From: a virus | Reading direction: 5' to 3' (one strand) | Length of the DNA stretch: 43,627 bases | IMG/VR virus record: IMGVR_UViG_3300019871_000004 | Coordinates: 1-43,627 of that record | Part shown: one piece after another, positions 1 through 43,627 of the stretch | How the letters are laid out: every line of letters starts with the position of its first letter | How positions within the stretch are numbered: position 1 is the first letter of the stretch | Program-made: the position numbers and the translations under genes | The notes under the pieces: model-generated | What the model was told of the DNA's origin: nothing | The model's input: the letters and a program-made list of their open reading frames with translations, nothing else | The model's database searches: none

Positions 1-15
1 CCTCGGGGCGGAGCG
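1..15. other. Fold-back artefact at contig end
   Basis: Bases 1-15 are the exact reverse complement of 43484-43498, while bases 12-137 match 43502-43627 in direct orientation. The inverted and direct matches share only four bases (AGCG, 12-15). This is the pattern of a microhomology fold-back chimera made in amplification or assembly, so bases 1-11 should not be read as genuine sequence at this locus. Confidence 0.85.
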
Positions 16-137
16 GGCGATCCAGCGCCAGCACTCCCAGGAGATGGCGCTTCGCTTCCTCGCCCTCAACAGGCAGTCGCCGTCTTACGAGGACGTCTTC
101 AAGGCCGCCGACGCCTTCGACGCCGACATCAACCGCC
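12..137. repeat. Terminal direct repeat, copy 1 (circular closure)
   Basis: This 126-bp stretch is identical to 43502-43627. An open frame runs from the right end into this copy without interruption, so the repeat is the overlap of a circular or circularly permuted genome. The unique length is then about 43,490 bp. It could also be a real short terminal repeat, but its position inside a gene argues against that. Confidence 0.9.
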
Positions 138-532
138 AGACGCCTCCGCAGGGGTCGGGGGGGAGCCCTTTGGTCGGGGCAGCTCCCCAGGCGCCTTCAA
201 CGCACCCGGCCCCTGCGCAGTCGTCAGTGGTCGATACCTCGGAGATCGAGATGGCCCTACAGGGCGCCTATGTCGGCATCGAAGCGAGCAAGATGATCGC
301 CGCCTACATGGTCCAGGAACTGGAGCCGAGCCGGACGGTCGAGGCGATCCGGAAGCTCACCGACTTCCTCGATGCACCGGAGCAGAAGAAGACGGTCGAC
401 GCGCTCACCAGACTCACCGAGACCGCCCTTGGCCACGACCTCCCCGTCGACTCCGCCCCGGACGATTCGATCCCCTTCCACCATCCCGAATACCGCGAGC
501 CCGGCTTCGAGCGGCTTCGCTGGAGGTTCTGA
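12..532 (+). CDS. SSB-like protein, C-terminal part (joins 43180-43627)
   Basis: This is the 3' part of the gene that starts at 43180; the reading frame continues exactly through the 126-bp overlap. The joined protein has an N-terminal region of alternating hydrophobic and polar residues compatible with an OB fold, a Gly/Ser/Pro/Gln-rich linker, a helical region and a near-terminal acidic patch (APDDSIPF) like the DDxxPF tip by which single-stranded DNA-binding proteins recruit partners. Unlike normal SSBs, about 15 residues follow that patch (ending RLRWRF). The gene stands first in the rightward replication block. The SSB assignment is inferred from architecture and position, not from a clear family match. 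Confidence 0.5.
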
Positions 533-705
533 TCTCGAAGCACCCTCGGGACTGCACCTGCGACAGGTGCTTCTGGGATCGACAACCGCGCCGCGGCGAC
601 CGCGAGCGCTGGTTCCCGAATGAGGACTTCGACCCGATGGAACGACGTGACGCCCGCGAGGACCGCGAACGCGAGCATGAGCGCGCCGAGGAGAAAGAGA
701 AATGA
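529..705 (+). CDS. Small Cys-rich charged protein, CTG start
   Basis: Unrecognised 58-residue protein. It opens with a CxC-x2-C cluster (CTCDRC, about residues 9-14), then has a long charged helix rich in Arg and Glu, and could bind zinc. The frame has no ATG, GTG or TTG before the Cys cluster. The best start is CTG at 529, overlapping the upstream stop as CTGA, with GGAGG at 522-526. The next in-frame ATG, at 637, would remove the Cys cluster. It ends in an ATGA-type overlap with the next gene. An ATC at 532, spaced better from GGAGG, is an alternative start. Confidence 0.6.
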   Translation: MISKHPRDCTCDRCFWDRQPRRGDRERWFPNEDFDPMERRDAREDREREHERAEEKEK

Positions 706-1097
706 GGGCCGCCGCTGAGGTCATGGCTGCTCTCGACGAGGCGAGCGCCGAGATCCAGAGGGTCAGCACCAAGCTCTCCAACCTGTCGATCGCGCTGTAC
801 GAGGCGCAGGTCGACGACCAGGGCGAGATCCACATGGGGCTGGCCCTTCGCTACGAGCAGGCATTGGACGAAGCCCTGATCGGCATCTGGACGACGACCA
901 TGGCGTCCGGGAGCAAGATGCCCGCCGCTGACCTTCGCGATGCGATGGCGCGACAGGCGATGAAGGTGACCGATCTCCCGCTCTTCCTCGAATACCGGAA
1001 CAAGCTCCAGGAAATCGAGGCGATGAAGGTCTGGATCGCTTCCCAGAAGGCGGCGATCTCGGCGAACCAATCCGTCCTGCGAGGGGAGCGCGAATGA
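702..1097 (+). CDS. Conserved-looking helical phage protein, function unknown
   Basis: 131 residues, predicted mostly alpha-helical, with heptad-like Leu/Ala spacing in the first 40 residues (MAALDEASAEIQRV) and again near the C terminus. No catalytic motif or membrane segment is visible. It starts at an ATG overlapping the previous TGA and ends in another ATGA overlap, so it is translationally coupled on both sides. Its place between the SSB-like gene and the replication initiator suggests an early DNA-metabolism accessory role, which is only positional inference. Confidence 0.75.
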   Translation: MRAAAEVMAALDEASAEIQRVSTKLSNLSIALYEAQVDDQGEIHMGLALRYEQALDEALIGIWTTTMASGSKMPAADLRDAMARQAMKVTDLPLFLEYRNKLQEIEAMKVWIASQKAAISANQSVLRGERE

Positions 1098-1255
1098 ACG
1101 AGGTCGCCGACCGACTCGAAGCCGAACTCGCCGAGCTGCGCTTACGGATCCAGGCCGAGATCGAGCGTCTGGAAGTGCTCGGGAAGAAGAACAACTCGGT
1201 GGTCCACTTCACCTACGCCCGTCACCTGCGGGAGATCCTGGAGGACCGCGAATGA
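1094..1255 (+). CDS. Small coiled-coil protein
   Basis: 53 residues, a single amphipathic helix rich in Glu, Leu and Arg (start MNEVADRLEAELAEL), ending LEDRE. It has ATGA overlaps with both neighbours. It is probably a small adaptor or dimerising protein. No function is recognised. Confidence 0.65.
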   Translation: MNEVADRLEAELAELRLRIQAEIERLEVLGKKNNSVVHFTYARHLREILEDRE

Positions 1256-1485
1256 AGCACGGCCTTAGCGGCTTCAACAACAACGGTTGCCGCTGCGCTA
1301 AATGCCGCGCCGCGAAGGCGAGATACCAGCAGGAATACCGCGTGCGCAAAGCCCAGGAGCCCACCCCCGACCACGTCCACGGGAGCGAGAACGGCTACAC
1401 CAACTACGGATGCCGCTGCGAGCGCTGCAAAGGTGTCCACGTCGACGCTCAGCGCGTCCGCAGGGAACTGAGGGCGGCGGCGTGA
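1252..1485 (+). CDS. Zinc-binding repeat protein, copy A
   Basis: 77 residues with two copies of a GCRCxxC knuckle (GCRCAKC near residue 13 and GCRCERC near residue 53), the second preceded by His and Gly-Tyr (HGSENGYTNYGCRC). Each half probably binds one zinc ion through Cys and His ligands. The next gene is its paralogue with the same two-knuckle plan, so this is a tandem duplication. Small proteins of this type are common in actinobacteriophage early regions; the role (nucleic-acid binding or host takeover) is not established. Confidence 0.75.
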   Translation: MKHGLSGFNNNGCRCAKCRAAKARYQQEYRVRKAQEPTPDHVHGSENGYTNYGCRCERCKGVHVDAQRVRRELRAAA

Positions 1486-1700
1486 ACCACGGGACCCGAG
1501 CCAACTACAACGCCGGTTGCCGCTGCCCGAGTTGCAGATCGGCCAACGCCTCCTACTTCTGGGATCTGAGGGAGCGCAACCGGGGGCTGGAGGTCCCCGA
1601 GCATGTCCACGGCAGCATCAATGGCTACGTGAACTACTGCTGCCGCTGCGAGCTCTGCAAGGCCGCCAGTCGCCGCCGCCGCCAGAAAGCCGTGGCGTGA
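1482..1700 (+). CDS. Zinc-binding repeat protein, copy B
   Basis: 72 residues with two knuckles, GCRCPSC and CCRCELC, the second again preceded by an HG..NGY.NY stretch matching copy A. The start is GTG at 1482 in a GTGA overlap with copy A. The paired domains and matching linkers show duplication of a whole gene rather than of one knuckle. The C terminus is basic (RRRRQK), which favours nucleic-acid contact. Confidence 0.75.
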   Translation: MNHGTRANYNAGCRCPSCRSANASYFWDLRERNRGLEVPEHVHGSINGYVNYCCRCELCKAASRRRRQKAVA

Positions 1701-1703
1701 AGG

Positions 1704-2456
1704 GTGGACTGGGTGAAACTACTCACTGAATTCGACGGAAACCCGAAGGTGATCGAGATCGGTCTGGCCGGCGCCGGGCTCTACTGCCGCTCCCTCGCGT
1801 TCTCCGGCAAGTACGAGACGGACGGGTTCATCTCCTCCGGCTGGGTCAACAATCTGGTCGTCGCCGAAGGGGTCCCGGAGCTCCCCAAGCAAATGCTAAG
1901 CAGCGGCTTGTGGAAACCGGCGGAAAGCGACAAGAAGGGCTTCGTGATTCCCGATTACCTTGCAGTGAATCGGAGCCACGAAGACATGGATTCGCTGCGG
2001 GAAAAGCGTTCGGCAGCAGGGAAGAAAGGTGGAAAAGCAAAAACCAAGCAAAGCGCTGGCAAATTCCCTTCTACCTCTTACTCTTCTTCTACCTCTTCCT
2101 CTTCTTCTTCCTTTTCTCTTTCTACGGCTCTTGCTTCGGAGTTCAGCGAGTGGCTGGAGCACTACCACCGCGTCACCGGCCGCACCGCCGTCCGGGGCTC
2201 GGACACGGCGCAGAGGGCGTTCAAGGCACGCCGCAAGGACTGGTCGCTCGACGAGTTGAAGCAGGCGACGGTCGGTTGCCACTCCGACACCTGGCGCGTC
2301 GAGCACAGCCACGACGTCCCCGACACGATCCTCCGGGCCAAGAACGTCGAGCCCTATATCGCCGCCGCCTCGAACCCGAAGCCGAAGGACAAGAGCACCG
2401 CGACCCAGGACCGCCTGCTCGAACTGCAACGCAAACTCGAAAGCGAAGGCAAATGA
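1704..2456 (+). CDS. Replication initiator-like protein (lambda O / DnaD type)
   Basis: 250 residues starting at GTG. Residues 1-100 resemble the winged-helix N terminus of phage replication proteins (start MDWVKLLTEFDGNPKV), followed by a Lys/Gly-rich segment, a run of about 20 residues that are mostly serine (near 118-140), and a C-terminal helical domain with W.EHYHRVTGR, a pattern seen in phage replisome organisers. The gene just downstream resembles a helicase loader, which gives the usual initiator-loader pair. The serine run is encoded by a very T/C-rich stretch unlike its surroundings; like lambda O, the gene may contain the origin. The assignment rests on layout and general resemblance. 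Confidence 0.65.
   Translation: MDWVKLLTEFDGNPKVIEIGLAGAGLYCRSLAFSGKYETDGFISSGWVNNLVVAEGVPELPKQMLSSGLWKPAESDKKGFVIPDYLAVNRSHEDMDSLREKRSAAGKKGGKAKTKQSAGKFPSTSYSSSTSSSSSSFSLSTALASEFSEWLEHYHRVTGRTAVRGSDTAQRAFKARRKDWSLDELKQATVGCHSDTWRVEHSHDVPDTILRAKNVEPYIAAASNPKPKDKSTATQDRLLELQRKLESEGK
2010..2133. other. Candidate replication origin inside the initiator gene
   Basis: A purine-rich stretch at about 2010-2060 (GGGAAGAAAGGTGGAAAAG and following) is followed at 2067-2133 by an almost pure pyrimidine tract of CTT/TCT units. In a GC-rich genome this is the sharpest compositional break inside any gene. Lambdoid and many other phages carry their origin inside the initiator gene in an AT-rich, strand-asymmetric segment, so an origin or unwinding element is plausible. 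No clear iterons are seen next to it. Confidence 0.4.
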
Positions 2457-2998
2457 CCCGCTCGGAGTGGATCGGCGTCGTCCGGCAGATGGACGCCAAC
2501 TGGCCCCACTCGAAGATCCCGGAGATGTCGATCGCGAAGTGGTTCGACGACTGCAAGCACCTGCCCGCCGAACAGGTCGGCGTCGCCGTCGAGACCGCCT
2601 ACCGCGACGGCGAGAAGTTCCCCCCCAACGGCGCCCAGATCCTCGCCCGGGTCTCCGAGCTCGGCCGCGACGACCCCGACCACGGCGAGGCCTGGCTGCT
2701 CCTCAACAAGGCGCTGATGAAGCACGGCGTCACCGACTGGCCCGCGTTCTACGAGTGCCTGCCGCCATCCGTCTCCGTCGCCGCGCGGAGGATGCGTTTT
2801 GAGACCCAGGGCGGCTACCTGAAGGCCGAAGAGTCGACGGTGCGGGCCCAGTTCCGCGAGATGTACAAAAACGTCCTGACGGAGCGCAGACGCGACGATG
2901 CCTACGCCGGTCTGCCGGACGCAGGGCTCCGGGGCCTCGACCGCGCCCCGAAGAAGATCGAGGCTGGACGGATGTTGGAGAGGTTGAAGTCGTCGTGA
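2453..2998 (+). CDS. Helicase loader-like protein (G39P family)
   Basis: 181 residues. The N-terminal 65 residues follow the pattern of the SPP1 G39P-type replicative helicase loader/inhibitor: a short helix (SEWIGVVRQMDANWP), a W.DDCKHLPAEQV helix, an aliphatic helix ending AYRDGEKFPPN, then A.ILARV. The FPP and following residues are typical of this family. The rest is helical and basic at the C terminus. Its position right after the initiator, with an ATGA overlap, fits delivery of the host replicative helicase to the initiator-bound origin. Confidence 0.65.
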   Translation: MTRSEWIGVVRQMDANWPHSKIPEMSIAKWFDDCKHLPAEQVGVAVETAYRDGEKFPPNGAQILARVSELGRDDPDHGEAWLLLNKALMKHGVTDWPAFYECLPPSVSVAARRMRFETQGGYLKAEESTVRAQFREMYKNVLTERRRDDAYAGLPDAGLRGLDRAPKKIEAGRMLERLKSS

Positions 2999-3255
2999 CG
3001 GACCGGATCCTGACGCTCGACGAGGTCTACAAGGAGAAGATCGTGCCGCTCAATCGCTCGGCGCTCTACGAGGCCGCCAAGGAAGCCGACTCGCCGTTCT
3101 GGATGCGGAAGGGTCGCTGGCTGACCGTCGAATCGGATCTGCTCAAGTGGGTGCGGACCGGCGAGAAGACCGGCCGTCACAACCGCGGCCGGGTCGACCC
3201 GATGCCTCCGTCGAAGTTGATCGACCGCGTCCGGGAGATCAATGCCAAAAGCTAG
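2995..3255 (+). CDS. Excisionase-like HTH protein
   Basis: 86 residues with a MerR-like winged helix-turn-helix of the Xis/AlpA/helix_17 kind: LTLDEVYKE.... SRSALYEAAKE.. FWMRKGRWLTVESDLLKWV corresponds to recognition helix, wing and following helix. It starts with GTG in a GTGA overlap with the loader gene and lies directly upstream of the integrase, the usual position for a recombination directionality factor. It probably binds and bends attP DNA to favour excision. It could instead act as a transcription regulator. Confidence 0.65.
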   Translation: MTDRILTLDEVYKEKIVPLNRSALYEAAKEADSPFWMRKGRWLTVESDLLKWVRTGEKTGRHNRGRVDPMPPSKLIDRVREINAKS

Positions 3256-3320
3256 CCGAGTGGTCGACCGCGTTTGGCCGTGGCGGCGTTTCATGCAAAG
3301 ATCGCCCCGGACAGACAATT

Positions 3321-3357
3321 GTTCCCGGCGAGCATCGACCAGAACGCCCCCGGGAAC
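3321..3357. promoter_or_regulatory. Inverted GTTCCCGG half-sites upstream of integrase
   Basis: GTTCCCGG at 3321-3328 and its reverse complement CCGGGAAC at 3350-3357 lie 21 bp apart between the excisionase-like gene and the integrase. They match the core of the 11-bp iteron GTTCCCGATCC found at 4968-5236 and 12721-12742, so the same protein may bind here. The nearly 160 bp between the two genes holds little else except the leader peptide at 3380. Confidence 0.5.
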
Positions 3358-3379
3358 CGGCCACCAGGAGGACTCCCTG

Positions 3380-3412
3380 ATGACGAAGACGACGATAACG
3401 GTGATGGGCTGA
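3380..3412 (+). CDS. Leader peptide upstream of integrase
   Basis: Ten codons (MTKTTITVMG) with the strongest ribosome-binding site in this part of the genome, AGGAGG at 3366-3371, eight bases before the ATG. Its stop codon overlaps the integrase ATG (TGATG at 3410-3414). The integrase start has no good ribosome-binding site of its own, so integrase translation is probably coupled to this peptide. The Thr-rich content (four of ten) could make it responsive to threonyl-tRNA, which is speculation. Confidence 0.5.
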   Translation: MTKTTITVMG

Positions 3413-4641
3413 TGGCATCGATCCAGCCCACCCCACAAGGCACGTTCATGGTCTGCTGGACCGAACCGGGCGGGCGTCGGAAAAAGAAGGTGAAGAAGAC
3501 CAGGCCGGAGGCCCAGGAGTACAAGGCCGAAGTCGAACGCCGCATCTCGGAGGTCAAGCCCGTGAACCGCCGCAGTGACGTCCCGATCCTGACCGAGTTC
3601 ATCGAAACGGTTCTGGCCGGGTGGGTAGGCGAGGTCTCCCCCCGCACCCTGAAGCTCTACGCCAGTCAGCTCGAATGCCACGTCATCCCCTCGATCGGTC
3701 ACCTGCCCCTCGTCGACCTCCGTCCCCGCCGTCTCGGCGAATGGCAGAAGGAACGGCTGGCCGAAGGAGCCGGACGTGCGACGTTGGGGAAGGCCCAGGG
3801 CCTCCTCGGCAAGATCCTCGCCGAGGCCGTGCTGCCCTGGGAGTACCTGGATCACAACCCTGTCAGGGACCTGAAGAAGCCGCGCTACGAATCGAAGCAG
3901 CACCGCTGGCTGACGCCCGCGCAGGTGGAGGCGATCCGCAACTGGTACCTCGGTCGTGAAGACGCTCGCGTCAGAGGCGCGCGGATCCGGGACGTCGGCT
4001 CGGCGACCCTGATCTCCGTCCTCGCCTACGTCGGGATGCGACCCCAGAGCGCCCTGGCATTGACCTGGGCCGACCTGGTCGACGAGCGTCCCGGGTGGGC
4101 CGTACACACCGAACCCGGCGGCGGCCGGATCTGCGTCGACAAGAAGAACGTAGACGGCGTGATCGAGAACGGATCGAAGACCTCCGCGACGGCGAAATAC
4201 TGGGTCTACATCCCGGCCCCCGTGATGGGCGACCTGGAAGCCTGGCGAGCGGCGAGCGGCGGCCGACCGGGCGACCTGATCTTCCCGACCGCGCACGGCA
4301 AACCGTGGACGAAACGGAACTGGGACGACTGGAGCAACTACGACCAGAAGACCAGGAAGAACCGGCCGAAGTGCTTCAAGAAGGCGATCGAAGACTCGCT
4401 GCCCGACATCGACCCCCTCCCCCCCTACGGGCTTCGCCATACCGCCGCGACGCTGTTCGTCGCCGCCGGGTGGAACCACATGGAGACCGCCAAGCAGCTC
4501 ATGCACGGCCCGGAGGTCTCGATGCGCACCTACCAGCACCTGTACGACGAACGCCCGAGCGACGGCGAGCGGCACTCGGTCGAGCACCACATCCGCGCGG
4601 CTCGCGGTCAACACCCACCCGACTTGAGACTCGTTGCCTGA
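3412..4641 (+). CDS. int: Tyrosine integrase
   Basis: 409-residue site-specific recombinase that would insert the phage into the host chromosome. An N-terminal arm-binding-type domain (SIQPTPQGTFMVCWTEPGG, about 1-50) is followed by a SAM-like core-binding domain (60-160, WVGEVSPRTLKLYASQL) and the catalytic domain. Visible catalytic positions are Arg210 (GMRPQSALALTW), probably Lys257, Arg342 in YGLRH, His365 and the nucleophile Tyr374 (RTYQHL). The usual first His of HxxR is Tyr339. An upstream in-frame ATG at 3274 would add 46 residues but has no ribosome site and crosses the intergenic region, so 3412 was chosen. The excisionase-like gene precedes it and an iteron region follows. Confidence 0.93.
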   Translation: MASIQPTPQGTFMVCWTEPGGRRKKKVKKTRPEAQEYKAEVERRISEVKPVNRRSDVPILTEFIETVLAGWVGEVSPRTLKLYASQLECHVIPSIGHLPLVDLRPRRLGEWQKERLAEGAGRATLGKAQGLLGKILAEAVLPWEYLDHNPVRDLKKPRYESKQHRWLTPAQVEAIRNWYLGREDARVRGARIRDVGSATLISVLAYVGMRPQSALALTWADLVDERPGWAVHTEPGGGRICVDKKNVDGVIENGSKTSATAKYWVYIPAPVMGDLEAWRAASGGRPGDLIFPTAHGKPWTKRNWDDWSNYDQKTRKNRPKCFKKAIEDSLPDIDPLPPYGLRHTAATLFVAAGWNHMETAKQLMHGPEVSMRTYQHLYDERPSDGERHSVEHHIRAARGQHPPDLRLVA

Positions 4642-4963
4642 CGACCGTGACAAGGGCAGGGAGGCCGTGGAGGCGGTCCTGGAGACCTTCTATCGGAACA
4701 TCGGAACACCGGCCCCGGCACCCGGGATCGAACAACTGGCGTTCCTCGCGGTCGAAGCGGCCCGCAAAGGCCTACGGGAAGAATGGGAAGACGAACTGCT
4801 CTCGGACGAGGCGGAGGACGCCGTCGTGCGGAAGTTCGTCGACCCCCTCGCCGACCCCGAGGTCGCGGAGAAGATGCGCGGCATCGCCCGCGAGGCGATC
4901 GAAGCCCGTCTGTCGACACTGCCGCCGATCGAGGACCCGAATCTTCCGAGGGGGACCGTGTGA
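4634..4963 (+). CDS. Acidic helical protein after integrase, unknown
   Basis: 109 residues from a TTG start that overlaps the integrase stop by eight bases. It is acidic and helical (LETFYRNIG, GLREEWEDELLSDEAED, DPEVAEKMRGIAREAIEARL) with no cysteine, membrane segment or known motif. It is probably cotranscribed with the integrase. It could modulate integration, but nothing in the sequence shows this. Confidence 0.6.
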   Translation: MPDDRDKGREAVEAVLETFYRNIGTPAPAPGIEQLAFLAVEAARKGLREEWEDELLSDEAEDAVVRKFVDPLADPEVAEKMRGIAREAIEARLSTLPPIEDPNLPRGTV

Positions 4964-4964
4964 T

Positions 4965-5236
4965 GCTGTTCCCGATCCGTTCCCGATTTGTTCCCGGTCC
5001 AGCCAGAATCCTGTTCCCGATGGCTCTGCAAAAGGGCTCCAGGGGCCAGAAAGCGACCGTACCGACAAGCCCGGGACTGTGGCTAGCGCCGGACCAGGCC
5101 GCACTCAGCCGTAAATCGCTGAACCAGGATCGGCTTGTCTAAGCCGTTTCCTCGGCCTCGCGGTTCCAACAGCTCCCCTCTCAACACGGTCCTGTACGGC
5201 CCAGTCCGGCCGGGGCTGTTCCCGATCCGTTCCCGA
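4965..5236. repeat. Iteron region, candidate attP
   Basis: Three directly abutting 11-bp units (GTTCCCGATCC at 4968-4978, GTTCCCGATTT at 4979-4989, GTTCCCGGTCC at 4990-5000) and a fourth core at 5013-5021 lie just downstream of the integrase operon. A second cluster at 5218-5236 repeats the first two units; 22 bases at 4965-4986 and 5215-5236 are identical. Between the clusters are about 190 bp without a gene, containing a small hairpin (CGGCTT GTCT AAGCCG). Repeats on both sides of a core next to int is the layout of arm-type integrase sites around an attP core. The alternative is operators for the gene at 5251. Confidence 0.55.
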
Positions 5237-5250
5237 AATGAGGAGGACGA

Positions 5251-6024
5251 ATGACGGACGTCGCCACCGTCGAACTTGCGGCCGAGAACCTGGCCGACTT
5301 GTCGTTGCCGGAACTCGGCAGGCTCGCATCCGCTGAACACGAGATGGGGGTGGAGAGCGGCCTCCAGATGATTCGCCACATCGTTCGAGCTGGGGAAGCG
5401 CTACTCGCCGCCCGGAACAAAATCCCTGCGGGCGGCTGGCTGGCGTGGTGCGACAAGCACTTCATCTCGTCCCCAACCACCGCCTCAACCTACATGCGGA
5501 TCGCCTTTTACCAATCTGAGATTCCGGGGGGCACGAAGAACCTGATCGAGGCGCGGGATCTCCTTCGCGGTCTTCCGGCAATCACCGGACATCCGGGAAG
5601 CGGCGGCTACGGCAATGACATCAAAAAGGAGGCCGCTCGCCTCCGACGCGACGGCCTCACATTGGAACAGGTCTCGGAGAAACTCGGAATCTCGTTTTCG
5701 ACGATCGCCAAGTGGGGCGGGAAAAACCTCACGGCGCGGCAGAAGGAAAGCCAACGAAAGAAGGAGCTGAACGCTGGAAGGCGAGCATTGAAGGAAGCTG
5801 AACGGGATAGGACGATGAAGGCGGCGGACGAGCGTGCGTCGGAGGTCTACTTCGCGCTTCGCAAGGCGAGCAAAACGCTAGATCAGCTTCGGGACGAGCG
5901 GGGCCAAGAACCCTCGTCGGGCTCACTGACCGAAGCCATCGCCCGGTGCCACCAGGCCGAGGCAGTCCTGTTTAAGATTTTCGGCTCCGGCGTGGGCAGC
6001 GTCCAGGAAGGGGTGCTGAGATGA
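5251..6024 (+). CDS. DUF3102-like DNA-binding protein
   Basis: 257 residues with a textbook ribosome site (GAGGAGG before ATG). Residues 45-90 (GEALLAARNKIPAGGWLAWC, then TASTYMRIA) match the pattern of DUF3102-like phage/plasmid proteins in which a small helical domain with an aromatic GxW core recognises DNA. A helix-turn-helix follows at about 130-155 (LTLEQVSEKLGISFSTIAKW), then a long Lys/Arg/Glu coiled coil. The iterons end 14 bp upstream of its start, so it may regulate itself. A regulatory or partition-like role is possible; the exact function is unknown. Confidence 0.65.
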   Translation: MTDVATVELAAENLADLSLPELGRLASAEHEMGVESGLQMIRHIVRAGEALLAARNKIPAGGWLAWCDKHFISSPTTASTYMRIAFYQSEIPGGTKNLIEARDLLRGLPAITGHPGSGGYGNDIKKEAARLRRDGLTLEQVSEKLGISFSTIAKWGGKNLTARQKESQRKKELNAGRRALKEAERDRTMKAADERASEVYFALRKASKTLDQLRDERGQEPSSGSLTEAIARCHQAEAVLFKIFGSGVGSVQEGVLR

Positions 6025-6239
6025 CCGCCCACGTCAACGACATCGGCGGCATCGGCGCGCTCACCGATCCGAAGATCACCGGTAGTTGCGAGTGGTGCGA
6101 CGACGCCGCGGTCGGCGCCTTCCCCCTCGTCAAACGGATGCCCGGGAAGCGCAACCAGATCGTCCGTACGGGCCAGCACGTCTTCTACTGCAACCGCCAC
6201 CAGGGCACCGCCGAACGCTTCGTGGCGGAGCCCCTGTGA
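6021..6239 (+). CDS. Small zinc-binding protein
   Basis: 72 residues with CEWC near residue 23 and YCNRH near residue 58, a Cys2-CysHis arrangement likely to bind one zinc ion. It overlaps the previous gene by four bases (ATGA) and abuts the next. No specific function is recognised; small zinc-ribbon proteins in this position are usually early-expressed. Confidence 0.7.
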   Translation: MTAHVNDIGGIGALTDPKITGSCEWCDDAAVGAFPLVKRMPGKRNQIVRTGQHVFYCNRHQGTAERFVAEPL

Positions 6240-6899
6240 ATGCCTGCCAGGGGGCAGAAGCAGACCGATGAGGCCAAGGCCAAGATCAGCGCGGCCCGAG
6301 TCGCGAACTTCCTCGCCTCGTTGGAGGACCGTCCCGATGCGCCCGAGTTCAAGCGCTGCACCAAGTGCGGCGAGAAGAAGCCGCTCGCCGCGTTCTTCCA
6401 CAGGAAGCGGAAGTTGAAATCCGGGGTCATCGTGATCTACCCGGAGATGCCCTGCCGGGCCTGCAAGACGGCCTACGAGAAAGCCCGGCACGAACGGCTG
6501 GTCGCCGAAGGGAAGTTCGTCCGTCCTCCCTACAGATCGACCCCGCGGAGGCGTCGGCAGAAGCGGGAAAGCATGACGTCGAACCGGCGGGCGAAGGGGA
6601 TCGAGCCGCGCAACTTCCAGATCCCGCCGAAGCCGGACGGCGACACGATGCCGACCCTCGACGCCGTGCCGATCAAACGCCTGATCGAACGCGAGCTGAA
6701 GACGCGAGGTCGAGGAGACATCGCGAGGGCCAGCGGGATCTCCGAACGCCGGATCAACGGCCTGCTCCGCGACGAGTACGACGGCGTGTCGCTCGCCACG
6801 GTCGACGCGATCCTCCACGGCCTGGGGGTGCCCGAGGAGATGCACCTGCTCTACCCGGACCACACGATCGGTTACCACTACATCCTCCCCGAAAAATGA
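6240..6899 (+). CDS. Zinc finger plus helix-turn-helix protein
   Basis: 219 residues. The N-terminal half has CTKCGEKKPLAAFFHRKR and a second CRAC pair near residue 72, the zinc finger seen in recombination endonuclease VII-like and related phage proteins, but the HNH catalytic residues of endonuclease VII are not visible after it. The C-terminal part (about 150-205) contains a helix-turn-helix resembling an XRE fold (RGDIARASGISERRINGLL). It is therefore likely a DNA-binding protein rather than an active nuclease. It precedes the HNH gene with an ATGA overlap. Confidence 0.65.
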   Translation: MPARGQKQTDEAKAKISAARVANFLASLEDRPDAPEFKRCTKCGEKKPLAAFFHRKRKLKSGVIVIYPEMPCRACKTAYEKARHERLVAEGKFVRPPYRSTPRRRRQKRESMTSNRRAKGIEPRNFQIPPKPDGDTMPTLDAVPIKRLIERELKTRGRGDIARASGISERRINGLLRDEYDGVSLATVDAILHGLGVPEEMHLLYPDHTIGYHYILPEK

Positions 6900-7222
6900 G
6901 CATCAGCGCCGCCCATCCCCGCCAGCGGAAGAAGGTCGCGGCCGAGGTCTGCATCGTCTGCGGCCGGGGTCCCGAACAGGAGAAGATCGACCCGGCGCAC
7001 CTGTGGGACCGGAGCCGCGGCGGCTGCGACGACATCGACTGCGTGGTCCCGCTGTGCCGGACCCACCACCGCGAATACGACGAAAAAAAGCTCGATATTC
7101 TTCCGTCGTTGATCGCGGCGAAGATGTGGCACGAGATGGGCCACCCGATCATCCGCCACGAAGTCAGTCCACTCCGGCTCACCCGCCGGCTAACAGGGGA
7201 AGGTCTGCCATCAAAGGTCTGA
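6896..7222 (+). CDS. HNH endonuclease-like protein
   Basis: 108 residues. A zinc-binding frame of C19xxC22 and C49/C54...H58 encloses DPAH (His35) and VVPLCRTHHREYD, the pattern of His-Me-finger nucleases in which the DPAH or DHI histidine is the general base. Small HNH proteins of this size in phages cut DNA during packaging or recombination, or act on Holliday junctions. The protein lies between two DNA-binding genes and the Fic gene rather than next to terL. Its stop TGA forms a CTGA overlap with the next gene. Confidence 0.75.
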   Translation: MSISAAHPRQRKKVAAEVCIVCGRGPEQEKIDPAHLWDRSRGGCDDIDCVVPLCRTHHREYDEKKLDILPSLIAAKMWHEMGHPIIRHEVSPLRLTRRLTGEGLPSKV

Positions 7223-7668
7223 ACGACTTCATCGAGGAAAGCAACCGGATCGAGGGGATCAAACGTCGACCGCTCCGGGAGGAAGTCTCCGCCTACATCG
7301 CCTTCGAGTTTCTGGAGCAGGTCACGATCAAAGACCTGGAGGCCTTTGTCGAGGCCGTCCAGCCCGGCGCCCGGCTGCGGTCACTGCCGGGGATGGACGT
7401 CCGCGTCGGCAGTCACTTCCCGCCGCGCGGTGGCCCGAACATCGTCGTCCAACTTGAACGCATCCTTGGCACCCCGACGATCTCACCGAACGGAGCTTGG
7501 TCGACCCACGTGGAATACGAGACGTTGCACCCCTTCATGGACGGCAACGGCCGGTCAGGTCGCGCGCTCTGGGCCTGGATGCGACTTCGCGAAGATCGCG
7601 ACCCGTTCGCGCTCGGCTTCCTTCACTCGGCGTACTACGAAGCGCTCGACGGGAGTCGCCACGGGTAA
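7219..7668 (+). CDS. Fic-domain AMPylase, class II-like, CTG start
   Basis: 149 residues. The catalytic Fic motif is complete (HPFMDGNGRSGR, residues 104-115), so it should transfer AMP or another nucleotide group from a nucleotide to a target hydroxyl. Near the N terminus, S8NRIEG13 fits the inhibitory (S/T)xxxE(G/N) motif that blocks ATP binding in self-inhibited class II Fic proteins. No ATG, GTG or TTG lies in frame near this N terminus; CTG at 7219 overlaps the upstream TGA as CTGA and gives MNDFIEESN, a normal Fic beginning. The target is unknown. Possible roles are host takeover, phage exclusion during lysogeny or toxin maintenance. Confidence 0.85.
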   Translation: MNDFIEESNRIEGIKRRPLREEVSAYIAFEFLEQVTIKDLEAFVEAVQPGARLRSLPGMDVRVGSHFPPRGGPNIVVQLERILGTPTISPNGAWSTHVEYETLHPFMDGNGRSGRALWAWMRLREDRDPFALGFLHSAYYEALDGSRHG

Positions 7669-7831
7669 GCGCGAACAGGACGCGCCGCAAGGCGTCCACG
7701 TCATCTTCGTCTACTACGTCCCGAGGAGCGAGTTGGAAGACGTGTGGGATAACCCCGAAGAACTGGAAAACGCAGCGGTCGACGTCGCGACCCTGGGCCG
7801 CCCGAACGTCGTCGTGGAGGTGGAGAAATGA
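7661..7831 (+). CDS. Small protein after Fic, non-canonical start
   Basis: About 56 residues, with a beta-rich body (VHVIFVYYVPRSELEDVW) and a C terminus VVVEVEK. The frame is open but has no ATG, GTG or TTG before the conserved-looking body; ACG at 7661, five bases after GGGAG, is the best placed codon, and TTG near 7733 would remove half the protein. A frameshift from the Fic gene is the alternative. The position directly after Fic suggests a modulator or antitoxin, which is inference only. Confidence 0.4.
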   Translation, partial: TGKREQDAPQGVHVIFVYYVPRSELEDVWDNPEELENAAVDVATLGRPNVVVEVEK

Positions 7832-7896
7832 CCGGCAAACCCTGGCACCTGGTCAAGCACGAGCGAGAGGAGATTGATGAAGCTGACGACGGTTGA
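7828..7896 (+). CDS. 22-residue leader-like peptide
   Basis: Short ORF (MTGKPWHLVKHEREEIDEADDG) with an ATGA overlap to the preceding gene and overlapping the start of the next gene at 7877. It probably exists to carry ribosomes to the following start and contains that gene's ribosome site (GAGAGGAG). It may not have a protein function. Confidence 0.35.
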   Translation: MTGKPWHLVKHEREEIDEADDG

Positions 7897-8527
7897 GCGC
7901 AAGGCGATCTTCAAGGGCGATCACCGCGCCCTGAAGCGGGAGAAGAAGCCCGACGTCAAGAAAGGCGACAAGCTGATCCTCGCCTGGTCGAGAGGAGGCA
8001 GGCAGATCGTCAGCTACGAGACCGGCGCCACCGTCGACATCCCCCGCAAAGCGACGATCTGGATCGAGTTCATGCAGCCCGAGCTGAAGGAAGGCGGCTG
8101 GATCGTCCGCTTCACCGCCCACGACGAACGCGAACCTCTGCGCCTCCTCGCCTCGACGCCGGGGCCGCGCAGCGAGGCGGGCCTGAAGACCCGTTGGCAC
8201 GATCCATCGGAGGTGCCCGAGAAAGGCGCCGAGATCGTCTCCTGGACGCTGGAGACCGAGCGTGGCTACAGCGGCTCGGGGCGCACCGCGATCGACCCGG
8301 CCGAGGGGGTCGACGACCAGTACCTGACGATGTTCTCGGTCGAAGCCCGGACGAGGTCGTCGGAGTTCAGGGTCGAGCAGGACCACGACCACGAAGAAGC
8401 AGCCCGGCGGAAGCGCGAGCGGGCGATCCGCGACCGGCTGCGGGAGACGATGTCGAAGCTCCCACCGCCCCGGCAGGTCGAGTTGATGGCGCGGATCGAG
8501 GCCGAGATCCGCAAGGCTGCGGCGTGA
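7877..8527 (+). CDS. Conserved-looking phage protein, unknown
   Basis: 216 residues. A basic N terminus (MKLTTVERKAIFKGDHRALKRE) is followed by a beta-rich part (KGDKLILAWS, GGWIVRFTAHDEREP) and a helical, highly charged C terminus. ATG at 7877 is preceded by GAGAGGAG and was preferred to TTG at 7874. The beta-rich part resembles small RNA- or DNA-binding barrels such as ASCH-like folds, but the match is too weak to name. It is the last gene of the rightward block before convergent minus-strand genes. Confidence 0.65.
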   Translation: MKLTTVERKAIFKGDHRALKREKKPDVKKGDKLILAWSRGGRQIVSYETGATVDIPRKATIWIEFMQPELKEGGWIVRFTAHDEREPLRLLASTPGPRSEAGLKTRWHDPSEVPEKGAEIVSWTLETERGYSGSGRTAIDPAEGVDDQYLTMFSVEARTRSSEFRVEQDHDHEEAARRKRERAIRDRLRETMSKLPPPRQVELMARIEAEIRKAAA

Positions 8528-8614
8528 ACGTCTACACTGCTTGACAGCTCCTGGTAGTCGGCTGCGGATCACAGAGCTGGCACTGACCTTCGGCGGCTGC
8601 GCCAGACGTGCGCC

Positions 8615-8827
8615 CTACCGGGAGTCCTCTTTGAGCAGTTTGTAGACCCCGGGCCTGCTCAGCCCCGCCCACCGCGCCGCGTCGACCATCGAGATGTCGG
8701 GGTGTCCCTGTGCCTGCCGCAGAAGGTCCCGCATCTGTCCTGTGATCGTGTCCAGAGCCTCTACGGCGGCCCGCTTCTCGTCGGCGAGCCGCCGTAGTTC
8801 TTCCCGGATGTGCTCTGGATCCTCCAC
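8615..8827 (-). CDS. Small HTH protein
   Basis: 70 residues from a GTG start. A charged coiled-coil N-terminal half is followed by a C-terminal helix-turn-helix (DISMVDAARWAGLSRPGVYKLL) that would recognise DNA. The same plan, helix first and HTH last, is seen in the protein at 10064-10249. It converges with the plus-strand gene ending at 8527 and probably shares a transcript with 8844-9077. Confidence 0.65.
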   Translation of the reverse strand: MEDPEHIREELRRLADEKRAAVEALDTITGQMRDLLRQAQGHPDISMVDAARWAGLSRPGVYKLLKEDSR

Positions 8828-8843
8828 TTGCAGAAAGGGTCTT

Positions 8844-9077
8844 CTACCCGGCGTCGTCCCTTCCTTCGCGCTCGGCGATCTCTTCGCGTCCCGCCCGCGC
8901 CAGCTCTTCGATGATCCGCTTCGCCTCGGACCCCTCCGGCATCTGCTTCGCCTGCCGCTCGAAGATCTCGACGGTCTCCAGTAGCTGCGGTTCCTCCAGG
9001 TGGCGGACGCCTTCCGCGCCCGGCCCGTTATTTTTACCGATGGTCAAATCGGACAACTCCCCGTTCGCTTGATCCAC
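8844..9077 (-). CDS. Small acidic protein, unknown
   Basis: 77 residues from a GTG start, acidic and helical, with no motif recognised. It starts 42 bp from the TGTCTAC palindrome at 9120-9136, so it and the divergent 9153 gene could share that operator. The long overlapping frame on the plus strand is not credible in this stretch. Confidence 0.5.
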   Translation of the reverse strand: MDQANGELSDLTIGKNNGPGAEGVRHLEEPQLLETVEIFERQAKQMPEGSEAKRIIEELARAGREEIAEREGRDDAG

Positions 9078-9119
9078 GCCCCGGGCCGACTCCGCATCGG
9101 TGCCGGGGCATCTTGTAAC

Positions 9120-9136
9120 TGTCTACAGGGTAGACA
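9120..9136. promoter_or_regulatory. TGTCTAC palindromic operator
   Basis: TGTCTAC at 9120-9126 and GTAGACA at 9130-9136 form a perfect 7-3-7 inverted repeat in the divergent region between 9077 and 9153. GTAGACACAT occurs again at 12330-12339, and a GTCTAC half-site lies near 8529. This is a likely repressor site controlling the gene at 9153 and possibly 8844-9077. Confidence 0.55.
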
Positions 9137-9152
9137 CATGTGGAGGACGATC

Positions 9153-9662
9153 ATGGATAGACCTGTAGTCAGAAATCGATATACCGAGGTCGAAGTCAAC
9201 GCCGGTCTCACCGCCCTCGCCCTCTGCTCGGGCAACCGCTACAAGGCCGAGGAGCTGCTGAAGGAGCAGGGCATCTTCATCAAAGGCTCGACGCTCGGGA
9301 TGTGGAAGACCAAGCACAAGGCCGAGCAGTACGAACAGGTGCGCCAGGAAGTCGCCCCGATCATCAAGGGCCAGATGGCGGAAATGCACCTTGAACTCGC
9401 GAAGACGGCCGGTGAGATCGAGGGCGAAGCGTGGCTGCGATTGCAGGAACGCGTCCGCGCCGACGTGGTCGAGACGAAGGACCTCCACGGGATCGCGAGG
9501 TCCGCGGCGATCGGGGGCGGGATCCACTCCGAGAAACACCTTCTCTACTCCAACCAGCCGACCAAGATCATCCAGCGCGACGCCACCGAGGTATTGCGGG
9601 ATCTGGAAGCGATGGGCTACAAGCCCGAACTGATCGAGGGCACGGCGGTCGAGGTCCAGTAG
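9153..9662 (+). CDS. Possible terminase small subunit / HTH protein
   Basis: 169 residues. The N terminus has an HTH-like region (ALALCSGNRYKAEELLKEQG, then STLGMWKTK), a central helical part and a C-terminal region with GIARSAAIGGGIHSEKHLLY, a plan resembling phage small terminase proteins that recognise packaging sites. ATG at 9153 was chosen because GGAGG lies six bases before it; 9138 is an alternative. If it is TerS, it sits 9.4 kb from terL, which is unusual. A regulatory DNA-binding protein is the main alternative. Confidence 0.5.
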   Translation: MDRPVVRNRYTEVEVNAGLTALALCSGNRYKAEELLKEQGIFIKGSTLGMWKTKHKAEQYEQVRQEVAPIIKGQMAEMHLELAKTAGEIEGEAWLRLQERVRADVVETKDLHGIARSAAIGGGIHSEKHLLYSNQPTKIIQRDATEVLRDLEAMGYKPELIEGTAVEVQ

Positions 9663-10063
9663 GGGCGACTGCGCATCGCATGGGGCTTTGGACGGTACCC
9701 CGGTAAAGGATCCCGGACCTTCGGATACCGCATGAAATCCGGATGGGATCATCAAGGGGCGTCATGACATTGCCCTCAGAACGCCTTACAGAGCGCCGGA
9801 AATCCCTGCTAGCCTGCATTTGCGTTTGTTTAGTGGACTGACGCACCCGCGGCGTCGATCTCCTCCAGAGGTCGGCGCCGCTTCAGCGAGGGCGAGCCGG
9901 GCAAGAAAAAAGCCCCCCGGATCCCGAGAGGCTTTTTTCAAATCGCGGTCTGTACTTGTGCCCTACCGTCGCGCGGCGTCAAATTTCCGGTTGTGGCGGA
10001 GCGAGCTCCACGCGAGGAATGCCCAGAAACCGCCCATCGTGGCGATGATGATCAGCGCGCCGA
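9663..10063. other. 400-bp intergenic region
   Basis: No convincing gene. It holds a CAGTCCACTA box (9831-9842) followed on the minus strand by AACGCAAATG, similar to the box-plus-start region of the gene at 10628, and a bidirectional terminator at 9905-9938. The minus-strand frame after the box lacks a ribosome site and runs into the 9153-9662 gene, so it may be the remnant of a lost cassette. Confidence 0.5.
9905..9938. terminator. Bidirectional intrinsic terminator
   Basis: A stable GC hairpin (AGCC... GGCT, with inner CGG/CCG) is flanked by A6 on the left and T6 on the right, so it can stop transcription from both directions. It separates the plus-strand gene ending at 9662 from the minus-strand cluster ending at 10064. 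Confidence 0.85.
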
Positions 10064-10249
10064 TCATGCGGCGACCTGGTACAGCCGCTGCCGACTGAGC
10101 CCGAGGATCGCCGCGACCTTCGACACTTCCCGCGTCCCCTTCACCGCAGAGGCGATCTCAGCGGTTTCACGGTCGATCTTGGCTTGTGCCCGCGCGACCC
10201 TCTCCCGTGCCGCCTTGAGCGCCGTGGCGCGTTCTTCCAGGGCGCTCAC
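10064..10249 (-). CDS. Small coiled-coil HTH protein
   Basis: 61 residues from GTG at 10249; a longer version from 10294 would overlap the upstream gene. A long charged helix (ARERVARAQAKIDRETAEI) is followed by a C-terminal helix-turn-helix (SKVAAILGLSRQRLYQV). It is the last gene of the minus-strand cluster and probably a DNA-binding regulator. Confidence 0.6.
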   Translation of the reverse strand: MSALEERATALKAARERVARAQAKIDRETAEIASAVKGTREVSKVAAILGLSRQRLYQVAA

Positions 10250-10265
10250 GATGCGTCGGGATCCT

Positions 10266-10628
10266 TCAACCCGAACGCGGCAAGCTGTCGGCAAGCGCAG
10301 CGCGCTCGTCGGACTCCAACTCGGCGAAGTAGGACGGATCCGAATCCGACTCGACGCCCCAGATCCCCGCGCTCGGAAGCTCGACGATCTGGTACGTCCC
10401 GTCCGGGTGCGAATCGAAGTACAGGCGCACCGTGGCCTTGGCGACGACGCCGACGAAATACCACTCGCCCCGGTTATAGGCGTCGATCCGGTCCCGATCC
10501 TGCGCCCGGTAGTTGAGAACGTCGTTTTCCGCCTCTCCTAGATAGCGGTCCGGATCTTCCAGGGCACTCAGGTCGGCGGCTGGATCGGTCGGTCGCTCAA
10601 TCTCGATTTTGTCGACAACAGCTTTCAT
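10266..10628 (-). CDS. Acidic protein, unknown
   Basis: 120 residues, acidic. A middle segment (NDVLNYRAQDRDRIDAYNRG) is followed by a beta-rich stretch (WYFVGVVAKATVRL), with a Ser/Asp-rich C terminus. The protein is preceded by a CAGTCCACTA box, an AAGGGG ribosome site and ATG. The family is not recognised. It lies downstream of the T-arm-like RNA element at 10673. Confidence 0.65.
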   Translation of the reverse strand: MKAVVDKIEIERPTDPAADLSALEDPDRYLGEAENDVLNYRAQDRDRIDAYNRGEWYFVGVVAKATVRLYFDSHPDGTYQIVELPSAGIWGVESDSDPSYFAELESDERAALADSLPRSG

Positions 10629-10642
10629 TGCGTTCCCCTTCG

Positions 10643-10654
10643 TAGTGGACTGAC
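10643..10654 (-). repeat. CAGTCCACTA box (also at 9831, 11185, 11686, 12279)
   Basis: TAGTGGACTGAC on the plus strand recurs at 9831-9842, 10643-10654 and 11185-11196, with an inserted base at 11686-11698 and a two-base variant at 12279-12290. On the minus strand it reads GTCAGTCCACTA and lies 12-40 bases before the ATG of minus-strand genes, directly before the ribosome site in three cases. It resembles start-associated sequences of some actinobacteriophages. Its role, as promoter part, protein site or recombination boundary, is unknown. Confidence 0.75.
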
Positions 10655-10670
10655 TGCCGCTTGAGCGGCA
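10655..10670 (-). other. Hairpin before the 10628 gene
   Basis: TGCCGC-TTGA-GCGGCA forms a perfect 6-bp stem with a 4-base loop, between the CAGTCCACTA box and the T-arm-like element. It is too short and lacks a T-run to act as a terminator. It may protect or process the mRNA between cistrons. Confidence 0.5.
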
Positions 10671-10672
10671 AG

Positions 10673-10711
10673 GGGCGGCCGGGAATCGAACCCGGCCAAA
10701 ACCATTCGCCC
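10673..10711 (-). ncRNA. T-arm-like minihelix RNA element 1
   Basis: Read on the minus strand, the last base of the stop codon at 10713-10711 begins GGGCG, followed by AATGGTTTTG, then a 6-bp stem GCCGGG/CCCGGC closing a 7-base loop TTCGATT, then CGCCC that pairs with GGGCG. The loop is a standard tRNA T-loop (TTCRANY), and the two stems stack as an acceptor-plus-T-arm minihelix with a 10-base bulge. No D-arm, anticodon arm or CCA is present, so it is not a tRNA. A near-identical architecture occurs at 11205-11244 with different stem bases. Confidence 0.7.
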
Positions 10712-10962
10712 TAGCGGTCGAGCGCGCCTACCCCCGACGTGTAACGGACCGTCCCGTCCGCGTCGCTGACGCTGAATTCGAACGAGCCATCCTCCTCGAC
10801 CCGCGTGATGCGGACACACGGCCGGACGCTCTCCGGCGCGGGTCCCCAGTTCTTCGCGGCGAAGCAGGTACGCGGCGACGGCGCGGTGTTCGCGGCGGTT
10901 GCCACCTGCGAGGCCCCGAACCCTGCGAGCGCGACTGCGGCGATTGCGAGCGGGCGCCTCAT
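10711..10962 (-). CDS. Small secreted protein, unknown (moron-like)
   Basis: 83 residues with a clear signal peptide: basic MRR, a hydrophobic stretch PLAIAAVALAGFGASQ, and ATAA before the likely cleavage. The mature part is about 60 residues with two cysteines (TCFAAKNWG and RPCVRI) that could form a disulphide. Lysogeny-expressed secreted proteins often alter the host surface or block superinfection. ATG overlaps the upstream stop. The stop codon is part of RNA element 1. Confidence 0.7.
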   Translation of the reverse strand: MRRPLAIAAVALAGFGASQVATAANTAPSPRTCFAAKNWGPAPESVRPCVRITRVEEDGSFEFSVSDADGTVRYTSGVGALDR

Positions 10963-11168
10963 GCCGCCAGCTTCTTGATACCGGCGATGTACGGGCCGAC
11001 CGTCTCCGAGTCATATTCGTCTCCCGTGTCGGGGACGCGCACCGCGCCGCCGACGAATCGGACGTCGACCGCGCCCGTCCTGGTCAGGGCGTCGATCAGC
11101 GCCTCGGTAGCGTCGAACTCATCCCCCTCGAATTTGAAGACGACAGCGGATGCGTAAATCTTTGCCAT
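10959..11168 (-). CDS. Small protein, unknown
   Basis: 69 residues with a possible beta-alpha-beta fold: MAKIYASAVVFKFEGDEFD, a helix TEALIDALTRTG, then VDVRFVGGAVRVPD. No catalytic motif is visible. It is preceded by a CAGTCCACTA box and AAAGG, and coupled to the secreted protein gene by an ATGA overlap, so both are made from the same messenger. Confidence 0.65.
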   Translation of the reverse strand: MAKIYASAVVFKFEGDEFDATEALIDALTRTGAVDVRFVGGAVRVPDTGDEYDSETVGPYIAGIKKLAA

Positions 11169-11204
11169 GGTGCTTACCTTTCGTTAGTGGACTGACTGTG
11201 AAAG

Positions 11205-11244
11205 GGGCGGCGCAGGATCGAACCTGCGCGTTGACCATCCGCCC
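11205..11244 (-). ncRNA. T-arm-like minihelix RNA element 2
   Basis: On the minus strand, starting at the G of the stop codon at 11246-11244: GGGCG, a 10-base bulge GATGGTCAAC, a 7-bp stem GCGCAGG/CCTGCGC with loop TTCGAT, then CGCCC pairing with GGGCG. The outer helix, bulge length and TTCGAT loop match element 1, while the inner stem has different but still paired bases, so the pairing rather than the sequence is kept. The loop is one base shorter than a standard T-loop. Confidence 0.7.
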
Positions 11245-11669
11245 TAGCTGCGCGCGTGTAGCCGGAAGCGCTCAGCAACGTCAAGGTAGGCGTGGACCTC
11301 ATCGTCGTCCACAACCTCAACCGATCCCTGCACCGGCCCGTTCCCGACGACGTTGAACAGCCGCCCTTCAGCATCCTCGATGAGGGATCCGCGCTCGAAC
11401 TCATGCAGCGGCTTCGCGTAGTCGGGAAACTCCCCTTCGTCGTCTTTCGTAAACGACGCCCACCAGATTTCGCCGAACTCCGCCTCCTCCTCCGGCAGCG
11501 CCATCGTGAACTTGCCGACCGTGTTGCCGTTCACTTCGGTGATGCTGCCGTGATCAACCGGGGTTTCTTCGATCTGATCGGCGAGCACCCGCAGTTCGGC
11601 GGCGATGTGCTCCGGCGTCCGCATCTCGGCGTTGCCTAGCTCGATCTCAAGGGTGAATTTTCCGCTCAT
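11244..11669 (-). CDS. Acidic protein, unknown
   Basis: 141 residues, strongly acidic. A helical segment (TPEHIAAELRVLADQIEE) is followed by a mixed region with WWASF and a C-terminal beta-rich part (RLFNVVGNGPVQGSVEVV). It starts with ATG, preceded by a variant CAGTCCACTA box and a purine-rich stretch. The acidity would suit a protein that mimics DNA, a common type of anti-restriction factor, but this is only an inference from charge. Confidence 0.65.
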   Translation of the reverse strand: MSGKFTLEIELGNAEMRTPEHIAAELRVLADQIEETPVDHGSITEVNGNTVGKFTMALPEEEAEFGEIWWASFTKDDEGEFPDYAKPLHEFERGSLIEDAEGRLFNVVGNGPVQGSVEVVDDDEVHAYLDVAERFRLHARS

Positions 11670-11700
11670 GGTTCCTACTTTCGTCTAGTGGACTTGACCG

Positions 11701-11749
11701 GGCCTGATGCCCGCTCAAACGCTCCGGAGAGCGCTCAAGCGGGAACCTA
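11701..11749 (-). ncRNA. Stop-codon-linked hairpin, family 2, copy 1
   Basis: After TAG (11749-11747) the minus strand reads GTTCCCGCTTGAG, with an outer stem CCCGCT/AGCGGG, an inner stem CGCTC/GAGCG and loop TCCG, then ATCAGGCC. It shares its ends (TAGGTTCCCG and ATCAGGCC) and nested two-stem plan with the element at 11966-12014, while the stem bases differ and still pair. It probably separates or stabilises cistrons. Confidence 0.6.
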
Positions 11750-11938
11750 GGCAGCCAGCGCGTCTTGCTCCGCGATGTAGCGCTCCAACCCTTCACAAAC
11801 CAGGCTGGCGATGGCGCTTCGCTGCTCGGGACTCGAATGCGGAAAGCCGTCTATTGCCTGCTGGGCCTTCCCGCTCATGTTTTCGGCGAACTCCGTGCCG
11901 ATCTCGCCTGCCCGTTCCTGCGCTGCGGTGGGTTCCAT
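11747..11938 (-). CDS. Small acidic helical protein, unknown
   Basis: 63 residues from ATG at 11938, supported by GGAAGGATCGG just upstream; a longer version from 11992 lacks support. The protein is acidic and helical (QERAGEIGTEFAENMSGKAQ, then SPEQRSAIASLVCEGLERY). Its start is not preceded by a CAGTCCACTA box, but family 2 RNA elements lie on both sides. Confidence 0.6.
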   Translation of the reverse strand: MEPTAAQERAGEIGTEFAENMSGKAQQAIDGFPHSSPEQRSAIASLVCEGLERYIAEQDALAA

Positions 11939-11965
11939 ATCCGATCCTTCCGATAGCTGTAGTTC

Positions 11966-12014
11966 GGCCTGATTGCCGACCAGACGCCCCACAGGGCGCC
12001 AAGCCGGGAACCTA
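11966..12014 (-). ncRNA. Stop-codon-linked hairpin, family 2, copy 2
   Basis: After TAG (12014-12012) the minus strand reads GTTCCCGGCTTGG, with an outer stem CCGGC/GTCGG (one G-U pair), an inner stem CGCCC/GGGCG and loop TGTG, then AATCAGGCC. It is the partner of the element at 11701-11749 with compensatory changes in both stems. Confidence 0.6.
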
Positions 12015-12248
12015 GGCGGTCCGCGCCACGTCGACGTGGAAAGTCTCCGGCATCAGCGCCACGTACTCGGGGAAGCCGACGAACTCCAGCGCGATCATGC
12101 GCGCGCCCTCAGACATCAGCGGCGTGACCTCGCTGACCTTCAGCGGCCCGATGCGCGGCGTGTGGACCACGTCCCCGGCGCCGATCTCGTTCGCAAGGGT
12201 TCCACCTTCGGCAAGGGGACGTTGGCGGATGATGATGAATTGGCTCAT
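12012..12248 (-). CDS. Small protein, unknown
   Basis: 78 residues from ATG at 12248, with a CTGGAGG ribosome site. A beta-rich body (MSQFIIIRQRPLA, VVHTPRIGPLKVSEVTPL, ALEFVGFPEYV) resembles small barrel folds. It is the first gene of the minus-strand cluster; a variant CAGTCCACTA box lies at 12279-12290. The function is not recognised. Confidence 0.6.
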   Translation of the reverse strand: MSQFIIIRQRPLAEGGTLANEIGAGDVVHTPRIGPLKVSEVTPLMSEGARMIALEFVGFPEYVALMPETFHVDVARTA

Positions 12249-12311
12249 CTCGAAACCTCCAGTTTCGTAATGGGTGCGTAGTGGACTGCCACGGCAATGT
12301 AATGACAATCC

Positions 12312-12548
12312 ATGAAGGTGTCAACCCCCGTAGACACATCGGACCCGATCTTGTACCTGCTCCCACCCGGTCAGACCATGGCAGACGTGCTCAAGAGAGA
12401 TGCCGAACTCCTGCAAAGCGAGGGAATCGACATCGGCCTCACTCCACCATCGCCGCCGCAACCGGAAGCATCCCCGGTACCCATGCCAACCAGAGAAGGA
12501 CAGAGCCAAGGGTTGGATGTACGGAGTAGAGCGAAGCGCAGTTCGTAA
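12312..12548 (+). CDS. Small proline-rich protein, unknown
   Basis: 78 residues. An ordered N-terminal half (SDPILYLLPPGQTMADVLKR) is followed by a low-complexity Pro/Ser/Arg C-terminal half. The ATG has no ribosome site and lies six bases after TAATGA, so the transcript could be leaderless. The TGTAATGACA element before it (12299-12308) recurs at 13576-13585. It is coded divergently from the minus-strand cluster and may be a regulator. It could be spurious. Confidence 0.4.
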   Translation: MKVSTPVDTSDPILYLLPPGQTMADVLKRDAELLQSEGIDIGLTPPSPPQPEASPVPMPTREGQSQGLDVRSRAKRSS

Positions 12549-12720
12549 TCCGGAATGGAAGCCGAAGTGAACGCGCCACGTCCGTCGCTTTGTCGGCAAA
12601 CGCGCCTGATGTATACAGCCACGCACAGCGCCTCGACCAGCTAGTCGGGCTGTTCTCACATCTCGCGCTACTTGGCTCTGCGACTGGCCAAGCGTTGACA
12701 GGTGGGGTGGTGATGAGCAC

Positions 12721-12742
12721 GGATCGGGAACCGATCGGGAAC
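12721..12742 (-). repeat. Iteron pair, reverse orientation
   Basis: GGATCGGGAAC (12721-12731) followed directly by CGATCGGGAAC (12732-12742). The first is the exact reverse complement of GTTCCCGATCC from 4968-4978, and the 11-bp spacing is the same. This third locus shows the iteron is used outside the integrase region. Confidence 0.7.
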
Positions 12743-12804
12743 ACGAACTCGATATCGGCGCTCGACCAGGGGCGGGGGGGAGATGCAGCCCGTGCGGCCC
12801 GTGG

Positions 12805-12819
12805 ATATATATATATATA
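12805..12819. repeat. AT dinucleotide microsatellite
   Basis: Seven AT units plus A, flanked by GTGG and CGTG. It is the only such tract in the window, in DNA that is otherwise GC-rich. It melts easily and would suit an unwinding element. Confidence 0.8.
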
Positions 12820-12856
12820 CGTGCATCCCATAGATCCCCCGGATCAAATGGACCCT

Positions 12857-12891
12857 GTACTGTCAATACGTCAATACGGTACTGTCAATAC
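12857..12891. promoter_or_regulatory. GTACTGTCAATAC direct repeats
   Basis: GTACTGTCAATAC at 12857-12869 and 12879-12891, 22 bp apart (two helical turns), with a third GTCAATAC at 12870-12877. The last copy touches the ATG at 12892. Ribbon-helix-helix regulators usually bind tandem short repeats over their own promoters, so the 12892 protein may bind here and repress itself. Confidence 0.6.
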
Positions 12892-13134
12892 ATGGCACGA
12901 GAGAGAGCGATCCAGATCCGGGTCTCGCACGATGAGTACGAGGCGATCAAGGCCGCCGCGGGTGATCAGCCCATCGGCGCCTTCCTGAGGGACCTGGGGT
13001 TGGCAGAGCGACCGGGCAAGGTGACCCCGGTGGACGAGAAGCGCTTCAAGCAACTCGTCGACCAGCTCCAGGCCAGGATGCCTTTGGAAGAGGCCGAAGA
13101 CGAGGCCCGCAAGAGACTTCAAGCACCTGCTTGA
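12892..13134 (+). CDS. Ribbon-helix-helix-like regulator
   Basis: 80 residues. The pattern IQIRVSHDEYEAIKAAAGDQ, then PIGAFLRDLGL matches the strand-helix-helix DNA-binding fold of mobilisation and regulator proteins. The C-terminal half is a charged helix. The gene at 15811-16194 shares the IQIRV and GAFLRDL patterns, so the two are paralogues. There is no ribosome site; the ATG abuts the repeats, consistent with a leaderless transcript. Confidence 0.7.
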   Translation: MARERAIQIRVSHDEYEAIKAAAGDQPIGAFLRDLGLAERPGKVTPVDEKRFKQLVDQLQARMPLEEAEDEARKRLQAPA

Positions 13135-13158
13135 CACTTGCTTCCCGTTTGCTTTGAT
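13131..13158 (+). promoter_or_regulatory. Promoter with perfect -35, leaderless start
   Basis: TTGACA at 13131-13136, a 16-bp spacer, then TTTGAT at 13153-13158. The ATG at 13165 lies six bases further on, where transcription would begin, so the message would be leaderless, as is common in actinobacteria. Confidence 0.5.
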
Positions 13159-13164
13159 TCCGGG

Positions 13165-13407
13165 ATGGCGAAACGGAAGATCACCCCGGAGATGCTGGAG
13201 CAGGTTGCCGAGCGCTACAAGGAGACCGGCGAGTCCCCGGTGGTCAGGATCACCAAGGAAGACGACGATCCGCTCGGGATCCTCCGGGCCTCGATCGGCG
13301 GCACCGACGAGGTCGGGCACTATCTGCTCTACCGGGGCGACCCCCTGAAGGTCGAGGAAATGCTCCAGAAGGTCCTGGGGGCGTTCGAAGCGATGAACGA
13401 TGCCTGA
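13165..13407 (+). CDS. Small protein, unknown
   Basis: 80 residues starting MAKRKITPEMLEQVAERYKE, followed by a beta-rich middle and a C-terminal helix (KVEEMLQKVLGAFEAMNDA). ATG at 13165 was preferred to the in-frame codon at 13138 because the promoter overlaps the latter. The C-terminal -DA stop overlaps the next start in an ATGCCTGA junction. Confidence 0.6.
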   Translation: MAKRKITPEMLEQVAERYKETGESPVVRITKEDDDPLGILRASIGGTDEVGHYLLYRGDPLKVEEMLQKVLGAFEAMNDA

Positions 13408-13573
13408 GCCACGGATGACCGTCAGGCGTCTTCGGGAGGCACTCCAGGACCTGGAGACGCTGGGATGGGGGAACGCCACGGTCCAGGGCTACGAGGGCGA
13501 GCAGGCAGGCATCAACGTCTTCTACGACATCGACGAGCCCGATGGCGTGATCTTCATCCGCACCGGCCCCTGA
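13400..13573 (+). CDS. Small protein, unknown
   Basis: 57 residues: MPEPRMTVRRLREALQDLE, then a beta-rich C terminus (INVFYDIDEPDGVIFIR). It starts in the ATGCCTGA overlap with the previous gene. It is probably an early accessory protein. After its stop, 38 bp without a gene contain a second TGTAATGACA element at 13576-13585 and the palindrome CGCTAGCG. Confidence 0.55.
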   Translation: MPEPRMTVRRLREALQDLETLGWGNATVQGYEGEQAGINVFYDIDEPDGVIFIRTGP

Positions 13574-13611
13574 CTTGTAATGACACGGTTTAAGCGCTAG
13601 CGTTTTCTCCC

Positions 13612-13785
13612 ATGGAGAGACCGAGCCGCGAAGAAGAGCTTCTGGACGCCCTGGTCGGGATCGAGCGGCAGAGCAGGTCCCGCTGGAAGCGGATCCCCAA
13701 CGTCTGGCTGAGGGCGGTGAACCGGGAAGCCAAGCAGGCCCTGGAGTACAACGAGTGGTCGAAGAAGAAGTGGCCCGATGCCTGA
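13612..13785 (+). CDS. Small basic protein, unknown
   Basis: 57 residues, basic and Trp-rich for its size (W at three places in WLRAVNREAKQ, NEWSKKKWPDA and RWKRIPN). It may contact nucleic acid. ATG at 13612 has TTTTCTCCC just upstream rather than a ribosome site, and it ends in an ATGCCTGA junction. Confidence 0.5.
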   Translation: MERPSREEELLDALVGIERQSRSRWKRIPNVWLRAVNREAKQALEYNEWSKKKWPDA

Positions 13786-13939
13786 GAAGTGGATCCACAC
13801 CGAGCTGGAGGGGCTGACCCGCGAGCAGCTCGAACAGCAACTTGAGCTCGCCATCCGCGGGCAGCAGCGGACCCTGAAGGCGAACAAGGTCCTCTACGCC
13901 CAGCGGATCAAAGAGCTGCGGAGACGTCTCGATGCCTGA
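13778..13939 (+). CDS. Small coiled-coil protein
   Basis: 53 residues, helical: MPEKWIHTELEGLTREQLEQ, then basic KELRRRLDA. Both ends lie in ATGCCTGA junctions, so its stop and the next start share eight bases. Function not recognised. Confidence 0.55.
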   Translation: MPEKWIHTELEGLTREQLEQQLELAIRGQQRTLKANKVLYAQRIKELRRRLDA

Positions 13940-14132
13940 GCCCTGGGGCCACCTGGTCACCATCTCCCTCTTCATCGAGGGGCACGTCGACCGGGCCACG
14001 GCGAAGAGGATCGAACAAGGCGCGGTCGAGGCGGCGATCCTGCACAAGGTCTGGGCCAGGTCCGCGGCCATCGCCCCGATCGACGACGAACCACAGCCCG
14101 GCAGGCCGGGGATCGTGGGTCCCGATGGCTGA
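13932..14132 (+). CDS. Small protein, unknown
   Basis: 66 residues: MPEPWGHLVTISLFIEGHVD, a helix with ATAKRIEQGAVEAAILHKV, and a Pro/Gly-rich tail. It starts in an ATGCCTGA junction and ends in an ATGGCTGA junction. Confidence 0.5.
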   Translation: MPEPWGHLVTISLFIEGHVDRATAKRIEQGAVEAAILHKVWARSAAIAPIDDEPQPGRPGIVGPDG

Positions 14133-14289
14133 CCAGACCGAGCTGATCTACGCGCTGGAAAAGCGACTCGCCGCGCGCCAACAGCAGGTGGAGATCTACA
14201 AGGCCGCCCTGGAGCAGATCGCAAAAGGCCCACGATCGAGATCGGCCAGGATCGCCCGCGAGGCACTGAAACTCGGTGCGGGACGCTGA
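14125..14289 (+). CDS. Small basic coiled-coil protein
   Basis: 54 residues, a long helix with Gln/Glu/Lys (YALEKRLAARQQQVEIYKAA) and a basic C terminus (GPRSRSARIAREALKLG). It starts at an ATGGCTGA junction and overlaps the next start by one base (TGATG). Confidence 0.5.
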   Translation: MADQTELIYALEKRLAARQQQVEIYKAALEQIAKGPRSRSARIAREALKLGAGR

Positions 14290-14567
14290 TGGACGCCGAG
14301 GAAACAGGCCGCCTCATCCTCGAAGCCCAGGAGCGCCACGACGCCCAGGGCCTGCTCGACGAGACCGGGATGGACCTTGAGACCTTCAAGGCCATCGCCG
14401 CGGTCCTCGCGGACGTCGGGCGCTCCCCCGGGGCGAAGTTCATGGCCGCCTTCGAGATCGGCTACCGCGCCCGGCAGATCGTCGAGGAGCGGGAGAAGGG
14501 GAAGCTGATCCCCTTCGACGAGGTCGCCGACTTCCGTGAGAAATGGAAAGCGGAACGGGATGCCTAA
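14289..14567 (+). CDS. Acidic helical protein, unknown
   Basis: 92 residues, helical and charged, starting MDAEETGRLILEAQERHDAQ. No motif is recognised. Its end, -RDA, overlaps the next start in a variant of the junction (ATGCCTAA). Confidence 0.55.
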   Translation: MDAEETGRLILEAQERHDAQGLLDETGMDLETFKAIAAVLADVGRSPGAKFMAAFEIGYRARQIVEEREKGKLIPFDEVADFREKWKAERDA

Positions 14568-14943
14568 GTTCAAAAAGCCGCCCGGGCCGCCGGTCGTCTA
14601 CGCGGTCGTCCGCAACGGCCAGGTGCTCTTCTGGGCGCCTGAGGCCACGACGTCCCTCCCGAAGCGCTACGAGGTCGTCCCCTACGTCCCGGAGTGGAAG
14701 AAGGCCGCCGCCGAGGCCGAGTATCGGTCGTTGCTCGAAGCAGGCGAACGGGAGACGAAAGCCTTCGAAGACGCCCTGGTCGCGGTGAAACTCCTCGCCG
14801 ACTACGTCGAATCAGCCGCCCGGGGCGTTGAGAATCCCGGCATCCGCAAGGCCGTGGAGGGCGCCCTGGCGAAGGCGAAGGAGCTTGCCCCCGGAGCCTG
14901 GATCATCAAGCGGGAAGAGATCCGCGAGGCCGAGGATGGCTGA
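14560..14943 (+). CDS. Phage protein, unknown
   Basis: 127 residues. The first part is beta-rich and Pro/Lys-rich (KKPPGPPVVYAVVRNGQVLF), then an aromatic, basic segment and a long helix (FEDALVAVKLLADYVESAA). ATG at 14560 lies in the ATGCCTAA junction, and its end -EDG overlaps the next start as ATGGCTGA. Confidence 0.6.
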   Translation: MPKFKKPPGPPVVYAVVRNGQVLFWAPEATTSLPKRYEVVPYVPEWKKAAAEAEYRSLLEAGERETKAFEDALVAVKLLADYVESAARGVENPGIRKAVEGALAKAKELAPGAWIIKREEIREAEDG

Positions 14944-15376
14944 CATCGTCGGAAGCCCGACCGCGAAGGATCTCTGCCGTCTCTACGCCGAGAACTTCGG
15001 GAAGCTGAATGGGCACCCGATGACCGAGACCTGGATCCTCGACTACGGCAGGGAGTTCGAATTTCGCCCGCGTCCCGCGGCTGTGGAGGAAGGGCCTCCG
15101 AAGAACTGCTTCCAGAACGCGATGCGCCTCGCCGATGAGTTCAACTACGTCGAGGGCTTCGTCACCCTGCCGACGATCCCGTTGCTGATCCACCATGCCT
15201 GGAACGTCGATGACGACGGCTACGTCGTCGACGCCACCCTGAACGACCCCCAGAACTCCTATTTCGGCGTGGAGATCCCCGACGTCTCCTCGGTCGAAGA
15301 GATCGTCGGCTCGACCTACAGCTACAGCATCCTGCACAAGCTGCCGGGCCGGGAACTGGTCGAGTCCCTTGACTGA
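14936..15376 (+). CDS. Papain/transglutaminase-like fold protein
   Basis: 146 residues. PKNCFQNAMRLADEFN, then YVEGFV and LIHHAWNVDDDGYVVDATL give a Cys, His and Asp in the order and spacing of papain-like or transglutaminase-like enzymes; HAWN..DG.VVDAT is a recurrent phrase in phage proteins of this type. It may act as a cysteine peptidase, deamidase or amidase on a host protein. This is motif-based inference. It starts in an ATGGCTGA junction and ends in a TTGACTGA overlap with the next gene. Confidence 0.6.
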   Translation: MADIVGSPTAKDLCRLYAENFGKLNGHPMTETWILDYGREFEFRPRPAAVEEGPPKNCFQNAMRLADEFNYVEGFVTLPTIPLLIHHAWNVDDDGYVVDATLNDPQNSYFGVEIPDVSSVEEIVGSTYSYSILHKLPGRELVESLD

Positions 15377-15620
15377 CCTGATCACCGCGAACGATCTGCA
15401 CGAGGCCGCCGACAGCGACCTGATGATGAAGGGCGGCAGCGCGAAGGAGGCGACGGAGCGACTTGGCCTTGAGGTCAACGCCGTCGGCGACTTCCTCAAA
15501 TCCTCGAACTTCCACTACCCGGAGCCCGGCCCGACGTCGATCCCCGACAACCTCGACCAGTGGTCGGCGGCCTACGGGATCTGCCTCGGCATCGCCGTGA
15601 TGAAGCTGAGGGAACGATGA
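15369..15620 (+). CDS. Small protein, unknown
   Basis: 83 residues from TTG at 15369 (MTDLITANDLHEAADSDLM). A helical N-terminal half and a C-terminal half with WSAAYGICLGIAVMKL. It overlaps the previous gene by eight bases and the XRE gene by four. Function not recognised. Confidence 0.55.
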   Translation: MTDLITANDLHEAADSDLMMKGGSAKEATERLGLEVNAVGDFLKSSNFHYPEPGPTSIPDNLDQWSAAYGICLGIAVMKLRER

Positions 15621-15814
15621 GCGCCGAAGACGTCGGCGCCGAGATCAAGCGGGTACGCGTCGGGCGCGGGATGAGCCTCCGGGACCTCGGACGAGAAGCC
15701 GACGTCGGCTTCGGCAACCTCTGCGACATCGAGAACGGCAAGAAAAGCCCGAAGGTGTCCACCCTGAGGAAGATCGCCAGGGGTCTCGGCGTCCATCCGG
15801 GGGAGCTCCTGTGA
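15617..15814 (+). CDS. XRE-family helix-turn-helix regulator
   Basis: 65 residues forming one complete XRE domain: IKRVRVGRGMSLRDLGREA, then the turn and recognition helix NLCDIENGKKSPKVSTLRKI, and GLGVHPGELL. It is Cro-sized, with no extra dimerisation domain. It overlaps the ribbon-helix-helix gene by four bases, and the pair precedes the divergent ArsR-like genes, so this block is probably the switch controlling late or lysogenic expression. Confidence 0.85.
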   Translation: MSAEDVGAEIKRVRVGRGMSLRDLGREADVGFGNLCDIENGKKSPKVSTLRKIARGLGVHPGELL

Positions 15815-16194
15815 ACAAGACCACCGTCATCCAGATCCGCGTCACCCCCGAGGAGAAGGCCGCGATCCAGAAGCGGGCCGACAAGAACGGGAAAAAGGTC
15901 GGCGCATTCCTCCGGGACCTCGCACTTCAGGGGGTCAGCCTGGAAACGCTCGGCTCGATCGGCGACCAGAAAGCCCAGGCCGAAGAAGAAGCCGCGGAGA
16001 TCGTCGGCGCCCCGCGGGAACCCGTCACGGTCGGCCGCGAGTTCATCGACCAGATGGCCGCGATCGCCAAGGACCCCGGCGCCCGGCTGCCGACGACCGA
16101 GGAAGTCGACGAGCTCGCCCTGGAGATCCACAACACCGAGGGCGAGCCGATGAGGGCCGCGATGGCGATCGCCCTCCACCGGCTCAGCCGGTAA
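15811..16194 (+). CDS. Ribbon-helix-helix-like regulator with long tail
   Basis: 127 residues from GTG. Residues 5-40 (IQIRVTPEEKAAIQKRADKN, then GAFLRDLAL) match the same strand-helix-helix pattern as the 12892 protein. A 85-residue acidic helical tail follows. It may be an autoregulator or an antirepressor partner of the XRE protein. The gene ends exactly where the convergent ArsR-like gene ends, with no spacer and no terminator. Confidence 0.65.
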   Translation: MNKTTVIQIRVTPEEKAAIQKRADKNGKKVGAFLRDLALQGVSLETLGSIGDQKAQAEEEAAEIVGAPREPVTVGREFIDQMAAIAKDPGARLPTTEEVDELALEIHNTEGEPMRAAMAIALHRLSR

Positions 16195-16446
16195 CTACCT
16201 CATCGCCGCCTTCGCGATCTCGTAGAAGTGCTCGACCGCCCCCCGGCGCGCCTTGGTATCCACCAGGGTGACCAGGCCCGCGTCCGACAGTGCCTTCATG
16301 TGGTAGCTGACGGTCCCCAGGCTCTTCCCGATGTCCCTACTGACCACCACCGGGGAGACCGAGCCGCCTTTCGCAAGTCGTCCCAACAGGTACACCTGCG
16401 TGGGGTGCAGCTTCGCCTTCGCGACCTTCTCCCAATCCAGCTTCAC
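16195..16446 (-). CDS. ArsR-like winged-helix regulator, copy 1
   Basis: 83 residues: HPTQVYLLGRLAKGG, then SPVVVSRDIGKSLGTVSYHM, KALSDAGLVTLVD and a C-terminal helix with VEHFYEIAK, the fold of ArsR/HTH_20 regulators. No metal-binding Cys pair is visible. It is coupled to the paralogue at 16443 and probably forms a heterodimer or acts with it on the late region. Confidence 0.8.
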   Translation of the reverse strand: MKLDWEKVAKAKLHPTQVYLLGRLAKGGSVSPVVVSRDIGKSLGTVSYHMKALSDAGLVTLVDTKARRGAVEHFYEIAKAAMR

Positions 16447-16718
16447 GCCATCCCCGCCCTTCTCGTCAGTTTCGCCTTCTTCGTCAGTTTGTAGAAGTGC
16501 TCGATGGCACCCCTGACCTGACCGGTCCGGGTCAGGGTCACGAAGCCGCCTTCGGCCAGCGCTCTCATGTGGTACCCGACGTGCCCCACGTCGCCTCCTA
16601 CCGCCCTGGCGATCTCCGCAGGCGACAGATCCCCGCCGACCACGGCCATCCTCTCCAGGATCACCACCTTGGTGGGATGCGCGGTCGCCCTCGCGACCGC
16701 CTCCCAGTTCAGCTCCAT
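16443..16718 (-). CDS. ArsR-like winged-helix regulator, copy 2
   Basis: 91 residues from ATG at 16718, with AAGGCGGGGG upstream. NWEAVARATAHPTKVVILER, LSPAEIARAVGGDVGHVGYHM and IEHFYKLTKK follow the same plan as copy 1, with clear residue-by-residue similarity, so the two arose by tandem duplication. It is divergent from the late operon; the 93-bp gap to 16812 is the likely place for late control. A TTGACG at 16748-16753 could be a rightward -35. Confidence 0.8.
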   Translation of the reverse strand: MELNWEAVARATAHPTKVVILERMAVVGGDLSPAEIARAVGGDVGHVGYHMRALAEGGFVTLTRTGQVRGAIEHFYKLTKKAKLTRRAGMA

Positions 16719-16811
16719 TCGTTCAACCCCCGCCTTTCGCAGATGCATTGACGCGCTGCAACATATCGGATCACTCCGGTGTCGTGCAGCGGCGACCGAA
16801 AGGAGCGTGCC

Positions 16812-16982
16812 GTGGCCAATTGGATCGGCGGCGCCATCAAGAAGCCCGGCGCTCTCCACCGCGAGCTGGGAGTACCACAGTCCCAGAAGATCCCGCCGTA
16901 CCTGCTCCGGCAGGCGGCGAAAAGCGGCGGCAAGCTCGGCCAACGTGCCCGGCTCGCCGAGACCTTGTCCAAATTCAAATGA
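16812..16982 (+). CDS. Small conserved phage protein
   Basis: 56 residues from GTG (MANWIGGAIKKPGALHRELG), with AAAGGAG upstream. The W-I-x-G-A-I-K-K-P-G-A-L-H pattern is a recurrent small phage protein, often next to packaging and capsid genes; its function is unknown. It is the first gene of the late operon. Confidence 0.75.
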   Translation: MANWIGGAIKKPGALHRELGVPQSQKIPPYLLRQAAKSGGKLGQRARLAETLSKFK

Positions 16983-16990
16983 GGAGCACC

Positions 16991-17218
16991 ATGCCCACCA
17001 CTCGCACCGGAGGCCCGTCGAAGGCCAACCGCAAAAAGATCATCGGCAGCGCCATCGAACGCCAGCAACGGATGACCAATCCCGGCAACGCCAGCCACGA
17101 AGGGCTCGGCGGCGGCAACTTCCCGAACACGAAAAAAGGCTGGGCCGAAGAAGGCGCAAAGGCCAAAGCACACGACCAGGGCGTCAAGAGGTCCGGCCGC
17201 GGGAAAATCTGGTACTAG
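16991..17218 (+). CDS. Small basic protein, unknown
   Basis: 75 residues, basic (MPTTRTGGPSKANRKKIIGS) and Gly/Asn-rich in the middle. The opening TRT.GPSK.NR is shared with the next, much longer gene, and the underlying DNA (GGCCCGTCGAAGG) is shared too, so one beginning may have been copied from the other. GAGGAG precedes the ATG. Confidence 0.6.
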   Translation: MPTTRTGGPSKANRKKIIGSAIERQQRMTNPGNASHEGLGGGNFPNTKKGWAEEGAKAKAHDQGVKRSGRGKIWY

Positions 17219-17221
17219 CCC

Positions 17222-19054
17222 TTGGCAACCCGGACGTTCGGCCCGTCGAAGGGAAACCGACGTCCGACCACCGCGATCCCCGGGTCCAGCGGTGGGGGCC
17301 GGCCCGCGGCCCAGAAGGGTGGTGGTGGCAACAAGGCCGCGGGCTCGGTCGAACCCACCGCAGCCAACACCCCCACCGTCACCGTCAGCTCCACCGGGGC
17401 CGTCTCCACCCAGAACTTCGGCCCGAGTCCCAAGGCGGTGGCCGCGGCGAGCAGGCAGAAGGCCAGGGCACAGGCCTCCAGGCAGCGGGTGAAACGGATC
17501 CAGCGGGCGGTCCTGAAGGAAGTCACCACCCCGAAGCCGGTCAAGGCCAAAGGCCCCGAACTTCCGAAGACCACCAAGCCGACCGCCAAGCCGACCAAAA
17601 AGGAACCGGTCTCCGTCTTCGGCTTCGCGACGAGGGTCCACGACCTCAAGGCAGCCGGAACCCCGGAAGCCGTCGCGTTGAAGCAGGTGCGCTCGAAGGT
17701 CTACGTCCCCCCCAGGGCGAACGTCAAGACTCCGGCGCAACAGCACCCCCGCGCCGTCAAGAATGTGAAGCGCCAGTTGAAGGCGCTCCGCTCGAAATCG
17801 AAAGGGACCGGGCAGCTCCGCTCGGCGATCGTCTCGACGCCCTCGCAGGCGAAGATCGCGAAGACCGTCCTCAAGGTCGGCCAGCGCGAAGGCGCCTCCC
17901 GCAAGGAAAAGCTCGCAGCGCTGAACACCGGGCTCCAGGAGACCGGCTTCAAGAACCTCCGCCCCGGAGAAAACACCACCGGGGAAGACGCCGCGGGCTG
18001 GCGCGAGGAGCTGGGCGCCTACTACACCGGCCGCATGAACGTGAAGAAGTCGGCGAAGGAATTCTACCGCGAGGCGAAATCCGATCCGGCCATCCCGGGG
18101 GGTGGTGGGGAAACCCCGGGTGAGCTGAGCCAGACGGTCCAGCAGTCCGCCTACCCGGCCGACACGACCTACTCCACCCATGAAGCCGAAGCCCGCGACC
18201 TTCTCCACCAGTTCAACAAGGGCAAGACGAACCCGAAGGTCACGGCGAAGCTGAAGGCGGTCGAAGCCAAGGCCTCGAAACTCGGGATCGCGACCAAGGC
18301 GAACCCCGGGAAGCCACCCCCGAAGGTGGTCAAGAAATACAAGTCGGCGCTCTCGGCGATGAGCCAGATCGGCAAGAAGGGCTACGAATACCAGTGGGGC
18401 GGCGGCCACGGCCCGAACGCCGGGGAACCAGTAGGCGGACCCGGTCCCGGCTTCGACTGCTCGGGCGCGATCTCCGCGATGCTCCACTCGGTCGGCGACC
18501 TGAAGACCCCGCTGGTCTCGGGTGACATGGGCCAGGCGCTCGCCCCCGGCCCCGGCGCGATCACCGTCTTCTACAACTCGGTCCACACCTTCGCCTACGT
18601 CCCCGCCCGCAAGGAATACTGGGGGACGTCGGAATCGAACCCCGGCGGCGGCGCAGGATTCTTCCCGAAATCGGTCGGCGACTCGGAGGTCGCCTCAGGT
18701 GACAGTGGTGGTGCGTTCAACGTCGGCCACGTCCCCGGGCTCGGGAAGAAGCAGGCGCGCCAGCTCGGGATCCTGAACCTCGGCCCGGGTGGGAGTAGCG
18801 GCGGCTCGACCGGCTCCGAATTCCCGGGGATGACGATCTCCCCCACCGGCACGACCGCGACCGTCGACTCGGGTGCGGGCACCCATCAGAAGGAGGTCGG
18901 CTTCTCGAAGCGCCCGTTGACGATCTCCCAGCAGGTCAACCGGACGACGAAGAAACTGAAGGCCCTGGGTGTGATCGAGGCGCCGGAAAAGAAATCGTCC
19001 GGCCGCCCGACGATGACCTCGCTGGAACAGAAATACGGCTCCCCGGTGGTCTAG
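17222..19054 (+). CDS. Virion-associated NlpC/P60-like protein
   Basis: 610 residues from TTG. Residues 1-350 are low-complexity, basic and Lys/Pro/Ala-rich. About 375-490 form an NlpC/P60-like domain: YEYQWGGGHG, then GFDCSGAI with the catalytic Cys near 413, and VHTFAYV with the likely catalytic His near 454. Such enzymes cut peptide stems of peptidoglycan. The tail ends LEQKYGSPVV. The position before terL and the long basic region suggest a structural protein that opens the wall during DNA entry rather than the lysis enzyme. Confidence 0.7.
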   Translation: MATRTFGPSKGNRRPTTAIPGSSGGGRPAAQKGGGGNKAAGSVEPTAANTPTVTVSSTGAVSTQNFGPSPKAVAAASRQKARAQASRQRVKRIQRAVLKEVTTPKPVKAKGPELPKTTKPTAKPTKKEPVSVFGFATRVHDLKAAGTPEAVALKQVRSKVYVPPRANVKTPAQQHPRAVKNVKRQLKALRSKSKGTGQLRSAIVSTPSQAKIAKTVLKVGQREGASRKEKLAALNTGLQETGFKNLRPGENTTGEDAAGWREELGAYYTGRMNVKKSAKEFYREAKSDPAIPGGGGETPGELSQTVQQSAYPADTTYSTHEAEARDLLHQFNKGKTNPKVTAKLKAVEAKASKLGIATKANPGKPPPKVVKKYKSALSAMSQIGKKGYEYQWGGGHGPNAGEPVGGPGPGFDCSGAISAMLHSVGDLKTPLVSGDMGQALAPGPGAITVFYNSVHTFAYVPARKEYWGTSESNPGGGAGFFPKSVGDSEVASGDSGGAFNVGHVPGLGKKQARQLGILNLGPGGSSGGSTGSEFPGMTISPTGTTATVDSGAGTHQKEVGFSKRPLTISQQVNRTTKKLKALGVIEAPEKKSSGRPTMTSLEQKYGSPVV

Positions 19055-20560
19055 GTGACCGACTTCGCGGTTCCCGGCGAGGTCGAGAAGAACCCCCGCC
19101 TGAAGGCGCTCTACGAAGAGCTCCTGTCGATCGTCAAGACGAACCCGCTCCAGGGCTACAACCACCCTGACCTCCAGCGCGTCCACCAGAAGCAACTGCT
19201 CTTCCACGCCGCCGGGACGAAGATCAAGGCCTTCATCGCGGGCAACCGCTCGGGCAAGACCGTCGCGTGCGTGGTCGACGACATCATCCAGGCCGTCGAC
19301 CGCGACGCACTTCCCCCTCACCTGCTCCCGTACAAGAAGTGGGAACCCCCCTTCCACGTCTGGATCGGGGCGCCGAAGTTCGCCAAGCACGAAGACACGA
19401 TCCTTCCACTGCTGCGGAAGTTCATGCCCAAAGAGCAGTTGACGGACCAGTCCTTCGACAAGAGCTACCGCCGCCAGCCGGTCCCGATCCTGCGGTTGGC
19501 GAACGGTTCGACGATCTCATTTAAGACTTACGATCAGGATCTGGACGCCTGGGCCTCGGCCGAGGTCCACCGCATCCACTGGGACGAGGAGCCCAACAGC
19601 GAGGACGGCAAGCTCCTCCGCTCGGAGGCGAGGGCCAGGCTGGTCTCCACCAACGGCGACGAGATCATCGGGATGACCCCGTTGCTCGGCTACTCGTGGG
19701 TCTACGAGGACATCTGGGAGCGCCGCAACGAGCCCCAGATCACCGTCGTCCAGGCCGACATCGAAGACAACCCCTGGAACTCCCAGGAGGCGATCGAAGA
19801 CTTCCTCGGAGAGCTGACCGACGAGGAGCGCCGGGCCAGGAAATCCGGTGAATTCGTCCACTTCGGCGGCCTCTTCTTCGACGAGTTCAAAGACTCCCTG
19901 CACGTCGTCACGAAGCCCGACCTGGCGAAGCTGAAGGACCAGGAAGTCGTGGTCGGGATCGACCCCGGCCTCCGCCGCACGGGCGTCACCTGGACCGCCT
20001 TCGACAACGACAACGCCGCGGTCACCTTCGCCGAGTTCTACCCGAAGGAGACCGTCGTCCCGAACATCGCCAGGGCGATCAAGCTGAAGAACCAGACCTT
20101 CGGGATCAAGGAACCGGTCTACGTCATCGACCCTTCCTCCAGGAACCGGTCGGGGATCAACGCCGACTCCCTCGAAGCCGCCTACGCCCGCGAGGGGATC
20201 TACTGCCAGTGGGGCCAGAACGACAGACCCGCAGGAATCCTCGAGCTGAAGCGCCGCTTCCAGGCCCACACCAAGGACGGGGAACCACACCCGACCCTGA
20301 CGATCTCCGAGGACTGCCCGAACCTGATCTGGGAGATCGGCCGCTACCGGAGAGACCCACACTCCAAGGACGAATTCGCCGCGATCAAGATGGACGACCA
20401 CCTGGTCGACAGCCTGCGCTACGCGGTGATGTCCCGGGCCTGGCACATCCCCGACGACGGACTCCAGCAGACCGCCTTCGAACCGAACTTCCAGGAGCAG
20501 TACTCCGAGGAACGCAAACGCTTCCCGGTCGAAGTCGCCCCCTTCGGGGCCTACAGCTAG
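19055..20560 (+). CDS. terL: Terminase large subunit
   Basis: 501 residues from GTG. The ATPase has Walker A AGNRSGKT (62-69) and Walker B IHWDEE (about 174-179). The RNase H-like nuclease has VGIDPGLRRTG (Asp303), DPSSRNRSG near 363 and KMDDHLVDSLRYA near 454, the three acidic positions for metal binding. It drives ATP-dependent packaging into procapsids and cuts the concatemer. The portal is four genes downstream. The contig's circular permutation fits headful packaging, though that alone does not prove it. Confidence 0.95.
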   Translation: MTDFAVPGEVEKNPRLKALYEELLSIVKTNPLQGYNHPDLQRVHQKQLLFHAAGTKIKAFIAGNRSGKTVACVVDDIIQAVDRDALPPHLLPYKKWEPPFHVWIGAPKFAKHEDTILPLLRKFMPKEQLTDQSFDKSYRRQPVPILRLANGSTISFKTYDQDLDAWASAEVHRIHWDEEPNSEDGKLLRSEARARLVSTNGDEIIGMTPLLGYSWVYEDIWERRNEPQITVVQADIEDNPWNSQEAIEDFLGELTDEERRARKSGEFVHFGGLFFDEFKDSLHVVTKPDLAKLKDQEVVVGIDPGLRRTGVTWTAFDNDNAAVTFAEFYPKETVVPNIARAIKLKNQTFGIKEPVYVIDPSSRNRSGINADSLEAAYAREGIYCQWGQNDRPAGILELKRRFQAHTKDGEPHPTLTISEDCPNLIWEIGRYRRDPHSKDEFAAIKMDDHLVDSLRYAVMSRAWHIPDDGLQQTAFEPNFQEQYSEERKRFPVEVAPFGAYS

Positions 20561-20567
20561 GAGATTT

Positions 20568-20864
20568 ATGGACCCCCGAATCGTCGACGTGGCACCGATG
20601 CCGCCCGGCCAGTGCCTCTTCTCCCAGGACATCGACGGGCCGTGGATCGACCTCGGCCTCGTCGCGCCCTGGATCCGCCCCTACGGCTACCTCTCGGTGA
20701 AGTACGTCGAATCCCTGGCCCGCGACGTCCTCGAAATGGTCCCGAAAGGACCAGGGTTGAAGGAGATCCGAAAGCTCCAGGCGACGGTCATCGAACTGCG
20801 CGAGGAAAACGAGAAACTGCGGGCCTACGTCGAGGCCGACAAAGCACTGAAGGCGGTGGCGTAG
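20568..20864 (+). CDS. Small protein after TerL, unknown
   Basis: 98 residues. A beta-rich, Pro-rich N terminus (VAPMPPGQCLFSQDIDGPWI) is followed by a C-terminal coiled coil (IRKLQATVIELREENEKLRA). TAGGAG precedes the ATG. It is probably a minor structural or packaging accessory protein. Confidence 0.6.
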   Translation: MDPRIVDVAPMPPGQCLFSQDIDGPWIDLGLVAPWIRPYGYLSVKYVESLARDVLEMVPKGPGLKEIRKLQATVIELREENEKLRAYVEADKALKAVA

Positions 20865-21263
20865 ATGGACACGATGAACAAAGGCGACTCCCGGGTCATC
20901 GACCGCCCGGTCCACGAGGTCAGCGTCTCGGTCGGCGCCCTGATCGTCGCCAGGGAAGGCGGCGGGGACAACCCCGTGGTCACCCAGAGCGTGTACCCGG
21001 GAACCCCGGTGCAGCCGGGGGACGTCCCGGTGATCCTCTTCGCGCTCGAAGGGACCAACTACTCGGTCGCCTACACCGACATCCCGACCAACTCCCCGGC
21101 CTCCGAAGTCGAAGAAGAAGAAGGCGAAGAGGCCCCCGAAGGCACCGACTACACGACCTGGACGGTCCTGGAGCTCCGCGACAAGGCGAAGGAGCTGGGC
21201 CTGGAGGGCTACTCGAAGTTCGACAAGGAAGAACTGATCGAGGCGGTCCAAGATGCCCGCTGA
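20865..21263 (+). CDS. Acidic protein with SAP/Rho-N-like C terminus
   Basis: 132 residues. The N-terminal part is beta-rich (VHEVSVSVGALIVAREGG), followed by an acidic linker (EVEEEEGEEAPE) and a C-terminal helix-extended-helix (TVLELRDKAKELGLEGYSKF, KEELIEAV) like the SAP/Rho-N/HeH motif that binds nucleic acids. It may be a structural protein contacting DNA. It overlaps the next gene by 11 bases. Confidence 0.65.
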   Translation: MDTMNKGDSRVIDRPVHEVSVSVGALIVAREGGGDNPVVTQSVYPGTPVQPGDVPVILFALEGTNYSVAYTDIPTNSPASEVEEEEGEEAPEGTDYTTWTVLELRDKAKELGLEGYSKFDKEELIEAVQDAR

Positions 21264-21561
21264 ATTCATCACGATGGGTCACCAGTTCGCCTGCTCCTCG
21301 GAAGCGAAGAATCCGAAGGGGAAGAAAGAAGCCAAAGCGACCAGCCAGGAACTCCTGACCACCAACGGGAACCGGATCGGGGTCTACGTCTTCAATCCCT
21401 CCGCCAACGAAGTCTGGCTGGCGCTGGGGACCACGGCCGTGGCGGGCGAAGGCATCTGGCTGAAAAAAGAATCAGGCGCGGTCTTCATCCAGGGATACAA
21501 CGGTGTGATCTCCTGCATCACGACCTCAGGGGAAGGAAATATCTCCTTCTCGGAGATCTAG
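21253..21561 (+). CDS. Small beta-rich protein, unknown
   Basis: 102 residues, beta-rich (NRIGVYVFNPSANEVWLALG, IWLKKESGAVFIQGYN, VISCITTSGEGNISF). This pattern is common in capsid decoration or fibre attachment proteins, but no family is clear. It precedes the depolymerase-like gene and may attach it to the particle. Confidence 0.55.
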   Translation: MPAEFITMGHQFACSSEAKNPKGKKEAKATSQELLTTNGNRIGVYVFNPSANEVWLALGTTAVAGEGIWLKKESGAVFIQGYNGVISCITTSGEGNISFSEI

Positions 21562-21564
21562 GGG

Positions 21565-22962
21565 GTGGCCAACCTCTTCAAGGGGACGACGATCGGCAAG
21601 TTCGCCGGTCCGCAGACCCTCTTCGTCGCCGGGCATGTGACCGAAGCCGCCGACCCCGCCGGGGGGCACGGCTCGGTCATCAGGTGCGAACTCCACAAAG
21701 AGGACACCACGCTCGCCCCTCCATCAGAAGACGCCCGCATCCAACTCTCCTCGGGCGCGGCGATCCCGAAAGAAAAAGAAGTGTGGCTCCTCCAGCGCTT
21801 CATGGTCCCGAGCCTCGCCAACGGCGGCCCTCCGGCGGTCACGAATGCGGGGGGCGGCTTTCTCCAGATCATGCAGCTCTTCGCGCCCCCCTTCGAAACC
21901 GGTACGCCGCTCGGAATCAAACTTGAGGACTGGAACAACGAAGGGACCAACTGGCTCCAGTTCCGCCGCAACGGCAATTACGCCTTCGACAGCCCCTGGC
22001 GACGCAAAGTCGTCACCGACCATTGGTACGAGCTGCAAGTGAAGGCGAAGGTCGCCACCGCCGGATGGGTGGAAATGTGGCTGGACGGCGAACAGCTCAC
22101 CTTCTGGAAGGAAGGCGAAACGAGCACCCCGGCCAACACCGACACGACGAAACTCGAATACGAAACCCTTCAGGCGGGGGTCAACGACGGCGCGCAGGGT
22201 TGGAATCAGTGGATGAGCACGGTCTACCGCAAGAAAGGCGAATGGGAACCGTTCTCCCTCTACTTCGACACGAACTCGATCGCTACCACGCAAGGGGATC
22301 TCGAACCCGTGGCAAGAACCATCAAGGAACAACTCGAATCGCTTGCCGTCTTCGACACCCTGGAGCGCACCGAAAACCCCCTGGCAGCCGAATGGGAATC
22401 GGGTGGCACGACCAACACCGGCCAGGCGACCGCGACCGGCTGGACGATGACGGCGGAAAAAGTCAATGCGGGCGCAAAGCTGAAAACCGCCAAAGCCTTC
22501 GGCGGAACCGGGGGCCTCCTGATGTTCGAAGTCCCGGTCATCCCTCTCACCGGGCAGTCACTCGAAATGCAGTTCGGGGTCAGCGGGGAAGCCCAGAGGG
22601 CCGGGCTCGCGATCGTCAAGACGGCGTCCGGGAAATGCAGATGCACGCTCTTCGGCGCCGCCTCCGGGGAACAGTCCGAAATCGCGTATGAAGCCGCCGA
22701 CTCCTTCGGTCTCTCATGGCACCCCGCGGGCGCCCTGACGGCATGGCGCAAGCACGCGGGGACCTGGACCGAAATCCTCTCAAGGACGGGGACCGCTCCC
22801 AGTTCCTCCCTCAAACCGGCGATCTTCTTCTTCCCCGAAGGGCTGGCCGGGACCGAAGGACGTGCGGCCAACTTCGGCTGGGCTCTCCTCGAAGAAGGAA
22901 CCCCGGTCTCCGGCCGCTCCCCTCTCCCCCTCGGCCCCTTCAACAGGATCGTGAACCAATGA
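21565..22962 (+). CDS. Polysaccharide lyase / lectin-like fibre protein
   Basis: 465 residues from GTG. Residues 1-230 resemble the concanavalin-like fold of polysaccharide lyase families that act on surface glycans: GSVIRCELHKED, WLLQRFMVP, then DHWYELQVKAK and GWVEMWLDGEQLTFW, the typical phrase of that fold. A second beta-sandwich follows at about 250-450. It probably binds or degrades host capsule or wall polysaccharide. Its place between terL and portal, apart from the other tail genes, is odd. Catalytic residues cannot be assigned from sequence alone. Confidence 0.6.
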   Translation: MANLFKGTTIGKFAGPQTLFVAGHVTEAADPAGGHGSVIRCELHKEDTTLAPPSEDARIQLSSGAAIPKEKEVWLLQRFMVPSLANGGPPAVTNAGGGFLQIMQLFAPPFETGTPLGIKLEDWNNEGTNWLQFRRNGNYAFDSPWRRKVVTDHWYELQVKAKVATAGWVEMWLDGEQLTFWKEGETSTPANTDTTKLEYETLQAGVNDGAQGWNQWMSTVYRKKGEWEPFSLYFDTNSIATTQGDLEPVARTIKEQLESLAVFDTLERTENPLAAEWESGGTTNTGQATATGWTMTAEKVNAGAKLKTAKAFGGTGGLLMFEVPVIPLTGQSLEMQFGVSGEAQRAGLAIVKTASGKCRCTLFGAASGEQSEIAYEAADSFGLSWHPAGALTAWRKHAGTWTEILSRTGTAPSSSLKPAIFFFPEGLAGTEGRAANFGWALLEEGTPVSGRSPLPLGPFNRIVNQ

Positions 22963-23246
22963 TCTTCCTCTGCCTCGTCCTCGCACTGACCGGCTTCCTC
23001 GCGGGGTACGCCTTCGGCCGTGTGTTCTTCGACCGCGCCCTGGGTCACATGACCGAGCACCAGGCCCAGGAGCGGGCTGCGTGGGTCGCCGAGCGGCGGG
23101 ACCTGAACAACCGGATCCAGGTCCCCGAGGCCGCGCCCTTCATGGACCCCCATATGCAGCAAGGGCCGCCGCCACTCCAGCACGTCCCCTTCGACGACGA
23201 CGACGCGTTCCTGAAATCCCAGGAAGAGGCACCTGAATGGCCGTAG
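22959..23246 (+). CDS. Small membrane-anchored protein
   Basis: 95 residues with one N-terminal membrane helix (MIFLCLVLALTGFLAGYAFG) and a soluble tail that is helical then Pro/Asp-rich (PFDDDDAF). No Rz or holin signature is clear. It overlaps the previous gene by four bases and the portal gene by ten. Confidence 0.65.
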   Translation: MIFLCLVLALTGFLAGYAFGRVFFDRALGHMTEHQAQERAAWVAERRDLNNRIQVPEAAPFMDPHMQQGPPPLQHVPFDDDDAFLKSQEEAPEWP

Positions 23247-25246
23247 TCGCGTCGGCCGTCGAAAAGGCCAAGGAACTGATCAGCGCCGAACCGCAGACGA
23301 TCTCCCCGGCGATCGAGGAGAGGATGAAACGCGGCAAAACCGCGATGCGCGAAGGGGCGCCGAAACGGAACGAGTGCCTGGCCTTCGCGAGGGGCGCACA
23401 GTACAAGTGGGTCGACGCCCAGAACGTCCTCAAAGAACAGAACACCACCTACTCGCCGATCGGTGACCGGGGCAAGCCCAGGCACAGGGTCCGCCAGACC
23501 CGCAACTTCATCTTCGACATCGTCGAGGCCGAAGTCGCCTCCCTGCTCCAGAAGGTGCCGGGCTACGACATCGCCCCGTCGAGCGCCGAACCCTCCAGGG
23601 AGTCGGCGGCCGGGGTCGCCCGCAAGGTCGCCTACTACGGCTACGACAAGTGGGACCTCCGCAAGGTGACCGAGCGCGTCCTGCGCTACGCGATCATCGC
23701 CGATGAAGGCTTCGCATGGCCCTACTTCGACAACACCGTAGGGCCGTTCCTCCAGGCCGACGAAGAGGGCAACGTACTGGGCCAGGGTGAGATCAAGGTC
23801 CGCACCTTCGGGCCGAACGAAGTCTATTGGGAACCCGGCCTGCCCTTCGAGGAATCCCGCTGGCACGCGATCGAACAGGCGAGGGACATCCCCCAGACGA
23901 TGGAACTCGAAGGCTACCTGGGGGGAAAACTCACCCCTGACGCCCAGTACGCCGAAACCGACAAGGTCAACCCCCAGGAGAAGCTGGTCCTGGTCACCGA
24001 CTACCTGGAGCGGCCGACCCCGAAGAACCAGAAAGGCCGCTGGGTCACCGTCGCCAACGGGAGGGTGATCGTCTCCGAGCGCCCCTACCCCTGCGTGGAC
24101 GGCGACGGCCGGGTCTGCGACGAGCCGGTCCTGCACAAGCTGACCTACTCGATGGACCCCGAGAACGACCGCGACTCGGGCCTGGTCCGTCACCTGATCG
24201 ACGCCCAGCGCACGGTGAACTACTGCAACAACAAGATCACCGAATGGGCGGCCCTCGCGCTGAACCCACAGATCATCATCCAGAACGGCCAGTTGAAGCA
24301 GAAACTGACCGATGAGCCGGGGGCGGTCTACAACGCGGTCGGCACCGGGGAAATGCTCTGGCGCCCCACCCCGCAGACCCCGACCGAGCTCTTCCGCCAG
24401 AAGGAAGAAGCGGTCGCCGACATGCTCCGGATCGCGGGCTCCTTCGACACCTCAGGGGTGGAATCCGGCAAGGGGCTCCAGGCCCTGGTCGAACAGGAAA
24501 ACGCCCGCAAAGCCAACTTCCTCGAAAACCTCGCGCAGTTCCACTCCCGCCTGATGCGGCACTCGCTCTACCTGGTCCAGCGCCACTACACCGAGCCCAG
24601 GGTGCTGAAGGTCAGGGGTGAGCGCGGGATCTGGCCGCTCCAGGGCTTCCTCGGCGCCGAACTGATCGGCGAGGTCGACGTCCGGGTGCAGCCGGGCTCG
24701 CTCGAAGCGATGTCCGGACAGGCGATCGAAGCGAAGATCGTCGGCTTCGCCGAACGGGGCTGGATCTCCCCCCACGCGGCGATGGCGGCGATCAACGCCG
24801 GGACCGCGGAAAACCTGGTCGACTCCTACGAACGCGACATCGCCCGCGCCAACCTGATCATCCAGAAGATCATCGAAGGCCCGGAAGTGCTCTTCGCGAG
24901 CTCCGAACGCCGTCCGTTCTTCGGCGAGGACCCGGGGATCAACCAGGAAACCGGAGCGCCGAACGAATTCGTCCCCGGCTGGATGCCGCGCCCCTTCGAC
25001 TCGGTGCCCGTCCAGAAAGACGTCTTCTCGGATTGGATGAAAACGCCAGAGTACGACGATCTGGATCCCCCGTCCCAAGAGGCCGCCAATACCTACTACG
25101 ACGCCTTGCTTCAGATCGAAGCCAGGAAGAACGCCGAAGCCGCCGAAGCCCAGGCGCAGACCGCCGAATCGCTGGGGATGAACAACGCCGCGAAGCCCCA
25201 AGGGCCGCCGCCGCTCCCCGACCAGGCGCCGCTGAACAAAGAATAG
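23237..25246 (+). CDS. Portal protein
   Basis: 669 residues. It is long for a portal and resembles the P22-type/podovirus kind: a charged N-terminal helix (VEKAKELISAEP), then WVDAQNVLKEQNTT, RHRVRQTRNFIFDIVEAEVASL and an alternating helix and strand body, with an acidic, Gln/Ala-rich C terminus. The N-terminal region FAWPYFDNTVGPFL and the DRDSGLVRHLIDAQRTVNY stretch are typical. It would form the dodecameric channel at one vertex, receive DNA from TerL and connect to the adaptor. Confidence 0.85.
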   Translation: MAVVASAVEKAKELISAEPQTISPAIEERMKRGKTAMREGAPKRNECLAFARGAQYKWVDAQNVLKEQNTTYSPIGDRGKPRHRVRQTRNFIFDIVEAEVASLLQKVPGYDIAPSSAEPSRESAAGVARKVAYYGYDKWDLRKVTERVLRYAIIADEGFAWPYFDNTVGPFLQADEEGNVLGQGEIKVRTFGPNEVYWEPGLPFEESRWHAIEQARDIPQTMELEGYLGGKLTPDAQYAETDKVNPQEKLVLVTDYLERPTPKNQKGRWVTVANGRVIVSERPYPCVDGDGRVCDEPVLHKLTYSMDPENDRDSGLVRHLIDAQRTVNYCNNKITEWAALALNPQIIIQNGQLKQKLTDEPGAVYNAVGTGEMLWRPTPQTPTELFRQKEEAVADMLRIAGSFDTSGVESGKGLQALVEQENARKANFLENLAQFHSRLMRHSLYLVQRHYTEPRVLKVRGERGIWPLQGFLGAELIGEVDVRVQPGSLEAMSGQAIEAKIVGFAERGWISPHAAMAAINAGTAENLVDSYERDIARANLIIQKIIEGPEVLFASSERRPFFGEDPGINQETGAPNEFVPGWMPRPFDSVPVQKDVFSDWMKTPEYDDLDPPSQEAANTYYDALLQIEARKNAEAAEAQAQTAESLGMNNAAKPQGPPPLPDQAPLNKE

Positions 25247-25409
25247 GCCGCGCGACCCGAGCGGGTTGACCCCGCACGTCCCCGACCGAGGTTGGGACGC
25301 GTAGAGGCAGGCGCGCGACCGACACAGAACTTACCCGAGGGACACCCGGAAACGGCCCCTTACACATTCCGGACACGCGCCACGGCGCCCCGGCGAAGCA
25401 AGGAGAACC
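25247..25409. other. 163-bp gap before the scaffold
   Basis: No gene. It is GC-rich with several short complementary stretches (for example ACCCGAG and CTCGGGT-like words) but no clear terminator or promoter. It ends with AAGGAG before the scaffold ATG at 25410. Confidence 0.4.
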
Positions 25410-26072
25410 ATGCCCGATGAGGCAGTAGAGGCCCCTGAGGTTGATCAGGACACGCCCGTCGCCGAGGTCGAGGAGACCGAGGCAGAAGCACCCGCCAACA
25501 CCGATAATTGGGAGCAGCGCTACAACGACCTGCGGCCGGAGTTCGACCGCAGGAACCAGTTGCTCACCGCAGCGGAAGGACACCAAGGCCCGGATGCACA
25601 GGCCCAGGCCCTTCGCCAGCTCGGCGTAGAAGTCGAGCTGGAGCAGGAAGAAGAGGCGCAGGACGACTGGGTTGATCCCGATGAGCGGATCGACCGGCTC
25701 GAACAGGCCATCGCAGAACGCGACCAGGCCGCGGAAGAGTCACAGTGGGCGGCGAAGGAGGAATCCTTCATCGACTCCACGCTGACGGAGCTCGAAAGCT
25801 CGGAGGGCGTCAAGCTCACCGATCCCGAGCTCCAGTTCGTCGTCACCAACGCACTCTCTGATCGCGATCCCCAGTCCGGGGAACCGAACCTGAAGGGCGC
25901 ATTCGACGCCATCAAGGAGATCAGGAAAGAAGCCGGGACCCAGTACCTGGCCTCGAAGAAAACTCCTGCCGCACCCCTCGGCTCAGCGGGCGAACAGAAG
26001 ATCGACTTCAAAGACGGGGCACAACGCCGGAAATTCATGGCTGAAGACCTGGCGTCCCGGATGGAGTCCTAA
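25410..26072 (+). CDS. Scaffolding-like protein
   Basis: 220 residues, very acidic at the N terminus (VDQDTPVAEVEETEAEAP), then a Gln/Glu coiled coil (IDRLEQAIAERDQAAEESQW) and a basic C-terminal end (DFKDGAQRRKFMAEDLASRM). This is the charge layout of scaffolds that line the procapsid and contact coat with a basic tip. Its position between portal and coat supports this. Confidence 0.8.
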   Translation: MPDEAVEAPEVDQDTPVAEVEETEAEAPANTDNWEQRYNDLRPEFDRRNQLLTAAEGHQGPDAQAQALRQLGVEVELEQEEEAQDDWVDPDERIDRLEQAIAERDQAAEESQWAAKEESFIDSTLTELESSEGVKLTDPELQFVVTNALSDRDPQSGEPNLKGAFDAIKEIRKEAGTQYLASKKTPAAPLGSAGEQKIDFKDGAQRRKFMAEDLASRMES

Positions 26073-26090
26073 ACCCCACAGGAGCCCATC

Positions 26091-27293
26091 ATGGCCGGTA
26101 CCCTTGCGTCGCTCGAACCGACGCTGGAGCGCGTCTACGCGCCGAAAAAAGTAGTTGAGCAGCTCTACCAGGAAAATCGTTTCTGGGAAAAAATCAAGAA
26201 AACCGATCAGTACACGATCGGTGAAGAAGCCCGCGTGGTCCTCCACGACCGGCGCAACGGCGGTTTCACCAACCTCCCCGAAGGCGGCGGCGCGCTGAAC
26301 AAAGCGGGCCAGCAGGGATTCCGCAAAGCGGGATTCAAATACAAGAACCACCACCAGCAGGTGGAAATCCAGGGTGAGGCGATCGACGGCACCAAAGGCG
26401 ACGCCAACGCGATCGTCGAAGCCGTCGACGTCGAAATCCAGGGCGCGATCAACGACATGAACCGCCAGCTCACCCGGCAGTCCTACATGGGTGGCAACGC
26501 GCTGATCACCGCCTGCCGTACGTCGTCCTCCAACAACGTCGACCTGAACCTGATCGAAGGCCTGAACGCCATCGAACGCGGCTGGATCTACGAAGGTCAG
26601 CAGGTGATGGTGGGTACGACCGCCTCGGCGGAATCCGTCGTGACCAAAACCGAAGTCACCGCGGTGGACGAAGCCAACGTCGCCTTCACGGTGGCGTCGG
26701 GCGCGGTCACCACGGAGTCCGCGACGTCGTTCGTCTCGAACGTCGGTGGCCGGGTCGGCACCGCCTCGAACGAGATGAACGGTCTCCGCAACATCGTCTC
26801 GGCGAACGAACTCGGCGGCCTCACCGCCGCCACCTCGCCGGTCTGGGCCGCGACGGTCAACTCGACCACGACCCAGTTGACGATCGCGGCGCTCCTCCAG
26901 GCCCAGCAGAAGATCCGCCAGCGTCAGGGTAAGACCCCGAACTTCTTCCTCACGGGGTTGAAGCAGCAGCGGCGCTTCTACGAACTGCTGGAGCAGCAGG
27001 TCCGCTACAACTCCGACGGCGGCCTCAATGCCGGTGGGGATGAATCGGCGAAGTGGAACGGGATGGAAATCTTCGGCGATCCCGATTGCTGGGACGAAGA
27101 TCTCTACATGGGCCACTTCGAGCACCTGTTCATGGTCGCGATGAAAGATCCGTACTGGCAGAACGCCATCACCGGGGGCAACATGCTCTCCTGGGCGCAG
27201 GGGTTCGACGCGTACGTGGGGAAGCTCACCTACCGCGCCAACCTGGCGGCCAACCGGCGTAACGACCTGTACCGCTTCTCGGCGCTCACCTAA
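26091..27293 (+). CDS. Major capsid protein
   Basis: 400 residues. The N terminus (TLASLEPTLERVYAPKKVVE), then LYQENRFWEKIKKTD, ARVVLHDRRNGGFTN and a long helix (AIVEAVDVEIQGAINDMNRQ) follow the HK97-fold coat proteins of podoviruses with a P22-like N terminus. The middle (about 180-245) is low-complexity Thr/Val/Ala-rich, probably a surface domain. It ends near YRANLAANRRNDLYRFSALT. The scaffold lies just upstream, and a hairpin lies just downstream. Confidence 0.9.
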   Translation: MAGTLASLEPTLERVYAPKKVVEQLYQENRFWEKIKKTDQYTIGEEARVVLHDRRNGGFTNLPEGGGALNKAGQQGFRKAGFKYKNHHQQVEIQGEAIDGTKGDANAIVEAVDVEIQGAINDMNRQLTRQSYMGGNALITACRTSSSNNVDLNLIEGLNAIERGWIYEGQQVMVGTTASAESVVTKTEVTAVDEANVAFTVASGAVTTESATSFVSNVGGRVGTASNEMNGLRNIVSANELGGLTAATSPVWAATVNSTTTQLTIAALLQAQQKIRQRQGKTPNFFLTGLKQQRRFYELLEQQVRYNSDGGLNAGGDESAKWNGMEIFGDPDCWDEDLYMGHFEHLFMVAMKDPYWQNAITGGNMLSWAQGFDAYVGKLTYRANLAANRRNDLYRFSALT

Positions 27294-27306
27294 GCCACCG
27301 AGCAAG

Positions 27307-27336
27307 ACCCGGCGGGGAGACGAACCCCCGCCGGGT
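27307..27336 (+). terminator. Hairpin after the coat gene
   Basis: ACCCGGCGGGG (27307-27317) pairs with CCCCGCCGGGT (27326-27336), an 11-bp stem with an 8-base loop. There is no T-run, so it probably acts as a partial terminator or protects the coat message, keeping coat synthesis above that of the genes that follow. Confidence 0.7.
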
Positions 27337-27358
27337 CCTCATCTGAAAGGAGACCGCA

Positions 27359-27685
27359 ATGCCGGTCACCGTCGTCAATGCGCTACCGGTCCCTTACCGG
27401 ATCGTCGGCAACCAGAAGAAGACCGTCAACAAAGTCACCTGCTCCACCGTCTACGTCTCGGAAGGCGAACTCCTCACCCCCGCCCAGTTGGGGCTGAACG
27501 CCGTCGAGTACGCCGACTGCAACGTCCTCGCCTCCAACGGCGTGGAAGCCACCCCGGTGACGAGTGCGAGCTATGTCCCGGCGACGGGGAAGCTGAAACT
27601 GACCAACGGCAAAACCGCCGCCGAACTCGCCGCGGGTGTGGCGACCGCCACCGTCGTGGTCCAGGTCGAGGCCTACGGCAACTGA
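27359..27685 (+). CDS. Possible head decoration protein
   Basis: 108 residues, beta-rich and poor in charged residues (MPVTVVNALPVPYRIVGNQK, VTCSTVYVSEGELLTP, ATVVVQVEAYGN). GAAAGGAG precedes the ATG. Size, composition and place right after the coat gene suggest a small head-decoration or head-closure protein; no family match is clear. Confidence 0.6.
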   Translation: MPVTVVNALPVPYRIVGNQKKTVNKVTCSTVYVSEGELLTPAQLGLNAVEYADCNVLASNGVEATPVTSASYVPATGKLKLTNGKTAAELAAGVATATVVVQVEAYGN

Positions 27686-28203
27686 TGGAAGACCGGTATG
27701 GGTTGGTGCCTCCGGAGGTCAAGGCCCGTGTCGAGGCCGAGGAGTACAACGATCGCCAGGCGAGGGCGGGACTGGCCATATCCACCGCCCTGAAGGCGCT
27801 GGACCCCGACCTGGACCTGGTCTTCGTCCGTCACGACGCCGCCCCCGAGAGCCTGCCGCCGGGGGCGGCGCCGGGGCGCTGGCACGTCCGCAACAAAGGG
27901 GCGACGCTCCTGCCGACGTTCACCCCGATCGAGACGCCGGAGGGCAAGTACAGGGAACCCGACTCGGGGATCCTCCACGAATACGCGTCCAGGGACATGC
28001 GCAAGGCCGACGTCAGGGCCGCGACCTTCGACCGCCCCCACCGTGAAAAGCGGGAGCGCGACCGGAAGAAGGCCCTGGAGACCGAGCAGCGGCGCGACGA
28101 ACTCGCCGCCGACCTGAAGACCGGCCGCCGGATCCCCGGTGACCGGGGGATGCACAGACGACTCTGGGACCGAGGGGGTGCGCCATCAACACCGAAGAAC
28201 TGA
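27685..28203 (+). CDS. Charged phage protein, unknown
   Basis: 172 residues, rich in Arg, Glu, Asp. It begins MEDRYGLVPPEVKARVEAEE and ends with a basic region. Proteins of this size between coat and adaptor are often head-tail connection or assembly factors. It starts at 27685, overlapping the previous stop by one base, and its own stop forms a CTGA overlap with the adaptor gene. Confidence 0.65.
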   Translation: MEDRYGLVPPEVKARVEAEEYNDRQARAGLAISTALKALDPDLDLVFVRHDAAPESLPPGAAPGRWHVRNKGATLLPTFTPIETPEGKYREPDSGILHEYASRDMRKADVRAATFDRPHREKRERDRKKALETEQRRDELAADLKTGRRIPGDRGMHRRLWDRGGAPSTPKN

Positions 28204-28790
28204 CCGCGGAATTCCTCGGGCGTGGCTTCGACTACATGTCGAACGAAAAGGCCCTTCAGTATCTGAACGCCAGCTACCAGGTCGACATCTGCGAAGCGGA
28301 GGACTGGCCGTTCCTGGCCGAAGAAGTCAGCGGCACCGCGCCCCTGGTCATCTCCTCGATGCGTTCCCTGGAGTACGTGATCGACACGACCTCCGAACGG
28401 AAGCTGGTCGCGATCGACCGGCGGAACCTGACCGACGACTTCACGGTCAAATTCACCACCCCGGGGCCGCCGCTCTTCTACTTCATCGACGGCGAAGCCG
28501 AAATCGAAGTCTTCCCCGCCAACACGACCGACATCCTCACGGCGCGTTACTACCGGACCCCCGTCAGGCTGGCCGGCGCAGGGATCCCGGTCATCCCGGA
28601 ACGCTTCCACTCGCTGATCATCGACGGCGCCGTCGCCAGGGCCTACGAGGACAGTGACGACTACGAACTGGCCCAGAACGCCAACACCAAATTCACCGAA
28701 CGACTCCAGAAGATGACCAGCGCACTGATGGAAAAGCTCCGCGACGGTCCCGACGGATACGTCGCCATCCTCGACCCCTACGTGCTCTAG
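28200..28790 (+). CDS. Tail tubular A-like adaptor, CTG start
   Basis: 196 residues, the size of T7 gp11. The pattern FLGRGFDYMSNEKALQYLNA, then CEAEDWPFL and a beta-rich middle matches phage adaptor proteins that ring the portal and carry the nozzle. No ATG, GTG or TTG precedes this conserved N terminus; CTG at 28200 overlaps the upstream TGA as CTGA and gives MTAEFLGRG. ATG at 28236 would cut off the first 12 residues. An upstream ATC at 28185 after GAGGGGG is another possibility. Confidence 0.75.
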   Translation: MTAEFLGRGFDYMSNEKALQYLNASYQVDICEAEDWPFLAEEVSGTAPLVISSMRSLEYVIDTTSERKLVAIDRRNLTDDFTVKFTTPGPPLFYFIDGEAEIEVFPANTTDILTARYYRTPVRLAGAGIPVIPERFHSLIIDGAVARAYEDSDDYELAQNANTKFTERLQKMTSALMEKLRDGPDGYVAILDPYVL

Positions 28791-30383
28791 ATGCCGGGCT
28801 ACACCAGCTACCCCTTCGAGTCCTTCGGCAAAGGCCTGAACCTCCAGGCCAAGCCGGACGCCGTCTCCCCCGAAGAGTGCATCGACGCCCTGAACGTCCT
28901 CTACTCCGACCGGGGCGCGATCACCCAACGGCCGGGGTACGAAGCCCTGACCGCGGCCCTGACCAACCGGGTCGACTCCCTCGAACCGTTCTACACGGCG
29001 AGCGGCACCAGGCAGCTCCTGGCCGGCTGTGGGACGCGCCTGGAGGGCCTCGAAGCATCGGGCACGGTGAAAGCCTCGAAAACCGGGCTTCAGGGCGGAC
29101 CGTGGAGCTTCTGCCGGTTCAGCGCCCCCACCGCCGAAGCCGCCTATGCGGGCAACGGGCTCGACACCACCCAGAAGTGGAACGGGACCGAATGGACCTC
29201 GCCGACCGCGACGGTGAACGGCGAAGCCGCGAAAGCGATGCCGAAGGCCCGCTACCTGTCGATCCAGACGCCGGACAACCGGATGGTCGCGACCGGCTTC
29301 AGCACGACGAACGGAGGCCCTGCGGGATCGGCATCGTCGCCGTCGCACGTCTACTGGTCGGAGCCCGGCCTACCCGAGGAATGGAAGACCGCCGGGACGG
29401 AAACCAACCCCGCCAACAGCCTCATCCTGAGTCCCGGCGACGGCGAGCCGATCACCGGGGTGATCACCTGGCGCGAGCTCCTGTTCATCTTCAAGGAAAC
29501 GAAGTTCTTCGTCTTCTACGGCAACTCGACCGACGCCAAAGGCAACCCGCTCTTCAACTACCGCACGGTCGAAGCCGGTGCCGGGTGCATCTCACCACGC
29601 GCGATCGTCGCCCACCGCACGGGTGTCTACTTCCTCGGCCGCGGGGGCGTCTACCGGACCACGGGCCAGGAGCCGGTACTGATCTCCGACCTGGTCGAAC
29701 CGATCTTCGAAGGCGCCCCCTCGGCCTTTTACACGGGAGGAGTCCTCTCCAACATCAACCTCCTGAACTGCGCGATGGGCGTCTACGGGGACAGGGTCTA
29801 CCTGGCCTACACGTCGTTACCGAGCACGGTGAACAACCGGATACTGGTCTACGACCCGACCTTCGAGTGGTGGTCGCTCTACGACATCCCGGCCTCGGTG
29901 ATGACCAACTTCCGGGTGGCGGCGGGGATCGAAGAGCTCGTCTTCGGCTACTCCTCGGGGGAAAACAAGATCGGCCGCCACAACCTTACCTCGACGAACG
30001 ACGTCGGGGCCGCGATCAGCTCCTACTGGCGGTCGGGGTGGTTCGACCTCGGCAGCCCCGACGTCAAGACGCTCCGCTCCTCGAAGGTGTGGGGCTCTGG
30101 CATGGTGAACATGAGCCTGGGCTTCGACTTCCGCCAGGGCACCGGGAAATCGAACACGTTCAACTTCACCGTCGCCGGTTCCACGCAGTGGGGAGGGTCG
30201 ACCTGGGGCGGCGGTACCTGGGCCGAACCCCGCGGCCTGGTACCGGCAGAGCGCAGGATCGCCACGCGCGGGACCGTCTTCTCGGTCTACTTCAACAACA
30301 CGATCCTGAACCAGGAATGGTCGATCCACCGCATCGACCACCACCTGCGAGAGATCCGCAAACCCGAAACGATTGGTGCCTAG
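28791..30383 (+). CDS. Tail nozzle / tubular B-like protein
   Basis: 530 residues. An N-terminal tag (MPGYTSYPFESFGKGLNLQA) with AVSPEECIDALNVLYSDRGA is followed by repeated beta-rich stretches (GTRLEGLE, VYWSEPGLPEEW, ETKFFVFYGNS, VYFLGRGGVYRTTG), typical of the beta-propeller nozzle proteins of podoviruses. It would form the tail tip that carries DNA out. It directly follows the adaptor and precedes the fibre gene. Confidence 0.75.
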   Translation: MPGYTSYPFESFGKGLNLQAKPDAVSPEECIDALNVLYSDRGAITQRPGYEALTAALTNRVDSLEPFYTASGTRQLLAGCGTRLEGLEASGTVKASKTGLQGGPWSFCRFSAPTAEAAYAGNGLDTTQKWNGTEWTSPTATVNGEAAKAMPKARYLSIQTPDNRMVATGFSTTNGGPAGSASSPSHVYWSEPGLPEEWKTAGTETNPANSLILSPGDGEPITGVITWRELLFIFKETKFFVFYGNSTDAKGNPLFNYRTVEAGAGCISPRAIVAHRTGVYFLGRGGVYRTTGQEPVLISDLVEPIFEGAPSAFYTGGVLSNINLLNCAMGVYGDRVYLAYTSLPSTVNNRILVYDPTFEWWSLYDIPASVMTNFRVAAGIEELVFGYSSGENKIGRHNLTSTNDVGAAISSYWRSGWFDLGSPDVKTLRSSKVWGSGMVNMSLGFDFRQGTGKSNTFNFTVAGSTQWGGSTWGGGTWAEPRGLVPAERRIATRGTVFSVYFNNTILNQEWSIHRIDHHLREIRKPETIGA

Positions 30384-31034
30384 ATGTCGAAAGTAACCCT
30401 CCCGAGACTGAACCAGACCGGCGCCAACGAATGGTCCGACGTCGAAGCCAACGACGTCGCCCTGCGCGAAGTGGTGAACGGCGGCCTCGACAACGAAAAC
30501 ATCGCGCCGGGCGCGAACATCGCCCGCTCGAAGCTCGAAGCCAGCGCCCAGGGAGTCTCGGGAACGTGGTACACGCCGAAAGTCATCGCCACGGAAGAGA
30601 CGAGGGAAAATACGGCCTTCGGAACACTTCCGACCCCCGATGAAATCCCCGGTGTAATTGTTCCGGCCAATGGAGTTCTCCGCGTCAACTATCAGGCGCT
30701 ATGGAAGAACTCCGTCAAAGGGGCGGGACGCGCCACGCTGTTCATAGGGAGCAACCAGGCCCGTGAATTCCCCGGGACCTCCGTGATGGAAGCCCACATC
30801 GGGGGGGTCGAAGGTGGTCTCGCGTTCACGTTCTTGGCGACGCTGGGGGGCACCCTTTCATCCGGAGGCGGCGAATCGGAAGTGGGTGCGTTTCCGACCA
30901 CCGGAATGACGCTGGGTGTCATCGAATTCACGGTGGCGGCGGGGACCTATTCGATCAGTATGAGGTTCAAAGCGTCGTCGGGCTCCATCACCGTCAAGGA
31001 ACGGAAGATGGCCGTCGCTGTGCTCGGTACCTAG
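30384..31034 (+). CDS. Tail fibre or spike protein
   Basis: 216 residues. The N terminus (MSKVTLPRLNQTGANEWSDV, then NDVALREVVNGGLDNENIA, GANIARSKLEA) is a typical attachment segment of fibres; the rest is beta-rich with Gly, Thr and Ser, as in trimeric fibres. It is short, so it may be an adaptor for another receptor-binding protein such as the 21565 product. A hairpin follows at 31043. Confidence 0.7.
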   Translation: MSKVTLPRLNQTGANEWSDVEANDVALREVVNGGLDNENIAPGANIARSKLEASAQGVSGTWYTPKVIATEETRENTAFGTLPTPDEIPGVIVPANGVLRVNYQALWKNSVKGAGRATLFIGSNQAREFPGTSVMEAHIGGVEGGLAFTFLATLGGTLSSGGGESEVGAFPTTGMTLGVIEFTVAAGTYSISMRFKASSGSITVKERKMAVAVLGT

Positions 31035-31042
31035 AAAGGGGG

Positions 31043-31076
31043 CTGGGCGCTGCCCGATGGAGGCAGCAGCGCCCAG
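31043..31076. terminator. Strong hairpin between fibre and secreted moron genes
   Basis: CTGGGCGCTGC (31043-31053) and GCAGCGCCCAG (31066-31076) form an 11-bp stem with a 12-base loop. It lies between the plus-strand late operon and the convergent minus-strand gene 31112-31501. It lacks a T-run but may still separate the two transcripts. Confidence 0.65.
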
Positions 31077-31111
31077 AGGTTGTCTAGTCCCTCATCCCCC
31101 GAGGACGGAGG

Positions 31112-31501
31112 CTAACCGATCAGTCGATCGCGGCTGACGATGACAGAGAGCCTGCGCGGCCCGGAGAAGCTGACGAGGCTGACCCTGACCGGGTTGGCGG
31201 CGTCCGATGAGCATCCGAGCAGACGCACTCGTGCGACCACCCCACGGCCCAGGTACATGGCCCCGCAACGACCGAGCGCGGTCTGCCGAAGAGCCCCGCC
31301 GTCCTCTTCGCGCAGGGCCACGAAGACGGTGCCCGCGATCGGCCTGCTTTCCCACATCCGCACCGAGCCGGAGACCGTCAGGCCGGTCCGCTGGATCACT
31401 CGCTGCACCGGATGCTGCGGTTCCGGACCTGGCCCTGCCCGCGCCACTCCGGCGAAAGTACCGAACGTTAGACAGATTCCGAGTACCAAGAGTTTTCTCA
31501 T
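31112..31501 (-). CDS. Secreted protein on the opposite strand (moron)
   Basis: 129 residues. A signal peptide is clear: MRKLLVLGICLTFGTFAG, then ARA before the likely cleavage. The mature part is basic with two Cys (LGRCGAMYLG, LLGCSSDA). It is the only gene read against the late operon between 16.8 and 40.2 kb, so it probably has its own promoter and is expressed in the lysogen. Such genes often change the host envelope or block superinfection. A longer frame from 31942 would run through the 31520-31897 gene and was rejected. Confidence 0.65.
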   Translation of the reverse strand: MRKLLVLGICLTFGTFAGVARAGPGPEPQHPVQRVIQRTGLTVSGSVRMWESRPIAGTVFVALREEDGGALRQTALGRCGAMYLGRGVVARVRLLGCSSDAANPVRVSLVSFSGPRRLSVIVSRDRLIG

Positions 31502-31519
31502 GCAAAGGACGCTACCACT

Positions 31520-31897
31520 GTGACCCTGAAATTGCCAACCATCGTGCGCGATCCGGAGGTCCAACAGAACTTCGACAGGATCGCGATGCAGTTCCCGATC
31601 CAGGTCCAGAACATCGCAACCGGCTTCAAGCCTGTGGTCACAGGGAATGTCGCCGTCGCCGGGACGGTCGGCGCGGGCTCTGGCTTCTCGGCCGAAAAAA
31701 CCGCGACCGGGATCTACAAAATCACGCTGACCGTCGAACTCGCGACCAACGGTCTGATCTTCGCATTCTCCACGGAACAGAACCGAGCGATGCGAGCCTC
31801 GACCGGCATCGCCAAAAAAGTCTTCGTCGTCAACAGTGTGAGCTTCGGTGAAGCCCCGGCTGACACGGCCTTCAACTTCGTCGTCTACCCCACCTAG
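31520..31897 (+). CDS. Small beta-rich tail protein, unknown
   Basis: 125 residues from GTG. A helical N terminus (PTIVRDPEVQQNFDRIAMQF) is followed by a beta-rich part with Gly/Thr-rich repeats (VAVAGTVGAGSGFSAEKTAT). This layout, short helix then beta-structure, is common for spike or fibre-tip attachment proteins. It starts 19 bases from the divergent moron start. Confidence 0.6.
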   Translation: MTLKLPTIVRDPEVQQNFDRIAMQFPIQVQNIATGFKPVVTGNVAVAGTVGAGSGFSAEKTATGIYKITLTVELATNGLIFAFSTEQNRAMRASTGIAKKVFVVNSVSFGEAPADTAFNFVVYPT

Positions 31898-31904
31898 GAG
31901 ACCA

Positions 31905-32726
31905 ATGGCCAAGGCGATCGTCAACCACCCGCGCGTCGCCAACGGCGGGACCAGCGCCCAGAAGCCGAAGTCGGCGATCGGTGGCGCCAGGGCCTACCCC
32001 AACACGCCGCAGGGCCTGGTCAAACCCAAAGGGTTCGACAAAGAGTGGAGCGTCTTCCAGAAGTCGAAGCCCGCGAACGCGGCCATCGCCCCGATCTCCG
32101 CGGGTCCTGCCGCGCCCCAGACGAACGCGCAGCCGTTCAACGCGGCCTACGAACTCACCGCCGCCGGAGCGGAAAAACAGCTCGCGGATACCCAGGCCAA
32201 CCTCGGCTACAAAAAAACGGCCACCGAACAGGAATACGGGCTCGAAGGTCCCTACAGCGACTTCGCCACCAACCCGTACTCCAGGGCAGCCCTCCTCGAA
32301 CAGAGCTACCAGCGCGCGAACCGGGGGACGCAGAACGCCTCGGCCGCCTCGGGGCAGCTCTACGCGGGCTCCAACCAGAACGCCCAAGGGTACAACCGTG
32401 ACAGCCGCGACCTCGAACACAACAACCTCAGCTCGGCCTACGGCAAAGCCCTCGCGACGATCCGCGAAGAAGGCACCGCGGCCGAAAACCTGTCGCGGGA
32501 AAAGATCGCCGAAGCGGGCTGGAAACGACTCGAAGCCTCCGAAAGGGCCGCACTCGAACCCGAAGAATTCTCCGGCGGTGGCGGGGAAGGAGGCGGTGGT
32601 GGTGGCACCCCGAACCCTTACACCGAACAGGCGGGCGGGGTCACCAAGAAGGCCAAGGTCAAGACGAAGAGCGGCAAGACGACCACCACGAAGATCGGCG
32701 TCTCCGGCGCGAAGAAGGCGAGATAG
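31905..32726 (+). CDS. Internal virion protein 1 (ejection protein candidate)
   Basis: 273 residues from ATG at 31905 with TAGGAG upstream. A basic, Gly/Pro/Lys-rich N terminus is followed by a long helical, Ala/Gln/Asn-rich centre (ELTAAGAEKQLADTQANLGY, then AAENLSREKIAEAGW) and a Gly/Lys/Thr-rich C terminus. Together with the next two genes it forms a block like T7 gp14-gp15-gp16 or P22 gp7-gp20-gp16. The 31848 in-frame start was rejected because it would lie inside the preceding gene. Confidence 0.6.
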   Translation: MAKAIVNHPRVANGGTSAQKPKSAIGGARAYPNTPQGLVKPKGFDKEWSVFQKSKPANAAIAPISAGPAAPQTNAQPFNAAYELTAAGAEKQLADTQANLGYKKTATEQEYGLEGPYSDFATNPYSRAALLEQSYQRANRGTQNASAASGQLYAGSNQNAQGYNRDSRDLEHNNLSSAYGKALATIREEGTAAENLSREKIAEAGWKRLEASERAALEPEEFSGGGGEGGGGGGTPNPYTEQAGGVTKKAKVKTKSGKTTTTKIGVSGAKKAR

Positions 32727-33908
32727 ATGGCAGTCAAGGCTCCCCCGAAGGTGAACGGCAACAAGGGCAAGAAGAGCGGCGCCAAGGCGACGCAGCCGAA
32801 ACAGGGCCGCAACGAATACGCCTACCTGAAAGTCCCTGGTAACAAACAGGTCCACCAGGAAACCACCGCTGCCACCCAGCAGCAGTACCGGCCCACCGAA
32901 CGTGCGATCACCGCCGAAAAGCAGGCCTCCGAAAAACGCACCAAGGACATCGGCGGGTGGTGGAACGAATACCTGAAAGAAGTGGCAGGCTCCCAGGCCG
33001 CGACCGCGGCCGGAAGTGCCGCCGCCGCGCAGCAGGGCGCCAACTACATCACCGCCTCCTCCGCCGCCGACAACGCCAATACCAGCGCGCTCGACTCCCA
33101 GGCCGCAGCCTCCGCCGCTGCCCGTGGTCAGACCTACTCCCCGCAGGCCGCCGAACGCGGTGCGGCCTCCCAGGCGCAGCGCAACTACCTGAGCTCGGCA
33201 CTCGGCGCCGCCGCGGCCACCAGGGCCGCCACCGAGGGCGCCTACTTCGGAAAGCAGCGGGACATCGGCGCGGAGCAGAGGGCGACGTCGAGGACCGCGC
33301 AGTCGAAAACCACCCAGAAAATCGAAAAAGACCGCACCGAACTGAAGAAACAGCGCGGGGAATACGCCACCACCAAACTCGGCGAACTCCAGGACAAAAA
33401 CCGCAGCTACCTGATCCAGAAAAAAGCGTACGGGCTGGACACCAAAAAGTATCTGACGGCCAAGGGAGAAGGCAAGGCCGCCGCGGCCACCGCGGCCAAG
33501 GAAGCGACCACCGCGGCCTCGACCGCCGCCTCCGCGGCGGCCCGGGAAAACAAGCAGGAAACCGCCGCCGAAAAGCAGGCGAAGATCACCAACCGGCAGA
33601 ACCAGGAAAAGATCGACAACGAAACGGGGCCGGGCGAAAAGAAGGCGGGGGAAAAGAAAGAAGATCGTCACGAAGCGTGGGTGCAGTTGAACACCCTCTA
33701 CAAGTCCTCCTCGAAGAAGCCGAAGAACTCCCGGGAATGGCACGAATGGGCAGCGGCTCTCACCGCGGAATACAGCATCGCCCCGACGACCGCGGCATGG
33801 GCCGTCGAAACCTTCCGGAAGAAACTCGGCCGCCAGGCAGAAGCCAAAGCCGCGCAGGAAGCTGAAACCGGCGCCAACACGGCAGGCCCGGGAGGCAGCC
33901 ACCGCTAG
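32727..33908 (+). CDS. Internal virion protein 2 (ejection protein candidate)
   Basis: 393 residues, extremely Ala-rich and helical (ATAAGSAAAAQQGANYITAS, then long Lys/Glu/Ala repeats). This composition is typical of internal core or ejection proteins that form helical assemblies. It starts directly after the previous stop and overlaps the next start by one base. Confidence 0.6.
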   Translation: MAVKAPPKVNGNKGKKSGAKATQPKQGRNEYAYLKVPGNKQVHQETTAATQQQYRPTERAITAEKQASEKRTKDIGGWWNEYLKEVAGSQAATAAGSAAAAQQGANYITASSAADNANTSALDSQAAASAAARGQTYSPQAAERGAASQAQRNYLSSALGAAAATRAATEGAYFGKQRDIGAEQRATSRTAQSKTTQKIEKDRTELKKQRGEYATTKLGELQDKNRSYLIQKKAYGLDTKKYLTAKGEGKAAAATAAKEATTAASTAASAAARENKQETAAEKQAKITNRQNQEKIDNETGPGEKKAGEKKEDRHEAWVQLNTLYKSSSKKPKNSREWHEWAAALTAEYSIAPTTAAWAVETFRKKLGRQAEAKAAQEAETGANTAGPGGSHR

Positions 33909-36900
33909 TGTCGACCGACGTCGACAAATTCGTCCCGAAGAAGAAGGTCCGGAAGCCCTCCGGGTCGGGCGAAGCCGCGCACCAGGGACACGTCCCGGAA
34001 GCACCCCCGCCCCCTCAGAGGGAAGCCGAACACCAGGGTCGGGTCCCCCAGCCCGGTGTCCCGGAAGGGCCGAGGAACACCCCGGTGAAGGTGACGGTCC
34101 GGAAGGGCGAACCGACCCGGAAGGTCCACGCCCGCGGGCTTACGAACAAGGTCCCGACGAAGGCGCCCACGCCGACCACTCTTCCGGCCCCGGCCAAGGC
34201 GGTCGCCAAGTTCGTCACCGACGAAGCCAAGAACGCCGCCGAAGTGGCGCTCAGCAAGGTCGAGCATCCCGCCTCGACGGCGAAGCAACTGAGCCAGGTC
34301 GCCTTCCCCGTCCCGGCGACCGCAGCCCGGATACTCGCAGGGGAAACCGCAGCCCCCAGCGACAAGGAACTGAAACTGGACGCCTGGGCTCTCCCGGGGA
34401 TCGGCTTCGGCCCGGACGCCGCCAAGGTCGCCCAGACGACCGGCGCCACCCAGGTCGCCGAACACGCCGCCCACGCCGCGCTTTCCCAGCTCGGCAAAAA
34501 GGGCGCGTCGAAGGTCGTCGCCAAGGTGAAGGGGGCGCCGAGGGCCGCGGCCAAGGCACCCGCGAAGAAGGTCCGCGCGATCAAGTCGGCCCCCCGCCGG
34601 GCCAAGGAAACCGTCAAGCGCGCGCCCGAGCTCAAGACTGCCCAGGGACGCCACGCTGCCGAGAAGCAGGTGGGCAAGACCGTCGTCCACCACCCGCTGA
34701 AGACCGGCGTCCCCGCCGCGGCGGTGATCCCGACCGGCACGATCCCGGGCGACCCCGGCAAGCGTGTCCGCGCGGCGGCCGAGGGATCGGCGGCGGCGAT
34801 CTGGAACCACCCCGTCGAAACCTTCAAGACCACCGCCCGCGCCCTACCGGCGGCGATCACCGGCCCCGTCGCCCTCGGTGCCGCAGGGGTCGACTCTGTG
34901 CTCAAGGGCACCCCCGCCCCGCTGATCAACACGGCCAAGGAAGAGGCCAAGGGCGTCGAGCAGATCGTCGGCAAAACCTTCTCGGGCAACGCGAAGGAGG
35001 CCGAACTGGCGGCGAGGAAGGAAGGCAGCCTCAGCCTCCTGACGCCGCTCCCCGCGGTCACCCGACTGAAGCCCTACGCCCGTGGTCGCACTGCCGCACG
35101 AGCCGCCTCGGGTGCCGTACGGCGGAAGATCGCAGGGAAGAGCGACACGCTGAACCGGAAGGTCCGCCACTCGCCGAAAGGCGTCGAGGAACCGGTCTTC
35201 GCGATCACCGCGCGCCATGCCCAGCGGAAGAAGACGGCGAAGACCAAGCAGCGCGCCGACAACCCGGCGAGGGTCGCCAACGCCAAGTACGACTCCGACA
35301 TCACCCACGCCCTGGCGAAGGCGCCGAGGGGATCGCACGTCGCCCTCCAGACCGTCGCCGAGTACGGCGTCCGCGACAAGCACGGTGCCGACCTCCTGCG
35401 TCAGCGTGGCCCCGGCGACAAAGGGCTCCTGAAGGCCCTCGACTACATGGACCGGCACCCGGAGCTCTTCTCCAGCGACGCCTTCCACAGGGCCGTGGCA
35501 GCCGTCAAGGCCGACTCCGAGAACGCCCCGGCCTTCCATGCCGGGAAGGGCCGCCGTGCCCGCCTGATGCCTCACGGGGACCTCTTCGGCATCGCCCGGC
35601 CGGAGGAGCGGATCCCCTTCAACCAGCGCGACGTCTACGACGGCGCGACGACCTGGGCCGAGGCCGTGAAGAAACTCGACGCGATGAAGCAGAACCATCT
35701 CGGCCCGTTGCGCGAGGCGAAGAAACAGGAGCAGCTCGCCAAGGCCGCACGCGACCGCACCCGGAAGGTGAAGAGCCGGAACACCGGAAGAGTCAAACGG
35801 GCCACCGCCGAGCGGCCCGGGGCCAAGCGGATCAAGGGCACCGCGGCGCTGGCGCGGACCGACAAAGCCCACTACGAGGCCGTCGCCGCCTATAAGGCGG
35901 CCAAGGCCAACCTCAGGTCCGTGAAGGCCGATCGGCAGCACCTTCAGGCTCTCCGCGACACGGCGAAGAAGAACGACGAACGCAGCCACACCGAAGCCGG
36001 GGCGCAGAAGTACGACAACCGGATGCTCGACGAGTACCAGCACGAGGTCGAAGCCGCCCGCTCGGGGACCACGCTGGCGCCGTCGATCTTCACCCACCAT
36101 CTGGAATCGGGTTCCGACAGAGGCGCCGGATTCCAGCAGCGCTTCACCACCAGCGGCGCGAACAAGGAGTACATGCGCAAGGGGACCTCGGCGGCCGAAG
36201 ACAACCTCGACCGCAGTCTCCCAGGCCTGCTCCAGGGCTACAACTCCTCCCGCCTGCGGGGCGCCGGACGGCAGTCGATGCGGAACATCGCCAAGGACAA
36301 CATGAAGTCCTTCGAGATCGACGGCAAGGTCAAGAACGTCATCCCCGACAACCAGACCTGGCGGAAGATCACCGGCCCGAAAACGAAAGAGAACCCGGAC
36401 GGCGGCCAGTACGACCCGAACCACTACGCCCGGCTCGCCCTCCGCGCCTGGAAACGGGCCGTCGAGGATCCCTACATGTCGGGCGTCGATCGCAACGCGG
36501 CGCTGGAGAAGGTGCTGAAGGACGCCGAGACCGACAACGTCAAGAACCACGAGCCGTCGATCCTCGTCCCGCGGGAGGTCGTCAAAGAGCTGGAAGCGCA
36601 GCTCAACCCGAACCACAACCGCGTCATGACGACCCTCAACACCAGCTCGCGGATCGCGACCAGGACCCTGCTCGGGACGAACCCCGCATGGGCGCTCGCC
36701 CAGACCGTCGCCGAGGGCGTGCCGCTCCTGCTCGCCCACCCCGAGCTGGCCCTGGACCCGACGAAGCTCTACCGGATCCAGAAGGACCTGCACGCCTACC
36801 GCAAGCAGAACCCCGAGGGCGCGCTGGCGCTCCAGTCGACCGCCGGGGCCTCGCCGGTAGGCGCCGCCGCGCTGCGCACCCCGCTCGACGAGCAGGAGCG

Positions 36901-38356
36901 CTACACGCCCGACGAGTGGGCGAAGGGCGCCGACGCCCTGACCCGCGGAAAGGGCGCGAGGTACGCGATCTCCTTCGCGAAGCTGCGCACCCTCGGCGAG
37001 TTCGACGTCCGCCGTCAGAACGCCTACCGCCAGGCGCTCTTCGCCGCCGAGGCCGACAAGCGCTTCCGCAACTTCCACCGCTCGCTGACCCACGTCTTCG
37101 ATGACCAGCGCGCTCTCTCGACGAAATTCAAAGGCAAATCCCGGCAGGAGATGTGGGACTGGCTGAACAACGATCCGAAGGGGAGGATCGAGCAGCAGAA
37201 ACTCGCCGACTACGTCGACAACATCCAGGGCGACTGGACCTCCTTCACCAGCCACGAGCGCGCCCTGGCGCCGCTGGTCCTCTTCTACCCGTTCCTGCGC
37301 TACTCGCTGCGCTGGACCCTCTGGACGTTCCCGAAAACCCACCCTGTGACGGCGACGATCGCCTACATGCTCGGGCAGGCGAACTCCAACCAGCTCGAAT
37401 CGTTGCTCGGCAAGACCGCCTACGAAGAAGGGATGCAGGCGACGGACGCGCCGATGACCCCCGGCAACCCGTTGGCCTGGGCGCTGCCCATCTACACGAA
37501 CGAGAAGGGCGAAAAGGGCGTGCTCCCCGGCGGCTCGCGGATCTCCCCGGGGCAGTCGGCGCTGACCCAGGCCGCGGCGACCGGCAACTGGGCACAGGTG
37601 CTCTCCTCATCCAACCCGCTGATCGGCGCCGCCATCACCGGCTTCACCGGCACCGAACCGCTGACCGGCGAACAGTCCTCGCTCCCGAAAGGGATCGCGA
37701 TGCTGAACCAGCTCTTCTCGATGCCCTCGTTCGACCGGGTGAAGCTGCCGGGCTTCGTCCCCGGGGTCGGCGGCCGGACCCTCCAGCACGCCGCCACCGA
37801 AGGGCTCAGCGGGAAGCCGCAGTCGGCGCTCTCGAAGAAATTCGAAAGCTACGACCCGAACAAGAACCTGCGCTCGGTCGCGCTCCCCGGGATACCGCTC
37901 GCCGGGACCAAATGGGCCGACTCCGAACTCCTCGGCAAGGCCGTCGACCAGAAGTTCTCCGACCCGATCCCGGGCCTGTCGCCCGAGGTCACCACCGCGA
38001 TCTACGGGACCAACGGGAAGGGCGGCTGGATCCACGGTGAAAAAGCCCCGCTCCTCGCCCTGGTCAAACAGCACAAGCTCTCGAAGAAGGAAGGGGAACT
38101 CGTCACCGAAGCGGAGAAGCCCTACTTCGGCGCCGAGGCGGGCCTGACGAAAAAGCAGCAAGAACGCGTCTCCGAAGCCTACGAAATCGCCCAGGGCGGC
38201 ATCCTGATCCCCTCCGAATCACGGGCCGAAAAGCGGGCCGCCGAGGAAAAACGGAACCCCTTCGGCCTGGCCAACGGCGGTGAATCCTTCAACGAAAAAT
38301 ACGGGATCGGCACCGCCTCCGGAGAAACCTTCAAGGAAAAATACGGGATCAGATGA
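33908..38356 (+). CDS. Large internal virion protein (1482 residues)
   Basis: 1482 residues from GTG, with GGAGG upstream. The first 400 residues are Ala/Lys/Pro-rich and basic, the centre is mixed helical, and the final part has long hydrophobic stretches (LLVLFYPFLRYSLRWT-like, around 1120-1140) that could enter membranes. The end has two 27-bp imperfect repeats (38282-38308 and 38324-38350) encoding ES/TF.EKYGI. It is probably the T7 gp16-like protein that extends the ejection channel. No lytic transglycosylase motif was recognised. Confidence 0.65.
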   Translation: MSTDVDKFVPKKKVRKPSGSGEAAHQGHVPEAPPPPQREAEHQGRVPQPGVPEGPRNTPVKVTVRKGEPTRKVHARGLTNKVPTKAPTPTTLPAPAKAVAKFVTDEAKNAAEVALSKVEHPASTAKQLSQVAFPVPATAARILAGETAAPSDKELKLDAWALPGIGFGPDAAKVAQTTGATQVAEHAAHAALSQLGKKGASKVVAKVKGAPRAAAKAPAKKVRAIKSAPRRAKETVKRAPELKTAQGRHAAEKQVGKTVVHHPLKTGVPAAAVIPTGTIPGDPGKRVRAAAEGSAAAIWNHPVETFKTTARALPAAITGPVALGAAGVDSVLKGTPAPLINTAKEEAKGVEQIVGKTFSGNAKEAELAARKEGSLSLLTPLPAVTRLKPYARGRTAARAASGAVRRKIAGKSDTLNRKVRHSPKGVEEPVFAITARHAQRKKTAKTKQRADNPARVANAKYDSDITHALAKAPRGSHVALQTVAEYGVRDKHGADLLRQRGPGDKGLLKALDYMDRHPELFSSDAFHRAVAAVKADSENAPAFHAGKGRRARLMPHGDLFGIARPEERIPFNQRDVYDGATTWAEAVKKLDAMKQNHLGPLREAKKQEQLAKAARDRTRKVKSRNTGRVKRATAERPGAKRIKGTAALARTDKAHYEAVAAYKAAKANLRSVKADRQHLQALRDTAKKNDERSHTEAGAQKYDNRMLDEYQHEVEAARSGTTLAPSIFTHHLESGSDRGAGFQQRFTTSGANKEYMRKGTSAAEDNLDRSLPGLLQGYNSSRLRGAGRQSMRNIAKDNMKSFEIDGKVKNVIPDNQTWRKITGPKTKENPDGGQYDPNHYARLALRAWKRAVEDPYMSGVDRNAALEKVLKDAETDNVKNHEPSILVPREVVKELEAQLNPNHNRVMTTLNTSSRIATRTLLGTNPAWALAQTVAEGVPLLLAHPELALDPTKLYRIQKDLHAYRKQNPEGALALQSTAGASPVGAAALRTPLDEQERYTPDEWAKGADALTRGKGARYAISFAKLRTLGEFDVRRQNAYRQALFAAEADKRFRNFHRSLTHVFDDQRALSTKFKGKSRQEMWDWLNNDPKGRIEQQKLADYVDNIQGDWTSFTSHERALAPLVLFYPFLRYSLRWTLWTFPKTHPVTATIAYMLGQANSNQLESLLGKTAYEEGMQATDAPMTPGNPLAWALPIYTNEKGEKGVLPGGSRISPGQSALTQAAATGNWAQVLSSSNPLIGAAITGFTGTEPLTGEQSSLPKGIAMLNQLFSMPSFDRVKLPGFVPGVGGRTLQHAATEGLSGKPQSALSKKFESYDPNKNLRSVALPGIPLAGTKWADSELLGKAVDQKFSDPIPGLSPEVTTAIYGTNGKGGWIHGEKAPLLALVKQHKLSKKEGELVTEAEKPYFGAEAGLTKKQQERVSEAYEIAQGGILIPSESRAEKRAAEEKRNPFGLANGGESFNEKYGIGTASGETFKEKYGIR

Positions 38357-38628
38357 TGAACGTGGACGCGGTCGAGTTCCGCCTGCGAAACCACGACGAA
38401 CGGCTCAAGGCCAACCACGATTCGCTGGCCCTACTGCGCGACGCCTCCGCGGGCCACGACACCAAGATCGAGGTCACGCTCACCGAGATCCGGGAAATCC
38501 GCGACGACATCGGTGAGTTCAGGCTCGAAATGCGCTGGGTGCGTCGCGGGCTCTGGGTCGCAGCAGGCACCTTCACCCTCTTCGTCGTCGCCCTCGCGAC
38601 CCTGATCGCCCAGCTCGCGGGAGGCTGA
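38353..38628 (+). CDS. Coiled-coil plus membrane-helix protein
   Basis: 91 residues. A coiled coil (DERLKANHDSLALLRDASAG, IEVTLTEIREIRDDIGEF) is followed by one C-terminal membrane helix (GLWVAAGTFTLFVVALATLI). This layout is seen in holin-like and spanin-like phage proteins. Start ATGATG overlaps the upstream stop; the first ATG was chosen. It belongs to the lysis block. Confidence 0.65.
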   Translation: MMNVDAVEFRLRNHDERLKANHDSLALLRDASAGHDTKIEVTLTEIREIRDDIGEFRLEMRWVRRGLWVAAGTFTLFVVALATLIAQLAGG

Positions 38629-38629
38629 C

Positions 38630-39016
38630 ATGGAGAGAACATCGGGGCCGTTCAAGGGCCTGCGCTTCGCCGTGGCCGCATTCGTCATCAGCCTCTTCCT
38701 CTTCCTCGCCGTGGTCGGTGGGGGGACCCTCCTCATCATCACCCGCAGCAACGACAACGCCCGCTTCGCCGAACAGATCCGGGACGGCCTCGTCGCCTCC
38801 TGCGAACAGAACGGCAACCCCACCCGGGAAGCCGTCCAGGGGTTGCTCGAAGAACAGATCCGCACCGCGCAGTCGCCGATCATCGACTCCCTCTTCCCGA
38901 GCTTCCCACCCGCGGAACTCGAAGCGCTGATCAACGCGCGGATCCGCGCCAACCAGAACCGGCTCGAAGAAGTCAGGCCGGTCGACTGCTCGCGCCTGTA
39001 CCCGCCGAACCCCTAG
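38630..39016 (+). CDS. Membrane-anchored protein, lysis block
   Basis: 128 residues. An N-terminal membrane helix (RFAVAAFVISLFLFLAVVGG) is followed by a soluble helical part with two cysteines (VASCEQNGNP, PVDCSRLYP) that could form a disulphide outside the membrane. The topology is spanin-like (i-spanin plan), but the paired outer lipoprotein is not visible. It precedes the endolysin. Confidence 0.6.
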   Translation: MERTSGPFKGLRFAVAAFVISLFLFLAVVGGGTLLIITRSNDNARFAEQIRDGLVASCEQNGNPTREAVQGLLEEQIRTAQSPIIDSLFPSFPPAELEALINARIRANQNRLEEVRPVDCSRLYPPNP

Positions 39017-39044
39017 CACCCAAACCCCCGGAAAGGGGCCACAT

Positions 39045-39584
39045 ATGGCGGTCAAAAAGCCGCGTAAGAAGACGCCTGCAAAGGCGCTCGCCCACGTCCG
39101 CAAAGGCGAGACCCTGGTCTCCAGGCTCGCCCGGATGTCCCTCCCGTACAGCTACGGGGGCGGACGGGTCGACGGTCAGGTCGTCACGCCGGTCGACGGC
39201 AGGCCCTGGACGGACTGCTCGGGCTGCGCCACCTACGTCGCGATCCACGGCTACGGGCTGAAGCTGAAGAACGAAGCGGGGTCGACCTGGTCGCTGGCCG
39301 AAGAGGGCAACCCGGGGGAGAGCCGCTACCTCACCTTCTACATCAAGAACAACGTCGAGGGCCACGACGAACACATCATCGTCCGCGGTCGCAAGCGACC
39401 GAAACCCTGGCACCTCGGCCGCCCCCGCTACCGCTACTGGGAGTGCGGGGGCTCGGACAACCCCCATGCCAACGGCGGGCCTTCGTGGTTCATCCCCGGG
39501 CTGAAGATGGGGCTCACCTGGAAGAGCCGCGTCGAGCAGTTCTACATCACGAGGAGCTTTGACGACCAGCTCGGCGTCAACTGA
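39045..39584 (+). CDS. Endolysin, NlpC/P60-like
   Basis: 179 residues. A basic N terminus, then ARMSLPYSYGGGRVDG, TDCSGCATYVAIHG with the catalytic Cys near residue 58, and HDEHIIVRGRKRP with a candidate catalytic His. No signal peptide is present, so a holin is needed for export. It would cut a stem-peptide bond of the host wall, as NlpC/P60 enzymes do. It resembles the domain in the 17222-19054 protein. AAAGG-type sequence precedes the ATG at 39045. Confidence 0.8.
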   Translation: MAVKKPRKKTPAKALAHVRKGETLVSRLARMSLPYSYGGGRVDGQVVTPVDGRPWTDCSGCATYVAIHGYGLKLKNEAGSTWSLAEEGNPGESRYLTFYIKNNVEGHDEHIIVRGRKRPKPWHLGRPRYRYWECGGSDNPHANGGPSWFIPGLKMGLTWKSRVEQFYITRSFDDQLGVN

Positions 39585-39595
39585 GAGGAGCATGA

Positions 39596-39769
39596 ATGAG
39601 CGTCAACCAGACGACCACGGCGGCATCCACGGCGGGGGCCGCCCTCGGCGGCATCGTGGCCTGGGGCATCTCGCTGATCCACGGGGTCACGATCCCGGTC
39701 GAGATCGGTGGGCTCTTTGCGACCCTCGGCGCCTTCATCTTCGGGGCGCTGTTCCCGAGGGCGAGATGA
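39596..39769 (+). CDS. Small holin candidate
   Basis: 57 residues, too short to carry a domain. Two hydrophobic segments (AALGGIVAWGISLIHG, VEIGGLFATLGAFIFGALF) separated by a short turn fit a class II-type or actinophage holin. It starts at 39596 with GAGAGGAG upstream; a second ATG at 39592 in another frame is an unproductive alternative. It overlaps the next gene by four bases. Confidence 0.7.
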   Translation: MSVNQTTTAASTAGAALGGIVAWGISLIHGVTIPVEIGGLFATLGAFIFGALFPRAR

Positions 39770-39936
39770 AAGAGCAGGAGAAACCCAAAAAGCAGATCGT
39801 GATCGTCTACGACTCGCCGAAGGGGAAAGGCATCCCGTTCGACACGGCCTACGAGGACGCCCAGGTGGTCGACGCGCTGGTCCGCTGCAAGGCCCAGAAG
39901 GGCGAGCGCTGTAACGCCCGGAGCGCCGCCGCCTGA
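39766..39936 (+). CDS. Small basic protein, unknown
   Basis: 56 residues (MKEQEKPKKQIVIVYDSPKG) with IVIVYD as a strand and two Cys near the end (VRCKAQKGERCNARS). It starts in an ATGA overlap with the holin. Its stop forms a CTGA overlap with the Hjc-like gene. A longer in-frame version from 39559 would overlap the endolysin and was rejected. Confidence 0.55.
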   Translation: MKEQEKPKKQIVIVYDSPKGKGIPFDTAYEDAQVVDALVRCKAQKGERCNARSAAA

Positions 39937-40253
39937 GCAGGGGCATCCAGCGCGAGCGCCAGGTCCGCGGCGTCCTGGAGATCGAGGGATGGTGGACCTG
40001 TAGGGCCGCGGGCTCCCTCGGGGACGCAGACGTGATCGCCGGGAAGGCGGGTCACACCCCGCGGCTGATCGAGGTCAAGTCGACGATCCACCCGTTCGAC
40101 CACTTCGGCCCCGCCGACCGCGCGGAGCTACTGGCGGCCGGTGAGAAGACCGGCTGGGACGTCGAGCTGGCGTGGTGGCCGAAGCGCGGCAAACTGAAGT
40201 TCATTCCCCCAGCTCAGTGGCCTTCTTCTTCGCGTTCCGGATCCTCGCCTTGA
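39933..40253 (+). CDS. Hjc/PDDEXK-like nuclease, CTG start
   Basis: 106 residues. RGIQRERQV with Glu8, then RAAGSLGDADVIA (Asp31/Asp33) and LIEVKST (Glu47, Lys49) form the catalytic PDDEXK core of archaeal Hjc-type resolvases and RecB-like nucleases; HFGPADRAELLAAG follows in the family order. It may resolve junctions before packaging. No ATG, GTG or TTG exists upstream of the motif; CTG at 39933 overlaps the previous TGA as CTGA, nine bases after GGAG. GTG at 40032 would delete the first catalytic Glu and Asp residues. It is the last gene of the late operon. Confidence 0.8.
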   Translation: MSRGIQRERQVRGVLEIEGWWTCRAAGSLGDADVIAGKAGHTPRLIEVKSTIHPFDHFGPADRAELLAAGEKTGWDVELAWWPKRGKLKFIPPAQWPSSSRSGSSP

Positions 40254-40551
40254 CGTTCCGCTCCTCGCGCTTCAGGTTCTCCAGCTCGCCCCGGAGAACC
40301 CGGGCTTCGCGCTGCGCCGTATCCCTGGAGCTGACGAACCGATCGTGGCTCTTGGCGAGCCGCTGGAGCACGTCGAAAGCCGGGACCTCGCGTTTGCAGT
40401 CCCGGCAATAGACGCGCCTGGCCTCGCCGTCCACTTCAGTTCGCGCGTGCCGACACCAGTCCGGCTTCGCCTTCATCAGTAGCGGCGCTTCGTCGTCTGT
40501 CCCGGCCGCGAACAGCGGGAGGACGACCGCCTCTTCTTCGTTCTCTCCCAT
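40201..40551 (-). CDS. Zinc-ribbon coiled-coil protein
   Basis: 116 residues. An acidic N terminus, then WCRHARTEVDGEARRVYCRD, CKREV with a Cys-His-Cys-Cys zinc-binding pattern, and a C-terminal coiled coil rich in Arg/Lys/Glu. It overlaps the Hjc-like gene tail to tail by 53 bp. It is the last minus-strand gene of the lysogeny block. Confidence 0.65.
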   Translation of the reverse strand: MGENEEEAVVLPLFAAGTDDEAPLLMKAKPDWCRHARTEVDGEARRVYCRDCKREVPAFDVLQRLAKSHDRFVSSRDTAQREARVLRGELENLKREERNVKARIRNAKKKATELGE

Positions 40552-40562
40552 GCCCTGAATTT

Positions 40563-40598
40563 AGCCCCTCAGCTCCCTTTCGGAGTTGGGGGGCTTTT
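40563..40598 (+). terminator. Intrinsic terminator of the late operon
   Basis: AGCCCC (40563-40568) and GGGGCT (40590-40595) with an inner stem CAGCTCC/GGAGTTG and loop CTTTC, followed by TTTT at 40595-40598. The T-run lies on the plus strand, so it would stop rightward late transcription, which would read through 40201-40551 antisense. Confidence 0.75.
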
Positions 40599-40631
40599 CT
40601 CGTTCTCGATGGTCGTAGGCCCTGGAGCAGG

Positions 40632-41090
40632 TCAGGCGGCCTCTTGTCGTTTCGGGGCGATCGACTCGTCGCGCCAGTTGCCGAGGTTGTGTTTGTAGGA
40701 ACGACGGGCAAGGTGCTTCGCCTGTCGAGAGGAACCGTTCTCGCTCAACTGCCGCATCACGAGGTCGGTCACCGCAACCCGCTGGCCATCCGTCAGCGCC
40801 GCCAGGGCCTTCTCGGCCGCCGCCGGGAGGTTCTTCGGATGAAGCACTTCACCGCCGGTCCGTGTGAGGCGCCATCTCGCCGGGCCGCTGCGGGTCTCGT
40901 CTTTTTCGACCACCCCGTAGCGGATCATCCAGCCGAGGCGGATCCCGACACAGGAGACGGGGTGTTCCCCCTCGATCCCGATGTGCTCGGCCACGTCCGC
41001 TGACGTGGCATATCCATCTGGGCCGATGACGTCCTCAAGTATGTAGAGGAGCTCGAAATCGGCAAAATCTTCCAGCCTCAGCGAGTCCAT
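40632..41090 (-). CDS. Winged-helix DNA-binding protein
   Basis: 152 residues. DFADFELLYILEDVIGPDGY, then ATSADVAEHIG, GIRLGWMIRYGVVEKDE and WRLTRTG give the helix, recognition helix and wing of a winged-helix fold. The C-terminal half is helical and basic (RQAKHLARRSYKHNL). It is probably a regulator in the lysogeny block. It starts two bases from the next gene's stop. Confidence 0.7.
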   Translation of the reverse strand: MDSLRLEDFADFELLYILEDVIGPDGYATSADVAEHIGIEGEHPVSCVGIRLGWMIRYGVVEKDETRSGPARWRLTRTGGEVLHPKNLPAAAEKALAALTDGQRVAVTDLVMRQLSENGSSRQAKHLARRSYKHNLGNWRDESIAPKRQEAA

Positions 41091-41091
41091 C

Positions 41092-41613
41092 TCATCCTCC
41101 TACCTTTTTGTAATGGGCGCTCGGGGGTCCGACCCCCGGCCGGTGATCCGGCCGTCTGCTTTTCGTCTTTCGAAGTTTTCTCTGGTCCACGAGATCGTCC
41201 ATGATGGATTTGATGACCGCCTGTTGGCTTTTGCTGAGCTTCCGGCCCTCCAGCTCTTCCCTTTTCTCCCGGATCGCCGCGGCGTCGAATTCCTCGGCGT
41301 CGTCCATCCTGTCCACCGCATCCACCGTCAGATCCATTGTTTCTATCCCGAATGAAGGCCGGTAGGTACCCGGGGTGTTTTTCGACCCGGGTTGCCGCCC
41401 TGGAGCTCTGGTCGGGACGTGCTCGTCGAGCCCGGCGGCCCGCAGCAGTCGGTCGACTCGTTTGAGACTGTCCTTGATCGAGACCAGTTGTTCTTCTGCC
41501 GCGGCTTCGATCTCAAGGCGCTCTTTGTCCAGCGCCTCGCGTTTGGCAATCAGTGGCCTGAGCGTCGCCTTGATGAAATCCTCATCAAGGTCCAGCTCGC
41601 CTTGTTCACTCAC
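41092..41613 (-). CDS. Coiled-coil protein, unknown
   Basis: 173 residues. A long coiled coil (FIKATLRPLIAKREALDKER, then LVSIKDSLKRVDRLLRAAG) is followed by a basic linker (TRAPGRQPGSKNTPGTYRPS) and a C-terminal helical part with KLSKSQQAVIKSIMDDLVDQ, probably a small winged-helix or helical domain, then a basic tail. Its start overlaps the repressor stop by four bases, so the two are made together. Confidence 0.6.
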   Translation of the reverse strand: MSEQGELDLDEDFIKATLRPLIAKREALDKERLEIEAAAEEQLVSIKDSLKRVDRLLRAAGLDEHVPTRAPGRQPGSKNTPGTYRPSFGIETMDLTVDAVDRMDDAEEFDAAAIREKREELEGRKLSKSQQAVIKSIMDDLVDQRKLRKTKSRRPDHRPGVGPPSAHYKKVGG

Positions 41614-42020
41614 AGCGCCTCTCCTTTTGTCATCTGGGCTTCGTTCCGTAGCTGGTAGATCAGTTCAATCCGCAGGCCCTCGATCCTCTCCTCGAACTCG
41701 GCCCGCATACGTTCTTCCAGGGCGAGGTAACCGACCCGATCCTCGGGCAGCGGCTCGGGAAGATCGTGGGTGCCGTAGAGGAAGTCGCTGCGGGTGACCT
41801 CTTCGCCGAGCTTCCTGGAATAGAAGGCGGCGAGGAGGTCGTAGTTCTCCTCGCTGGTGATGACCTCGCAGTTCTCCCAGGACTGGAAGGTCCGTGGCGG
41901 GATGCCCGCTTCGACCGCCGTGTCGTTCTGGTTGAGGCTGAGCCGAGCCCGCAGTTCCTTCAGCCTGCGGCGGGCCGCGGGCCGATCGAGAGGCGGGTTG
42001 TAGGGGTGATGGCGAGGCAT
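41610..42020 (-). CDS. XRE-family repressor candidate
   Basis: 136 residues from ATG at 42020. RRRLKELRARLSLNQNDTAV, then EAGIPPRTFQSWENCEVITS, and NYDLLAAFYSRKLGEEV match the XRE helix-turn-helix (recognition helix PRTFQSWE). A C-terminal helical region (LALEERMRAEFEERIEGLRI) is for dimerisation. It faces the rightward early genes across an intergenic region with palindromes, which makes it the leading candidate for the immunity repressor. An upstream extension to 42173 would consume the operator region and was rejected. Confidence 0.75.
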   Translation of the reverse strand: MPRHHPYNPPLDRPAARRRLKELRARLSLNQNDTAVEAGIPPRTFQSWENCEVITSEENYDLLAAFYSRKLGEEVTRSDFLYGTHDLPEPLPEDRVGYLALEERMRAEFEERIEGLRIELIYQLRNEAQMTKGEAL

Positions 42021-42186
42021 CGTTCGGCGACTACGCGACGCAACATACGACAGATCTCGGATGCGCATCATGCAAATCGCGTACTTCTTCGCAGAGACCG
42101 GGTTGCACGCAAGGCTGCGCAACGATATCTTGCGCAACGTGGATCGACGATTTACATCAGGAACCGGATCCATCTAGCCGCACCGC
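42021..42186. promoter_or_regulatory. Divergent control region with palindromes
   Basis: 166 bp between the repressor and the rightward genes. TGCGCAA (42116-42122) and TTGCGCA (42130-42136) form a perfect 7-7-7 inverted repeat, TTGC-AC-GCAA lies at 42102-42111 and ATGCGCAT near 42061-42068. Several GCGCAAC/ACGCAAC words recur. These are the likely repressor operators. TTGCGC (42130) with a 17-bp spacer to TACATC (42153) is a weak rightward promoter candidate. Confidence 0.65.
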
Positions 42187-42489
42187 ATGCCGAAAAAGGC
42201 CGCCAGTGCGGGTTCCCGAAAGGGAGCCCCGAATAGATCACCGAGTGACGCAAGACGCAAGACGCGGCGCGCTCTGGCCAAGGCGGTCTACACGGCGAAC
42301 GAGATTCAAGGCACATCGAGGAAGCGCCAGCGCGTCAGGGCCGCCGGGGAAGCCAACGCGGCCACCGGCCTGGACACCGACCTCTTCGCCCTCTACGACG
42401 CCTACGGCGACGCCAGGCGAGAGGTCTTCGCAACCGGCAAAGTACCCGACGGCACCCCTTACAACGGGCGCACCTGGAGGTCATCTTGA
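42187..42489 (+). CDS. Small basic protein, unknown
   Basis: 100 residues, basic and Ala/Arg-rich (MPKKAASAGSRKGAPNRSPS) with a helical middle and a charged, aromatic C terminus (YNGRTWRSS). It is the first rightward gene after the repressor operator. It could bind DNA. Function not recognised. Confidence 0.6.
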   Translation: MPKKAASAGSRKGAPNRSPSDARRKTRRALAKAVYTANEIQGTSRKRQRVRAAGEANAATGLDTDLFALYDAYGDARREVFATGKVPDGTPYNGRTWRSS

Positions 42490-42644
42490 TCGTCATCGCA
42501 GCAGTCGTCGTCGCCCTGTTGATCCTCGGCGGCGGCATCACCTACCTGGGTCGGCCGAAGCCGAAGACCGGCCCCCGCATCACCCCGATCCGCGAAGAGC
42601 GCGACTGGGAATTTCCAGACCGCAACGAAGGGAACGCCGAATGA
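42486..42644 (+). CDS. Small membrane protein
   Basis: 52 residues from TTG in a TTGA overlap. One N-terminal membrane helix (IVIAAVVVALLILGGGITYL) is followed by a basic-then-acidic soluble tail (GRPKPKTGPRITPIREERDW). It is coupled to both neighbours by four-base overlaps. Early-expressed membrane peptides of this size may modify the host envelope; nothing more can be said. Confidence 0.6.
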   Translation: MIVIAAVVVALLILGGGITYLGRPKPKTGPRITPIREERDWEFPDRNEGNAE

Positions 42645-43183
42645 AGACCTACGAAGGACTCGAAGCAGCGCTCGCGGTGATCGAGGACCCGAACAGATGG
42701 TGCCAGGGCAAGATGCTCTCCGGCGATCGCAGGTGCGCGCTGGGCGCCTTCGACGACGTCCTCTTCAACCACAAGGACCGCGCGACCTTCGCCGGAATGA
42801 AGATCGCGCTGGAGCGGGGAAAGACGCTGCTCGGGACGCTGGCGTCGGCCAGGTCGCCGATGCCCCCCGACTTCGAGCCCGAGCAGGTCATCGCCGCCTT
42901 CAACGACACCCACGCCCACGGTGACGTCGTCGCGCTGTTCCAGGAGGCGATCCGCGCCAGCAAGGGAGCCGAGGCCGGTCAGTTGAAGTACGCGGTCCCG
43001 CTCAAGGCCAGCTACTTCAAGGCCACCGACAAACCATCCGAGCAGCCCTGGGGGCCGAGCTACACGACGATCTCCTGGGACGAGGCCCCCAAGGCGGTCC
43101 CGATCCCGATGGGCCACGACTACAAACAGCAGTTGACGGCTCTGAAGGTTGCGTTCGACGAAAAGGAGCTGGCGCACGCATGA
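42641..43183 (+). CDS. DUF6197-like protein
   Basis: 180 residues. WCQGKMLSGDRRCALGAFD and, later, VIAAFNDTHAHGDVVALFQE, AI match the order and spacing of DUF6197-like actinobacterial and phage proteins (WxxG.....RxCxxGA, then FND......DVxAxFxxAI). The function of that family is unknown. The C-terminal third (YAVPLKASYFKATDKPSEQ and following) looks like an added domain. It has ATGA overlaps at both ends. Confidence 0.6.
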   Translation: MKTYEGLEAALAVIEDPNRWCQGKMLSGDRRCALGAFDDVLFNHKDRATFAGMKIALERGKTLLGTLASARSPMPPDFEPEQVIAAFNDTHAHGDVVALFQEAIRASKGAEAGQLKYAVPLKASYFKATDKPSEQPWGPSYTTISWDEAPKAVPIPMGHDYKQQLTALKVAFDEKELAHA

Positions 43184-43627
43184 GCCAGGAGTACGCCATC
43201 ACCACGGTCGGCCCTCCCCGGCCGTGGCAGAACAAGCGTGGCGATCAGATGGTCTCCTACGACGTCGGCATCGAGGGCGTCTACGGCACTGTCGAGTGGG
43301 CGCGGAAACCCGACTCCGACCCGCCCGTCGCGGGCTCGACCACGCCGCTCTCGAACATCGAAGACACGACGTACGGGAAGAAGCTGAAAGTCGACTGGGA
43401 CGCGGTCAAAGCCGGAGGGTCGGGAGGCCCCCCGGCGACCAGCTCGGCGGGCTCGGCCAACTTCGGCGGCGACTATCAGCGCCCGCTCCGCCCCGAGGTC
43501 CAGCGGGCGATCCAGCGCCAGCACTCCCAGGAGATGGCGCTTCGCTTCCTCGCCCTCAACAGGCAGTCGCCGTCTTACGAGGACGTCTTCAAGGCCGCCG
43601 ACGCCTTCGACGCCGACATCAACCGCC
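43180..43627 (+). CDS. SSB-like protein, N-terminal part (continues at 138-532)
   Basis: ATG at 43180 overlaps the previous stop. The first 75 residues are beta-rich (YAITTVGPPRPWQNKRGDQM, then SYDVGIEGVYGTVEWARKPD and YGKKLKVDW), as in an OB fold; a Gly/Ser linker and a helical part follow (RPEVQRAIQRQHSQ). The frame reaches the end of the window and continues at bases 138-532 after circular closure, giving about 290 residues in all. The single-strand-binding assignment rests on this plan and on the acidic patch near the C terminus. Confidence 0.5.
   Translation, partial: MSQEYAITTVGPPRPWQNKRGDQMVSYDVGIEGVYGTVEWARKPDSDPPVAGSTTPLSNIEDTTYGKKLKVDWDAVKAGGSGGPPATSSAGSANFGGDYQRPLRPEVQRAIQRQHSQEMALRFLALNRQSPSYEDVFKAADAFDADINR
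43502..43627. repeat. Terminal direct repeat, copy 2
   Basis: Identical to bases 12-137. It lies inside the SSB-like gene that begins at 43180 and continues at 138-532 after circular closure. Confidence 0.9.

Follow-up and report, generated by a model that had tools for sequence, protein, structure and literature searches.

The window, i.e., the whole stretch of 43,627 bases analysed here, is a virus record with genes for an integrase, a terminase, a portal, a major head protein and an SU10-type adaptor. Its final ~125 bases (about 43503-43627) recur at positions 13-137, the first 12 bases differing, and gene order runs on across the join between the window's end and start in G001 (IMGVR_UViG_3300019889_000023; 45,968 bases), a syntenic relative. 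The record is probably a whole genome, circularly permuted and about 43.5 kb long. The window was compared gene by gene with G001, which is the same contig as locus L001 and is covered in full by loci L042-L044; the terminases of the two phages are 79% identical. A second copy of the window phage was not found, and the evidence comes from one assembled contig. To find a host, bacterial and archaeal genomes were searched using profiles of the capsid and the terminase, which gave no match, and the best-scoring terminase matches among named phages were those of Arthrobacter phages, which at ~31% identity are too distant for naming a host.

Overlaps between a TGA stop and the following gene are common in the window, where ATGA, GTGA and TTGA contexts account for 14, 8 and 3 of the 42 TGA stops, respectively. 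The initial annotation had drawn attention to these contexts and to four CTGA junctions (at 529, 7219, 28200 and 39933), and had proposed that the CTG serves as the start codon of the downstream frame in each case. The four junctions are present and their TGA overlaps are real. Moreover, none of the four frames offers a plausible standard start codon (ATG, GTG or TTG) where the conserved N terminus lies, in-frame GTGs being found further upstream in the case of Fic. The features concerned are listed in Table 1, together with a gene starting at ACG 7661, a case that was absent from the initial annotation.

Table 1. Probable near-cognate starts, previously proposed CTG codons and associated features in the window.
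Feature	Coordinates	Strand	Remarks
Cys-rich 57-residue protein	532..705	+	probable start ATC 532; TGATC junction, 1-nt overlap with stop 530-532
Shine-Dalgarno GGAGG for ATC 532	522..526	+	from sequence and spacing
Fic-domain protein, start ATC 7210	7210..7668	+	13-nt overlap with upstream HNH-like gene; Pfam Fic 9e-7
CTG proposed earlier, internal leucine 4 of Fic	7219..7221	+	CTC in G001, whose GTG is 3 codons upstream
56-residue protein, start ACG 7661	7661..7831	+	8-nt overlap with Fic; ATG in same G001 column
SU10-type head-tail adaptor, start ATC 28185	28185..28790	+	19-nt overlap with upstream gene; Pfam SU10_adaptor 3e-16
CTG proposed earlier, internal leucine 6 of adaptor	28200..28202	+	leucine in relatives starting 5 codons upstream
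Hjc-like nuclease, start CTG 39933	39933..40253	+	4-nt CTGA overlap; Pfam Hjc 2.7e-6

For the head-tail adaptor, the column of ATC 28185 is occupied by ATG in L001/G001, L002, L047 and L049 and by GTG in L048 (five relatives), the start position being ambiguous in a further relative, L046; a search for adaptor N-termini in additional relatives beyond those aligned returned only G001. The gene opens with ATC AAC ACC GAA GAA CTG in the window and with ATG AAC TCT GAA GAA CTG in G001. The energy of the duplex with the anti-Shine-Dalgarno sequence is -14.5 at ATC 28185, the strongest among all the starts scored, and +0.1 at CTG 28200, which has no Shine-Dalgarno sequence. If translation began at ATG 28236, the standard codon that comes next, 17 residues common to the relatives would be lost. 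The frame has a coding score of 102 and is predicted from these alignments to begin at ATC 28185. As a virion structural protein, the adaptor is expected to be essential.

The column of CTG 39933, at the start of the Hjc-like gene, contains GTG in G001 and ATG in L039. The start junction takes the form NTGA in four phages, i.e., CTGA in the window, GTGA in G001, ATGA in L039 and TTGA in L040, whose gene is two codons longer. The gene opens with CTG AGC AGG GGC ATC CAG in the window, and the next standard codon, GTG 40032, would lead to the loss of 33 nuclease-domain residues. The duplex energy at CTG 39933 is only average (-5.8). Overall, the comparison with relatives makes the CTG a well-supported candidate start for this gene. 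It could be argued that the near-cognate genes have no start of their own and that each is joined to its upstream gene as a fusion protein, by a frameshift where that gene ends, since all four of the genes with aligned relatives overlap their upstream neighbour in a different frame. However, in relatives these genes have their own ATG or GTG starts at these places, the Hjc-like gene follows different upstream genes in L039 and L040, and a frameshift site would be required in every one of four unrelated upstream genes, which makes such fusions barely credible.

Between positions 6896 and 7831, an HNH-like gene, the Fic gene and the gene of the 56-residue protein form an overlapping trio, which is kept in G001; the latter two are near-cognate in the window. 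The beginning of Fic reads ATC AAA GGT CTG AAC GAC in the window and GTG AAC GGG CTC AAC GAC in G001, and in more distant homologues of Fic the start lies no more than a few codons away from the ATC 7210 column. The duplex energy is -8.6 at ATC 7210 and -3.8 at CTG 7219, where the Shine-Dalgarno spacing is 1 nt. In the Fic frame, GTGs occur upstream at 7003, 7054 and 7126, but in G001 a stop separates them from the Fic start. Fic is accordingly aligned, and predicted, to begin at ATC 7210 and not at CTG 7219. The small gene that follows reads ACG GGT AAG CGC in the window and ATG GCC AAA CGT in G001, the two proteins being 56% identical. A GGAG is found 5 nt upstream of ACG 7661, with a duplex energy of -6.9, and the coding score of the frame is 22.8. 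The frame is devoid of a nearby standard start, and a stop in G001 separates an upstream TTG from the start. The search for further relatives of this gene returned only G001, so that the ACG start rests on one relative.

The reading in which the CTG is the start in all four frames, used by newly terminated ribosomes that reinitiate, is consistent with the TGA overlaps and correct for 39933, where the CTG is the start that aligns with those of homologues. At 7219 and 28200, in contrast, the relatives of Fic and of the adaptor start at the ATC column and the CTG is an internal leucine codon. The duplex energies at these two CTGs also speak against it, as does the Shine-Dalgarno spacing, which is 2 nt at 529 and 1 nt at 7219. 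Furthermore, the recurrence of the junction had been taken as a signal of CTG use, yet CTGA is the commonest TGA context of the window (17 of 42 TGA stops), because in G+C-rich genes the final codon frequently has C as its third base, and nine of the 17 have a downstream open frame of at least 50 codons. Chance CTGA junctions, which the initial annotation had itself named as an alternative, fit 28200 and 7219 well, where a normal leucine codon happens to run into the TGA of the gene before. A CTG start shared by all four genes is consequently highly improbable. What holds from the earlier proposal is its core idea, non-standard starts at stop-coupled junctions, while the repeated CTG start does not, homology backing a single CTG (39933). 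The ATC codons that had been mentioned as alternatives are supported by homologues at 7210 and 28185, and ATC 532 is the likelier choice at the remaining junction on account of its Shine-Dalgarno spacing.

At that junction, the Cys-rich protein has no homologue in the viral contigs or named phages searched. The GGAGG is separated from ATC 532 by 5 nt and from CTG 529 by 2 nt. Among standard starts whose core is GGAGG, AGGAG or GGAG, the spacing ranges from 4 to 12 nt and is never below 4, which favors ATC 532 over CTG 529. The duplex energies are -10.5 and -5.2, respectively. ATC 532 is thus a probable fifth near-cognate start. The coding score of the frame is about 0, yet it is the best of the three frames, and it is not certain that 532..705 is a gene. 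Its predicted product contains a C-x-C-x-x-C motif similar to that of the proteins encoded at 1252-1485 and 1482-1700, two adjacent small proteins with repeated GCRC/CRC-x-x-C motifs that match PHROG families found around HTH and HNH proteins.

The near-cognate starts amount to four, perhaps five, among about 50 window genes with homologues, and the closest relative, G001, has none. ATC 7210, ACG 7661, ATC 28185 and CTG 39933 are each one base off ATG and are neither GTG nor TTG. In relatives (G001 and others), the same columns contain ATG or GTG, i.e., the position of the start is conserved while the start codon itself varies. Codons one base from ATG represent 14.8% of coding codons, and finding four of four by chance has a probability of ~5e-4. 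Standard alternatives would delete conserved residues (adaptor and Hjc-like protein) or are themselves not conserved (Fic and ACG gene). All five starts overlap the stop of the adjoining upstream gene (Table 1), and a Shine-Dalgarno match is present 5 to 9 nt upstream of each of them, at a usable spacing. Taken from sequence comparison, it is probable that at least four window genes start at near-cognate codons (ATC 7210, ACG 7661, ATC 28185 and CTG 39933) in a Shine-Dalgarno-driven and stop-coupled manner. The loss of start codons from genes that are decaying or switched off was also considered, as three of the products, namely Fic, the 56-residue protein and the Hjc-like nuclease, may be dispensable and G001 retains standard starts. 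However, the adaptor should be essential, the frames are intact with coding scores of 18.5 to 102, and each lost start would need to land on a near-cognate codon, so that decay is an improbable explanation.

Duplex energies at the near-cognate starts range from -14.5 to -5.8, the medians being -6.3 at standard starts and -3.1 in the background. As a set of five, the near-cognate starts slightly exceed the standard ones in strength (p = 0.04), but the four that have homologues do not do so by themselves (p = 0.12). In the proposed mechanism, ribosomes that have completed the upstream gene, or subunits retained at the Shine-Dalgarno sequence, would let fMet-tRNA pair with the mismatched start codon, leading to a reduced but sufficient amount of protein. 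The near-cognate codons would thereby initiate with Met as the first residue, at a low output and helped by coupling to the upstream stop; the predicted N-terminal peptides at the proposed starts include Met-NTEELTAEFLGR and Met-SRGIQR. Coupling and plain Shine-Dalgarno initiation are inseparable by sequence, because most neighbouring genes of the window overlap. Such starts probably lower expression, which may be tolerable for the adaptor (few copies per particle), the Fic protein and the nuclease. It is equally possible that the codons result from neutral drift and are kept viable by adequate Shine-Dalgarno sites.

A mechanical screen of N-terminal starts was applied to 318 genes from 42 phage loci. 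It flagged three window genes, and the ACG gene was found by hand. A version of the screen using whole alignments instead of N termini mostly gave internal false flags, and the N-terminal screen alone was used; flags in L025 and L049 were judged false, with one homologue each and positions deep inside long frames. Outside the window, a single clear case emerged, namely an ATA as the start of a Fic gene. It is present in L018 and L028, which are the same virus, represented by two contigs 99.99% identical from different metagenomes. In L028 at about 4995, and at the matching place in L018, Fic apparently starts from an ATA located 8 nt after a GGAGG, in an unrelated A+T-rich phage. Near-cognate starts are more frequent in the window (3/49) than in the other loci (1/about 251, p = 0.015), and the comparison of 4/about 50 in the window with 0/46 in G001 gives p = 0.07; given the small numbers and the fact that the loci were gathered starting from the window, this enrichment is an indication and not a proof.

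Another possibility is that ATG or GTG codons were turned into ATC, ACG and CTG by errors in sequencing or assembly, or by the assembler's choice of minor variants, the window phage being known from a single contig and relatives carrying ATG or GTG at these places. This would require four independent errors in start codons while the genes with homologues remain open and in frame. In addition, the near-cognate ATA recurs in L018 and L028, which are independent assemblies. Errors are hence a very improbable source of these codons. Genuine near-cognate initiation could reflect a relaxed start selection in the phage or its host, in which near-cognate codons with a Shine-Dalgarno sequence would be regular starts, an essential structural gene included. 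This extension is considered unlikely. Neither a phage tRNA nor an Rfam RNA match is present in the window, no translation factor was identified among the 30 window proteins scanned with Pfam, some genes being without a match, and no phage-encoded tRNA or translation factor that would change start selection was found.

All the near-cognate start codons of the window (532, 7210, 7661, 28185 and 39933) contain a C, being ATC, ACG or CTG, which is possibly only a reflection of G+C bias. C-to-U editing was considered for this reason and rejected, as ATC would become ATT and not ATG.

The overlaps described above have the geometry of the NTGA stop-start coupling of phage and bacterial genes, to which the Hjc-like start conforms in four phages. 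The window differs in that N is a C, hence the CTG start, and in that its other overlaps are of 1, 8, 13 and 19 nt. In the bacterium Deinococcus deserti, Baudet in 2010 reportedly described non-canonical starts, with ATC and CTG said to be among the codons. Similar to the window, several non-canonical initiation codons thus occur in one organism, with the difference that D. deserti was studied by N-terminal proteomics while the window belongs to a phage known here from sequence only. In Staphylococcus aureus, AUU and AUA starts with an extended Shine-Dalgarno sequence yield roughly a tenth of the expression obtained with AUG (PMC13009471), which provides a bacterial precedent for the near-cognate reading. 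The genes infC, cvfC1 and ccpN resemble those of the window by their near-cognate codon, strong Shine-Dalgarno sequence and expected reduction in expression, and one gene of the S. aureus set encodes a small protein of 61 residues (PMC13009471). However, the S. aureus cases are a few chromosomal genes, mostly regulators, in which the near-cognate codon is conserved (PMC13009471), whereas the window is that of a phage using ATC, ACG and CTG where relatives have ATG or GTG, in genes that overlap an upstream stop.

A mycobacterial reporter study found that ATC with a Shine-Dalgarno sequence is weak but above background and that CTG is not enriched (PMC4633059), a result that counts against the near-cognate reading. 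The wild-type initiator tRNA of E. coli likewise initiates poorly on CUG (PMC11497404). A report on reinitiation at non-canonical codons (PMC4648390) was set aside, as it deals with eukaryotic scanning ribosomes. No report of such near-cognate starts in a phage was found in the literature searched, the coverage of which was partial. Near-cognate starts are already known in bacteria, and the occurrence of several in one phage, including an ACG, is unusual. The novelty lies in how many of them a single phage genome contains, in the combination of ATC with ACG and CTG, and in the fact that a structural gene is among the genes concerned.

A gene caller that accepts only ATG, GTG and TTG as starts would miss or shorten the adaptor, Fic, the resolvase-like nuclease and the small protein. 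Should some phages use near-cognate starts at such a frequency, viral databases would contain systematic errors in start sites and small genes, and phages would provide a natural test of how strict ribosomes are in the choice of the start codon. It is worth noting that a simple screen against relatives detects such starts and that it also revealed the likely ATA start in an unrelated phage. As a separate observation on the window, the element tagtggact (+ strand; agtccacta on the minus strand) occurs near 9833, 10645, 11186, 11688 and 12280, ahead of several small genes of the minus strand, and is perhaps a shared promoter or operator.

Follow-up and report, generated by a model that had tools for sequence, protein, structure and literature searches.

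Comparison with other viral sequences confirms that the minus strand of the phage DNA analysed here (the window, 43,627 nucleotides in full) carries at 10673-10711 one member of a large RNA family. A copy of this family is about 40 nt long and comprises a 5-bp acceptor-like stem, a 6-bp T-stem, a TTCGANT T-loop and a bulge bearing GG. As far as sequence comparison can tell, the element is conserved, shares an 11-bp acceptor/T structure, is placed in sense between genes and is of general occurrence. We give about even chances to the reading that it is a minimal tRNA mimic serving as a gene separator, at which RNase P cuts polycistronic early phage mRNA.

The window is a temperate tailed phage of 43.6 kb, in which genes for terminase, portal and major head protein were found, together with an integrase at 3274-4641. 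Its ends (1-137 and 43491-43627) form a direct repeat, 96% identical, as expected for the contig of a terminally redundant or circular genome, though not exact. Two copies of the element lie in a leftward cluster of small genes with the following features:

10673-10711, minus strand: mini-tRNA element 1 (model R1, 60.5 bits; model R2, 48.3 bits)
11205-11244, minus strand: mini-tRNA element 2 (model R1, 42.3 bits; also scored with model R2)
10711-10713, minus strand: TAG stop of the gene upstream of element 1, its G being helix base +1 of element 1
11244-11246, minus strand: TAG stop of the gene upstream of element 2, its G being helix base +1 of element 2
10654-10671, minus strand: 7-bp hairpin directly 3' of element 1 (TTGCCGC-TCAA-GCGGCAG)
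10711-10962, minus strand: gene upstream of element 1, 83 aa, no Pfam match above cut-off
10266-10628, minus strand: gene downstream of element 1, 120 aa, no Pfam match
11244-11669, minus strand: gene upstream of element 2, 141 aa, no Pfam match above cut-off
10959-11168, minus strand: gene downstream of element 2, 69 aa, no Pfam match above cut-off
12296-12324, minus strand: weak sigma-70-like promoter match, candidate start of the leftward operon (1 found versus 0.4 expected)
9913-9931, minus strand: terminator-like hairpin with a T-run, candidate end of the leftward operon

The promoter match at 12324-12296, the only sigma-70-like one within 9800-12500, and the T-run terminator at 9931-9913 suggest that the cluster, with both elements, is one transcript. 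Element 1 reads on the minus strand as TA followed by GGGCG-aatggttttg-GCCGGG-TTCGATT-CCCGGC-CGCCC, its helix running from 10711 to 10673, and thus divides into an acceptor-like stem (GGGCG/CGCCC), a bulge (aatGGttttg), a T-stem (GCCGGG/CCCGGC) and a T-loop (TTCGATT). Element 2 (GGGCG-gatggtcaac-GCGCAGG-TTCGAT-CCTGCGC-CGCCC, bulge gatGGtcaac) differs from it in stem bases and has a T-loop of 6 nt (TTCGAT), not 7. The hairpin behind element 1 (10671-10654), the counterpart of downstream hairpins in other phages, is followed by a leader and then by the ATG of the gene at 10266-10628.

Two further repeats were noticed in the same cluster. Elements of a second class, about 61 nt long (11701-11761 and 11966-12026, minus strand, 74% alike), also begin at a TAG stop and form a long hairpin, at two other junctions. 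A leader motif, CAGTCCACTA, precedes cluster genes on the minus strand at 9831-9840, 10643-10652, 11185-11194, 11686-11695 and 12279-12288; these five copies (one with a mismatch) and a plus-strand match at 7165 compare with 0.93 expected, and a close form is present in a related contig (L208). The motif is possibly a promoter or a translation signal.

Folding of the single sequence is not decisive for the structure of the element; comparison between copies is. The predicted fold was weakly better than that of shuffled sequences (z of -1.3 for 61 nt and -2.0 for 40 nt, with -1.6 to -2.4 for four window stretches), and in a 74-nt context the predicted minimum free energy structure gives the GGGC strand another partner, so that the case for the fold is a comparative one. 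A pattern with the window's acceptor matched in nine viral contigs, and a pairing scan of those contigs and the window found 21 copies, versus none in reversed or complemented controls. In a 21-copy seed alignment 96.1% of cells were paired, with two-sided changes in 10 of the 11 pairs. Model R1 had matches in 10 of 10 whole records (E up to 0.1), and at E up to 0.01 another 78 viral contigs yielded 175 matches; in one scan, which reported at least 120 stretches, the 80 listed were examined. When the best 150 of 180 copies, from 60 sources, were aligned, the 143 distinct rows had 99.7% of cells paired, covariation in 10 of 11 pairs, and 469 cells with two-sided changes versus 134 in shuffles. 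An exact 26-mer scan of viral contigs returned one contig only, and BLAST of the window region against named phages found nothing. The covariation across copies confirms the sequence and RNA fold that a sequence-only reading had proposed for 10673-10711, and the third instance in related phages to which that reading had looked is supplied by the model matches and by named isolate phages.

Because the earlier search steps select for pairing, we also collected an acceptor-blind sample, using a pattern that fixes only the bulge GGCATAC and the inner T-arm (83 distinct sites). At least four of the five acceptor positions pair in the predicted register at 77 of these 83 sites, whereas sliding the register by 1-3 bases leaves acceptor pairing at 2-8 of 83; the outer T-stem is also paired at 75 of 83.

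The bulge GG, G53, T54, T55, C56, A58 and C61 are invariant in the 143 rows, all of which thus possess the GG and the TTCRANN loop closed by G53:C61 that are features of tRNA. Position 57 is a purine (G in 140 rows, A in 3), and the first pair is G1:C72 in 137 of 143, while the remaining stem pairs vary freely yet stay paired. D-stem, anticodon arm and CCA are absent from the family, and 10-12 nt, mostly of the form A-N-Y-GG-C-A-N-A-C-A, stand in for both arms. The claim of a fixed 10-base bulge consequently holds for the window copies, which do have 10 bases, but not as a fixed filler, since across the family the length varies from 10 to 12 nt around the invariant GG. Secondary-structure comparison shows the pairing itself, and the acceptor-like stem would be stacked on the T-stem. 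By analogy, the bulge resembles a tRNA D-loop without its stem, with GG as the likely counterpart of G18G19. The D/T-loop contact of tRNA is described as involving G18, G19, U55 and C56 (PMC4394434), and the bulge GG may dock on the T-loop in the same manner. Mimicry of the acceptor/T half of a tRNA, as originally proposed, is supported by the conserved T-loop, the GG and the paired stems.

Beyond the stem, on its 3' side, R73-C74 followed by T or G is the usual sequence, in place of CCA: C occupies N74 in 130 of the 143 rows and N75 in 7. Among the 75 acceptor-blind copies with a paired outer T-stem, whose tail the pattern does not specify, N74 is C in 67 and N73 a purine in 69. Upstream, N-1 is mostly A (112 of 143). 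As nearly all copies lack CCA at the 3' end, charging is unlikely, and so is the recognition by EF-Tu that had been suggested. For comparison, C74 is encoded in all 33 distinct tRNA genes of Amycolatopsis read from 30 loci (L177-L206), and full CCA in few; these genes encode the discriminator and C74, often without C75-A76.

We rejected the possibility that the element is a tRNA gene, as the D-arm and anticodon arm of the full cloverleaf are absent. ARAGORN found no tRNA in the window or in three other element-bearing stretches searched (L165, L166, L168), and called one copy of a tandem array (L041) tRNA-Ala by reaching into the spacer. At gathering score, Rfam had no family match in the window, and in four element-bearing loci one true tRNA passed and no element did. 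A DNA-level role, as an integrase attachment site or a tRNA remnant derived from integration, is extremely improbable. It is true that attP sites often hold a tRNA 3' end and that the window encodes an integrase, but element 1 lies about 6 kb from it, the ARAGORN results speak against a remnant, and the copies, many per genome, have differing, covarying stems and lie on one strand only; their number per record and the distance from the window integrase refute this as a general explanation.

A typical copy in Streptomyces and Mycobacterium phages lies on the sense strand, 5-14 nt past the stop codon of one gene, with 40-50 nt left to the start of the following one. Of the 56 matches (E up to 0.1) in six named phage records (phiScoe45, Joe, Rope, Cuke, MrMiyagi and phiHau3), 51 fall in gaps that separate genes of the same strand, every one of these 51 in sense orientation; the remaining five are weak, lie over annotated gene starts or, in one case, past the last gene. 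These placement tables omit the low-strength Joe CDS gp3, gp78, gp80 and gp81 and one cut Cuke CDS, and the omission of gp78 means that one of the intervals is counted as a gap. An element is present in 11/14 gaps of 70-130 nt in Rope, 8/10 in MrMiyagi, 7/9 in Cuke, 5/6 in phiHau3, 7/17 in phiScoe45 and 7/19 in Joe, and in none of the gaps of 45 nt or less in the six records. All gap matches of phiScoe45 and Joe lie in the leftward small-gene region, and none in the structural operon. Outside the six-record count, Hubbs (L167) has a single match, in a sense gap, and in LittleE (L170) two of four matches overlap a gene whose annotation is on the opposite strand.

Some annotations near elements deserve a second look. 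LittleE gp35 (L170, 4679-5068) is annotated on the strand opposite two elements, and a 169-codon frame on the elements' strand ends with TAG at the helix; the annotated strand of gp35 may be wrong. In Cuke (L169), the annotated starts of 5393-5674 and 5625-5957 overlap elements and were therefore probably called too far upstream.

For stop distances, hairpins and flanking families we used 145 copies, after removing identical ones. An upstream reading frame of at least 45 codons ends near the element in 134 of the 145, and 81 of those 134 begin 5-14 nt after its stop. The flanking proteins fall into 74 families upstream and 77 downstream, and this number of unrelated families indicates that the element belongs to the junction and not to a gene. 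In 44% of copies, a count that also drops copies without room, a hairpin of 7 bp or more begins no further than 8 nt 3' of the element, versus 5.4% at random positions and 1.9% in shuffles; this hairpin often starts 1-3 nt past the helix, and in the cases inspected it is separated from the start codon by about 15-25 nt, mostly Shine-Dalgarno sequence.

Hairpins between genes might also act as transcription terminators or attenuators, with CAGTCCACTA conceivably a promoter that restarts transcription, and terminators without poly-U have reportedly been found in actinophages. We regard this as highly improbable: no U-tract of an intrinsic terminator follows the elements displayed, the Shine-Dalgarno-filled leader leaves hardly any space for a promoter in the copies inspected, and termination has no need of a T-loop. 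That the element stays uncut, as a stable mRNA structure that resists exonucleases or insulates ribosomes and thereby sets stability or blocks readthrough or coupling, is unlikely, even though the stacked stem is stable, a second hairpin is frequent and most copies (the 81 of 134 above) lie just outside a terminating ribosome. A plain hairpin would suffice for such a purpose, whereas the T-loop, GG, R73 and C74 are kept while the stems vary.

Several prophages and viral contigs have three or four tandem elements in one gap with no gene between them, which separation alone does not need and which therefore counts against a pure separator. Such arrays occur at L041 6612-7004, L161 6879-7271, L064 1910-2152 and L081 132-1525, with G+C-rich spacers of GGCNN-like units. 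The arrays, and a 57-kb record (G015) with as many as 15 copies, would suit a decoy or small RNA acting in trans, which occupies tRNA-modifying, -cutting or -repair enzymes, defence nucleases included; yet the sense intergenic placement and near-constant distance to the upstream stop argue for a role in cis, and we consider a decoy very unlikely.

Cutting between cistrons by a tRNA-processing enzyme, which the sequence-only reading had already offered, would be the best explanation for the placement, and from the comparisons we infer a D/T-loop contact, an enzyme, a cut site and an effect on the messages. The bulge GG, lying on the T-loop, would restore a tRNA elbow in the absence of both D-stem and anticodon arm; the RNase P of the host would bind this elbow and the stacked stem and cut 5' of G1:C72. 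After the cut the upstream message would end just past its stop codon, and the downstream message would gain a paired 5' end, often followed by a second hairpin, ahead of its Shine-Dalgarno and start codon. Such a system would correspond, in phages, to the tRNA punctuation of mitochondria, except that the tRNA is reduced to about 40 nt. The position between co-directional, unrelated and mostly small genes, with hairpin and Shine-Dalgarno, fits the cutting of a polycistronic message, as in mitochondria, and we count in favour of RNase P that the conserved bases of the element are those the bacterial enzyme is described as reading, namely the elbow, the stacked stem, G1:C72, R73 and C74 (PMC11143913).

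Several observations count against RNase P. The enzyme is said to measure a 12-bp stack (PMC11143913), whereas the consensus stack of the element is 11 bp, short of 12 bp from T-loop to cleavage site. The RCC contact is incomplete, with R73 and C74 in most copies and C75 in 7 of 143. Pairing of N-1 with N73 is not depleted (8 seen versus 6.7 expected), so that anti-pairing finds no support as an RNase P signature. Further points against it are some AT-rich contigs with one or two copies only, and phiC31 and part of R4 without any.

RNase Z could instead cut 3' after N73, leaving a tRNA-like 3' end upstream and a hairpin-led 5' end downstream. The downstream hairpin, so often 1-3 nt past the helix, would then stand at the new 5' end, and the UAG codon would be left whole in the window's subgroup; C75 is avoided, and a CCA end blocks some RNase Z enzymes. 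Mitochondrial punctuation, too, is described as using both RNase P and RNase Z (PMC4394434). Because the prevalence of G1:C72 (137/143) and C74 (67/75), both of which match RNase P contacts, is left unexplained, RNase Z is less likely than RNase P as the cutting enzyme, and we consider it quite unlikely.

The window belongs to a subgroup with a geometry of its own, sampled here as 16 copies from the window and nine related contigs (L001, L003, L005, L008, L009, L010, L207, L208 and L209). For 15 of them, the G of the UAG that closes the upstream gene is also the first helix base. The claim that the helix begins at the stop is therefore sound for this subgroup and fails in the broad sample, where most copies begin 5-14 nt past the stop; release control, which had also been proposed, does not extend to a general rule, as stop-fused geometry belongs to the subgroup. 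A terminating ribosome would have to hold such a helix open, and folding and cutting would thus occur only between ribosomes. The subgroup tails are mostly CTTG or similar, and most copies, window element 1 among them, have no C74. An RNase P cut before G1 is the main weak point here, because it would split the UAG codon.

With one 48-nt copy as query, BLAST gave matches in 84 records of named phages (Streptomyces 55, Mycobacterium 17, Microbacterium 11, Elizabethkingia 1), which are BLAST matches, not each scored with the model. AT-rich viral contigs (36-38% GC) hold one or two good copies each; BLAST of an AT-rich copy found nothing, so this group has no named phage here. With the window element, BLAST returned ten records, four of which were fetched. 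Microcystis phage Mel-JY01 has one copy, which fits R1 at 35.8 bits with a single bulged acceptor base. Halorubrum CGphi46, SkiPole and Bacillus phage Ray17 match in the T-arm alone and are thus not members; we read their matches as tRNA or tRNA-like remnants. Among 296 actinobacterial genomes, with the top 21 or 150 first-look candidates per genome scored, the seed alone had a match, which means that host tRNA genes do not share the element. Amycolatopsis, which hosts one array, has four elements in a prophage-like stretch. Model R2 found no element in phiC31 or in the part of R4 searched, its right part, and the element is hence not essential for this life style.

Taken more broadly, we hold it possible, though somewhat short of an even chance, that many phages, mainly actinobacterial ones but also AT-rich viral contigs with single copies, share a mini-tRNA punctuation code, by which the host's tRNA-maturation machinery cuts early operons into messages of one gene each and which is ribosome-gated in the UAG-fused subgroup. 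If true, a common and so far unannotated RNA family exists in phages widespread in laboratories, among them Streptomyces phages Joe, phiScoe45 and phiHau3 and Mycobacterium phages Rope/Papyrus and Cuke, and tRNA punctuation, known from mitochondria, would have evolved in DNA phages as well, with a stripped-down tRNA. The element opens a direct test of the minimal tRNA that RNase P needs in a living cell, could provide a natural 40-nt processing tag for multi-gene constructs, and helps in annotating phage genomes by showing where genes end and where starts have been called wrongly.

Natural non-tRNA substrates of RNase P are known from phages, for example the C4 RNA of P1/P7 and the M3 RNA of phi80. 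Like the element as we propose it, these are phage RNAs recognised by host RNase P, but by description they are single RNAs and not a repeated intercistronic family. The truncated tRNA-like structures mascRNA and MEN-beta are also processed by tRNA enzymes, but form the 3' ends of mammalian long non-coding RNAs and keep more of the cloverleaf than the phage element does.

The nearest described intergenic repeats that we found are the SAS and ESAS of cluster K phages, which differ in kind. They too are repeated, mostly in one orientation, at starts of non-structural genes, and ESAS have inverted repeats (PMC3203893). SAS, however, is a fixed 13-mer, GGGATAGGAGCCC, at the Shine-Dalgarno or start codon (PMC3203893), whereas the element has covarying stems and a kept T-loop; its position about 40-50 nt upstream of starts and its variable stem sequence exclude identity with either. 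The term 'tRNA-like' does not occur in the SAS/ESAS paper (PMC3203893), nor do 'tRNA' and 'hairpin' in the phiScoe genome paper (PMC10276819). Searches of open-licence full-text literature, preprints aside, showed no description of the element, an absence that carries little weight, and the element is unannotated in the phage records examined. Separators resembling tRNA are a known idea; the element itself is not in Rfam.

Among the closest known parallels are the RNase P model substrates AT1 and pMini and external guide sequences, which likewise consist of acceptor stem, T-stem and T-loop only (PMC11143913). These are synthetic, with a 12-bp stack and RCCA, whereas the phage element is natural, with 11 bp, a GG bulge and mostly RC without CCA. 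In mitochondrial tRNA punctuation, finally, tRNA-like RNA likewise lies between the genes of a polycistronic transcript (PMC4394434); there the separators are whole, working tRNAs, while in these DNA phages a 40-nt fragment without an anticodon would mark the site of a putative cleavage.

Follow-up and report, generated by a model that had tools for sequence, protein, structure and literature searches.

Mimics of tRNA are known at the ends of plant viruses and in a mammalian lncRNA. The plant viral tRNA-like structures can be cleaved by RNase P, and mascRNA is freed from its transcript by RNase P together with RNase Z. Minihelices are also accepted by RNase Z. Bacterial RNase P cleaves model substrates that consist of an acceptor stem, a T-stem and a T-loop, and the features read by the enzyme are the stacked acceptor/T-stem, the T-loop and the 3' RCC (PMC11143913, PMC11221534, PMC12710915). 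The latter pairs with G292-G293-U294 of RNase P (PMC11221534; PMC12710915). RNase P also cuts several phage RNAs, i.e. phage M3 RNA, the C4 antisense RNA of P1/P7 and the T4 gene 32 mRNA (PMC11143913).

Two minihelices in a leftward operon

The window, the whole stretch of 43,627 nucleotides analysed here, derives from an IMG/VR virus record; a BLAST search of it against named phages gave no match. A structural scanner found exactly two tRNA-like elements in the window (Table 1), where 0.04 are expected by chance under a dinucleotide model. None of 300 simulated windows contained one with the GG of the connecting strand in place. Element 2 runs from 11244 down to 11205 on the minus strand (UAG|GGCGGAUGGUCAACGCGCAGGUUCGAUCCUGCGCCGCCC), and in UAGGGCGGAUGGUCAACGCGCAGGUUCGAUCCUGCGCCGCCCC (minus strand, 11246-11204) the G of the UAG stop doubles as the first base of the hairpin. 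Its connecting strand GAUGGUCAAC, present on the 5' side only, includes a D-loop-like AUGG; that of element 1 is AAUGGUUUUG, and the strands of the window copies contain AAUGG/GAUGG. An earlier, sequence-only reading had claimed that the two copies are identical in outer stem and bulge length, that the inner stem was altered on both strands yet still pairs, and that both copies start at the stop codon of a minus-strand gene and end a few dozen bases before the next ATG. Each of these claims was found to be correct: both copies have GGGCG/CGCCC and a bulge of 10 nt, GCCGGG/CCCGGC is replaced by GCGCAGG/CCUGCGC, and the elements run from the G of UAG to 36 nt (element 2) or 44 nt (element 1) before the ATG. 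Absent from that reading was the further difference that element 2 has an inner stem of 7 instead of 6 bp and a loop of 6 instead of 7 nt. The minimum free energy is -21.4 kcal/mol for element 2 (z -2.5; 4 of 200 shuffles equally good) and -20.7 kcal/mol for element 1 (z -1.7). The two window copies alone are weak evidence, and it is their relatives that are decisive.

Table 1 Features around the two minihelices of the window
Feature	Coordinates	Strand	Remarks
Likely promoter of the leftward operon	12280..12330	-	TTGACA ... TACATT; judged by eye
ORF, 141 aa	11244..11669	-	UAG stop gives first base of element 2
Element 2, tRNA-like minihelix	11205..11244	-	acceptor GGGCG/CGCCC, T-stem GCGCAGG/CCUGCGC, loop UUCGAU
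Trailer of element 2	11169..11204	-	CUUUC...GAAAG pairing possible; AGUCAGUCCACU motif
ORF, 69 aa	10959..11168	-	downstream of element 2, ATG (11168) 36 nt beyond
ORF, 83 aa	10711..10962	-	UAG stop gives first base of element 1
Element 1, tRNA-like minihelix	10673..10711	-	acceptor GGGCG/CGCCC, T-stem GCCGGG/CCCGGC, 7-nt T-loop UUCGAUU
Trailer of element 1	10629..10672	-	hairpin UGCCGCUcaAGCGGCA abutting the element; AGUCAGUCCACU motif; Shine-Dalgarno AAGGGG
ORF, 120 aa	10266..10628	-	downstream of element 1, ATG (10628) 44 nt beyond

The N-terminus of the 83-aa ORF resembles a signal peptide. An open reading frame starting from the ATG in the bulge was set aside: in element 1 this frame runs to the ATGA of the next gene, in element 2 it does not, and the ATG is missing from most relatives. 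A transcription terminator was also rejected, as no U-tract lies behind the elements.

A scan for the window subtype returned six contigs. With about 70% nucleotide identity, contig L288 is collinear to the window, and two elements lie in its corresponding leftward operon. One of these carries GGACG/CGUCC where the window has GGGCG/CGCCC, and likewise starts on a UAG stop. In a set of 13 window-type sequences, which includes element 1 and leaves out element 2, 100% of the cells were paired and 6 of the 11 pairs were changed on both sides. Two-sided stem changes, pointed out earlier between the window copies, are found in the collinear relative and the window-type set as well. The motif AGUCCAC precedes start codons in L288 as in the window.

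Other repeats were observed in the same operon. On the minus strand, AGUCCACU recurs at window positions 12287, 11694, 11193, 10651 and 9839, just ahead of start codons and near the promoter; it is kept in L288, and these repeats look like stoperator or start-associated sites. Further gaps of the operon are occupied by another class of element, namely long hairpins of about 15 bp or more (window 12011-11942 and 11746-11670, minus strand), which also start on a stop codon; along the operon gaps they alternate with the mini-tRNAs. Long hairpins with similar GACUG...UGGUC stretches lie near 9968, 9503 and 8634 of L288.

The trailers bear on the possibility that the elements control translation of the next gene, with the 3' acceptor strand or the trailer pairing with the Shine-Dalgarno sequence and the folding or cutting of the minihelix setting initiation. 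Indeed, CCCCUU of element 1 can pair with AAGGGG, and CUUUC of element 2 with GAAAG at the Shine-Dalgarno sequence, which would place the latter inside a hairpin. However, the relatives inspected do not conserve this pairing, which also follows no evident rule in Streptomyces phages, and translational control is considered improbable.

Pairing and covariation in the family

IMG/VR was first scanned with a fixed acceptor, which returned 102 stretches. In a second scan only part of the connecting strand (GGCA) and the T-loop were fixed, with no constraint on the acceptor or on most of the T-stem. At least 120 stretches with the element pattern were obtained, compared to 0 contigs when the second scan was repeated with a scrambled T-loop. 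The T-loop sequence was preset by the search pattern. A first alignment (A1) of 38 sequences, mostly picked from the first scan, had 98.8% of its cells paired versus 82.7% after shuffling. Copies matching the pattern of the second scan were deduplicated at 85% identity, yielding a free-acceptor set of 45; all five acceptor pairs were formed in 38 of these, versus 7.4% with the 3' strands re-dealt. A second alignment (A2), of 55 sequences including both window copies, had 95.0% of cells paired (60.0 +/- 1.5% shuffled) and a covariation score of 0.826 (0.179 shuffled); 9 of the 11 pairs had changed on both sides. RNAalifold recovered the same fold from A2 unaided.

The pairing excess in A1 and A2, the re-dealt acceptors, the RNAalifold fold and the empty search with the scrambled T-loop together provide strong evidence, at the level of sequence comparison, that selection acts on the RNA structure of the elements. 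The sequence-only reading had taken independent changes on both sides of a stem as the sign of a functional RNA and had named a single-sided disruption without effect, together with lack of conservation elsewhere, as a refutation. The A2 values support the sign, and copies occur on many viral contigs. A chance hairpin was rejected on the covariation, the GG of the connecting strand, the window scan and the scrambled T-loop control.

Element 2 appears less typical than element 1. A covariance model (R3) built from the other subfamily only, with window-type sequences excluded, ranked element 1 first in the window (E 0.026) and element 2 only fourth (E 1.9). On this ranking element 2, with its six-base loop, is judged to be a divergent family member.

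The same covariation weighs on the proposal of an element acting as DNA, i.e. an attachment site, a recombination site or a repressor stoperator. T-arm sequences commonly serve as attachment sites, and intergenic stoperators occur in Streptomyces R4-like phages (PMC10276819). However, covariation in both stems is not required of a DNA site, genomes carry many different copies, and R4 has a stoperator system yet no element in its early region. This proposal is hardly tenable. A stoperator or attachment site was in fact rejected as a candidate, since the stem sequences vary by paired changes and are not conserved as DNA, and since the early region of R4 is without elements.

tRNA-like features and position at gene boundaries

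The sequence GG-UUCGA-(N)N-CC of the elements is the tRNA T-arm pattern with the signature GTTCGA, and the criterion of an acceptor stacked on a T-stem with T-loop GTTCRA is met, both stems covarying. Most copies have a 5-bp acceptor and a 6-bp T-stem, hence 11 bp but not the 7+5 of tRNA. The connecting strand, 11 nt long in most copies, has GG at position 4-5 in 260 of 312 copies, a count that includes loci from the second scan, which were selected with GGCA. By analogy with the tRNA elbow this GG could dock on the T-loop, the contact itself being inferred. An anticodon arm or cloverleaf is absent, as only 10-12 nt lie between acceptor and T-stem. With a T-arm, a stacked acceptor, a GG strand and no space for an anticodon arm, the elements would therefore correspond to the top half of tRNA plus the D-loop contact, and that they mimic tRNA is well supported by their sequences. 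Neither the tRNA elbow (GG + TTC), nor the spread across other viruses, nor the involvement of RNase P had been part of the earlier reading. No tRNA was called in the window, and the two cases in which an ARAGORN call overlaps an element are artefacts. A real tRNA or a tRNA-fragment attachment site was rejected: there is no anticodon arm, genomes have several differing copies and the 5' strand is paired. ARAGORN called no tmRNA, and no tag reading frame or pseudoknots were found. With Rfam 15 at gathering thresholds, no matches were obtained in the window or on the elements of seven copy-bearing loci. The nearest model at a permissive limit was mascRNA-menRNA (RF01684), at 24.8 bits versus a threshold of 42.5.

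The placement after a stop codon, described earlier for the window copies, proved to be general. Counting stop codons of same-strand ORFs of 50 codons or more, 70% of 335 copies start within 20 nt past a stop, versus 9.5% of random control positions. The commonest distances are 6, 7 and 8 nt, and -1 in the window subtype. Hairpins are observed at both edges: the excess hairpin energy flush with the element amounts to -1.43 +/- 0.17 kcal/mol on the upstream side and to about -3.5 +/- 0.25 kcal/mol on the downstream side, and falls to background once the tested segment is shifted by 4-10 nt. The downstream hairpin is present in every group tested. The upstream hairpin was found in the Streptomyces, Mycobacterium/Gordonia and large IMG/VR groups, and was not significant in the window subtype (-0.43 +/- 0.39) or in three archaeal copies.

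A stable fold directly past stop codons might also serve, without being cut, as a stabiliser or insulator, a 3'-UTR structure that blocks exonucleases or separates the translation of neighbouring genes. The long plain hairpins that fill the remaining gaps of the operon, in alternation with the mini-tRNAs, agree with such a role. However, a plain hairpin would then suffice, and the T-loop, the GG and R73-C74 remain unexplained. An uncut structure is thought rather unlikely.

The likeliest function of the elements is that of an RNase P processing site, because they supply parts that RNase P reads, the 3' RCC being present only in part. An acceptor/T-stem stack with T-loop, as needed by RNase P substrates, is present. 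In the free-acceptor set N73 is A or G in 97%, N74 is C in 95% and C75 is found in 11%; most bacterial copies have R73-C74. From the observed structure, covariation, tRNA signature, post-stop position and edge hairpins we propose, as a moderately probable reading, that the elements are RNase P sites that split polycistronic phage mRNAs at gene boundaries. Cleavage, the identity of the enzyme and any effect on, or benefit for, mRNA stability are inferred, and there are no cleavage, RNA-seq or 5'-end data. A tRNA mimic embedded in a polycistronic phage mRNA at a gene boundary would have kept only what RNase P reads, i.e. an acceptor/T-stem stack of 11-12 bp, the T-loop and the docking GG. The upstream gene would be translated to its stop codon, upon which the element could fold, and host RNase P would cut where the element begins on its 5' side, either at the stop codon or a few bases past it. 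A long early transcript would in this way be converted into shorter messages. The downstream message would begin with a blunt paired 5' end, resisting decay, and the upstream message would in many phages end in a small hairpin expected to hold off 3' exonucleases. RNase Z or another nuclease might make a second cut at the 3' edge.

Several observations fit an RNase P site poorly. The acceptor/T-stem is 5+6 instead of 7+5 bp, conservation covers only RC and not RCC(A), the window subtype having C73-U74, and at N-1 A or C predominates over U. In the window type the upstream hairpin fails to reach significance, tandem arrays in apparently non-coding DNA are not explained by gene punctuation, and the relative R4 manages without elements in its early region. 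The main rival to RNase P is RNase Z or another tRNA enzyme reading the mimic, with RNase Z acting at the 3' edge, or the CCA-adding enzyme or EF-Tu marking or protecting 3' ends. Synthetases and EF-Tu accept minihelices (PMC11221534), of the two flanking hairpins the one at the 3' edge is the stronger, and the window copies lack R73-C74. However, CCA is not encoded in the elements. The conservation of C74 also speaks against RNase Z, as a CCA that follows the discriminator acts as an anti-determinant on the bacterial enzyme. This rival is regarded as unlikely.

Distribution and comparison with known systems

The elements occur in 1 to about 14 copies per genome, in phages of Streptomyces, Mycobacterium, Gordonia and Microbacterium and, in small numbers, in a Riemerella phage and haloarchaeal viruses. 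The Streptomyces phages Lika (7 copies) and Endor2 (8-9) have one in most early-operon gaps, mostly 6-18 nt past the stop and 33-52 nt ahead of the next start. Most early-operon gaps are likewise occupied in the Mycobacterium phages Damien (about 8) and Send513 (11-14); where a range is given for a single phage, it reflects scanner versus model counts. About 8 copies were found in Gordonia phage Cafasso, 2 each in Microbacterium phage Roman, Riemerella phage GRAP2 and haloarchaeal virus HRTV-23, and 1 in HHTV-2. No model matches were obtained in phiC31 and Gordonia phage Rabbitrun, and no elements in the early region of R4, a Lika relative with a nearly gapless early operon. Cellular genomes seldom carry the elements: within one order, 2 of 150 genomes had one cluster apiece, and other cellular genomes had single clusters.

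The presence of as many as about 14 copies and the virus-biased distribution are compatible with a decoy role, in which the elements would titrate host defences or toxins that are directed at tRNA and act on the acceptor or T-arm. A decoy would not need the fixed short distance to the stop codon, however, and the elements miss the anticodon arm, the target of most tRNA-directed nucleases. It seems very improbable.

A six-element cluster lies between genes of a Gemmatimonadota chromosome (L276:6610-10286), and PHROGs gave no prophage identification for the Gemmatimonadota or Amycolatopsis copies. Tandem mini-tRNA arrays with copies about 110 nt apart were seen in L277, L037, L004 and L073; between copies they are G-rich, with GGCNN-like repeats, and apparently non-coding. 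In all, 71 spacings between successive elements are below 160 nt. Send513, rich in mini-tRNAs, also carries a GOLLD RNA (L269:13305-13765). Elements have twice been mis-called as tRNAs (a tRNA-Arg at L266:8379-8461 and a tRNA-Ala at L277:7881-7974): the only GenBank-annotated tRNA of the Endor2 stretch and a tRNA-Ala in an Amycolatopsis contig are such elements. The elements account for stray tRNA annotations in such phage genomes, and a covariance model has now been obtained for a family missing from Rfam.

No published description of the elements was found in the open-licence full texts searched, supplements excluded. They are a case of tRNA mimicry, a kind already known, and have not previously been described in the literature searched. 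RNase P occurs in both bacteria and archaea. We give about even chances to the wider hypothesis that bacterial and haloarchaeal tailed viruses share these undescribed 40-nt mini-tRNAs and that host RNase P cuts their transcripts there, in the manner of the tRNA punctuation of mitochondria but with non-decoding mimics. If true, the recurrence of such a minimal mimic across unrelated phages would imply that tailed viruses draw on the tRNA-processing machinery of the host to organise their mRNAs.

The nearest Rfam model, mascRNA/MEN-beta, shares the tRNA-like shape inside a longer transcript. It is, however, a mammalian lncRNA element, whereas the phage elements are viral, intergenic, multi-copy, shorter and below the family threshold. 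The plant viral 3' tRNA-like structures are likewise viral tRNA mimics, but are found at genome 3' ends with CCA and a pseudoknot, while the phage elements are internal and repeated, without CCA. The tRNA-like domain of tmRNA has a comparable acceptor, T-arm and stemless D-loop; the elements lack both a tag reading frame and pseudoknots. Stoperators and start-associated sequences of actinophages are also short repeated intergenic sites in one orientation, yet they are DNA sites conserved in sequence, whereas the elements vary in sequence and conserve pairing. Phage M3, C4 and T4 gene 32 RNAs resemble the elements as non-tRNA phage transcripts that are RNase P substrates, cleavage of the elements being inferred. 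To our knowledge these three are single cases, without a T-loop minihelix repeated gene after gene. The RNase P model substrates AT1 and pATSer combine acceptor, T-stem and T-loop in one hairpin with cleavage at the 5' edge (PMC11143913, PMC11221534), but are synthetic and without a D-loop-like strand, while the phage elements are natural. Mitochondrial tRNA punctuation also places tRNA-shaped elements between same-strand genes; there they are working tRNAs, whereas the phage elements have no anticodon arm and their cleavage is unproven.
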